Source: Candidatus Hydrogenedentota bacterium (lineage in GTDB: Bacteria > Hydrogenedentota > Hydrogenedentia > Hydrogenedentales > SLHB01). From it: a stretch of DNA of 36,184 bases. Below the pieces are notes generated by a model. That model searched no databases, was not told where the DNA came from, and saw only the letters and a list, made by a program, of their open reading frames with translations. Numbering within the stretch: position 1 is the first letter of the stretch; each line of letters begins with the position of its first letter. Where the stretch lies: assembly GCA_019695095.1 (NCBI GenBank), contig JAIBAQ010000046.1:1-36184 (forward strand). The letters are read 5' to 3'. Position numbers and translations under genes: made by a program. This document shows, piece after piece, positions 1-36,184 of this stretch.

Positions 1-359
1 TCACTGATTTCGATCAGCGCGGGTTCCTGCCATTTGCGTTGAGGATCGCCCGCATTCCAGAAAGCATTCGAGTAGACAATACAGTCCAGCCCCATGGGAT
101 TATTCGGATCATCAGTGACCGGCGTCGTAAACTTGAGGGTCATAGAGCCAGCCGGAATACCAAGGGTCACAATCGAATCGTTATTGGGAATACCTGGGCC
201 GCCGCCTCCCGGCGCACCTAGCGCTTTGGTCGAATCGGTGTAACCCGATTGTGGGGAGACCGGCGCGTAGGTAACAACGCTATCCGCCCACGGATCTTCG
301 GCACAAGCCGAAAGTGCGGCCGCGAACAGCGAGAATGCGGCGACCCAGGAAGTTCTCAT
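1..359 (-). CDS. putative secreted surface lipoprotein, partial (C-terminus beyond window edge)
   Basis: The frame is open from an ATG at 359 to the window edge, giving about 119 residues. The N-terminus has a hydrophobic signal segment ending in Leu-Ser-Ala-Cys, which fits a lipobox with Cys19 as the lipidated residue. The mature part begins AEDPWADSVV and carries a YTDSTKALGAPGGGG stretch, then a beta-rich segment (TLKFTTPV, DCIVYSNAFW). This opening, with an ALGAP motif and a later D/N-x-F-W/F element, is typical of secreted cell-surface proteins of Planctomycetes, Bacteroidetes and Deltaproteobacteria, which have no firm biochemical role. The start overlaps the stop of the preceding beta-propeller-like gene in an ATGA, so both are probably translated from one transcript under the upstream cobalamin riboswitch. 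A B12-related surface role is inferred from this context only. Surface lipidation is likewise inferred. Confidence 0.72.
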   Translation of the reverse strand, partial: MRTSWVAAFSLFAAALSACAEDPWADSVVTYAPVSPQSGYTDSTKALGAPGGGGPGIPNNDSIVTLGIPAGSMTLKFTTPVTDDPNNPMGLDCIVYSNAFWNAGDPQRKWQEPALIEIS

Positions 360-1357
360 TTTGTCAGCCCCCGGGCTTTCCGCGCGCCCAGCGCAGAGAG
401 CGCAGCAAGGCAAGCGACAATTCCAAGTCCCGTCAGTCCGGGCAGCGGTATAAGGGTGTCAGCCGGGGTCCACAAGCCCGGAACACCCAAATACACCGAC
501 TGGATGGCGATGATTAGGCCGGTGAATGGATTGAAACCTGCATTGTAAAACTCGAAGCCCGTACCGACCGGATCGTAATTGTTGACAACCAATCCTGTCG
601 TGGGATTAACGGTCTGTATCGAACCAAAGCCACCGATAATGAGGTTGCCGTCATTATCCACCCCTGCTGGACCGCCGCTGTTGTACGTTCCGATAAGCGC
701 ACCGCTCGTCCAAGTGAGAGGGGTGTTCGTGTTGAACGCGTTGATTAGATTGGCCACGGCGAACCTGCGGGTTTCCCCTGTCCAACCGTCGGCGGTGTAG
801 ATGTATTGCAGCGCGGCATCTACTGCAATCGCCGCGGAATAGGTGCCGACATCTTCCACCACGACCTTGAACGTGGGCGTTCCTGAGAAGTCGACGAGCA
901 CGAGCTCGGGAAGGTCGTAGTCATATGGACCTGGACCAACATACAAGGCGCGGTTGATTAGCAACTGTGTGTTGGAAATCCAGACGCCCGAGTAGTTGTT
1001 CACCGTGTTTATCGAGGCGACGGGAGTACCCGGAGCGTTGAGGGCAACAACCGTGATAGCTCCGCTGTATCCTGCACCGAGAGCGGCTCGCGAGCCATCC
1101 GGTGTAATGGCGAGGAAAGACGCATCGCCTGGATATCCGGAAGCGACCTGCGTGAAATAGTCGACGTTGACACCTGCTTGCTCGAAGACGTCACCCCCGT
1201 TCCAAACCAATAGGCGACCATCCTGCATCGGAGCGACAACGACGTTGAATGCCCCCGCTGCGGGAGTTGGAAAATTCGTGAACTGTTCACCCGCCCCCCA
1301 GGCAGGCGACGTTGCCCCGAAGAGCAACACTGCGCAAAGACAATGGAGCTGTCTCAT
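356..1357 (-). CDS. secreted beta-propeller-like protein with CTERM-type sorting tail
   Basis: This encodes about 333 residues from the ATG at 1357, which has an AGGGG Shine-Dalgarno sequence nine bases upstream. An ATG at 1378 and a GTG at 1438 are in frame but lack a good ribosome site. The protein starts with a signal peptide (MRQLHCLCAVLLFGATSPAWG). The middle is made of repeated beta-strand units (for example LLVWNGGDVF, FLAITPDGSRAALG, YIYTADGWTG, LIIGGFGSIQTV), as in YVTN/YncE-type propellers. The last 35 or so residues form a short IPLPGLTGL motif, a hydrophobic helix and a basic end (ARKARG), like PEP-CTERM-family sorting tails. It is the first gene after a cobalamin riboswitch, and its stop overlaps the next start. 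In Bacteroides the propeller BtuG captures B12 at the cell surface. An analogous role here is an inference from fold type and riboswitch, not from sequence identity. Confidence 0.7.
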   Translation of the reverse strand: MRQLHCLCAVLLFGATSPAWGAGEQFTNFPTPAAGAFNVVVAPMQDGRLLVWNGGDVFEQAGVNVDYFTQVASGYPGDASFLAITPDGSRAALGAGYSGAITVVALNAPGTPVASINTVNNYSGVWISNTQLLINRALYVGPGPYDYDLPELVLVDFSGTPTFKVVVEDVGTYSAAIAVDAALQYIYTADGWTGETRRFAVANLINAFNTNTPLTWTSGALIGTYNSGGPAGVDNDGNLIIGGFGSIQTVNPTTGLVVNNYDPVGTGFEFYNAGFNPFTGLIIAIQSVYLGVPGLWTPADTLIPLPGLTGLGIVACLAALSALGARKARGLTK

Positions 1358-1438
1358 CAATAGAAACCCCTGCTTCATGCGTGACCGGCGCTCGCGACCG
1401 CGCCACGCGACCTCCGTTGCGTGCAAACCACTGAGCAC

Positions 1439-1636
1439 GGGACAGAACAGGCGCGAATGCAGGAGGTTTTGCGGGAGCCACCTACGCGATGCCGAAGAGC
1501 CTGGACAACAGACGCATTACGGGCTGTGTCGAAGAATCTTACGGAAGCGGTAGACGGGAAAAGGTAGGTATTCGGAGAGGCGATCTCGATATGCCAGAAC
1601 TTTTCCGCGAAGTTTCCGCAATCCCAACTGCGAAGT
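1439..1636 (-). other. long untranslated leader between riboswitch and first gene
   Basis: About 200 bases separate the aptamer from the in-frame GTG at 1438, and 280 bases separate it from the preferred start at 1357. I find no convincing small gene, no GC-rich hairpin followed by a U tract, and no clear anti-Shine-Dalgarno pairing. Short reading frames crossing the aptamer on either strand have no ribosome site and no recognisable product. Confidence 0.5.
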
Positions 1637-1800
1637 GGGGCAGGTCTTCTGGCTTCCGGATCGTTCTACCGGCCGCGCCTTCCCGCTCGGTCGAGCAGTG
1701 GCTTCATGCGGCTTTCGTCCCCGGTTACAGCAGCGCGACTGCGACGGATTCTCACCGTCTTCCCTTGGCCCACGCGCCAAGAAACCGATTGTGTGAGTTA
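1637..1800 (-). ncRNA. cobalamin (B12) riboswitch, class I
   Basis: Read on the minus strand, the conserved class-I cobalamin aptamer elements occur in order. A TTGGC/GCCAA hairpin (1765-1780) is followed by GGGAAG (1759-1764), GGTGAGAATCC (1746-1756) and the B12-box-like CTGTAACC (1723-1730). GCCACTG (1696-1702) and GGGAAGG (1678-1684) then form the peripheral arm, and GAAGACCTGCC (1639-1649) closes the core. The spacing of all blocks is normal for the family. A strong promoter lies just upstream (1829-1857). The aptamer is followed by about 280 bases of leader before the beta-propeller-like gene. I see no obvious U-tract terminator in that leader, so the expression platform is not identified. 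Exact aptamer ends are approximate. Confidence 0.93.
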
Positions 1801-1828
1801 CCCCCTCCTTTCATCTTACGTGACCGTC

Positions 1829-1857
1829 ACTATACGGCGGTCACTGTCCTCTGTCAA
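1829..1857 (-). promoter_or_regulatory. sigma-70-type promoter of the riboswitch transcript
   Basis: On the minus strand TTGACA (1852-1857) is followed after exactly 17 bases by TATAGT (1829-1834). The predicted transcript starts near 1822, a short distance upstream of the cobalamin aptamer. The promoter sits in the 90 bases between the stop of the GH42-like gene (1890) and the riboswitch, so the B12-controlled genes form their own transcription unit. A GTGACCG/CGGTCAC inverted repeat overlaps the -10 region and could also form a hairpin. Confidence 0.8.
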
Positions 1858-1889
1858 GTAAGACTCAGAGTCAATCGTAGAGACTTCAA

Positions 1890-4277
1890 TCACGGATACT
1901 GCGTTCCAACGGGTTCACTGGAGACAGATTCCGGCGGCGGCGGCTCGACGGGTTCGGCCGGCGCCTGCGTACTGTCTGTCGATTCCGCGTTCTCTACCGC
2001 GCCTTGCGGCAACTGCTCGGTTTCTTTCGAGTACTCCAGTCCAAGCACGCGGGTGTCGCCCTGCTTCATAGGCATGAGCAGGAACCGTTTGTTTTGCCAA
2101 CCTACATCAGGGTCCAGCCGGTCTTGGATGTTGAACGTGGCGCCAAGGTCCAGGGAGCGCTCGCCGTTGCTTCCGGCATGAACCGCAACCATGTTCGGGC
2201 CAAAGTGAAGGATGTCGGAGTGCTTTTCCCCACCCTGTCGAATGAATACGTGCTTCTCCAGGATGAGCAGGATTTCGCGCAGGATCTCCGGCGTCAAAAC
2301 GGGCTCCGCAACATAGATGGATGCCCAACCTTCCGGGAAGAACTCGGCAGCGACACTGACCATGCCTGATTCGCGGTAACGAGCCATGATCTTTGTTTCT
2401 TCGGTCTCGATATAGAACATGGGAGCCCATTGATCGGGTCCACCGAAGGCCGTGCCCTGCCCCACAAATCGTCCGCCAGATAGCTGCCACTGAGAACCGG
2501 AGCGCGCCGGACCGTCAAACATAAGGACCTTTAGTCCTGTTGTCGCGGCACAGTTTTCGACGGATGGCTGATCGTCAATATAGCCCGGGGCGTACATCCA
2601 GATCGCCGCCGAGCGTTGGGCAATGAGAAGATTCTTAATCTGATCGCGATCCTCGGGATGGAGGTGGAATGCGTTCACAAACAAGTACACCGCGGCTTCT
2701 TGGGCGTGGCCGCTTAGGATGTCCTGAAGAAGACAGAATTGCGTGGGAACTCCAGAGCGTAGTGCGGCATCACGCACACCAGCCAACAGGAGTTCGTTCA
2801 GTTTGGTGTCGCATCGCTGAAAGAAGCGGCTCGCCTCGTCCACCACGACGCAGAGAGTCAGGCGCTGCTCAGGCGTCGCGTATGCAATAGGCTCTCCCTT
2901 GGTCCAAGCTTCGCTCGTGGGCCAGACCGCTTGGTAGGACTCACGCATCCGCCGGAACAGGTCCCACATTTCCGTGTTGTGAAGGCTGCCAACGCCTTGC
3001 GCGTCATCCCACATCACCCCGAGTCCGTGCGTCACGGCGGCGGCAAAGTTGCGTCTCTGAACGCGCAAAACATCCTCGGAGCGCAGACCCTCAATACGTT
3101 CAATTTCACCCGATACGGCATTTCGGGAAATACCTGTGCGCGTATCGTCCACGAGCGCCCACAGCTTCTTTCGCCAACGCGCGCTGTCTACCGGCCCCAT
3201 GAAGCCGCCAGCCCCCCCCAGACCGCGGTCCTTGTATGAGACTGGAGTGACTACCCCGTCTACCACGCCGTCCAAGAGTATCCCTAAGGCCAGCTGTCCA
3301 CTGTCGTTCGCGGGGTATTCGAAAGCGCTGCCATAGGTGGCAAGAATCAGCAGAGAGGTCTTCGCATTCTGCCGAAGGAACCCTGCGAATTCCGATACTG
3401 CATCGGCGGTCGATTCGGATAGGTAGCGCAAGTAGTCTACTTGACGCTGTTCCTCCGGCAACTTGAAGAAGACGTTTAGAGTATCCGCTGAGTTTGGCTT
3501 GTCCGGAATCGGGGCATCGTCAAACGTGCAAGCCAAGTCTCCCCATGCGGTTTGCAGCGCCATATTGTCGGCATATTGAGTGCGGAGCCATGCGCGAAAA
3601 CCCGATGTGCCAGACGGAGAACGGTCATAGTCGCCCGCATGCAGCCACGCACCGTCAACCGGCCCGGCAACTATTACGCCCTTGATGTGGTCACCCGATT
3701 TGGCCTTGTTCACCGTTTCCGCCAGAACGGCCAAAGCAGATTTGCCTGCTTCTGTCCACACTTGAGACTCCAGACTCACCAAGCGCTTTCCATCCACTTC
3801 AATGCTTGAAGCCGCATCGGGATGGGCGTCCAACCAAGCGGCTGGCGGCTCGAAGTTGATCCACAGGAAGAGCGTCGCTTCCGGATCGGTTTCAAGGATG
3901 CGATCCAGGGCCGCAGTAACCGGCTCGAGCGGGGTGTCCACTCCTGGCCATGGAAGTGGCACGCGAACCGCATATTGGTGCACGCCGGCGAGCGCGGCAA
4001 GTCGCACTTCGCCGATCACAGCTTCAATATCGGAGCCAGGGAGAACACTTGTGCTGAAAAACAGCGGCCATCCCATTCGCGGCGTGGCGGCTGTCTCTTC
4101 TTCCGGAGCCGAAACGGGTTCGTCCGGCGTCCAACTCTGCATGTCAGAAGTCGAGAAGTCCGAACCACCCAACGATCCGATCCAAAACCCGACTATCGCG
4201 GCGGCTCCAATGAAGACCACCGCCAGCAAGATGGGAAACAACACACCCTTCGAACTAGAACTTCCGCGTCGCGACAT
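1890..4277 (-). CDS. membrane-anchored GH42-like (beta-galactosidase-like) protein
   Basis: This encodes 795 residues. A short basic N-terminus and one membrane helix (about residues 11-33) are followed by an acidic, Pro-rich linker (45-65) and a TIM-barrel-like region (about 67-440). Segments such as ALAGVHQYAVRVPLPWPG and LWALVDDTRTG match the style of GH42-like proteins of Planctomycetes, and the later part resembles a beta-galactosidase trimerisation/GATase-like domain. Where related proteins carry a Gly-Glu-Trp around the acid/base glutamate, this one reads GPVDGAW (205-211), so the usual Glu appears replaced by Ala210. The C-terminus is low-complexity and rich in Pro, Glu and Ser. The start overlaps the polyprenyl synthase stop by 23 bases. 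Membrane anchoring with the barrel outside the cytoplasm is predicted. Whether it is an active glycosidase is doubtful, and the substrate is unknown. Confidence 0.68.
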   Translation of the reverse strand: MSRRGSSSSKGVLFPILLAVVFIGAAAIVGFWIGSLGGSDFSTSDMQSWTPDEPVSAPEEETAATPRMGWPLFFSTSVLPGSDIEAVIGEVRLAALAGVHQYAVRVPLPWPGVDTPLEPVTAALDRILETDPEATLFLWINFEPPAAWLDAHPDAASSIEVDGKRLVSLESQVWTEAGKSALAVLAETVNKAKSGDHIKGVIVAGPVDGAWLHAGDYDRSPSGTSGFRAWLRTQYADNMALQTAWGDLACTFDDAPIPDKPNSADTLNVFFKLPEEQRQVDYLRYLSESTADAVSEFAGFLRQNAKTSLLILATYGSAFEYPANDSGQLALGILLDGVVDGVVTPVSYKDRGLGGAGGFMGPVDSARWRKKLWALVDDTRTGISRNAVSGEIERIEGLRSEDVLRVQRRNFAAAVTHGLGVMWDDAQGVGSLHNTEMWDLFRRMRESYQAVWPTSEAWTKGEPIAYATPEQRLTLCVVVDEASRFFQRCDTKLNELLLAGVRDAALRSGVPTQFCLLQDILSGHAQEAAVYLFVNAFHLHPEDRDQIKNLLIAQRSAAIWMYAPGYIDDQPSVENCAATTGLKVLMFDGPARSGSQWQLSGGRFVGQGTAFGGPDQWAPMFYIETEETKIMARYRESGMVSVAAEFFPEGWASIYVAEPVLTPEILREILLILEKHVFIRQGGEKHSDILHFGPNMVAVHAGSNGERSLDLGATFNIQDRLDPDVGWQNKRFLLMPMKQGDTRVLGLEYSKETEQLPQGAVENAESTDSTQAPAEPVEPPPPESVSSEPVGTQYP

Positions 4278-5121
4278 ACCTTGCCATCATCCGTAGTGGA
4301 TCGGCGGCATCGCCGAATATCCGCAGATGGTCTTCCGCAGATGCAACCAGATCCGAAACTCGTTTATGTGCCCCTTCTTCACCCAGATGCGTCACCATCG
4401 TAATCTTGTGGGATTCCTCGCCGTGGAGGCCAGCATCGATAAGGTCATCGGTGATCTGAAAAGCCAGTCCCAATTCCAGTGCGTAGTTGTTCAAAGCCTC
4501 GCGCTGTGCCAACGACATTCCGACCAGGGTCGCGGGGATAGTGAGTCCGCCCGCAAAAAGCGCCGATGCCTTCCGCCGATAGGTGTCTTCCATCGCTTCC
4601 AGGGTCAGCGGCACTTCGGACTGACCTAGATCCAGGTGCTGACCGTAGATGGCTCCTTGGGTACCGATGACTTGGGCCAAAGACTGTGTGACTAGGGCCG
4701 CCACTTCAGGTTGCGACGACGACGCGGCATTGCGGGCGACCAACTCGAATGCCTGTGCAATGAGTGCCACGGACGCCAACAGCGCAGATGCCTCTCCAAA
4801 TCGGACATGTGTGCTGGGAATGTCTCGACGTGTGTCGGCGTCGTCCATGGATGGCAAATCATCGAGTATGAGGGAGGCGGTATGAACAAACTCGATGGCA
4901 CAGGCCGAATCCAGCACGCTCTCAAAGGGCGCGTTCGCAAGGTCCGCTACGGACAGTGCGAGTATTGCCCGAAGACGTTTACCTCCGCCGAGAGTCGCGT
5001 ATCGCATGGCTTCGTGGACGTGGCGAGGTTCCACTGCCGCGCTCGGCAGACGTTCATCGAGCGCACGGTCGATGAGGAGCTTGCGCTCTGCGAGGTATGA
5101 GGCTAAGTTAAACGGACTCAT
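4255..5121 (-). CDS. short-chain polyprenyl diphosphate synthase (GGPP/FPP synthase type)
   Basis: This encodes 288 residues from the ATG at 5121. An AAGG ribosome site precedes that start, which overlaps the glycosyltransferase stop by 14 bases. A frame extension to 5187 is possible but lies inside the upstream gene. The diagnostic motifs are GGGKRLRA (45-52), the first Asp-rich motif DDLPSMDD (87-94) with the two-residue insertion of the bacterial FPP/type-II group, and the second motif QITDDLID with Asp225, Asp226 and Asp229. Both bind Mg-diphosphate for chain elongation of allylic diphosphates with IPP. The fifth residue before the first motif is Ala82, where FPP synthases usually have Tyr or Phe. 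This suggests a longer C20 product, an inference. The neighbours suggest supply of an isoprenoid for membrane or glycan work, but the enzyme may simply be the housekeeping one. Confidence 0.9.
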   Translation of the reverse strand: MSPFNLASYLAERKLLIDRALDERLPSAAVEPRHVHEAMRYATLGGGKRLRAILALSVADLANAPFESVLDSACAIEFVHTASLILDDLPSMDDADTRRDIPSTHVRFGEASALLASVALIAQAFELVARNAASSSQPEVAALVTQSLAQVIGTQGAIYGQHLDLGQSEVPLTLEAMEDTYRRKASALFAGGLTIPATLVGMSLAQREALNNYALELGLAFQITDDLIDAGLHGEESHKITMVTHLGEEGAHKRVSDLVASAEDHLRIFGDAADPLRMMARYVATRKF

Positions 5122-6478
5122 TTGGTAGCCTTGCTTCGGGAGGATGCGTGTCCGCGCGGAGCGGCTCCACCGCAATCCATCCCCCAATGTCTATTTGTTC
5201 ACCGGTCTCTTCTGCCGTGAAGAGACGCTCGGCGTAGAACTCCAGAGTCCCAGGTCGCGTTTCAATAACGACTTCCTCAAGCGACGATGTGCTGAGGTGG
5301 GCAAGTTGGCAATCATTCTGGGCCACTCGTACGTGGGCCTCGGCCACGCGAGGATAGCAATTCGTAAGAAGGATGCGCAAAGGGCCTCCTTCGACGGCAA
5401 GTGTCGCGCGTTGTGTCATCGGCCGAACGCGAAAGACGCCTTTGAGAGTCCGGGGAGCGTACCAACCCTCCTCGGGAAACTCGGTACCTGGGAAGAATAG
5501 CTGACGTTTCTGCACCATGGGCCAGAAACGCATTGGGTTAAAGCCTGTAGCACGTAACGCCTTACGAGCCTTCGCAGCCTTTCCAAGGTACGCCAGAGCA
5601 TCAAACCACGAGCGGACATGAGCCTTGATTCGCCATCCTTCGCCATTCAGGAGTGCTCTGCCCAAGGCTTTGCACTCGCTCATGATATACGCAGCCGCAA
5701 TGGCTGCCGACTTTGAAGCCGGAAAATTGCGAAGGATCAACCTGAGTCTGTTTCTCGTGTTGAGGTAGTACTTGCGTTTCGCGCGCTCCCCTTCGCCCAT
5801 TGTGGCGCTGAACTTGTGGCGGACCACGGCTTCCGGGCAACTCCACACTTCGTAGCCGGCACTCCACATGCGCAGGCTCAGGTCGAGGTCATCAAGGTAG
5901 ATCTCGAAGTCGGTTGGCAGAAGTCCGGTCTTCCGTAGCGAGGAACTCCGCAAGAACATCGCACCGCCGCACACCCCGAGGACAGGTTTCGACATATTCC
6001 AAGCCGGGGTATCGACGCGGCCCAATCCTTCATCCCAACCGACGCCAACCATGGAACAGGTCACCCCCACCGAGTTCAAGAGGTCTGGCTGGTAGAACAT
6101 CAGCATCTTGGGCGCGATGGCGCCGGCATTTGGGTTGGCGTCCGCGAATTCGACCAGTTTGCCTACGGCGTCGGGCGCGGTCCACGTGTCGTTATTCAGC
6201 AGAAAGATGTAGTCGGCATCCGCTTCAAGGGCACGCTCGATACCCGCGTTGTTGCCAGGGGACCATCCGAGATTCTCGCCTAGCTCGACAATTTCGACTC
6301 GCGGGTCAACCCCGAACTCACGGCGCACGTACTCGACGGAACCGTCCGTACTGCCATTATCCACGAGCACAAACCGGACGTGCGGATATTCGCAGGCCAG
6401 GAGCGACGTGAAGCAATCGTTGAGATGTTCGATGCCGTTCCAGTTAATAATGATCACATGAACGAGCCGATACGTCAT
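5108..6478 (-). CDS. family 2 glycosyltransferase with extra C-terminal beta domain
   Basis: This encodes 456 residues. The GT-A catalytic domain covers about residues 5-290. It shows IIINWNG at the N-terminus, VDNGSTDGS (39-47) for nucleotide binding, LLNNDT (94-98) as the DxD-like metal site, and YLDDLDLSLR (194-203) holding the likely catalytic acid. This pattern matches rhamnosyl/galactosyl transferases of the WbbL/RfbN type. After a basic, possibly membrane-associated stretch, the last 110 or so residues look like a small beta-sandwich of unknown role. The start has no Shine-Dalgarno sequence. An extended -10 (TGCTATACT) ends only 10 bases upstream, so the message may be leaderless. The gene heads an operon with the polyprenyl synthase and the GH42-like gene. 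The donor sugar and acceptor cannot be read from sequence. Confidence 0.88.
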   Translation of the reverse strand: MTYRLVHVIIINWNGIEHLNDCFTSLLACEYPHVRFVLVDNGSTDGSVEYVRREFGVDPRVEIVELGENLGWSPGNNAGIERALEADADYIFLLNNDTWTAPDAVGKLVEFADANPNAGAIAPKMLMFYQPDLLNSVGVTCSMVGVGWDEGLGRVDTPAWNMSKPVLGVCGGAMFLRSSSLRKTGLLPTDFEIYLDDLDLSLRMWSAGYEVWSCPEAVVRHKFSATMGEGERAKRKYYLNTRNRLRLILRNFPASKSAAIAAAYIMSECKALGRALLNGEGWRIKAHVRSWFDALAYLGKAAKARKALRATGFNPMRFWPMVQKRQLFFPGTEFPEEGWYAPRTLKGVFRVRPMTQRATLAVEGGPLRILLTNCYPRVAEAHVRVAQNDCQLAHLSTSSLEEVVIETRPGTLEFYAERLFTAEETGEQIDIGGWIAVEPLRADTHPPEARLPNESV

Positions 6479-6488
6479 AATGGAACGA

Positions 6489-6497
6489 AGTATAGCA
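6489..6497 (-). promoter_or_regulatory. extended -10 promoter of the glycosyltransferase operon
   Basis: On the minus strand TGCTATACT is an extended -10 box. The expected start point falls about 4 bases before the ATG at 6478, which has no ribosome site. This predicts a leaderless or nearly leaderless transcript. No good -35 hexamer is visible at 16-18 bases, as is usual for extended -10 promoters. Confidence 0.5.
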
Positions 6498-6555
6498 GGC
6501 GTTGACCTGTGCTTCGAGAGGCGTCAGCCCTTCGGCGAACAGAAGAGGAATTACT

Positions 6556-6711
6556 ATGTCATTTGGTCGCGCGGTTGTATGCATTCTGCTTCCCCCACTT
6601 GCGGTCATCGACAAGGGATGCGGGCCGCTCTTGCTGGTCAGCATTCTCTGGCTCTGCGGATGGATTCCAGGCGTTATCGCGGCGTTGATTCTGTGCAAAG
6701 AGAATAAGTAA
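6556..6711 (+). CDS. YqaE/Pmp3-family small membrane protein
   Basis: This encodes 51 residues from the ATG at 6556, which follows GAGGAATTACT, a good ribosome site. The protein is almost wholly two membrane helices with the family signature LLPPLAV near residues 10-16, a Gly/Cys turn, and a second helix ending in ALILCKENK. YqaE/Pmp3 (UPF0057) proteins are about 50-residue proteolipids linked to membrane potential and to salt or cold stress in yeast and plants. Their bacterial role is unclear. The gene diverges from the glycosyltransferase operon and converges with the HAD gene. A longer frame starting at 6502 adds 18 residues without a ribosome site and is not preferred. Confidence 0.88.
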   Translation: MSFGRAVVCILLPPLAVIDKGCGPLLLVSILWLCGWIPGVIAALILCKENK

Positions 6712-6730
6712 GCCCTTTGGCTATTTCTTT
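6711..6730 (+). terminator. short hairpin with T-rich tail after the YqaE-type gene
   Basis: AGCC-CTTT-GGCT is followed by ATTTCTTTT. The four-base-pair stem is weak, but the T-rich tail sits directly after the stop codon and overlaps the end of the convergent HAD gene. Confidence 0.3.
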
Positions 6731-7725
6731 TCCTCGTCTGTCACGTGCGTTGGGCCGGGACTGACCTTGCTCTGAAACGCCCGTTTGCGCTCCTCGACCA
6801 TCCGGCCCGCAATTTCCTTCACGACAGCTTCGAGCCACATGGAGACCTGGGTGCCCTCGCGATAATCCGCCGGGGCTACGTGGTCGACACGGTCGGTGTC
6901 TTGCAGGCGCTTGGCTTGCTCGAAGTGTTTTGCCGATCCGGGCGTGTACACGGCGCAGGTGTGGCCGTTGTGCTTCTTGACGACTGAGAAAGACGGGATG
7001 TCGCTTGGGCCGTCGGCAATGTAGATCATGTTCTTGAAAGGAACGCGCCGCTCGTCCTCGGGGATGGCATCGTTTACGCTTATCCCCGCCTTGTTGACCC
7101 CCTTATTGATTTCGAAAAGCGCGCGTGTTTTCGTCGTGTTGTCCAGGAATCCCGCGATTTGGCTAATCGGACCCGTCTGGGGGCTTCCGGCGAAATCGGT
7201 CCCTGGTCCGGCGGGTACCTCAATGAACTCGGATGCGTGTATGCCGGACAAATACGGGGCAATCCGCGAACCTCTCACCATCTCGGCGATGCCCGTCGAG
7301 ACCACGTAGTGCTCAAGGTGGAGGTCCCATTCGTCGAATGGGCTGATTCGTGCGAGATTGGCAAGACGCTCGAACAATTCGGGGATGCCGGGAAAGAACT
7401 CGATATCGGCGCCCAATTCACGCAAACGCGCGTTGGTGAGGTCCGGCATACGCCCGGATTGGACATATGACAGCAAGTGGCCAAGGTATGAAGTGTCTTG
7501 CTGAACCGTGACTCCCGCTTTGGCGTAATACGCGGGAAGCGCGTTGACTTCCGCCCAGAAGCGCTGCTCATCGACATCGTAAGCATCGAAGAGGGGTTTC
7601 TGCATGTATTGCGGTGAAAGAGTCTTGTCGAAATCCCAGATCACCGCGATGACGTTTTGTAGAAAGAGTCCTTTTTCCGGCACGGCTTGCCCATTCCTTT
7701 TCGTTGTATCGGGGAACGATAACAC
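6721..7725 (-). CDS. HAD-superfamily hydrolase (phosphoserine-phosphatase-like)
   Basis: This encodes 334 residues from a GTG at 7725. An in-frame GTG at 7683 preceded by AAAAGGA is an alternative that would remove 14 residues. HAD motif I is DFDKT (31-35 from the long start), with Asp31 as nucleophile and Asp33 as acid/base. Motif II is the Thr of VVSTG, the Lys lies in NTTKTRAL, and motif III/IV is YIADGPSDIPSF. These complete the phosphotransferase site. The alpha-helical stretch between motifs I and II is a C1-type cap. The protein is longer than typical phosphoserine phosphatase (about 220) and has a basic C-terminal tail. It belongs to a conserved but uncharacterised HAD group, and the substrate is unknown. 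It is a single gene. A TATATT box near 7788-7793 on its strand is a possible but weak promoter. Confidence 0.8.
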   Translation of the reverse strand: MLSFPDTTKRNGQAVPEKGLFLQNVIAVIWDFDKTLSPQYMQKPLFDAYDVDEQRFWAEVNALPAYYAKAGVTVQQDTSYLGHLLSYVQSGRMPDLTNARLRELGADIEFFPGIPELFERLANLARISPFDEWDLHLEHYVVSTGIAEMVRGSRIAPYLSGIHASEFIEVPAGPGTDFAGSPQTGPISQIAGFLDNTTKTRALFEINKGVNKAGISVNDAIPEDERRVPFKNMIYIADGPSDIPSFSVVKKHNGHTCAVYTPGSAKHFEQAKRLQDTDRVDHVAPADYREGTQVSMWLEAVVKEIAGRMVEERKRAFQSKVSPGPTHVTDEEKK

Positions 7726-7962
7726 CTCGGCGTATTGGTAACAAATACCCGGAGGATGGAAGGTGTGGATTCCAGGAATCCCTCCATAATATAGGGGAAG
7801 TTCGTTGCACTCCGATCAACTATCAATACGCCAAGAAGGCAAGAGCACTACGTCAGGTTTGGTTAGTTGCTCTACGAAACGAGGGACTTGCGGTTCTTAA
7901 TAATCGAGAAAAGACGGGAAGTAGGGAATTCCTAGACAGGAAAAAGGTCTCTGACACTTCCG
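7726..7962. other. non-coding spacer
   Basis: These 237 bases lie upstream of the HAD gene and downstream of the hypothetical gene on the same strand. I find no gene, RNA or repeat with a recognisable signature. Only a possible -10 (TATATT on the minus strand, 7788-7793) is visible, with no well-spaced -35. Confidence 0.4.
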
Positions 7963-9360
7963 TTACGATTGCGGTATGTCGAGAGGTTGGTTTGGGGTTC
8001 TGTCCAACGGCCGCGTCATGTTCCTTCGAAAAACGACGTCGCCCTCCAAGAGCATTGACTGTCCATCTCCCCCGTCGTCTTCCATATCTCGGCCTACGCT
8101 GTAGAGGACATAGCCCGTATCCGTGAGACGGTACTTCAACGGTAGTTCATCGAACGGATCCAGCGGGACGGCGTTTGTGAAACCGGGGACCAGTTCGTGC
8201 AAGCCGGCTGGGAGTTGTTTTGTAGCTCGCGCGTATCGCTCGATGGCCAGAACCGTGTTGAGAATTCTGATTCTTGCCTTTCCGCCATACTCGATATCAA
8301 AAGCCGTGGAAAAGGTCTGGATCATCAGCGGGGCGAGTGGAGTGCGCGATGCAGCAGTTTCGAGTTCGCGCTTGCGCTCGGCATTGGGCAGTGAGGCGAT
8401 GTGGGTAAGCAGGAGTCCGAAATCGAGCAACTGAATCTGATCAATCTTGCTGAGGCCGAGCACGTATTCCGCCCTGGCCGTGAGCGGATTGTATCTAATC
8501 CTCTCGCCCAAAGTGGCGTCTTCCAGTGACCACGCCCGGCCATCGAAAAGCGTAGGCGCATAGTCCCGGGCACGGACTTGGTTGAACAAATCGCCAATCA
8601 ACGCACGTTCAAGCAGACCATCGTAATCCGACTCGCGTAGAGGTTCCTCCAGCGGGGTGAGGTCGACTTCCTCAAGTTGGTACAAGACCCGATTCAGAGG
8701 AGTAACGGCAGAATTGAGCATCGTATCGCCCCAGATGAAATCGCTTGTCGTTGGGCGCTTCATATAGGCGCGGGCTAGCGCTATTCCAGCTCGGATGCTT
8801 GCAATGGCACGTTGGGCATCTCGATTCTCGGCAGATACGACGGCATCCAGTCTCAGGAGGTCTATGCCGCTCCTTACGTGGGGCCAATCATCGATTTTGA
8901 AGAGCATTGTACCAGCAGATTGGTCCGTGACGGGGAACGTACAGTTTGGGATAGAAGCTGCTTTGTGCAGCAGGCTAATTGCCTCCTCATTCTTGGCTAG
9001 GTGTTCCTTCATCACCACCAGCAACTCATCCGGAATAGGCGCAAAATCGTCGGGATACTCGGTGTCGCCCACAAAGGGCAATATCGGAATTGCCGCAGTG
9101 GCGGGAGGAGTAATCGCTCCGAAGGCTTTGTAGTACGTATCAAGCGCGTTGGGCTCATCAAGGCGTCCGTACCAGTCAATGAATTCAGTTTGCGTGGTCG
9201 GATACCCAGAATCCCGCATGGTCTGAACCCTCATCCCAAGTTGCCGGAGCATATAGAGGTTTGTCGCGAAGACGCCGATAACACTGAGAAGAGCGAGAGT
9301 GAAGAAAAAGATGCCTATGCGGCCAAGCCAGGGAGATCTGAGGGTGTCGTGCTGTGCCAT
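7963..9360 (-). CDS. membrane-anchored hypothetical protein with pseudopilin-G-like C-terminus
   Basis: This encodes 465 residues. One N-terminal membrane helix (about 14-36) is followed by a long, mostly helical extracytoplasmic region. Near the C-terminus the segment LPAGLHELVPGFTNAVPLDP, then LKYRLTDTGYVLYSVGRD and an acidic Asp-Gly-Gly-Asp turn, copies the calcium-loop end of type II secretion pseudopilin GspG. Proteins with this tail but without a prepilin signal are common and uncharacterised in Planctomycetes and relatives. No prepilin peptidase site (Gly before Phe-Thr-Leu-x-Glu) is present, so it should not be called a pseudopilin. It is transcribed alone, divergent from the GT-C gene. 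The function is unknown. Confidence 0.72.
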   Translation of the reverse strand: MAQHDTLRSPWLGRIGIFFFTLALLSVIGVFATNLYMLRQLGMRVQTMRDSGYPTTQTEFIDWYGRLDEPNALDTYYKAFGAITPPATAAIPILPFVGDTEYPDDFAPIPDELLVVMKEHLAKNEEAISLLHKAASIPNCTFPVTDQSAGTMLFKIDDWPHVRSGIDLLRLDAVVSAENRDAQRAIASIRAGIALARAYMKRPTTSDFIWGDTMLNSAVTPLNRVLYQLEEVDLTPLEEPLRESDYDGLLERALIGDLFNQVRARDYAPTLFDGRAWSLEDATLGERIRYNPLTARAEYVLGLSKIDQIQLLDFGLLLTHIASLPNAERKRELETAASRTPLAPLMIQTFSTAFDIEYGGKARIRILNTVLAIERYARATKQLPAGLHELVPGFTNAVPLDPFDELPLKYRLTDTGYVLYSVGRDMEDDGGDGQSMLLEGDVVFRRNMTRPLDRTPNQPLDIPQS

Positions 9361-9404
9361 GCACGTATTTTGACGAACTCTTCGACTCTAGGCAACGCTG
9401 AATT

Positions 9405-9442
9405 CCAAGTAACGGGAAGTGGCACTTTCCACTTGGTATACT
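9405..9442 (+). promoter_or_regulatory. extended -10 promoter with overlapping palindrome upstream of the GT-C gene
   Basis: TTGGTATACT (9433-9442) contains the extended -10 TGGTATACT. The bases just upstream form an imperfect palindrome: CCAAGT (9405-9410) with ACTTGG (9431-9436), and inside it GGAAGTG (9415-9421) with CACTTTCC (9423-9430). The palindrome covers the place where a -35 would be, so it could be an operator or a hairpin. The predicted leader to the ATG at 9501 is about 50 bases. Confidence 0.45.
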
Positions 9443-9500
9443 CACATTCGTGAACCGGCGGGAAGAGTGTAATCCATGTTTCTAGAATCGGCAGAGACGC

Positions 9501-11234
9501 ATGACCGCTTCCACTGAGATGGACACGAAGCAGGCAATTCGAGTCGTACTGGGGTTGGTGCGGCTGTTTGGAGAGTTGGCAGTCCTGGTGTCGGCACTGC
9601 TATGCACCGCCTTCACGTCCGTGGCATCGGGAACGCTGTTGGCATTCTTCCTGGTGTCGCCTGAAGCATCGAATAGTCCCTCGCTCCTGAAGCTTGGGAT
9701 CAAGTCTGTTGCGTTTGGAGTTCTTTCACTTCTCCTGGCACTGCGTTTGCGGTGGCTTAGTCCGCATCTAAGTCGAATCCCCTATCCGAAAGTGACACTT
9801 AAGGAACCGGAGCGACCTGCACTTCCTTATCTCTGTGTCGTTGTGGCCGCAGTCGGGCTGTTTACCGTTCTGAATCTCAGCGATTACCCTCGCGCCGAAC
9901 CCGACGAGATGCATCATCTGATTGTTGCCAGGAACTTGGCGGTGTACGGGGAATATGCATCTGGGCATCCGGACTCGGGATTTGTGCGGTTTGATTCGTA
10001 TGACTCCGTAGGGCCGACTGTCATACTTCCGGTAGCGGGAGCGTTGAAGGCGGCTGGCATCGCGCTGCTGCCGGCGCGTATCGTCATCGTTGCCTTTTAC
10101 ATTGTGATGCTCATGGCTCTTTACAGTATGTTTCTGCCGTTGTTCGACGGACGTGGAGCCATACTAGGGATACTCTTCCTGAGTGGAGCACTCGGAACTT
10201 CATATCTTGCGAGAACGCTTTACGGAGAGATCCCGGCCCTTTTATTCCTTGTCTGTGGATTACTATGCTGGCGGCGCGCGCTAGTATCCCGAGGCCGATA
10301 TGCCTCGATGCTGGCGTCAGGGTTGTTTCTGGGGTTTGCAGTCATCACCAAGATGTTCGCAGTCTTTGTAGTATGGGCGGTACTTGCTGCGTACCTCTAT
10401 GATCGATTGACTTTCCGCAGAATCCAACTGGTTCATCTTCTCCTGCCCGCTATAGCAGCGGGGAGTCTCGTGCTTGTCTGGTGGGGAATCCAAAGCCGCT
10501 ATCAAACCGTTGCGGAAGGCGTTGCTACGGGGCAGTTGGCAGTGTATCAGCATAACCTGATGTTTGGTCTAGGCTCGGTGTCGAATACGTTGGGCTGGCT
10601 ATTTCGGCACGGAGCAATCGTATTGGTTTCTGCGTCGTGCATGGCCGTTGCCGGGTTCTATGTCTTCTATCACCGCTATGATCCTTCAGTGGTTGTTCTT
10701 TGGATGTTTGCCGTTTTTGTCGCGTTTTGGTGGGTTTTCTTCACTTCAGGCAATATCCCGCGCTATGTCTGGTACGCGCTCGCCCTATCCGCGAGTTTTG
10801 TAGGCCCGGTTGTGGGAATGGCGATCTCGGGTGCGATTCGAAAGCGCGACGGACGCTGGCGCATGAGGCCATTGCGGGTTTTCACCGTGGCGTGTCTGTG
10901 CGTTCCATTTGTCATGAACATGGGACAGGCGTTTACGGCGGCGCTATCGCATGACGACATGCAGGCAGATCGAGCGCTTAGTGAGTATGTGAAATCACTT
11001 CCTCATGATGCCGAGGTTGCCACGACATTCTATCCAGTCGAACGAACGTTGAATTTTTTCGCTGACCGTCATGTTACTCGAATCTCAGCAACACGCGAGG
11101 CGGTTGAGTCGCATCCCTGCGTTATTCTGGACGCGGTAAGCCAACGCGACCTTGTGGATTTGCTGGGTGCGACGAAGAGAATCGAGCGCTATGCAGTCTA
11201 TGAGCGCACGCCACAACCTGATAGCGCGCCTTAG
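9501..11234 (+). CDS. GT-C-fold membrane glycosyltransferase (GT39/ArnT-like)
   Basis: This encodes 577 residues with roughly ten to twelve membrane helices and a soluble C-terminal tail of about 90 residues. After the third helix the outer loop carries RAEPDEMHH (131-139). The Asp135-Glu136 pair is in the position of the acidic metal/sugar-phosphate site found in GT39 and GT83 (PMT/ArnT-like) enzymes. These use polyprenyl-phosphate sugars on the outer face of the inner membrane. The acceptor, whether protein or lipid, cannot be told. The start at 9501 has a weak AGAG site, and an ATG at 9519 is an alternative. It is a single gene with its own promoter. The polyprenyl synthase 4 kb away could feed its lipid carrier only indirectly. 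Confidence 0.78.
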   Translation: MTASTEMDTKQAIRVVLGLVRLFGELAVLVSALLCTAFTSVASGTLLAFFLVSPEASNSPSLLKLGIKSVAFGVLSLLLALRLRWLSPHLSRIPYPKVTLKEPERPALPYLCVVVAAVGLFTVLNLSDYPRAEPDEMHHLIVARNLAVYGEYASGHPDSGFVRFDSYDSVGPTVILPVAGALKAAGIALLPARIVIVAFYIVMLMALYSMFLPLFDGRGAILGILFLSGALGTSYLARTLYGEIPALLFLVCGLLCWRRALVSRGRYASMLASGLFLGFAVITKMFAVFVVWAVLAAYLYDRLTFRRIQLVHLLLPAIAAGSLVLVWWGIQSRYQTVAEGVATGQLAVYQHNLMFGLGSVSNTLGWLFRHGAIVLVSASCMAVAGFYVFYHRYDPSVVVLWMFAVFVAFWWVFFTSGNIPRYVWYALALSASFVGPVVGMAISGAIRKRDGRWRMRPLRVFTVACLCVPFVMNMGQAFTAALSHDDMQADRALSEYVKSLPHDAEVATTFYPVERTLNFFADRHVTRISATREAVESHPCVILDAVSQRDLVDLLGATKRIERYAVYERTPQPDSAP

Positions 11235-11840
11235 CTAATCGAGTCATCCCCTGTTCTAAGAGTCAACTTGTTCCGGATGGTACTTGCTACCGATCCTCAA
11301 TTGTCATGCGGAGATTAGTGAAGAATCCGGCAATAAACCCGCAGACGCCACATTTCACCTTCTGTTTTGTTCAAGCCAGATTCTTCGTCCGCCGAAGGCG
11401 GACTCCTAAGAAACGGACCGTTTACGTTGCTTAGGGCTCACGTTGGGTGGGGGCTTGTACCTGGGGTTTTGATTCGCATCGGTGAAGCAAATCTCACCCC
11501 AGGCTGGAATCTGCCGTGCCTACGGCACTCCAGAGAGAAGACCGTGTGAGTGAATGCGATCGTAGCGCCAGGCATATTCCGGTAGATCGAGTAGAAGAAG
11601 TTCGTCTGGTCCTTTGTCTCTTCCACCAAAACCCGCGCTAGCGCGATCCCCGCGCAGAATGACGTCTGATAGTCTGTTACTCACTCCCTGTCCTTCGCTC
11701 AAAATGAGCGGGCATTCCAGGGTGGCTGACAGTGTCAGAGATAGCAAAGCGACAGCGGCGTACGTTGTTCGACGGCAAGTGAATGTCGATCGCCTGACCG
11801 ACGCTCCTCACCCCCAAATCTCCGCATGCGTCGACCCACA
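11235..11840. other. 600-bp palindrome-rich non-coding region
   Basis: There is no supported gene in these 606 bases. Short reading frames here are low-quality and lack ribosome sites. Several small palindromes stand out: a bulged hairpin GGATGGTA/TACCGATCC (11275-11296, possibly the end of the GT-C transcript), GTCCGCC-GAA-GGCGGAC (11387-11403), GTGCC-TAC-GGCAC (near 11516-11528), CGCGCTAGCGCG (near 11636-11647), CGCTCA-AAA-TGAGCG (near 11696-11710) and CTGACAGTGTCAG (near 11723-11735). This looks like decayed dispersed repeat sequence. Confidence 0.55.
11301..11403. repeat. inverted-repeat unit resembling a dispersed GAAGAATC-type element
   Basis: TTGTCATGCGGAG and GAAGAATCCGGC (11320-11331) face GCCAGATTCTTC (11375-11386) in opposite orientation, followed at once by the perfect hairpin GTCCGCC-GAA-GGCGGAC. 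Units reading TGTCATTC-TGAG and GAAGAATC are a frequent non-autonomous repeat style in several environmental phyla. That this is one is inferred from form alone. Confidence 0.4.
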
Positions 11841-13007
11841 TCACGACTTCTGAAGCCGTTTCTTCTCTTCTCCGGCCAGCATGGCGTGTGTTTCCTTAAG
11901 GAGCGTTGGGATTCGGCTTTTGAACGGCGAATGCTTCAGACAGTCAGTGAAGTCGAGACTGTCAATGTTGTCCGCGCGTTTTCCCGGAAACCAGTGGCCG
12001 CCATTACCGAAAAGGTTGTAGCGCATTTTCCCGAATTCGACCATGTCAAACGCGACAGCCAAGTTGTAGAGCCGCAGCATCCAGGGGATGTTGATCTCGC
12101 CGGGCGTGTCCTTCCATTCAGGGAGACCCTCGTGCCAGTGATCCATCCACTCTTTTCCGAGCGTGCGCACCATCTCACCTTCTAGTCTCTCAACAATCGG
12201 CGCAACAATGCGCTCAGCTTGATTTGAAAGTTCAGCGGTTTGCAGGTGTATGTCGAAATCGGAAGGCTTCGAGGCGCCGCAACTGAGCGTGTGCACTTCA
12301 GGTCGAGACAGACAGAAGAGTCCATTGAATACCAAGGGGTGATAGGGGGCCGTGAGGGCGGCGAGCTTCTGCGTTTCTTTGAACAGCAATCCACCCTTTT
12401 CGTTTGGACTGATGATAAAGACACCCATATCACGGGCATGTGCGGCTTCTATGGCGGGCCAATTGTCCTGGAAGATGAAGTACCAATGGAGGTTTACGTA
12501 GTCGAAAACACCGAGGTTTATGGCTTTGATGATCGAATCGCACGATCCGTGCGTGGAGAATCCCAGGTTTCGGATACGGCCCTCTTTCTTCCATTGCAGG
12601 GCGGTGTCGAGGCACACCTTCGCGTGCTCGTAGATTTCTTCATTGTTGACGCCATGAAAGGCAAACAAGTCGACGTGATCGAGTTGCAGCAGACTCATGG
12701 AATAGTCGAAGACTTCTGCAAACTCCTTCGGGTTTGCGGAGGGGCCAACCTTGGTCTGGACAATGATTCTCTCGCGAGGGAGTTTCGGCAGGATCTTGCC
12801 AAGCTGATACTCACTTGTGCCGTAGCCGCGGGCCGTCTCGAAATGGTTGATGCCTACTTCGAATGCGCGAAGCACAGTCGATTCGAGATTCTTCTGGCTA
12901 TCCGCGCCAACCTCGTCGTTGCTGTTCCACGACTGCTGAAACCGCATACCGCCACAGCTTATGACAGGGATCTGCAGTTCAGTCTTGCCAAACCGGCGAT
13001 ATCTCAT
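11841..13007 (-). CDS. aldo/keto reductase family protein
   Basis: This encodes 388 residues, starting at 13007 after a GGAAG site. The N-terminal 240 or so residues form the AKR barrel: RRFGKTELQIPVISCGG at the start, then HFETARGYG (55-63), VQTKVG (84-88) and FAFHGV (116-120). In the standard tetrad Asp/Tyr/Lys/His, this protein has Glu57, Tyr62, Lys86 and His118. The usual catalytic-site Asp is therefore a Glu. A 100-residue helical C-terminal extension is present, as in AKRs that carry a ferredoxin-like end, but it lacks the CxxCxxC motif. The gene follows the rhodanese gene by 15 bases and is surely cotranscribed. NADPH use is likely from the family, and the substrate is unknown. Confidence 0.87.
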   Translation of the reverse strand: MRYRRFGKTELQIPVISCGGMRFQQSWNSNDEVGADSQKNLESTVLRAFEVGINHFETARGYGTSEYQLGKILPKLPRERIIVQTKVGPSANPKEFAEVFDYSMSLLQLDHVDLFAFHGVNNEEIYEHAKVCLDTALQWKKEGRIRNLGFSTHGSCDSIIKAINLGVFDYVNLHWYFIFQDNWPAIEAAHARDMGVFIISPNEKGGLLFKETQKLAALTAPYHPLVFNGLFCLSRPEVHTLSCGASKPSDFDIHLQTAELSNQAERIVAPIVERLEGEMVRTLGKEWMDHWHEGLPEWKDTPGEINIPWMLRLYNLAVAFDMVEFGKMRYNLFGNGGHWFPGKRADNIDSLDFTDCLKHSPFKSRIPTLLKETHAMLAGEEKKRLQKS

Positions 13008-13022
13008 CGTAATCTTCCGTCC

Positions 13023-13904
13023 CTACTTCTCTTTTGCGACGGGAGCGTCGCATTCCACTTTGTTCTTTTCCGAAGCGGTCCATTCCGCCATGGACCCATC
13101 GTACAGGGAGACCTGCTTGTTTCCAAGCATGCGCAATACGAAGTATCCGGTGCTGGCGGACCGTCCAGAGTTGCAGTAGGTGATGGTTGGCGCGTTGAGA
13201 TCGACCCCCTGTGTCTTAGCCAGCTCCTCAATCGTTCCCGCCTGTTTGAGAGTTGAATCTTGCCCCCTGACCATCTCTTCTGAAGAGAGGTTCATCGCCG
13301 TGGGGATGTGGCCAGGCGCTTTGACTATATCGGCCTTCTTGCTGCCGTGATACATGTCGGCGTTTCGCCAATCCACGAGTCTTTTGTCTCCTTGCTTTAT
13401 TGCACTCTCGACGTCTTCCATCGTGGCAAGGAGATCTTCGCGTGGCTTGAGGTCGGGGATAACGGCGGGCTTGACGGACGTAGGTCCTTGTTCAAGAGAA
13501 CGTCCTTCGGCCTTCCATTTCGCGAGGCCACCATCCAGAACCGAGACTTGCGGATAACCGACATACTCCAAGATCCAGAACATTCTTGCTGCGTCCTTGA
13601 AGTCGTCGGGCTTCTCCATGCCGCAGTAGGCGACGATGTGCTTAGCGGGATCCACCCCGGCAGCGGCCAGCGCCGCATGCACTTGCTCGAGCGGCTTGAG
13701 CAGGCCCGCAACACCGTCGCGCGTCTCAGACAACGAGCCAATGTCCAGGTTCGCGGCGCCGGGGATGTGTCCTGAGGAAAACGCGTCGGCGGGGCGTACA
13801 TCAAGAACAAGAGCGTTTTCGATAGACGCAAGCCGTTCCGTGGCAATCAGCAAGTCCTTACCCTGGAGCGCTGCCAGGGCTACACAGAGCAGCAAGGCTG
13901 TCAT
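13023..13904 (-). CDS. exported tandem-rhodanese sulfurtransferase
   Basis: This encodes 293 residues. The start is set at the ATG at 13904 because GGAGG (13911-13915) lies seven bases before it, whereas the ATG at 13910 directly abuts the ribosome site. A short hydrophobic N-terminus (MTALLLCVALAALQG) looks like a signal peptide. Two rhodanese domains follow (about 22-135 and 160-280). Both carry a Cys at the active-site position: Cys94 in VAYCGMEKPDD and Cys244 in ITYCNSGRSAS. Tandem thiosulfate/3-mercaptopyruvate sulfurtransferases usually keep only the second one. The family moves sulfane sulfur to cyanide or thiol acceptors. Export to the periplasm is predicted. The gene is cotranscribed with the aldo/keto reductase. 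Confidence 0.88.
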   Translation of the reverse strand: MTALLLCVALAALQGKDLLIATERLASIENALVLDVRPADAFSSGHIPGAANLDIGSLSETRDGVAGLLKPLEQVHAALAAAGVDPAKHIVAYCGMEKPDDFKDAARMFWILEYVGYPQVSVLDGGLAKWKAEGRSLEQGPTSVKPAVIPDLKPREDLLATMEDVESAIKQGDKRLVDWRNADMYHGSKKADIVKAPGHIPTAMNLSSEEMVRGQDSTLKQAGTIEELAKTQGVDLNAPTITYCNSGRSASTGYFVLRMLGNKQVSLYDGSMAEWTASEKNKVECDAPVAKEK

Positions 13905-13910
13905 GACCAT

Positions 13911-13997
13911 ACCTCCGTTACTTTCACTTAGGGCGTGCAGCGAGTGGACATGATTCTACACGTGATACGTCAGAGTTAACACCAGAAAGAAACGGTC
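13911..13997. other. spacer with the ribosome site of the rhodanese gene
   Basis: On the minus strand GGAGG at 13911-13915 fixes the rhodanese start. Further upstream, a TAGAAT box is visible near 13950 but without a convincing -35, so the promoter is not assigned. Confidence 0.35.
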
Positions 13998-16900
13998 TTA
14001 ATCCAACGCTTGGGCTTGCTTCACGGGATGCGGTATAGGAAGACCCTGGACAAGCTCAAGAAGATCGCCGGCGTGGAAGGGCTTAAGAATATAGCCATCC
14101 GCGCCCCGATCTTGTGGACGCGGGTAGGACTCTGATTCCAGCGGTTTGGCCGTGACCATGAAGATCTTGATGCCTTCGAGCGACGGATTCCCTCGAATGC
14201 GTTTACAGGCCTCCCATCCATCCATGCCGGGCATGGCAATGTCCAAGAGAACAAGTGCGAACTCGCCGCTGTCAACGATCCCCAAGGCATCTTCACCCGA
14301 CCGGCAGCAGACGACTTCGTAACCTTCGGATTCCAGGCAGCGGCTAATGAAGACGAGCACTTCGGGATCGTCGTCGACGCACAGAATCTTCCGGCCGATC
14401 CGATGAGTATGAGGGACGTTTTCGCTGAGGGCATGGTGGATGCCGCTCAAAAGAATGCTCTTTCTCAGGCTTCTCTTCAGGCGGCACGCGACCTTCGGTT
14501 TGTAGCGCGCATAGAGTTCGTCGTCATTGGTAACGAGGATCAACGGGCGATCCGAGCTCACTTTGTCCGCTAACAGTGTGTCGAGCAAGGCAGTGGCGTT
14601 TCCATTCGTGTCCACGTCCACTAGGATGCAATCGGGGCTGTGTTTTGTGGCGAGTGCCATCGCATGTTTGGTTGTGCCCGCGTGGACCACGTCCATACCT
14701 TCAGACAGGAGCATATTGCGGACTTGGGTTGCCAAGGCGCGGTCGACGGTTACAATTTCCACGAGAAGGCGTGTTTCGGCGGGGAGTCCTTCTTCCTCCG
14801 CGCCACTCTCCTTCTTGGGGCGAAGGAGTGGCATGGAAAAGCGGAAGGTTGTTCCCTTGCCCACCTCGCTTGTGACTGTGATTCGGCTGCCGTGCAGACG
14901 GGCAATGTCTTGCGCGATGGAAAGGCCAATACCGGTGCCGCCGTATTTGCGGGTCGAACTCGCGTCGTACTGGTAGAAACGCGTGAAGACCTTGTCGAGG
15001 GCTTCTTGCGGAATGCCAATGCCCGTGTCCGAGACCTGTACATCCACGGCGGACTCGCCGGGCGTAATAGCAATCGTGACTTGACCGCCTTGATGGTTGA
15101 ATTTGACTGCATTCGACAGGAGATTGTTGAAAATCTGACCAATCTTTCCCTTCTCGCCTTCGACCAGCACGGGAGTCTCAGGAGCGCGGAGTTCGAGCCT
15201 GATGTCGCGGCCATCGGCCACAGGCTGAATGATCTGCATGCTGGATCGAGCGCAATCGACAAGGTCGAATGTGTCAAAGACGAGCGTCTCTTTCCCGCGG
15301 TGCAGACGCGAGAAATCAAGCAGGTTTTCGATAAGGGTAACCAGTTTCTCGATGTTGCGAAGGCTGATGCCCAGATATTCGCGTTGGGTATCGTTGATAG
15401 GACCGGCCTTGCCGTTCAGGATCATATCGGTATAGCCCATCACGCTAACCAGCGGAGTGCGCAACTCGTGTGAAACATTGGAGAGAAGGTTCGTCTTCAT
15501 CTCGTCGAGAGTCTTCATTTCCTCGTTGGCGAGGTAGAGTTTCTCTCTCGCGCGCGTCACCTCTTCAAGGGACACCTGTAGATTTTCGAGTAGTTGCGCG
15601 TTGCGAATGGCGACGGCCACGTGAGGGGCCATTTGCTCTAGCACTTCGACGTCGTGATGCGTGAATGCGTTCGCCCGATTGGCCCCGAGGTTCAGCGTAC
15701 CGATGATTCGCCCAGTGGCGTAGAGAGGGACAGCCAGACAACTGTGTGTCGATTCCGGGAACTGGCCCGAGAACTGACAATTGGGCGCGTTGAGGTCGTC
15801 CACAACGAGGCATTCCTGGCGATGCGCGACCCATGCCGAGCAGTAGCGTTCATCCTCGACGGGATACTCGCGCGAAGGTGCTGCGTCTTGAACGGGCCAC
15901 AGGCGTTGAGCCGCGAACGACTCGCTCTTGTCGTCAAGCAGCGCCAACTCCGCGTAGTCGAAATCGACGAGTTTCTTCACCTCGACAACGAGGCTTTCAT
16001 AGAGGCGGCCTGCTTCAAGGCTCGAATTGATTACATTTGCAATCTGATTGATGGCACTGAGACGTTCGGCACGATCCTGAGCTTCACGTTCGAGCCGTAC
16101 GCTCTTGGTGATGTCTCGGAAAATGCCCTCCAAGCCGACTTCACCGCCTTCGTCGTCGTGCACAAGGTTTCCGGAGAGTTCGACGCAGATGGAGCGCCCG
16201 TCGCTACGGCGCATCCACACGCGCGTACGTTCGACGAAGCCGCGCCGCTGTAGTTGTTCGGCAAAGGTAATGAAGTCGCCTTCGTCGATGAAGAGCGTGT
16301 TGAGATTCTGGCCCATGACGTCTGCAAGCGCAGGGAATCCAAAGATCTCCAGCCCTGCGGGATTCAAGAACGCAATAACACCTTGGGAGTCTGTTTGAAC
16401 GATACCGTCGCGCATGGACGTGACAAGGCCGCGATACCGTTCTTCCGATTCCTCCAAACGGCGTATGTTGCCTTTCAGGGCAAGCGCCATCTTGTTGAAC
16501 GAGCTTGCCAACTCTTCGATCTCGTCCCCAGTACCGATTTTAAGTTTTAGTTCAAGATCGCCTTGCCCGATGATCTGAGCGCCTTCATTGAGCAGCAGCA
16601 CAGGGCGAACAATGTTGTTGTGGACGTTTCGATATGCGTTCAGGCCAAGGAAGGCGATGAACGCCAAGCATCCGGCAATGGCAAGGATCGCCCATAGATA
16701 GATCGTGGAGTACACAATGGACGCAGGGCGGCTGACGATCACGTATACAGGCCTGCTATCAAAGAGGCGGTCGTAAGCCACGAAGGATCGCACGGCCACG
16801 CCTTCGGGTGAAAAGTCAAACGTGCGAACGGAATCCGAGCTGGGTCGCTGGGGATCGAGAAGAAACGCGGCCAAACGGCGGTCCAGCGGCTGCGTAATCA

Positions 16901-17648
16901 GCCTCGGATCATTCGGCGGCGAATCTGGATCGAGCCGGGCGGATATCATTGTTCCGTCACCGACTTCGTAAGCAATGTGGTATACGTCCGTCTTGGAAGG
17001 AACGCGATTGCGTTCTGGGTCGTACCCAAAAGCGTACTTGAGCATTACATCGATATCGAAGACCACGGAAACGTAGCCGATGACTTCTTTGTACTGAAGA
17101 GAACGCACTGGCGCCACCGCATGTACGAAATAGATACTTCTATTGGTGAGCCTATCCATGTCGACATAGTCAGGGCGTTTGGTCCCATAGGCAATCCATT
17201 GATTGCCAAGTGAGGGATCGGCCATGACATCGGGGTTGGTGGTCGTGACGACGTTCCCCTCCGCGTCAAGCAAGCTGAACACCGGAGACATGCGATTAGG
17301 GGTATCAACGCCGGTGTGAACCTTGAGCAATTGCGAGATGTCTTCGAGCACGAGCGGCGAGTCAAGAACAGTCGGACGATTTTGCGCGCCGGGCGTGAGT
17401 GCGGCAACGATGCGCGGATTCTCCGCCAGCACGCGAATCGGGTCGAGGCGATCGTTTGCGCTGATGCGAAGACCGCTGGCCGTGCGCTGCGCCGCGGTGA
17501 GCAAAGCTTGTCGAACGGCACTCCCCTGCCCTTCGCGCGCGATATATAAACCAATCATCAACGCAACGAGCAAAGGTAGTATGGAGACGGACAGAATCGA
17601 GGTCAGGATCTTCCACTCGATTCCCCGTCGGGGAGTCCTGCCCTGCAT
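13998..17648 (-). CDS. large hybrid sensor histidine kinase (Cache-HAMP-PAS-GAF-HisKA-HATPase-pseudoREC-REC)
   Basis: This encodes 1216 residues. The order is: membrane helix (13-36), periplasmic double-Cache-like sensor (about 45-305), second helix (313-337), HAMP (338-395), PAS (400-515), GAF (535-685), HisKA with His727 in SNVSHELRTP, and HATPase with FNNLLSNAVKF (840-850), DTGIGIP (874-880) and GGTGIGLS (903-910). A receiver-like domain follows at about 960-1080. It keeps Asp1011 but lacks the acidic pocket of a true receiver. The final receiver (1087-1200) is complete, with Asp1092-1094, phosphoacceptor Asp1136, Thr1166 and Lys1189. It senses an unknown periplasmic and/or cytoplasmic signal and autophosphorylates at His727. 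It lies 26 bases downstream of the response regulator gene in the same operon, with an AGGAG site before its ATG. Confidence 0.92.
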   Translation of the reverse strand: MQGRTPRRGIEWKILTSILSVSILPLLVALMIGLYIAREGQGSAVRQALLTAAQRTASGLRISANDRLDPIRVLAENPRIVAALTPGAQNRPTVLDSPLVLEDISQLLKVHTGVDTPNRMSPVFSLLDAEGNVVTTTNPDVMADPSLGNQWIAYGTKRPDYVDMDRLTNRSIYFVHAVAPVRSLQYKEVIGYVSVVFDIDVMLKYAFGYDPERNRVPSKTDVYHIAYEVGDGTMISARLDPDSPPNDPRLITQPLDRRLAAFLLDPQRPSSDSVRTFDFSPEGVAVRSFVAYDRLFDSRPVYVIVSRPASIVYSTIYLWAILAIAGCLAFIAFLGLNAYRNVHNNIVRPVLLLNEGAQIIGQGDLELKLKIGTGDEIEELASSFNKMALALKGNIRRLEESEERYRGLVTSMRDGIVQTDSQGVIAFLNPAGLEIFGFPALADVMGQNLNTLFIDEGDFITFAEQLQRRGFVERTRVWMRRSDGRSICVELSGNLVHDDEGGEVGLEGIFRDITKSVRLEREAQDRAERLSAINQIANVINSSLEAGRLYESLVVEVKKLVDFDYAELALLDDKSESFAAQRLWPVQDAAPSREYPVEDERYCSAWVAHRQECLVVDDLNAPNCQFSGQFPESTHSCLAVPLYATGRIIGTLNLGANRANAFTHHDVEVLEQMAPHVAVAIRNAQLLENLQVSLEEVTRAREKLYLANEEMKTLDEMKTNLLSNVSHELRTPLVSVMGYTDMILNGKAGPINDTQREYLGISLRNIEKLVTLIENLLDFSRLHRGKETLVFDTFDLVDCARSSMQIIQPVADGRDIRLELRAPETPVLVEGEKGKIGQIFNNLLSNAVKFNHQGGQVTIAITPGESAVDVQVSDTGIGIPQEALDKVFTRFYQYDASSTRKYGGTGIGLSIAQDIARLHGSRITVTSEVGKGTTFRFSMPLLRPKKESGAEEEGLPAETRLLVEIVTVDRALATQVRNMLLSEGMDVVHAGTTKHAMALATKHSPDCILVDVDTNGNATALLDTLLADKVSSDRPLILVTNDDELYARYKPKVACRLKRSLRKSILLSGIHHALSENVPHTHRIGRKILCVDDDPEVLVFISRCLESEGYEVVCCRSGEDALGIVDSGEFALVLLDIAMPGMDGWEACKRIRGNPSLEGIKIFMVTAKPLESESYPRPQDRGADGYILKPFHAGDLLELVQGLPIPHPVKQAQALD

Positions 17649-17674
17649 GTGCTCCTCGCTCTGTGGCGGTTAGG

Positions 17675-18259
17675 TTATTCGACCATTCGGCCGCGCCCGA
17701 TCAACTCACGTACTTTGTCTAGAAGCTGATCTACTTTGAAGGGCTTGGCCAAGTATTCATCCGCGCCGCAGGCGAATATTCTCTCAATATCCTGTTCTTT
17801 GGACAAGCAGGTAACCGCCATAATCGGGGTGCTGCGCGTAAGCTCGTTGTCACGGAGCGCTTTGGTTACCTCGAATCCGTTGATCTCCGGCATGAGAAAA
17901 TCGAGCAAGATGAGATCCGGCGAAAGCTGGGCAGCTTTGAGACCCACTTCCGTCGCATTACTCACTTTGATTAACTCAAACCCCTCGTCGGTGAGTATTT
18001 TCTCCATGAGGGAAAGTGCGTCAGGATCGTCATCGACGATCATAACGCGTTTCTTCGCGGAACCCTTGTCACGCGGGAACATGTCATACTGTTCCCGAAA
18101 CACATCAAGATCTTCTTCTAAGATTCGGTAGTGTCCGCCGGGCGTGCGAGACGCCTTTATCAAGCCCTGCTTAATCCAGTTCTTGATACTATGGTGTGTG
18201 ACGTGGCAGATCTTCGCCGCCTCGAATGTTGTGTACGCCTTCTGCTCGCGATCACTCAC
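17675..18259 (-). CDS. response regulator with N-terminal MerR/excisionase-type HTH
   Basis: This encodes 194 residues from the GTG at 18259, preceded by GGGGAGGT (18269-18276). The frame can be extended to an ATG at 18379, but that ATG lies upstream of the promoter at 18341-18370 and would encode an unlikely Cys-rich leader. Residues 8-58 form a MerR/excisionase-like winged HTH (YTTFEAAKICHVTHHSIKNW, then TPGGHYR). Residues 70-190 are a receiver domain with Asp76-78, phosphoacceptor Asp120 in LILLDFLMP, Thr150 and Lys172. The DNA-binding part before the receiver reverses the order found in OmpR and NarL types. It is cotranscribed with the hybrid kinase and is its likely partner. It may bind short direct or inverted sites, but no target can be named. 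Confidence 0.9.
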   Translation of the reverse strand: MSDREQKAYTTFEAAKICHVTHHSIKNWIKQGLIKASRTPGGHYRILEEDLDVFREQYDMFPRDKGSAKKRVMIVDDDPDALSLMEKILTDEGFELIKVSNATEVGLKAAQLSPDLILLDFLMPEINGFEVTKALRDNELTRSTPIMAVTCLSKEQDIERIFACGADEYLAKPFKVDQLLDKVRELIGRGRMVE

Positions 18260-18340
18260 AGTGCCGTTACCTCCCCGGTTTGGCTTACGACAAATTTCCC
18301 CGCCACTGCCGAATTCGCAGTATAAGCACCTTATTGGAAA

Positions 18341-18370
18341 ATTATAACCGCCAAAGGCGCGACTCGTCAA
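18341..18370 (-). promoter_or_regulatory. sigma-70-type promoter of the two-component operon
   Basis: On the minus strand TTGACG (18365-18370) is followed after 18 bases by a perfect TATAAT (18341-18346). The expected start point near 18334 gives a 75-base leader to the GTG at 18259 and excludes the longer reading frame. Confidence 0.78.
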
Positions 18371-18555
18371 GTTTTCCACTTTGCGAATTCTCGCCCCCCG
18401 TTTGGAGGCCTTTCCCGCGGGCAGATAGTGGTGTTTCCGGGGTTTTCGCAGATGAGTCTACTAACAGTTTCCAGACTATTGACTCAAGTCCCGACGCGCA
18501 TTGTGATTTCCGCCAAGGAATCACGGCACAGATTCTTACTTTGTCTCCCAGGGGG
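18371..18555. other. spacer between the operon end and the two-component promoter
   Basis: There is no gene. An interrupted inverted repeat GTGATTTCC/GGAATCAC (18503-18524) could end the operon arriving from 20160. It has no U tract on either strand, so termination is uncertain. Confidence 0.35.
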
Positions 18556-20160
18556 CTACCCGAGCAGGGAAAGCGCGTGCTGGACAGTCTCGATTTCTTC
18601 CCCGGATAGACCGGTTGAAAGGAGGCCAATTTGCCAGGGGTACAATGAACTTACAATCCGGAACACCACGACCCAGGCCGAGACGGAGATAATGGTCAGG
18701 CCAAGAAGTATGCCCAGGTAACGGCGAAACACAGAGAGGTAGGCCTGTCTATATTTGCGACGGGCCACAGGAAGCAGTGACTCCGCATCGCCAAGGGCAG
18801 CTTTTTGTCCAGCAAGTAGGCGCGGGCTTGGCAAAACCAGCACGGGATATGGGACGGAGAACGCCAGCGCGACTAAAGCTCCCCCCCACCACGAATAGTA
18901 CAACGTGGAGTGCCAGATTGGACTGGATACGATGCCGCCATGGGATATCGCCATCAGGATCAGCAGCGCAAGGCTGAAAGCCGCCCAAGCCGTGAAGACG
19001 ATATGCCCAACCCGCGAGTGAGTGACATTATGGTGAGTACTGTTCACGCCAAAGACCTTGCATAGGATGTACGCGGCCATATACACGCTAAGAAACACCG
19101 CGATAGTGGCGGCAATAAGCCGCAACGGGAGTGTGTAGGCTTGTCTATCCTCGCGAATCACGTCTTCGCGTGAGTTCTCGAACTTTGTGAGTTCCTCCAA
19201 AGCTCTATCCAGGTTTACGCGAGCCTTGATCATGTTTTCGTCGGGGATGTTTCGCTGTTCAGGCGAGATCTGCTTGAGCAAATCTACGGCAGTCCGCATG
19301 ATATGGAGTCCCGCTTGCGCTTGTGGAATGCCGCCCGCAAGGCTGTCCCCCATGCGGGGGTCTTGGCCCACGGCGCCGGCAGCGATGCGTTTCCCCATCG
19401 TCTCCAGCGCCTTCAATCGTTCTGGCCAGTCCCCAAGCGTGTTGTTCTTGATGTCGTCTCCTGCTTGTGCCGCCACCTTGTCCGCGAATTGGTAGAACGG
19501 CCACATGCAGGCTTCTGCGCTTTGCCTGCGCAGCTTTGAGTACCAATAGCCACGCTCGGGTAAGGCTGAGGACCAGAGCGGCTTGGGAACGGTGACGCGT
19601 CCGCTCGCTTTGTTGGCTCGATCTATGATGGCAAACGAAGGGCCCAGATCGTCGCTGGCCTCGGATACCCACGGGAGTACCGATGCCTCGAGATAGACTG
19701 GCAGCACGTTCTTCTGCGCATTTTCGGCAGCTTCGCGAAACCGCAGCCGAGCCACTCCTGCTTGCCCCTCGTAAAACAACCGGCAGCCGTAACGAATGGC
19801 CAAGGACGAATTGTTGGGTTCAAGGTGGAAGGCGCGCTCATAGGCGCCGAGGATCAAGTCATCTTCTTCGCGTTCGGCCAACGCTTCGATGTATTTTGCG
19901 GGCGGATCTTTGTGTTGCTTCGCGTAGGTGACTTCTATTTGCCTCAGATAGTTGCGGCCGGACTCCGGGGGCAGCTCTATTGCGCTGATATACAGCTGCT
20001 CGGCACGCTCATAGCGCAAGTACCCCTCTGAGAACCACAGAGCAAGCGTTAATAGCAGGAACGCTCCCGCCGTCCATCGAAACGCGCGGCGGGAGCGCCG
20101 TGACCCGATAAGGTCTCCTCCTTCTCCGTATTCGGGGAAGGTTGGGAGATGCTCGCTCAA
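18556..20160 (-). CDS. multi-spanning membrane hypothetical protein with TPR-like region
   Basis: This encodes 534 residues from a TTG at 20160. The TTGA overlaps the pgi stop, and GGGAGG six bases upstream supports the start. One membrane helix (about 29-46) is followed by a helical region of about 270 residues. Within it the part around ILGAYERAFHLEPNNSSLAIRYG looks like a tetratricopeptide unit. At least four more membrane helices fill the C-terminal half (from about 355), ending in a short cytoplasmic tail. I do not recognise the family. Position at the end of an operon with pgi, the JAMM-DinG gene and cell-wall genes gives no clear hint of function. Confidence 0.7.
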   Translation of the reverse strand: MSEHLPTFPEYGEGGDLIGSRRSRRAFRWTAGAFLLLTLALWFSEGYLRYERAEQLYISAIELPPESGRNYLRQIEVTYAKQHKDPPAKYIEALAEREEDDLILGAYERAFHLEPNNSSLAIRYGCRLFYEGQAGVARLRFREAAENAQKNVLPVYLEASVLPWVSEASDDLGPSFAIIDRANKASGRVTVPKPLWSSALPERGYWYSKLRRQSAEACMWPFYQFADKVAAQAGDDIKNNTLGDWPERLKALETMGKRIAAGAVGQDPRMGDSLAGGIPQAQAGLHIMRTAVDLLKQISPEQRNIPDENMIKARVNLDRALEELTKFENSREDVIREDRQAYTLPLRLIAATIAVFLSVYMAAYILCKVFGVNSTHHNVTHSRVGHIVFTAWAAFSLALLILMAISHGGIVSSPIWHSTLYYSWWGGALVALAFSVPYPVLVLPSPRLLAGQKAALGDAESLLPVARRKYRQAYLSVFRRYLGILLGLTIISVSAWVVVFRIVSSLYPWQIGLLSTGLSGEEIETVQHALSLLG

Positions 20161-21518
20161 CCCTTTCCTCCCATGAGTTTCCGGGCAATCTGTTTGCCCT
20201 CTTCCACTCCGGGCTGATCGAAGGTATTCACGTTGTAGAGACGGCCTGCCATGGCAGTTTCCACTTCAAGCATGTATAGAAGCTGCGCTACCGTGTTTGC
20301 GTTCACTTTCGGGAGCACGATGCGCATTACGGGCCGCTGGCTGATTTTGAGGGCGTCGGCCGTGCCACGGAGTTCAGCGGCCATCAGTTTGTTCATGGTT
20401 TGTCCACGCAAATAGTCGAGCGCTTTGACAGACTTTAGGGCTTCAGGGATGCGCAACGTCTTGTCGAAGCGGCCGACTTCCAGGAGATTGATGACCTTGT
20501 TGTTCGGCCCTTCGCGGTACAACTGAATCTGCGAATGCTGATCGGTCGCTCCAAGGGCTTTGATGGGGGTCTGTCCTGCAAACACTTCCTGGCCGTCCAG
20601 GCTATACCGCTTTCCAAGGCTCTCCGCCCAGAGTTGACGGTACCAGTCCGCGACATCGCGAAGGCTGTCCGCGTAGGGCATCATCACCGAGAGGCACTTG
20701 CCCTTCTGCGTATCGGACAGATACTGGATCGCGGCACGAAGGTAAGCAGGGTTGGTAGCCAAGTCGCCCGACGAGCAACGCGCATCCATCGCAGCGCAAC
20801 CATCGAACATGGCGTCAACGTCCATGCCGAGCATGGCCGCCGGGAAGAGTCCGACCGGCGAGAACACCGAGAAGCGTCCCCCGACATTGAGAGGCACCAC
20901 GAACTCCTGAAGTCCGTACGCGTCGGCAACAGGGTGAAGCAGGCTCGGCTTCGTGCCACGTGGATTGGTCGTCACGACCACATGGTCTTTTACCGCCTTC
21001 TTACCGAGTTTTTTCTCGATGGCGTCTACAACGATCATCAATTGGGACATGGTCTCGGCGGTCTCTCCCGACTTCGAGATGACGTTATAGAGCGTCTTTT
21101 GAGGCGGACAGATCCGCATCATGTCGCGGAACGTGACGGGGTCAATGTTGTCCATGACGAAAACGCGCGGAAAGCCTTTGCGCCCGCGTTTGGTCATCAG
21201 GTTGTAATAACGCGGTTTGAGAGCCGTTACGAGGGCTGTAAGCCCGAGGGCCGAGCCGCCGATGCCGAGCACGACCAGATTGTCGTATCCGAATTCTAGA
21301 AAATGCGAAGCGGCAGCCTTGACGTTCTTCAACGTGGCCTTGTCCTTGTGCAACTCCCAGAATCCGTAGACGCCGTCCTTGCGCTCCTTACGGAGGATCT
21401 TGTGAGCTGCGGCAATGCGCGGCTCTATGGCTTTCAATTCGGCGGGCGTTATGCCGTGTTCCTTGCCCACAGCGGAACTCTTGGCGCGCGAAACATCAAT
21501 GCGAATATCCAGGCTCAT
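20157..21518 (-). CDS. pgi: glucose-6-phosphate isomerase
   Basis: This encodes 453 residues, in the range of the shorter bacterial enzymes. It interconverts glucose-6-phosphate and fructose-6-phosphate in the cytoplasm. The family motifs are all present: GIGGSALG (85-92), SKSGET (148-153) for phosphate binding, NVGGRFSVFS (211-220), catalytic Glu299 in WAESLGK, His328 in GATDQHSQ, and Lys442 in QPGVEEGK. The start codon overlaps the stop of the JAMM-DinG helicase gene (ATGA), and its own stop overlaps the next TTG start. It is therefore translationally tied to its neighbours. Nothing in the sequence suggests loss of function. Confidence 0.96.
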   Translation of the reverse strand: MSLDIRIDVSRAKSSAVGKEHGITPAELKAIEPRIAAAHKILRKERKDGVYGFWELHKDKATLKNVKAAASHFLEFGYDNLVVLGIGGSALGLTALVTALKPRYYNLMTKRGRKGFPRVFVMDNIDPVTFRDMMRICPPQKTLYNVISKSGETAETMSQLMIVVDAIEKKLGKKAVKDHVVVTTNPRGTKPSLLHPVADAYGLQEFVVPLNVGGRFSVFSPVGLFPAAMLGMDVDAMFDGCAAMDARCSSGDLATNPAYLRAAIQYLSDTQKGKCLSVMMPYADSLRDVADWYRQLWAESLGKRYSLDGQEVFAGQTPIKALGATDQHSQIQLYREGPNNKVINLLEVGRFDKTLRIPEALKSVKALDYLRGQTMNKLMAAELRGTADALKISQRPVMRIVLPKVNANTVAQLLYMLEVETAMAGRLYNVNTFDQPGVEEGKQIARKLMGGKG

Positions 21519-24085
21519 CGATCGGTCTCCGGTTGTTGTAAAAAGAAACCCTGAAGGGCTTCGTAGATTTCGGTGCTGGGTCCCGCAATCCGGTTCATTT
21601 CAGGGAGGGATTGCAGGAAGACTCTGCCGTAGTGTTTGGTCATTATGCGACGGTCCAATACAACGATAGCCCCTCGGTCGGTTTTTCGTCGGATGAGCCG
21701 GCCGAACCCCTGCCGGAACTTCACGACCGCCTGAGGGACCGTGTACTCCATGAACGAATTGCCTCCGGCGCCGTCAATGGCCTCGGCCCGTGCCTGCAAA
21801 ACAGGCTCAGTCGGTACGCGAAACGGTAGTTTTGTGAGTATAACACACTGCAACGCGGAGCCGGCAACGTCAACACCTTCCCAGAAGCTATCCGTGCCGA
21901 ACAACACGCTCGAGTGCTCCTTACGGAAGCGGTCGAGCAATCGCGTGCGAGCAATGGCTCCCTGCTTAAGCGGGGTAATGCCCGCATCCTTCAACTCGAG
22001 TTCCAGATGCTTGTAGGTGTAATCGAGAGCGTAGAATGACGTAAACAACACGAAGGCATGGCCGTTCGTGATTCGCACGATGTTGCGCACGCTCTCGACC
22101 GAGGCATCGAGAAACTCCTTTGCATCGGGATTTGGCAGGTCCGTCGGTATGGCCAGAATCGCCTGCTTCTGGAAGTCGAAGGGCGAGTCGAGTGCCAAGG
22201 TTTCGACCTCGCGATCATCGACGCGATCAAGTCCAATTCTCGATTTGAGAAACTCAAAGGTATGTCCAACCGACAACGTGGCCGAAGTCATGACGACGGC
22301 GGTCAAGCTCGGAAACACCCACTCGGCCATTGGTTTTCCTACTTCAAGCGGACAACGAATGATGCGCACAATAGCCTTATTCTGCGAATCGATCTCGATC
22401 CAACGCACGGTGTTCGGAGCAAGAACTGCGTCGGTACCCTCGGCGAGGGCGGAGGCCAGTCGCCGGAGTCGATCTCCGTAGGCTTCGAGTTGGAAGCACT
22501 CCGTCATGAATGGCGAGTCGGAGCCATCCGCGGGAGCCGGAATATCTCTAATCTTGGTCAACAGAAGAGTCACGAGCTTTGCGCACGTATTGGTTTCTTC
22601 GACGGAGGGCAACACCAATTCACCGTGAATGCGCCGCAATTCGGGCATGGCAAGGACTTCTTCCGTAAGGCGCCATTTTATTTCACGGCCGATTTGGCCG
22701 CAGGAGGCTGAAGTGAATTGTCGAATCGCATCGAACGCAGCGGTCAACGCGTGCCGCGTCGCGGCAAGTGCGGGCAGGAGCTTGTTATCGATGAGGTCGA
22801 GTATGGAGACGTATTCTTCCACGCTTGGCCCGTTGACATCGCGCATAAGTTTCAATTTCAGATACGGAATCAGGCCGCGCTCCACCCCCGTCTCGGAGCG
22901 GACGAAACGGCCGATGGCTGCCAACGCGCCTAAACGCGTAGCTTCCACTCCGAAATAGTCCGTGGCCGAGTCCTCAATGTTGTGCGCCTCGTCGAAGATG
23001 ATTCGGCGATAAGCAGGCAGCACGCCCGCGGAGGTGAAACTGCCGGTTTCGCGTTTAACGGCAAGGTCCGAGAAGGTCATATGGTGATTGGCGACAAGAA
23101 TGTCTGCTTTAGCCATGTCCCGTCTGGCCCGGCCTACGAAGCAACGCTTCGGATCGGGACACGCGGAAAGCCGGCAGGTGTCGGACTCGGAGCAGATGCC
23201 TGCCCACAGATCCCTGGGTGGAACAAAGGGCAAATCGGCCAGGCTGCCGTCTTTCGTATGCTCCGCCCACTCGGCAACCGCTTTCAGGATCTCTTCTTCC
23301 TTCTCATCTTTAAGCAGTGTCGCTTCCGACAACGCGCGGCGCAACTTGCGAATGCACAGGTAGTTAGAGCGCCCTTTTACGAGAACGGCATTGAAAGGCA
23401 GTCCAAGCGCTTTCTGTAACGCGGGAATGTCTTTATGGACTATCTGCTCCTGGAGGTTGATTGTGCGCGTCGATATGACGACGCGTTCCTTGTTTCTCAA
23501 GGCCCAAAGAACAGCAGGAGCAAGATACGCCATGGTTTTGCCAACACCGGTCGGCGCTTCGACCACGGCAATACCCTCGTCATTAAAGGCCGCTGCCACG
23601 TGCTCCATCATGCGGATTTGCTGAGGACGAACTTCAAAGTGCGGTAACGTGCGGGCTAGGGCGCTTGCCGGGGAGAACAGCTCTGCGAGTTCTGCCGGAT
23701 TCAGGCGAAACTTGGCCTCGCTGCGCAACGGTTCGACCACCACGAAGACTCGGGTCACGCTGTTGTCGACGATATAGACGCCGTGTCCATTGAAACCAAA
23801 GATGGAGGCAAGCTGTACATCGGCGTCCGAAGGAGCAACGTTTCCCGACGGGTGGTTATGGATGACCACCTCACCCTTCTTGAGTCCGTGATGTACGGCA
23901 GGAACGGCTCCTTCGGTCCCCCTGGCCCAGACCCGTACCTTGGCCACAAGGCCTTCTCCATCCAACGAACCGGCGAAGAAGACTTCGCGACCTCCCACTT
24001 CGCGGATAGCGTCTACGATTGCTTGCGCGGCGGATTCTCGAATTCGGCCCGCCGCTTCTTCTCCCAGTGCCTCTTTCTTGCGCAT
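21515..24085 (-). CDS. RadC-like JAMM domain fused to a DinG/XPD-type helicase
   Basis: This encodes 856 residues. Residues 1-130 form a JAB/JAMM domain with an intact zinc motif HNHPSGNVAPSDAD (His76, His78, Ser86, Asp89), closest in style to RadC. Residues 150-850 are a superfamily 2 helicase of the DinG/XPD group. It has Walker A APTGVGKT (177-184), DEAH (365-368), and a C-terminal QGFGRLIRR motif. Cys244, Cys304, Cys309 and Cys315 have the spacing of the DinG 4Fe-4S cluster. DinG unwinds 5'-to-3', including R-loops and G-quadruplexes, from family knowledge. The N-terminal domain is extra relative to E. coli DinG and replaces nothing essential. Whether it is a peptidase, a DNA-binding module or a structural part is unknown. 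It is transcribed between the CBM9-like gene (10-base gap) and pgi (overlap). Confidence 0.92.
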   Translation of the reverse strand: MRKKEALGEEAAGRIRESAAQAIVDAIREVGGREVFFAGSLDGEGLVAKVRVWARGTEGAVPAVHHGLKKGEVVIHNHPSGNVAPSDADVQLASIFGFNGHGVYIVDNSVTRVFVVVEPLRSEAKFRLNPAELAELFSPASALARTLPHFEVRPQQIRMMEHVAAAFNDEGIAVVEAPTGVGKTMAYLAPAVLWALRNKERVVISTRTINLQEQIVHKDIPALQKALGLPFNAVLVKGRSNYLCIRKLRRALSEATLLKDEKEEEILKAVAEWAEHTKDGSLADLPFVPPRDLWAGICSESDTCRLSACPDPKRCFVGRARRDMAKADILVANHHMTFSDLAVKRETGSFTSAGVLPAYRRIIFDEAHNIEDSATDYFGVEATRLGALAAIGRFVRSETGVERGLIPYLKLKLMRDVNGPSVEEYVSILDLIDNKLLPALAATRHALTAAFDAIRQFTSASCGQIGREIKWRLTEEVLAMPELRRIHGELVLPSVEETNTCAKLVTLLLTKIRDIPAPADGSDSPFMTECFQLEAYGDRLRRLASALAEGTDAVLAPNTVRWIEIDSQNKAIVRIIRCPLEVGKPMAEWVFPSLTAVVMTSATLSVGHTFEFLKSRIGLDRVDDREVETLALDSPFDFQKQAILAIPTDLPNPDAKEFLDASVESVRNIVRITNGHAFVLFTSFYALDYTYKHLELELKDAGITPLKQGAIARTRLLDRFRKEHSSVLFGTDSFWEGVDVAGSALQCVILTKLPFRVPTEPVLQARAEAIDGAGGNSFMEYTVPQAVVKFRQGFGRLIRRKTDRGAIVVLDRRIMTKHYGRVFLQSLPEMNRIAGPSTEIYEALQGFFLQQPETDR

Positions 24086-24095
24086 CGAAACGGTA

Positions 24096-24869
24096 TCAAG
24101 GCTCGATGAAGACAGGCTTGAAGTAGCGTGGCTGATGGAAGTTGAGTTGTTCGCCTATGGGTGACCAGGTGCCCCAATGCGGATGGGAAGTCTTGTCGCC
24201 GCACTTGAAGAAGTTTGCCCGCCACGTCTGGCCAGCCGGGTCCCCGATGGGTCCTACGTAAGACTCTAATACTTTCCAGGGGACATGATATGCCAAGGTC
24301 CATTCTGTAGGTTCAGTCAGTTCTTCACTGAGCGGGCCCTTAAGAGATGAACGGATTTGGACAAGTGATCCAAGTTCTTTCGGGATCTTCGTGTATTTTA
24401 CGAAGCCATCTGCCGTTCGCGTAGGATCTTCGATGTAGCAGAGCAACAGAGTGCCGATGCAGTTGATTTCGAAATTGAAATACCCTTTCCCCTCGCGCGG
24501 CTCCACAAAGAACTCCACACACGAATCGGTGCAAACGGGTCCTTGATAGTCTGTCGTTACGGCGCGCACATACCGATCGCGCACGCGAAACATAACGTAA
24601 AGGCCCGACGTATCGTAAAGCACTTTCGCTTCGGTCTCGGGACGGTGCTCCACGTTTTTGGGGTACCAGTTCTTGATGGCAATTGTGTTGGCCTTGTTCC
24701 AAGACGGTCCGTCCCATCCCTCCTCCAGGGAAGGCGATTGAGCGGCCCTCTTTATCGTGTACTCAGGGGACGATGAGTTCTTCGACACGGCAGTATCTCC
24801 GAAAGCTGTGGCTACAAGGAGCGCCGCGGCTAGTGCCGGGATTGTGTGATTTGGGATCGTGAGTCGCAT
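24096..24869 (-). CDS. secreted CBM9-like carbohydrate-binding protein
   Basis: This encodes 257 residues. A signal peptide (about 1-24) is followed by a single beta-sandwich of the family 9 carbohydrate-binding type. It reads EGWDGPSWNKA, then TEAKVLYDTSGLYVMFRVRD, CVEFFVEP, YFNFEINCIG, WTLAYHVPW, WRANFFKCGD and HWGTWSPIG. These segments follow the order seen in stand-alone CBM9-like proteins common in Planctomycetes and Verrucomicrobia. A Cys pair in the loop before CVEFF may form a disulfide. There is no attached catalytic domain, so it probably binds a glycan rather than cutting it. The start is six bases downstream of the lysozyme-like gene stop. The ligand is unknown. Confidence 0.86.
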   Translation of the reverse strand: MRLTIPNHTIPALAAALLVATAFGDTAVSKNSSSPEYTIKRAAQSPSLEEGWDGPSWNKANTIAIKNWYPKNVEHRPETEAKVLYDTSGLYVMFRVRDRYVRAVTTDYQGPVCTDSCVEFFVEPREGKGYFNFEINCIGTLLLCYIEDPTRTADGFVKYTKIPKELGSLVQIRSSLKGPLSEELTEPTEWTLAYHVPWKVLESYVGPIGDPAGQTWRANFFKCGDKTSHPHWGTWSPIGEQLNFHQPRYFKPVFIEP

Positions 24870-24875
24870 TGATTG

Positions 24876-25700
24876 TCAGTCCCATCCGTGAACGTGAAAC
24901 CAGCCTGCGCGATTCAACACGTCTTTTGAATAGTCACGATGCGCGGTGAAGAAGTCGGGGCTGCGGCCTTGGTCAAGCGCGGTGATCACGTTGCTCGGTC
25001 CACAATTGTATCCTGCCAGCGCGGCGCGAATAAGTTTAATGCCCTCAAGGCCCTTACGCCGCTTGATGAGCATGATGGAGTTCTTCAGTACACCGCAGCC
25101 GTAGAGGATGTTCTCCCGCGGATCTTGCCAATTCCCCGTGCGCGCAAATTCGTGGGCATCGTAGTCGATCTGCAGCAAGCCACGACCAAAACCCGCGCCG
25201 TCGGGCGGCAGCGGGCCGATACGATAGGGTTTCGTGTTGGACCTAGGTGTGGCATCGCCCGTACCCGCCGGGCCTTTGGGTTTGAGTAGCATACCCCATC
25301 CCGATTCGCGCGATCCCAACCCGCAAATGATTGCAGGGCGGACTCCACACACAGTTGCACCTTCTTCAATGAACGAACGGTACTTGCGCGCATCCTCCAA
25401 TTGGGCCATAAGTTGTGGGTAGTCCGAGGGATAGCTCGTGTCCATGACGGTTTCCGGGTCGGGCAGCGGCGTGCCCGCCAAGAGCGACCAAGTCATCTCG
25501 CCGACAATGCCGTCGTCATCGAGTCCGTGATCGCGCTGGAAACGCTTTACGGCCATTTCTGTTTCGCGGCCGAACAAGCCATCGAGGCCAAGGCCGAAAC
25601 CTTCCTGGTTCAAGAATCGCTGCAATTCGCGCACATCGTCCCTTAAGTCGGGGGACGTATGCTCGAAACCATCGTTCAGACGAAGGGTGGGGCGCTTCAT
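24876..25700 (-). CDS. peptidoglycan-binding, lysozyme/transglycosylase-like protein
   Basis: This encodes 274 residues. An N-terminal PG_binding_1 domain (about 18-75; LQRFLNQEGFGLGLDGLFG then VKRFQRDHGLDDDGIVG) is joined to a lysozyme-like domain (about 90-270). In the latter, GLGSRESGWG places Glu132 as the likely catalytic acid, and FGRGLLQIDYDAHEF and AALAGYNCGPSNV match goose-type lysozyme/SLT folds. It cuts, or only binds, the glycan strands of peptidoglycan. There is no signal peptide or membrane segment, unusual for a wall enzyme and more like a phage endolysin. No phage genes are nearby. It is the first gene of a five-gene operon. An AAGGA site precedes the ATG at a distance of 10 bases. 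Confidence 0.85.
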   Translation of the reverse strand: MKRPTLRLNDGFEHTSPDLRDDVRELQRFLNQEGFGLGLDGLFGRETEMAVKRFQRDHGLDDDGIVGEMTWSLLAGTPLPDPETVMDTSYPSDYPQLMAQLEDARKYRSFIEEGATVCGVRPAIICGLGSRESGWGMLLKPKGPAGTGDATPRSNTKPYRIGPLPPDGAGFGRGLLQIDYDAHEFARTGNWQDPRENILYGCGVLKNSIMLIKRRKGLEGIKLIRAALAGYNCGPSNVITALDQGRSPDFFTAHRDYSKDVLNRAGWFHVHGWD

Positions 25701-25881
25701 AATCTGAGTATCCTTGTGAGTTAAGACGAGACTACTGTATCAAATGTGTAGCGGGATTCTAAACGCGAACCGAAAGACTCTCATCTAATAGTGCGAGTCC
25801 GTTGCACTCGATGGCGGGATGTTTGCTTTTGGCGGATGCCGGACGTACAGTGCCCTAAGTCAGAATAGAGGAGAACCTGCA

Positions 25882-26949
25882 ATGCCCAAGCCCCCACCTA
25901 TACGCCCCGAATTCGTTGGAGGAGGCGGTAGCGCGGACTTTAAGTCCGTCTTACGTTTTGTCCGCGCCGCCGCAGGAGCGGTCGTCGTTCTCTGCCTGCT
26001 CCTTTGGATCATGCGAGGTGGACCGACATACACCATCTCCGCGGGAGAAGAGGGTCTGGTTATGACCTTCGGAAAATACGCGAAGACCTCGCAACCCGGG
26101 TTCCACTTCAAACTGCCTTGGCCCATCCAGACCGTGGAGAAAGTGGACATCGGCGAGGTCAAGCGTATTGAGGTGGGATTCCGCTCGTATGAGCAAGAAG
26201 GCACAACTGCCTATAGGACGTTTAAAGATACGCCTGCAATGCTCAGCGAGGCACAAATGCTGACCGGTGATGAGAACGTGGTCGACTGTTCGATGGCCGT
26301 TCAGTTTCGGGTCAAGAACTCTCGCGACTATCTCTTCAACTTCGAACGAGGTCAAGTGGAACGCATGCTCCAGGCCATAGCGGAGGCAGCGTTGCGGCAA
26401 GCGGTGGGCGACCACTCTATCAACGACGTACTGACTACGGGCAAGCAGGAGATCATGAATGAGATCCGCGATAAGATGCAGGAACTGGCCGACACGACCG
26501 GAGCTGGTGTGAGTATTCAAGCCGTGTATTTGCAGGACGTACAACCTCCGCGAGAAGTTGCTGCTGCTTTCAGAGACGTAGCCAGCGCGCGCGAAGAACG
26601 CGAGAAACTGATCAATGAAGCGCGGGCCTATCAGAGCGGCGAAATACCACGAGCTGAAGGCGAAGCGGCGGGCATCAAACTGGAAGCAGAAGCCTATAAA
26701 GAATCCAAGGTGGCGGAAGCCAGGGGAACCGTGCAGCGATTCGTTGCCATTGCCAAGCAGTATGAGGCCGCGCCTGAGTTGACGCGTTCGCGTCTCTACT
26801 TGGAGGCCATGGAGGAACTATTGCCAAAAGTGAAGCTCACGGTTGTGGATGAAGCGACGGGTGTGGTGAATCTGAAGTCGCTAACCGGAGGAGCAGAGCC
26901 TCAAGTCCCCGAGGCGATTGAGACTTCGATGGAAGGAAACGCGCAATGA
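25882..26949 (+). CDS. hflK: HflK, membrane protease regulator (SPFH/prohibitin family)
   Basis: This encodes 355 residues from the ATG at 25882, preceded by AGAGGAGAA. An upstream in-frame ATG at 25819 would add 21 residues with no ribosome site. A short N-terminus and one membrane helix (about 27-45) lead into the SPFH domain (YTISAGEEGLVMTFGKY at its start). A long coiled coil (about 230-310) follows, with ERE, EAEAYKES and EARGTVQRF repeats. HflK and HflC form a cage around FtsH in the inner membrane and restrain its proteolysis. The long Gly-rich N-terminus of E. coli HflK is absent. It overlaps hflC in an ATGA. No ftsH lies in the window. Confidence 0.93.
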   Translation: MPKPPPIRPEFVGGGGSADFKSVLRFVRAAAGAVVVLCLLLWIMRGGPTYTISAGEEGLVMTFGKYAKTSQPGFHFKLPWPIQTVEKVDIGEVKRIEVGFRSYEQEGTTAYRTFKDTPAMLSEAQMLTGDENVVDCSMAVQFRVKNSRDYLFNFERGQVERMLQAIAEAALRQAVGDHSINDVLTTGKQEIMNEIRDKMQELADTTGAGVSIQAVYLQDVQPPREVAAAFRDVASAREEREKLINEARAYQSGEIPRAEGEAAGIKLEAEAYKESKVAEARGTVQRFVAIAKQYEAAPELTRSRLYLEAMEELLPKVKLTVVDEATGVVNLKSLTGGAEPQVPEAIETSMEGNAQ

Positions 26950-28034
26950 AGAACCTCTACGGCGTATTGATACTTCTGCTCCTGATTCTGGGACTCATTC
27001 TGCTCAAAATGTGCGCGTTTATCGTGGATGAGCGTGGGCAAGCCGTCGTGACTCGGCTCAGCAAACCGGTGCATGTGATCGTCGGAGAACGAACGCCCGA
27101 AGAATTCGAGAAGATCAAAGGTGAGATCATTCGGGTAGCTCAACGGACCGAAGGCGCGGACGCTCCAACAAGCTCCGGTGGGTTGACCGTAAGCATGGGT
27201 GCCGGGCTGTATTTCAAAATGCCTTTCGTCGACTCTGTGGAAGTGTTTCCGGACGTGCTGATGACCTATGACGCCGAACCCGAGCAGATTGTGCTCGCAG
27301 ACAAGAAGACACTCGTGGTAGACAATTTCGCACGGTGGCGAATCGAGAATCCGTTGCTGTTTCGCATCAGCGTGCGCACGTTGGCGGGGGCGAACGATTC
27401 CCTCGACGACACAATCTACTCCGTTGTGCGCGAGGAGCTGGGCAAAAACGACCTGATCGAGGTAATTCGAACCACGAATGACTTGTTAAAGGATGGAGCA
27501 ACCGCACCTGACGAAGAGGCCGCGGAAGCCGCCGTGGTGGACACCAAGAACCTGGCCAGAGAGGAAATTACGCAAGGCCGCGAGAAGATTATGAATGCCG
27601 TCACACAGCGCGCGGACTCCATTGCGAGAGCTCAATATGGAATACGTGTCGTGGACGTGCGAATCAAGCGAGCTGATCTCCTCCCCGAGAATTTTCAGGC
27701 GGTCTTTGGCCGGATGACTGCCGAACGGTCTATGATTTCAAAGGGCTATCGTAGCGTTGGGCAACGTGAGGCGAATATCATCAAAGCGACCACCGACAAG
27801 GATGTTCAGGTGATTCTCGCGAATGCCAAGGGCGAAGCCTCACGGCTGCGCGGCGAGGCAGATGCGGAAGTAATTCGCATATTCGCCGAAGCTTTCAGTG
27901 CGAATCCGGATTTATACACGTTCATTCGGTCATTGGAGGTTCTGAGCAAGAACACGCCGATCGGATCGGAGTTTGTGCTGGGCGCGGACTCCGGGGTGTT
28001 TGGACTTCTCAAAGAGAAGGGCGCCGGCAACTAG
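26946..28034 (+). CDS. hflC: HflC, partner of HflK (SPFH/prohibitin family)
   Basis: This encodes 362 residues. One membrane helix at 4-22 is followed by an SPFH domain containing FIVDERGQAVVTRLSKPV, VLADKKTLVVDNFARWRI and DVRIKRADLLPENFQAVFGRM. A coiled coil follows, with KGEASRLRGEADAEVIRIFAEAF. The C-terminal YTFIRSLEVL matches the family end. An acidic loop (about 178-200) makes it longer than E. coli HflC (334). It shares the hflK transcript and ends at a strong hairpin. The complex with HflK and the control of FtsH are known for the family and are assumed here. Confidence 0.93.
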   Translation: MKNLYGVLILLLLILGLILLKMCAFIVDERGQAVVTRLSKPVHVIVGERTPEEFEKIKGEIIRVAQRTEGADAPTSSGGLTVSMGAGLYFKMPFVDSVEVFPDVLMTYDAEPEQIVLADKKTLVVDNFARWRIENPLLFRISVRTLAGANDSLDDTIYSVVREELGKNDLIEVIRTTNDLLKDGATAPDEEAAEAAVVDTKNLAREEITQGREKIMNAVTQRADSIARAQYGIRVVDVRIKRADLLPENFQAVFGRMTAERSMISKGYRSVGQREANIIKATTDKDVQVILANAKGEASRLRGEADAEVIRIFAEAFSANPDLYTFIRSLEVLSKNTPIGSEFVLGADSGVFGLLKEKGAGN

Positions 28035-28040
28035 ATAGAC

Positions 28041-28085
28041 GCGCGATGCACTGGAACACCAGGTTGCCCGTGCATCGCGCTTTCC
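28041..28085 (+). terminator. strong hairpin terminator after hflC, between convergent operons
   Basis: GCGCGATGCAC (28041-28051) and GTGCATCGCGC (28070-28080) form a perfect 11-base-pair stem with an 18-base loop, followed by TTTCC. It lies seven bases after the hflC stop and 28 bases before the cysH stop on the other strand. It probably ends hflKC transcription and may also block the opposing transcript. Confidence 0.7.
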
Positions 28086-28108
28086 ATTCTCTCTAAATTC
28101 TGACGTAG

Positions 28109-28846
28109 CTAGATTCCGCTGCCGCTTAGGTGAATACCGCACTCCTTCTTCGCGCTGGGGTCAAGATAGTTGAACCAGCGCCAACGGCCGGCGCGCTTGT
28201 CTTCCCACTTAAGGGTTGGAGTCGTGCAAATCTTGCACCCGATACTTGTGTAGCCAAGATCGTAGAGCTTGCTATACGGGACATCGTATTTCTTGATGTA
28301 ATCCCATACTTCTTGCTCGGTCCAGTCGGCCAAAGGGGCGAGCTTGATGATACGGCGGCCTTCTTGGTCAACATAGGACGCTTTCTGTACGGCATCTTTG
28401 CGAAAGTTGGACTGGTCGCGGCGTAAGCCGGTGATCCAGACTTCGACAGTCTGAAGCGCACGGATGTTGGGTTCGACTTTGCGGATGCTGCAGCAGTACT
28501 CCTGCTTCTCCTTGCTGTCGAAGAAGAGATACTCGCCATGCCGGGAGACCATACGTTCTACCGAGTCAGGATCCGGCTGAAAACGCTCTACAGAGGTCTC
28601 ATACCGGGCTTCGATCGCATCCATCAAGGCATAGGTCTCATCCGGCAAACGGAGCGTATCGACGGTGAGAATGCGTAACGGGTTTCCGCTTCGGTATGCC
28701 ATGTCGATCATAACGCAGCCTGTGTTCTGGAAGCTCGTGAAGATTCCTGCGCGCTCGCCATATTCCGTGGCGGCCCACGCTAGCAAGTCTTGCGCCTCCA
28801 GGCCATTCAGTCTATCAAGTAGATCCGCTTCTTCAACCAAAGCCAT
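28109..28846 (-). CDS. cysH: adenylyl-sulfate (APS) reductase, assimilatory CysH type
   Basis: This encodes 245 residues. The ATG at 28846 is chosen because AGGA is seven bases before it and too close to the ATG at 28852. The two cysteine pairs Cys118-Cys119 (EYCCSIRK) and Cys204/Cys207 (IGCKICTTP) bind a 4Fe-4S cluster. This marks the enzyme as APS-reducing, rather than the cluster-free PAPS type of enterobacteria. Cys236 in KECGIHLSG is the catalytic thiol near the C-terminus. The reaction reduces APS to sulfite with thioredoxin. It follows cysI by 31 bases in the same operon, so sulfite goes straight to sulfite reductase. ATP sulfurylase genes are not in the window. Confidence 0.95.
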   Translation of the reverse strand: MALVEEADLLDRLNGLEAQDLLAWAATEYGERAGIFTSFQNTGCVMIDMAYRSGNPLRILTVDTLRLPDETYALMDAIEARYETSVERFQPDPDSVERMVSRHGEYLFFDSKEKQEYCCSIRKVEPNIRALQTVEVWITGLRRDQSNFRKDAVQKASYVDQEGRRIIKLAPLADWTEQEVWDYIKKYDVPYSKLYDLGYTSIGCKICTTPTLKWEDKRAGRWRWFNYLDPSAKKECGIHLSGSGI

Positions 28847-28877
28847 GACCATATCCTATTCGTTTCTAAAATGTGAC

Positions 28878-30638
28878 TTAGACAGCCTTTACGGTTTCCA
28901 GTCGGCTGCGAAGACTCTCTACACCCACGCGCGCCGACCAGTCGCCAAACTGCTCGTCTTCGTTACGCTCGGCCTTCCATAGGCTCAGCAATTCGGATAT
29001 CAGTACCGGCAAATCCGTGCCCTTAAGCTTCTCAGTAAGCAATTCGCAGAGGCGCGTGCCGTTGTGGGCGCCGCCAACGTAGAGTTGGTAACGGTCCGCG
29101 CCCGCGCCGACAATGCCGATTTCCGCGCTGCGGGGCCGCGAGCAGTTGTTGGGGCATCCACTCATGCGAATGACAACGTTCGCATCGCCGTGGCCGGCTA
29201 CCTCGATACCTTTCATGACATCAGGAATGGCGCGTTCCGCCTCTGCCATCGCCAATCCGCACAGCGGTAGCGCGGGACAGGCCATTTCCATGCGGCGCAA
29301 TGTCGATATCCCTTTGTCGGTGGGGATGCCGTATTCATCGAGAATGCCCTGGACCTTATCCACATCGGCGTCGGCGATGTTCGCAAAGATGATGTTGTGA
29401 TGGGGCGTCAAACGAACCGACGGCTTGAACTGGTCAACGATCGTTCGCAGACCCGTGCGAAAACGGAAGTTGCCATCGAAGTCGCGAATTCGGCCATTCT
29501 CAATCCAAATGCCGACGTAGTTGAGCCCCGCCTGAGATTGCTTGTGCCATCCAAGGTAGTCGGGTTGCGCGCCGGGCTGGACGCCGCGCGGCAATTCAAA
29601 CCGCTTACCCGCATATTCGAATACCTTTTCGCGAACTTTGTCGATGCCCCAATCGTCCACGAGGTATTTGAGGCGCGCGTGTTTGCGGTTTTCACGGCCG
29701 CCGAAATCGCGCTGCACCTTCACAACCGCTTCGATAATCGGAATAACGTCCGCCTCGTCTTTGACGAAGGCAAGCGCGGTGCCCAAGCGAGCATAAGTCT
29801 CGGGCTTCTTGTGCGTATAGCCAAGGCCGCCGCCAATAGTCACCTCGAACCCCGTGATCGAACCGTTCTCCGTCACGGCAATGACGCCCAAATCCTGCGT
29901 GAGAATGTCGACGGAGTTGTCGAAATCCACCGTTACGCCAATTTTGAACTTGCGCGGAAGAAAGCGATCGCCATAGATAGGCTCCTCGACGGTCTTTGGT
30001 TCCTCCTCCGACTCAAATGTCACTGTCCCGTCTTCGTGTACCTTTGCCTTCTGGTCATCCAGCCAGACGTCAAAATAGGCCGTGGTCTTCGGCAGGAAAT
30101 GATTGCTGATTCGTTGCGCAAGGGCGATGAGGTCGGAGCCGCACTTCGCATAAGCAGGGTCTATGTCTACGACCGGGCACGCCATTGTGTTGCGCACAAT
30201 ATCGCCGCACGCGCCCAGCGTCGTGATCTTTGCAAGGTGGTTCAAATCGTGTATCAGCGGCCGCAGATTCTTCTTCACCACGCCGTGGAACTGGAATCCC
30301 TGCCGCGACGTAATGCGGAGGTCATGTTGACCGTAGGTGTCCGCCATGTCGTCGCACATAATGTACTGCTCGGCGGTAATCGTCCCTCCCGGAAACTTCG
30401 TGCGCACCATCAAGCTGTAGTCGCGGTCAAGCCCCGCCTTTTTACGATCCGTGCGCGTGTCCCGATTGTCCTGCTGATAGGTACCGTGGAACTTCATCAA
30501 CGAGGTGGCATCGTCGGTAAAGCACGGCTTTGGATCGGCGAGTTCCTCGGCGATGGTGCCGCGGAGCCCCTTGCTATTGGCCTTCATAAGCTCAAACGCG
30601 CTGAGTTGGCCTTCACCAGGTTGTGCATCGTGTGACAT
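28878..30638 (-). CDS. cysI: sulfite reductase hemoprotein (CysI/ferredoxin-type)
   Basis: This encodes 586 residues. The two half-domain repeats of the nitrite/sulfite reductase fold are present. The siroheme-4Fe-4S ligands are Cys454 and Cys460 (ACPALPLCGLAMAE), then Cys495 and Cys499 (RMSGCPNNCS). It reduces sulfite to sulfide with six electrons. Its operon partner cysH makes sulfite, so sulfite rather than nitrite is the expected substrate. No cysJ flavoprotein gene adjoins, so the electron donor may be ferredoxin (inference). An AAGGAG site lies 12 bases before the ATG at 30638. A long antisense reading frame exists here but is a shadow of this gene. Confidence 0.93.
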   Translation of the reverse strand: MSHDAQPGEGQLSAFELMKANSKGLRGTIAEELADPKPCFTDDATSLMKFHGTYQQDNRDTRTDRKKAGLDRDYSLMVRTKFPGGTITAEQYIMCDDMADTYGQHDLRITSRQGFQFHGVVKKNLRPLIHDLNHLAKITTLGACGDIVRNTMACPVVDIDPAYAKCGSDLIALAQRISNHFLPKTTAYFDVWLDDQKAKVHEDGTVTFESEEEPKTVEEPIYGDRFLPRKFKIGVTVDFDNSVDILTQDLGVIAVTENGSITGFEVTIGGGLGYTHKKPETYARLGTALAFVKDEADVIPIIEAVVKVQRDFGGRENRKHARLKYLVDDWGIDKVREKVFEYAGKRFELPRGVQPGAQPDYLGWHKQSQAGLNYVGIWIENGRIRDFDGNFRFRTGLRTIVDQFKPSVRLTPHHNIIFANIADADVDKVQGILDEYGIPTDKGISTLRRMEMACPALPLCGLAMAEAERAIPDVMKGIEVAGHGDANVVIRMSGCPNNCSRPRSAEIGIVGAGADRYQLYVGGAHNGTRLCELLTEKLKGTDLPVLISELLSLWKAERNEDEQFGDWSARVGVESLRSRLETVKAV

Positions 30639-30911
30639 CGGAGATACTGCTCCTTACTACCAATAAGCCTTGAGTTGACCGGCGCACGGTGCGCACAGGG
30701 CCGGAAGTCTACCTTCATTGACGCGCAGGTTCAATGGGAGGTCGAACTTGCGCGAATGATTACATAACAGATAATAAAAGTCAAGTATTCCAGCCAAAAC
30801 CAACTGAGATCATTGCGGAGGATAGAAATTGGGCCTGATGAGAATGAGTAAGTACTGATAAGGCAATAACATAGACGATAGATAAGGTGAATTGGAGAGG
30901 TTGGGAGTGCG
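30639..30911. other. upstream region of cysI with inverted repeat
   Basis: No gene is present in these 273 bases. GCGCAC-G-GTGCGC (30682-30694) lies 45 bases before the cysI start and could be an operator. Further upstream, an A+T-rich stretch contains TTGACT on the minus strand near 30780, but no well-spaced -10. I looked for SAM and other sulfur riboswitch signatures and saw none. Confidence 0.45.
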
Positions 30912-31718
30912 TTAACACATCCTCGCAATGGCCTTGAAGAACATGTAGTTGAACGTCCCATCACGCTCGGCGGTGCGGTATAAGTCTCGAATACCCCTCT
31001 CCCAGTCTTGTTCATTAATAAGGCCTTGCGCCAATGCCTGTTCTCGGACGCCCTCGACCATGGCCGTGAAGGTTTTCTTTGTGAAGCCTTCCACAAGGGC
31101 GGGCCTGCTGGAATCGACGTAAACAGTCCGCGGAGAAACCGTGATGTTCGAGAAGCCCGCCTGCTCAAGCAGCGGGTAAAGCTGGCGGCCAATACACGCA
31201 TTTCCTCCGCCGCGTGCTTGAAGCGCAATCTGGCAATCGATGGCCTTGTGAGCGTAGATGCTATCAGGGTGGAAAAAGACGGAGCCGTGGTCACCCTCAA
31301 CAACCGTCATCGTTCCTCCCGGCTTAAGAACCTGCTTCAGGCACGCCAAGGCACCGACCGGGTTCGACAGGTGCTCAAGCACAAAGCAAACGAAAATATG
31401 GTCAAAAGGTCCTAAATCTTCAGGTAGATTGAAGATATCCCCCTGCCGAAACGTCACATTTGTGATGCCGGCCGAAGTGACTCGTTCGCGGGCAATTTCG
31501 AGTGACTCCTCTGAAATCTCCAGGGAAGTAATGAGTGCATTGGGACTGTTCTTCGCGAGGGTAACGGTCTGGGCTCCCACTCCGCAGCCGGCCTCCAAGA
31601 CGGACTCGCCAGCGGAGTAGGCGGTATCGCAATGGAGAAGGTCCGTCAATGTAGTCGCTTGATCGACGAGCCGGTAGGCTTCACGGGCGGTATACCCGTG
31701 AACATATTCACCACTCAC
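30912..31718 (-). CDS. class I SAM-dependent methyltransferase
   Basis: This encodes 268 residues from a GTG at 31718 preceded by GGGGGA. The Rossmann-fold motifs are VLEAGCGVGAQ (40-50) for SAM binding, LEISEES with an acidic residue at the second strand end, QGDIFNLP, and FVLEHLSNP. The closest style is UbiE/Coq5 and the type-11 methyltransferases. The C-terminal third (YTAERDG-like end) forms a cap and is not diagnostic. The acceptor, whether small molecule, lipid or quinone, cannot be inferred. It is transcribed alone, leftward, divergent from the cyclic-nucleotide-binding-like gene and separated from it by about 130 bases. Confidence 0.87.
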   Translation of the reverse strand: MSGEYVHGYTAREAYRLVDQATTLTDLLHCDTAYSAGESVLEAGCGVGAQTVTLAKNSPNALITSLEISEESLEIARERVTSAGITNVTFRQGDIFNLPEDLGPFDHIFVCFVLEHLSNPVGALACLKQVLKPGGTMTVVEGDHGSVFFHPDSIYAHKAIDCQIALQARGGGNACIGRQLYPLLEQAGFSNITVSPRTVYVDSSRPALVEGFTKKTFTAMVEGVREQALAQGLINEQDWERGIRDLYRTAERDGTFNYMFFKAIARMC

Positions 31719-31803
31719 AAGTCCCCCTTAGCCGCACGGATTACCGAGGAGCGGCAGAAGCGGCATGATACACCTGCGATGGGCAGAATTCACGCAATAG
31801 GGG

Positions 31804-31812
31804 TGCTATACT
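31804..31812 (+). promoter_or_regulatory. extended -10 promoter upstream of the CNB-like gene
   Basis: TGCTATACT is an extended -10 box 38 bases before the GTG start at 31850. There is no good -35 at 16-18 bases. AGGAGG at 31835-31840 gives a strong ribosome site nine bases before the start. Confidence 0.5.
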
Positions 31813-31849
31813 TAGTGGTGGTGAACTGCGCAAAAGGAGGTGGGGTTTC

Positions 31850-32287
31850 GTGGACTCACAGCAAGTACGTCAAGCCATTCTGAAGTTACGGTTTATGGGA
31901 GGTCTGGAAAGCGACCTGCGCGCCAAAGTGGCCGAACTGATTGTGCGGGTTGCCGAGCAGAGAAGCGTCCCCAAGGGGGGGATCTTCATCCATGAACATG
32001 AGCCGAACGATGATCGTGGGTTTGTCCTGCTGTCAGGGCGCATTTTAGTGCAGAAGACCGGATCTCCGGACACGACCTGCGAAGCGCCGGAGATTCTGGG
32101 GGAAATGCAACAGTTCAACCCGACACATCTCCGCACCGCGACCATATCAGGAGATGTTCCATGCGTAGTCTTGAGGTTCCACTGGAGCGCTTTTTGGAAT
32201 GCAGTGAACCAGGAGTTGCAGCCCCCACAGATTGAAGCGCTGCGTAAAGCACTGGAAATGAATGCCTGGGAACATTTCATAAACTAG
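31850..32287 (+). CDS. stand-alone cyclic-nucleotide-binding-like domain protein
   Basis: This encodes 145 residues from the GTG at 31850, with a strong AGGAGG site. The sequence has the helix-beta-roll-helix plan of the CAP-ED domain: LRFMGGLESDLRAKVAELIV, then VPKGGIFIHEHEPNDDRGFVLLSGRILVQ, EILGEMQQFN and TATISGDVPCVVLRF. The Glu in EILGEMQ sits where cAMP-binding proteins have a Gly-Glu. The Arg of the phosphate-binding cassette is not clear. There is no HTH and no catalytic domain, so it is a sensor or protein-binding module. It lies 47 bases before the ECF sigma gene on the same strand and may belong to that operon. Ligand binding is uncertain. Confidence 0.68.
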   Translation: MDSQQVRQAILKLRFMGGLESDLRAKVAELIVRVAEQRSVPKGGIFIHEHEPNDDRGFVLLSGRILVQKTGSPDTTCEAPEILGEMQQFNPTHLRTATISGDVPCVVLRFHWSAFWNAVNQELQPPQIEALRKALEMNAWEHFIN

Positions 32288-32334
32288 TTCCTCTGCGGCG
32301 TCTGCGATTTTTAACCCCTGCCATTCGTAAACTC

Positions 32335-32931
32335 TTGCAGGAGCCAAAACGCGGGACCGGCATTACGTTGAACGATAAAGTCGATAGTTCATATTGGCTG
32401 GCATGTGAGGGGGACGCGCATGCATTTGACCGTATGTGTGCCGATCTCATTGGCCCGCTCTACGGCTACGCGTTGAGTCTTGTGGGAAACCGGCACTTGG
32501 CCGAAGACTTGGTGCAAGACACCTTCATGCGCCTGGTAAACCTCATGCGCGACGAGAAACTCAGGAATCGCTCCGGGACGGTGCGTTCACTGGTATTCAC
32601 AATACTGCACAATCTCGCGATTGACCGCCGGCGAACAGCAAAACTCACCGTTCCTCTTGACGACACTATCCCGGCCCGAACCGATCCCTCGCTCGAGCAC
32701 GCCGCGTTGCGCGACGAGATAGACGTGGCGCTGGCTCAGATTCCTGTCAACTATCGAGAAGCGATCGCCCTGCGGGAGTTCGGTGAGCTTTCTTACGATG
32801 AAATCGCGAAGACCCTGAATGCGACCTTGCCCGAGGTGAGGACGTGGATTCACCGGGGCCGCAAGCAATTGGCCACATTGTTGAGCCATCACCAGCGCTA
32901 CGCGGCTGCAAACGAGGACCGTTCTTCATGA
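32335..32931 (+). CDS. ECF sigma factor
   Basis: This encodes 198 residues if translation begins at the TTG at 32335. A second TTG at 32368 is also possible, and neither has a strong ribosome site. Sigma region 2 spans about 34-100 (YALSLVGNRHLAEDLVQDTFMRLV, then the -10 recognition helix around SLVFTILHNLAIDRRR). Region 4 spans about 128-185 (IPVNYREAIALREFGELSYDEI, then LNATLPEVRTWIHRGRKQL). It has no region 3, as is normal for this class. The stop overlaps the anti-sigma start in an ATGA. It should direct RNA polymerase to stress or surface-signal promoters and is held by the neighbouring anti-sigma factor. Confidence 0.92.
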   Translation: MQEPKRGTGITLNDKVDSSYWLACEGDAHAFDRMCADLIGPLYGYALSLVGNRHLAEDLVQDTFMRLVNLMRDEKLRNRSGTVRSLVFTILHNLAIDRRRTAKLTVPLDDTIPARTDPSLEHAALRDEIDVALAQIPVNYREAIALREFGELSYDEIAKTLNATLPEVRTWIHRGRKQLATLLSHHQRYAAANEDRSS

Positions 32932-34346
32932 CATGCGACGAAGCAAAGCTGTCGGAATACTTCGACAACGAACTGGCGCCGGACGAACGTCGCATTGTCG
33001 AACATCATATTGATAGCTGTCCAACGTGCAGACTGACCCTTGGCAGCTTTGCTCGTGTACGAACGTCCATGAAGGCGTACAAGGCTCCTGAGGAAATTGT
33101 GGCAGTGCTTCAGGAACGGCTGCTTGCGCAAAGAGGGATAGCGGTCCGACAGCGTAGAATGCGCCGTCTCGCATGGACTGCGGCGGCCGCACTGGCCGCA
33201 ACCGTCATTGTCGTCCTGGCCTCAGTCTTGGGTTCCAGGGACAGTGGCGACTCCGTACAGTTACCGCCTGTTCGGGATATTGCCACGGCCAACACGCCTG
33301 AACCACCTCCAATCTTACAGGTGCCAAAGGCTGAAGAGACACCATCCTCCCCTCCCACTCCCCCGGCCCCAGAAGGAAATGCTCCGGTTGAGGCGGCAGC
33401 ACCAGAACAACCGGCGTCTCGGGAGGAGACCTATGAGCCACGGCCAGATGCAGTGCCTGAGAAACCGGTGAAGAAGGTGCCGTCTCCTGAACGCATGGTT
33501 AATGTCGAGAAGCCGAAACCTGCGCCAGTTGTGACTCGCGTACGGCCCCCAAAGGTGGAAACGCAACCAGTGACGCTGCCCGCCGCACATTCGCCAGAGC
33601 CGCCATCTGAGGAGACTGGACACGAGACCGTCCCAGACGATACGCCGATTCCCGTGCCGCAATTGCCTCAAGAGAGTGCTCCCCCGCCACTTGTTCCGGC
33701 GCAACCTGAGACCGAACTGGAGGCACCGTCAGTCCCGCACACTCGGATGGCTATGGTGGAACTGAAACTTGAACTGCCGCAGCCCTTTTTTGGCGGCACT
33801 CCGCTTGATTATTTTAGTCCGAACTTGGAGGAGAATGCGTTCAAAGCCCGCTCGCCATTATTGGTGCCCGAGGGTACTAGGAACCTTGCCAGAGGCAAGG
33901 CGGTCATCAGCAGCGACAACGCCCCGCGTCTCGGAGAACTCTCTTTTGTGACGGATGGCGAAAAGGGGTATCAGAAGGACTATCTGCTTGAGCTGGGTGC
34001 TGGAGTCCAGTGGGTGCAGATTGATCTGGAGAAGACCTCAGCGATCTACGCCATTGTGTTATGGCACTTCCACGCGAATAACCGAGTCTATTTCGACGTG
34101 GTGGTGCAAGTCTCCGACGACCCCGGATTTACCGGGGAGGTCACGACCATCTACAACAACGATATTGACAACTCTGCCGGTCTTGGCGTCGGTAAAGATA
34201 AGGAGTACGTCGAGACGTACGAAGGCCGTTTGATCGACGCGAAAGGCGCGAAGGGCAGATATGTCCGCCTCTATTCACGCGGCAACACCACAGACAAAAC
34301 CAATCACTACACGGAAGTGGAAGTGTTTGGAATTCCTTACCACTAG
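32928..34346 (+). CDS. transmembrane zinc anti-sigma factor with discoidin-like outer domain
   Basis: This encodes 472 residues from the ATG at 32928, which overlaps the sigma gene stop. Longer frames begin inside the sigma gene and are rejected. The N-terminal anti-sigma domain has the zinc motif His27-x3-Cys31-x2-Cys34. One membrane helix (81-102) follows. A Pro- and Glu-rich stalk of about 190 residues leads to a C-terminal F5/8 C-type (discoidin) beta domain (about 315-470). That domain starts RNLARGKAVISSD and contains VQIDLEKTSAIYAIVLWH and the family end RYVRLYSRG. The inner part binds the sigma factor. The outer part probably binds a glycan or surface ligand and may relay its presence by regulated proteolysis. 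The last step is inference. Confidence 0.88.
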   Translation: MTCDEAKLSEYFDNELAPDERRIVEHHIDSCPTCRLTLGSFARVRTSMKAYKAPEEIVAVLQERLLAQRGIAVRQRRMRRLAWTAAAALAATVIVVLASVLGSRDSGDSVQLPPVRDIATANTPEPPPILQVPKAEETPSSPPTPPAPEGNAPVEAAAPEQPASREETYEPRPDAVPEKPVKKVPSPERMVNVEKPKPAPVVTRVRPPKVETQPVTLPAAHSPEPPSEETGHETVPDDTPIPVPQLPQESAPPPLVPAQPETELEAPSVPHTRMAMVELKLELPQPFFGGTPLDYFSPNLEENAFKARSPLLVPEGTRNLARGKAVISSDNAPRLGELSFVTDGEKGYQKDYLLELGAGVQWVQIDLEKTSAIYAIVLWHFHANNRVYFDVVVQVSDDPGFTGEVTTIYNNDIDNSAGLGVGKDKEYVETYEGRLIDAKGAKGRYVRLYSRGNTTDKTNHYTEVEVFGIPYH

Positions 34347-34352
34347 AAAGCC

Positions 34353-35351
34353 CTACGCCGGAAACACGGCGTCGACTTCTGCCAATTCCTTCTTCTTGAA
34401 TTCGAGGTTATCCAGCGCCTTAACGCAATCGATAATCTGTTGCGGTGTGCGGGCACCGATTAGCGCACTGGTGACGCGTGGGTCACGCAGCGTCCAGGCG
34501 ATCGCGAACTGCGCCATGGTCTGACCGCGCGCATCGGCAATCTTGGCTAAGCGCCGTACGCCATCGACAATCTTCGGGGTCACCTGGTTCTCCTGCAAGA
34601 AACCGTCGGGGTCAGCTGCACGGGAATCTTTTGGTATAGGCACGTTGGGATCGATGTATTTCGAAGTGAGCATGCCCTGGGCGAGCGGACTGAAGACGAT
34701 CACGCCCGAACCGTGTTTCTCCGTATGTTTCCAAAGATCCTTCTCGCACCAGCGCGTGAGCATGTTGTAACAGGGCTGGTGAATCGTAATAGGAACCCAA
34801 TCGTGCTTGGCCATAGTCTCCACGGCGCGCACGTAGTCCGCGCCGCGGTAATTGCTGATTCCCGCATAGAGCGCCTTGCCTTGACGCACGATCAGATCGA
34901 GCGCTCCCAGCGTTTCCTCGAGCGGCGTATTGGGATCGGGCCGGTGGTGGTAGAAGATATCGACATAGTCCAGCCCCAGACGTTTTAGCGATTGGTCGAG
35001 GCTGGCAACGAGGTACTTCTTGCTCCCCCACTCGCCGTACGGCCCGGGCCACATCAAGTAGCCTGCCTTGGACGAGATAATCAGCTCGTCACGATGACCC
35101 GCGAAATCCTCGCGCAGGATTTTCCCCACGCGTTCTTCCGCGCTTCCAGGTTCGGGACCGTAGTTGTTGGCCAAATCGAAGTGGGTAATCCCAAGATCGA
35201 ACGCTGTACGCATCATGTCGATACAGTTTGCGTGGTCTGCACGTGTGCCGAAGTTGTGCCACATCCCTAAGGATACGGCAGGGAGCAACAGTCCCGTCCG
35301 TCCACAGCGGCGGTATTGCATATGATCGTATCGGTCCGATTTGAAGGGCAT
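34353..35351 (-). CDS. YghZ-like aldo/keto reductase (L-glyceraldehyde-3-phosphate reductase type)
   Basis: This encodes 332 residues starting at 35351, with AAGGAA seven bases upstream. The sequence follows E. coli YghZ closely: MQYRRCGRTGLLLPAVSLG, then HFDLANNYGPEPGSAEE, KAGYLMWPGPYG and FSPLAQGMLTSKY. The tetrad is intact, with Asp59, Tyr64, Lys95 and His136. YghZ reduces L-glyceraldehyde-3-phosphate and methylglyoxal with NADPH and detoxifies reactive carbonyls. The same role is likely but not proven here. Transcription is leftward. The HEAT-repeat gene starts upstream (35373-36056), with a 21-base gap between them, so the two are probably cotranscribed. Confidence 0.92.
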   Translation of the reverse strand: MPFKSDRYDHMQYRRCGRTGLLLPAVSLGMWHNFGTRADHANCIDMMRTAFDLGITHFDLANNYGPEPGSAEERVGKILREDFAGHRDELIISSKAGYLMWPGPYGEWGSKKYLVASLDQSLKRLGLDYVDIFYHHRPDPNTPLEETLGALDLIVRQGKALYAGISNYRGADYVRAVETMAKHDWVPITIHQPCYNMLTRWCEKDLWKHTEKHGSGVIVFSPLAQGMLTSKYIDPNVPIPKDSRAADPDGFLQENQVTPKIVDGVRRLAKIADARGQTMAQFAIAWTLRDPRVTSALIGARTPQQIIDCVKALDNLEFKKKELAEVDAVFPA

Positions 35352-35372
35352 ATAGACTTCCTTTACTACGGG

Positions 35373-36056
35373 TTAGGCTTCGGGGTCGAGCCATGTTTTG
35401 GCGGCTTTAACGGGATTCTCCGCTTCCATGAATGGATGCTCTGTGAGCTGGGCGAGGACTTGGGTGGCACTCCATTGCAGGTCGTCCTCGTTCCATTGCG
35501 GAGACTTCAGGATGCGGCACATGGTCTCAATTGCGATTGGCCCACCTATGGACGCCAGGGCTTGAATTGCCGCGTCATTGGCTTGGACTTCCTTTGTATC
35601 CACTTCCCAAGGGCGCTCCGCAAGCGCGGACAAATCATTGGCAATTGCATCTGCCAGATTGCCCAGCAAACCGCGTTTAGCAAGTGTGCCTAGAAGGGAC
35701 GCGGCCGCTTCCCGTGCATCGTATTCGGGATGAGTCAAGCGTTCACGAGCCCACGGAATACTCTCGGGTCCTCTGGCGCACAGCAAGTTGAAAGCGGCTA
35801 CATAGGTCTCGTAGCTGCGAACGATTTTGGCCCCTTCCGGAACAGAGGAATCAAAGTCGGGAGAAAGGCTTCTCCAGAAATCGTCGCACAACTCCATCAG
35901 GGCATCCGTCGACGCGTCTCCCAGCGTGGAAAGCACGGGTTTCGGTTTGTCTGCAAACCCAAGAGGCCATAATCCCGGCACTTTGGCGCTGGAGGGTACA
36001 ATGACATAGTGGGGTTTCTCGGAACGATCGAGCGCAGACAATAACTTCTTAAACAT
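35373..36056 (-). CDS. HEAT-repeat-like hypothetical protein
   Basis: This encodes 227 residues, wholly helical in appearance. The second half shows paired helices of the HEAT/PBS-lyase type, for example WARERLTHPEYDAREAAASLLGTLAKRG, LQALASIGGPIAIETMCRIL and WNEDDLQWSATQVLAQL. Such repeats usually serve as protein-binding scaffolds. There is no signal peptide, membrane helix or catalytic motif. The ribosome site before the ATG at 36056 (AAGG) is modest. It is the first gene of a pair with the YghZ-like reductase. The function is unknown. Confidence 0.75.
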   Translation of the reverse strand: MFKKLLSALDRSEKPHYVIVPSSAKVPGLWPLGFADKPKPVLSTLGDASTDALMELCDDFWRSLSPDFDSSVPEGAKIVRSYETYVAAFNLLCARGPESIPWARERLTHPEYDAREAAASLLGTLAKRGLLGNLADAIANDLSALAERPWEVDTKEVQANDAAIQALASIGGPIAIETMCRILKSPQWNEDDLQWSATQVLAQLTEHPFMEAENPVKAAKTWLDPEA

Positions 36057-36184
36057 CTAAACGATACCTTGCTAGTTTGCAGATCCAATTCCCGGACTAT
36101 ACGGTAGCGATGCCCCTGATTCAAGGCAACGACGCGAACGATATCCAGCCGTGACGGAGAGGACGAACACGGACTGACACGGAC
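36057..36184. other. non-coding right edge with short direct repeat
   Basis: No gene is visible in 128 bases. At the extreme right CACGGAC recurs twice, in ACACGGACTGACACGGAC (about 36167-36184), next to GACGAACACGG. It looks like the start of a simple tandem repeat running past the window edge. Confidence 0.4.

Follow-up and report, generated by a model that had tools for sequence, protein, structure and literature searches.

The operon found at the beginning of the contig studied here is very probably a cobamide-capture system controlled by a cobalamin riboswitch. Judging from profile comparisons, the N-terminal domain encoded by its second gene shares ancestry with the B12-binding domain of BtuH. 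A preliminary description had proposed a device for the capture of B12 outside the cell, and this proposal is strongly supported by the BtuH homology of gene 2 together with the linkage to the riboswitch over two phyla. The window, i.e. the whole stretch of DNA that was analysed, is the complete contig G000:C46 (36,184 bases) of a Candidatus Hydrogenedentota genome. Its base 1 is a contig end, and it covers just the first part of the BtuH-like domain. The features were found where they had been located previously, but all of them lie on the minus strand (Table 1).

Table 1. Features of the operon and its riboswitch in the window.
Feature	Positions	Strand	Basis
Sigma-70-like promoter, TTGACA-N17-TATAGT	1829..1857	minus	11/12 matches; expectation in shuffled sequence 0.1
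Cobalamin riboswitch aptamer RF00174, full length	1622..1816 (1816-1622)	minus	Covariance model, 99.3 bits
Leader, from aptamer to gene 1	1358..1621	minus	No terminator-like site; folding energy z 0.70
Gene 1 (A), encoding a six-bladed beta-propeller predicted to be exported and ending in a CTERM-like tail	356..1357	minus	Predicted model, homologues
Putative signal peptide of gene 1, MRQLHCLCAVLLFGATSPAWGA	1292..1357	minus	Sequence only
Beta-propeller domain of gene 1	455..1300	minus	Model residues ~20-301 align with six-bladed folds, Z 23-24
IPLPG, hydrophobic helix and R/K-rich end forming the CTERM-like tail of gene 1	359..448	minus	Helix 310-332 in the model
ATGA shared by the end of gene 1 and the start of gene 2	356..359	minus	Read from the sequence
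5' part of gene 2 (B), broken off at the contig end	1..359	minus	Presumed remainder on contig G000:C31 (L217), fused to a pseudopilin
Start of BtuH-like, putatively B12-binding domain, PWAD ... GLDCIVYSNAFW ...	3..293	minus	Family alignment; family profile matches 7BIZ and 8BLW

The complete B12 aptamer that had been recognized upstream of gene 1 was confirmed with the covariance model RF00174, which matches over its full length (model positions 1-189) with an E value of 7.6e-24, the score being far above the gathering score of 31.5. It is the sole cobalamin riboswitch match in this genome. The textbook promoter announced at the same place is also confirmed as a promoter-like sequence, 11 of its 12 positions matching, where 0.1 such sites would be expected by chance. 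In the leader between the aptamer and gene 1, we found neither an intrinsic terminator nor an unusual folding. Upstream of the riboswitch and on the same strand, the window encodes a protein of 795 aa with a weak, GH42-like match (1890-4277, minus strand); in L053, L060 and L063, the operon is likewise preceded by similar protein ends.

Pfam gave no match for either the gene 1 or the gene 2 product of the window. A family profile was built from 25 members of the gene 2 family and, when it was searched against the PDB, only two sequences were obtained: 8BLW_B (E 6e-21), which is BtuG1 including the BtuH domain at its C-terminus, and 7BIZ_A (E 1e-16), which is BtuH2 crystallised with B12. BtuH2 is a B12 binder required for efficient uptake (PMC8941943). 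The model predicted for the homologue L058 (pLDDT 83, residues 31-286 forming the domain) matches both chains, with Z 18.4 for 7BIZ_A (188 residues, 3.0 A, 30% identity) and Z 18.1 for 8BLW_B, the two alignments covering 188-197 residues at about 30% identity. The system had been thought to be independently evolved; for gene 2, these comparisons point instead to a common ancestry with BtuH. When P0002 was used alone, matches to clostridial toxin repeat chains appeared at around E 0.001, which we judged to be due to chance since the family profile recovers only BtuH2 and BtuG1.

The contacts of BtuH2 with B12 include N399, F401, Y510, W511, W577, H476 and Q333 (PMC8941943). Counting by hand on the alignment, we observed that N399 and F401 correspond to the N (25/25) and the F (23/25) of the motif 'SNAFW' in the gene 2 family, and Y510 to the Tyr of 'WGY' (24/24). 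In gene 2, Trp511 and Trp577 are not conserved and His476 and Gln333 have no alignable counterpart, indicating that its pocket differs from that of BtuH2.

Gene 2 had been taken for a lipoprotein gene. The window copy, of which about 119 residues are encoded before the contig end, indeed contains LSAC as a possible lipobox, but this trait is not conserved in the family: a Cys located at most 10 residues before PWAD is present in 3 out of 24 members, window copy included, and AxA-like signal-peptidase-I sites are found in most of them. Surface lipidation characterizes the Bacteroides members and was not used here to define the domain family. At the other end, the homologues carry a C-terminal transmembrane segment followed by an Arg-rich tail. 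In the L058 model, the chain continues beyond the BtuH domain with Ig-like domains, as in invasin/intimin, and finishes with a transmembrane helix. In addition, the NCBIfam model NF033170 (LIC_13355 lipoprotein, Leptospira) weakly matches the BtuH-like domain of L058 and L063 (E 2e-10 for L063). The literature describes LIC_13355 as a host-binding protein and does not mention B12; a cobamide-related origin of this protein may therefore merit testing.

The association of the riboswitch with these genes is conserved in related genomes. RF00174 reaches the gathering score in 28 of the 29 propeller-homologue loci scanned, the exception being L031, where no riboswitch match was found. When GTDB contigs were scanned with the gene 2 alignment, 121 loci were obtained (80 kept), belonging to Candidatus Hydrogenedentota and Planctomycetota, mainly Phycisphaerae. 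The 35 gene 2 loci labelled otherwise come from genomes that each have one RF00174 match with E <= 0.001, 33 of these matches being above the family cut-off. The riboswitch lies 0.4-2.2 kb upstream and on the same strand in 32 out of 32 planctomycete BtuH-like loci, most of which display the gene order propeller, gene 2, pseudopilin. This count excludes L136, L153 and L195 (labelled Nitrospiraceae, Rhodothermaeota and Armatimonadota), whose BtuH-like genes have no upstream riboswitch in the available sequence, short contigs and misbinning being possible reasons. The covariance match, the retention of the riboswitch with the gene pair in relatives and the propeller model, on which the preliminary description had made its reading depend, were thus all found.

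Forty further riboswitch loci were collected in the order: a member of the gene 2 family follows in 16, a pseudopilin gene comes first in 13, and neither is present in 11. Among these 11 loci, three precede BtuF-D-C-like genes (L108, L110, L131), one has a FecCD gene downstream (L106), two are cut by contig ends (L105, L127), and five precede divergent exported proteins (L115, L116, L117, L122, L123; family f10). The f10 proteins, encoded behind riboswitches, are 460-490 aa long and possess Ig-like ends and CTERM-like tails. We did not count them as clear members of the propeller family, the Hydrogenedentota profile giving no match and the planctomycete profile a weaker, distant one (95%, E 2e-8). 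Other arrangements were also observed: a tandem pair of cobalamin riboswitches precedes a pseudopilin gene at G004:C11:52302-52814 and at G024:C373:2296-2915, and in L049 and L036 one riboswitch is followed by tandem double propellers. Gene ends resembling SHGCIRL-x-NDDVI, probably of L,D-transpeptidases, often adjoin the operon or the riboswitch (L041, L046, L048, L053, L054, L057, and likewise L098, L107, L111, L112).

The start of gene 1 was taken as the ATG at 1357 (M-R-Q-L), an alternative ATG at 1378 being possible. In agreement with the propeller announced by the preliminary description, its product is predicted to be a beta-propeller followed by a C-terminal helix (pLDDT 90, pTM 0.84). 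Most of the model can be aligned with six-bladed folds, among them Pizza6 and NHL domains. The suggested likeness to BtuG did not stand, the model being six-bladed and BtuG seven-bladed; the 50 top-ranking structural matches of the propeller do not include BtuG, a result still compatible with a distant relation. A sequence search of the PDB with the propeller, single or as a profile, returned chance matches only, no BtuG chain was matched by the profile, and back-translated peptides retrieved no propeller relative in GTDB contigs. The propeller is at most a candidate B12 binder. By whole-genome search, homologues of gene 1 were found in 31 of 147 genomes, its own included, and the planctomycete and Hydrogenedentota propellers are homologous to each other (hhalign E 3.6e-36, 261 columns).

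The CTERM-type tail attributed to gene 1 is recognizable by its P-L-P-G motif, hydrophobic stretch and R/K-rich end, but the CTERM models gave no match with it. PEP-CTERM tails occur in planctomycete propeller homologues, that of L173 being above the Pfam PEP-CTERM cut-off. In some Hydrogenedentota homologues, dockerin-like or EF-hand-like ends, recognized by eye, replace the CTERM-like tail; L032, L033 and L034 end with dockerin-like repeats and have no CTERM-like tail, which suggests another anchoring. Mucisphaera calidilacus, mentioned below, is a Phycisphaerae species. In the planctomycete loci L168 and L178, the slot of gene 1 is occupied by a DUF4465 protein (E 2.5e-50 and 9.8e-54, respectively) with a PEP-CTERM-like tail; PF14717 (DUF4465) is absent from gene 1 of the window. 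Within DUF4465, binding of B12 has been shown for eight distantly related members, including one of Mucisphaera calidilacus (PMC13398666).

We regard it as a real possibility, although on balance a doubtful one, that B12 is bound by gene 2 alone and that the propeller has a general function at the surface, as an adhesin, a scaffold or a lactonase-like enzyme, and only shares the operon. The six-bladed fold is indeed common, being that of lactonases, NHL domains and strictosidine synthase, the propeller lacks a sequence link to BtuG, and the 16 riboswitch loci mentioned above have a BtuH-like gene and no propeller. However, in almost all carriers of the two phyla the propeller comes first after the riboswitch, its position is taken in L168 and L178 by a member of a B12-binding family, and Bacteroides thetaiotaomicron has a propeller fused to a BtuH domain in BtuG1 (PMC10404256). 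We favour a contribution of both products to cobamide capture.

Genes 1 and 2 had been described as a two-gene operon. Both are present, but a third component, a pseudopilin, has to be added, which is encoded on contig C31 of the same genome. There, the second half of a gene 2 starts at the last base of the contig and runs in frame into the pseudopilin, the junction consisting of TRKPAHRRG followed by FTLVELLVVIAIIG. By homology to L058, around 190 residues are absent between the ends of C46 and C31, so that the joining of the two contigs is something we infer; each half of gene 2 has one match only in the genome. Fused forms of gene 2 and pseudopilin also exist in relatives, e.g. L038, L053 and L063. 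Whether downstream or fused, the third product starts like a prepilin and weakly matches DUF1559 and H-X9-DG. Prepilin peptidase would cut it on the cytoplasmic side, before the FTLVEL segment. With an Arg-rich segment that follows the transmembrane helix and would lie in the cytoplasm with the prepilin peptidase site, the fusion could be the precursor of two proteins.

The need of these bacteria for B12 was deduced from their gene content. All 68 genomes of the order encode B12-binding domains and none of them gave a CbiC match, and therefore the host most likely scavenges B12 and does not make it. FecCD permeases are encoded in 65 of the 68 genomes. As previously noted, the neighbourhood of the operon showed no btuB, btuF or cobalamin-synthesis gene; in this genome, BtuF-like, ATPase and FecCD genes, of presumed substrate, are found away from it on contig C343. 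No TonB plug (PF07715) was found in this genome, which is 95% complete. In the order, the plug is present in 17 of 68 genomes and absent from 30 of the 38 good ones, keeping in mind that draft genomes may conceal genes. Plug domains are present in 15 of the 32 planctomycete carriers, so the operon is not a strict alternative to TonB receptors. Secretins are encoded in 67 of the 68 genomes and exosortase-like proteins in 50, of which 38 are above the cut-off; this genome has two strong PF09721 exosortase matches (E 2.6e-60 and 1.7e-55).

These data also bear on the idea of an ordinary Btu system, whose TonB receptor would be encoded elsewhere or missed in the draft assembly. The plugs of the planctomycete carriers and of the 17 genomes of the order, as well as the BtuFDC-like genes, are in keeping with it. 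Nevertheless, we consider it unlikely, given that neither this nearly complete genome nor 30 of the 38 good genomes of the order has a plug and that none was seen beside the operon.

We propose that the cobamide-capture system works as follows. When intracellular cobalamin is low, the riboswitch presumably permits expression of the operon. The products of genes 1 and 2 would be exported and held at the surface by their C-terminal tails, probably through exosortase-type sorting. The BtuH domain would bind B12 outside the cell, as expected from its homology to a proven binder, and the propeller may aid capture or hand-over of the vitamin. More speculatively, the pseudopilin adjoining or fused to gene 2 may be cut free by prepilin peptidase and then hold the binding proteins in place or move them. 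B12 would then have to cross the outer membrane, for which this genome yielded no TonB-dependent plug, and be taken over by a BtuFDC-like transporter encoded elsewhere. A pilus-assisted, TonB-independent route, in which prepilin peptidase would split the gene 2-pseudopilin chain and a retractile pseudopilus, working with a secretin, would carry the bound cobamide over the outer membrane, seems to us rather improbable. Finally, a pilus or adhesion system repressed by B12 and bringing cells to B12-producing partners or particles, in place of a binding system, would accommodate the pseudopilin beside or fused to gene 2, the 13 riboswitches with a pseudopilin as first gene and the invasin/intimin-like Ig domains in the C-terminal part of gene 2, but it is very unlikely in view of the homology of the BtuH domain to a proven B12 binder and of the BtuF-D-C-like uptake genes that follow other riboswitches of the order.

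All parts of this operon belong to known types (cobalamin riboswitch, BtuH domain, DUF4465, CTERM tails, pseudopilins) and their combination is undescribed in the literature searched, in which no paper linked cobalamin riboswitches with Hydrogenedentes or BtuH with Planctomycetes. In the BtuH study, based on a panel of gut species, homologues outside Bacteroidetes were reported for three Firmicutes only. For the propeller family and for the H-X9-DG-like pseudopilin group, the present data offer hypotheses of function.

Compared with BtuH (BtuH2 and the BtuH domain of BtuG1), gene 2 has a profile-homologous domain with the same predicted fold, predicted riboswitch control and export, and counterparts of the Asn, Phe and Tyr contacts but not of Trp511 and Trp577. 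It differs from BtuH in having a C-terminal transmembrane segment and Arg-rich tail in place of a conserved lipid anchor, Ig-like repeats after the domain whereas BtuH has PKD domains before it, and a linked or fused pseudopilin with no btuB beside it. Gene 1 shares with BtuG a beta-propeller, predicted export and riboswitch control, and the pairing with a BtuH domain, but the propeller of BtuG has seven blades and belongs to a lipoprotein associated with BtuB (PMC6143338), whereas gene 1 is six-bladed in its model, ends with a CTERM-like tail and has no detected sequence similarity to BtuG. DUF4465/BtuJ proteins, which have a jelly-roll fold and are absent from the window, hold in L168 and L178 the same position as gene 1 and bear a similar tail. 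With PEP-CTERM/exosortase proteins, gene 1 has in common the short motif, hydrophobic helix and basic end, in a genome that encodes exosortases. The third product has the prepilin N-terminus of DUF1559/H-X9-DG pseudopilins and is distinguished by its position behind a cobalamin riboswitch and its joining to a BtuH-domain protein. BtuH-type capture is known from gut Bacteroidetes with a TonB receptor; here the BtuH domain appears in a conserved riboswitch operon of two environmental phyla, where the propeller is of another kind, the anchoring is CTERM-like, a pseudopilin is added and the genome often has no detectable TonB plug. The operon is thus a concrete candidate for B12 capture in such bacteria, and the outer-membrane step becomes testable.
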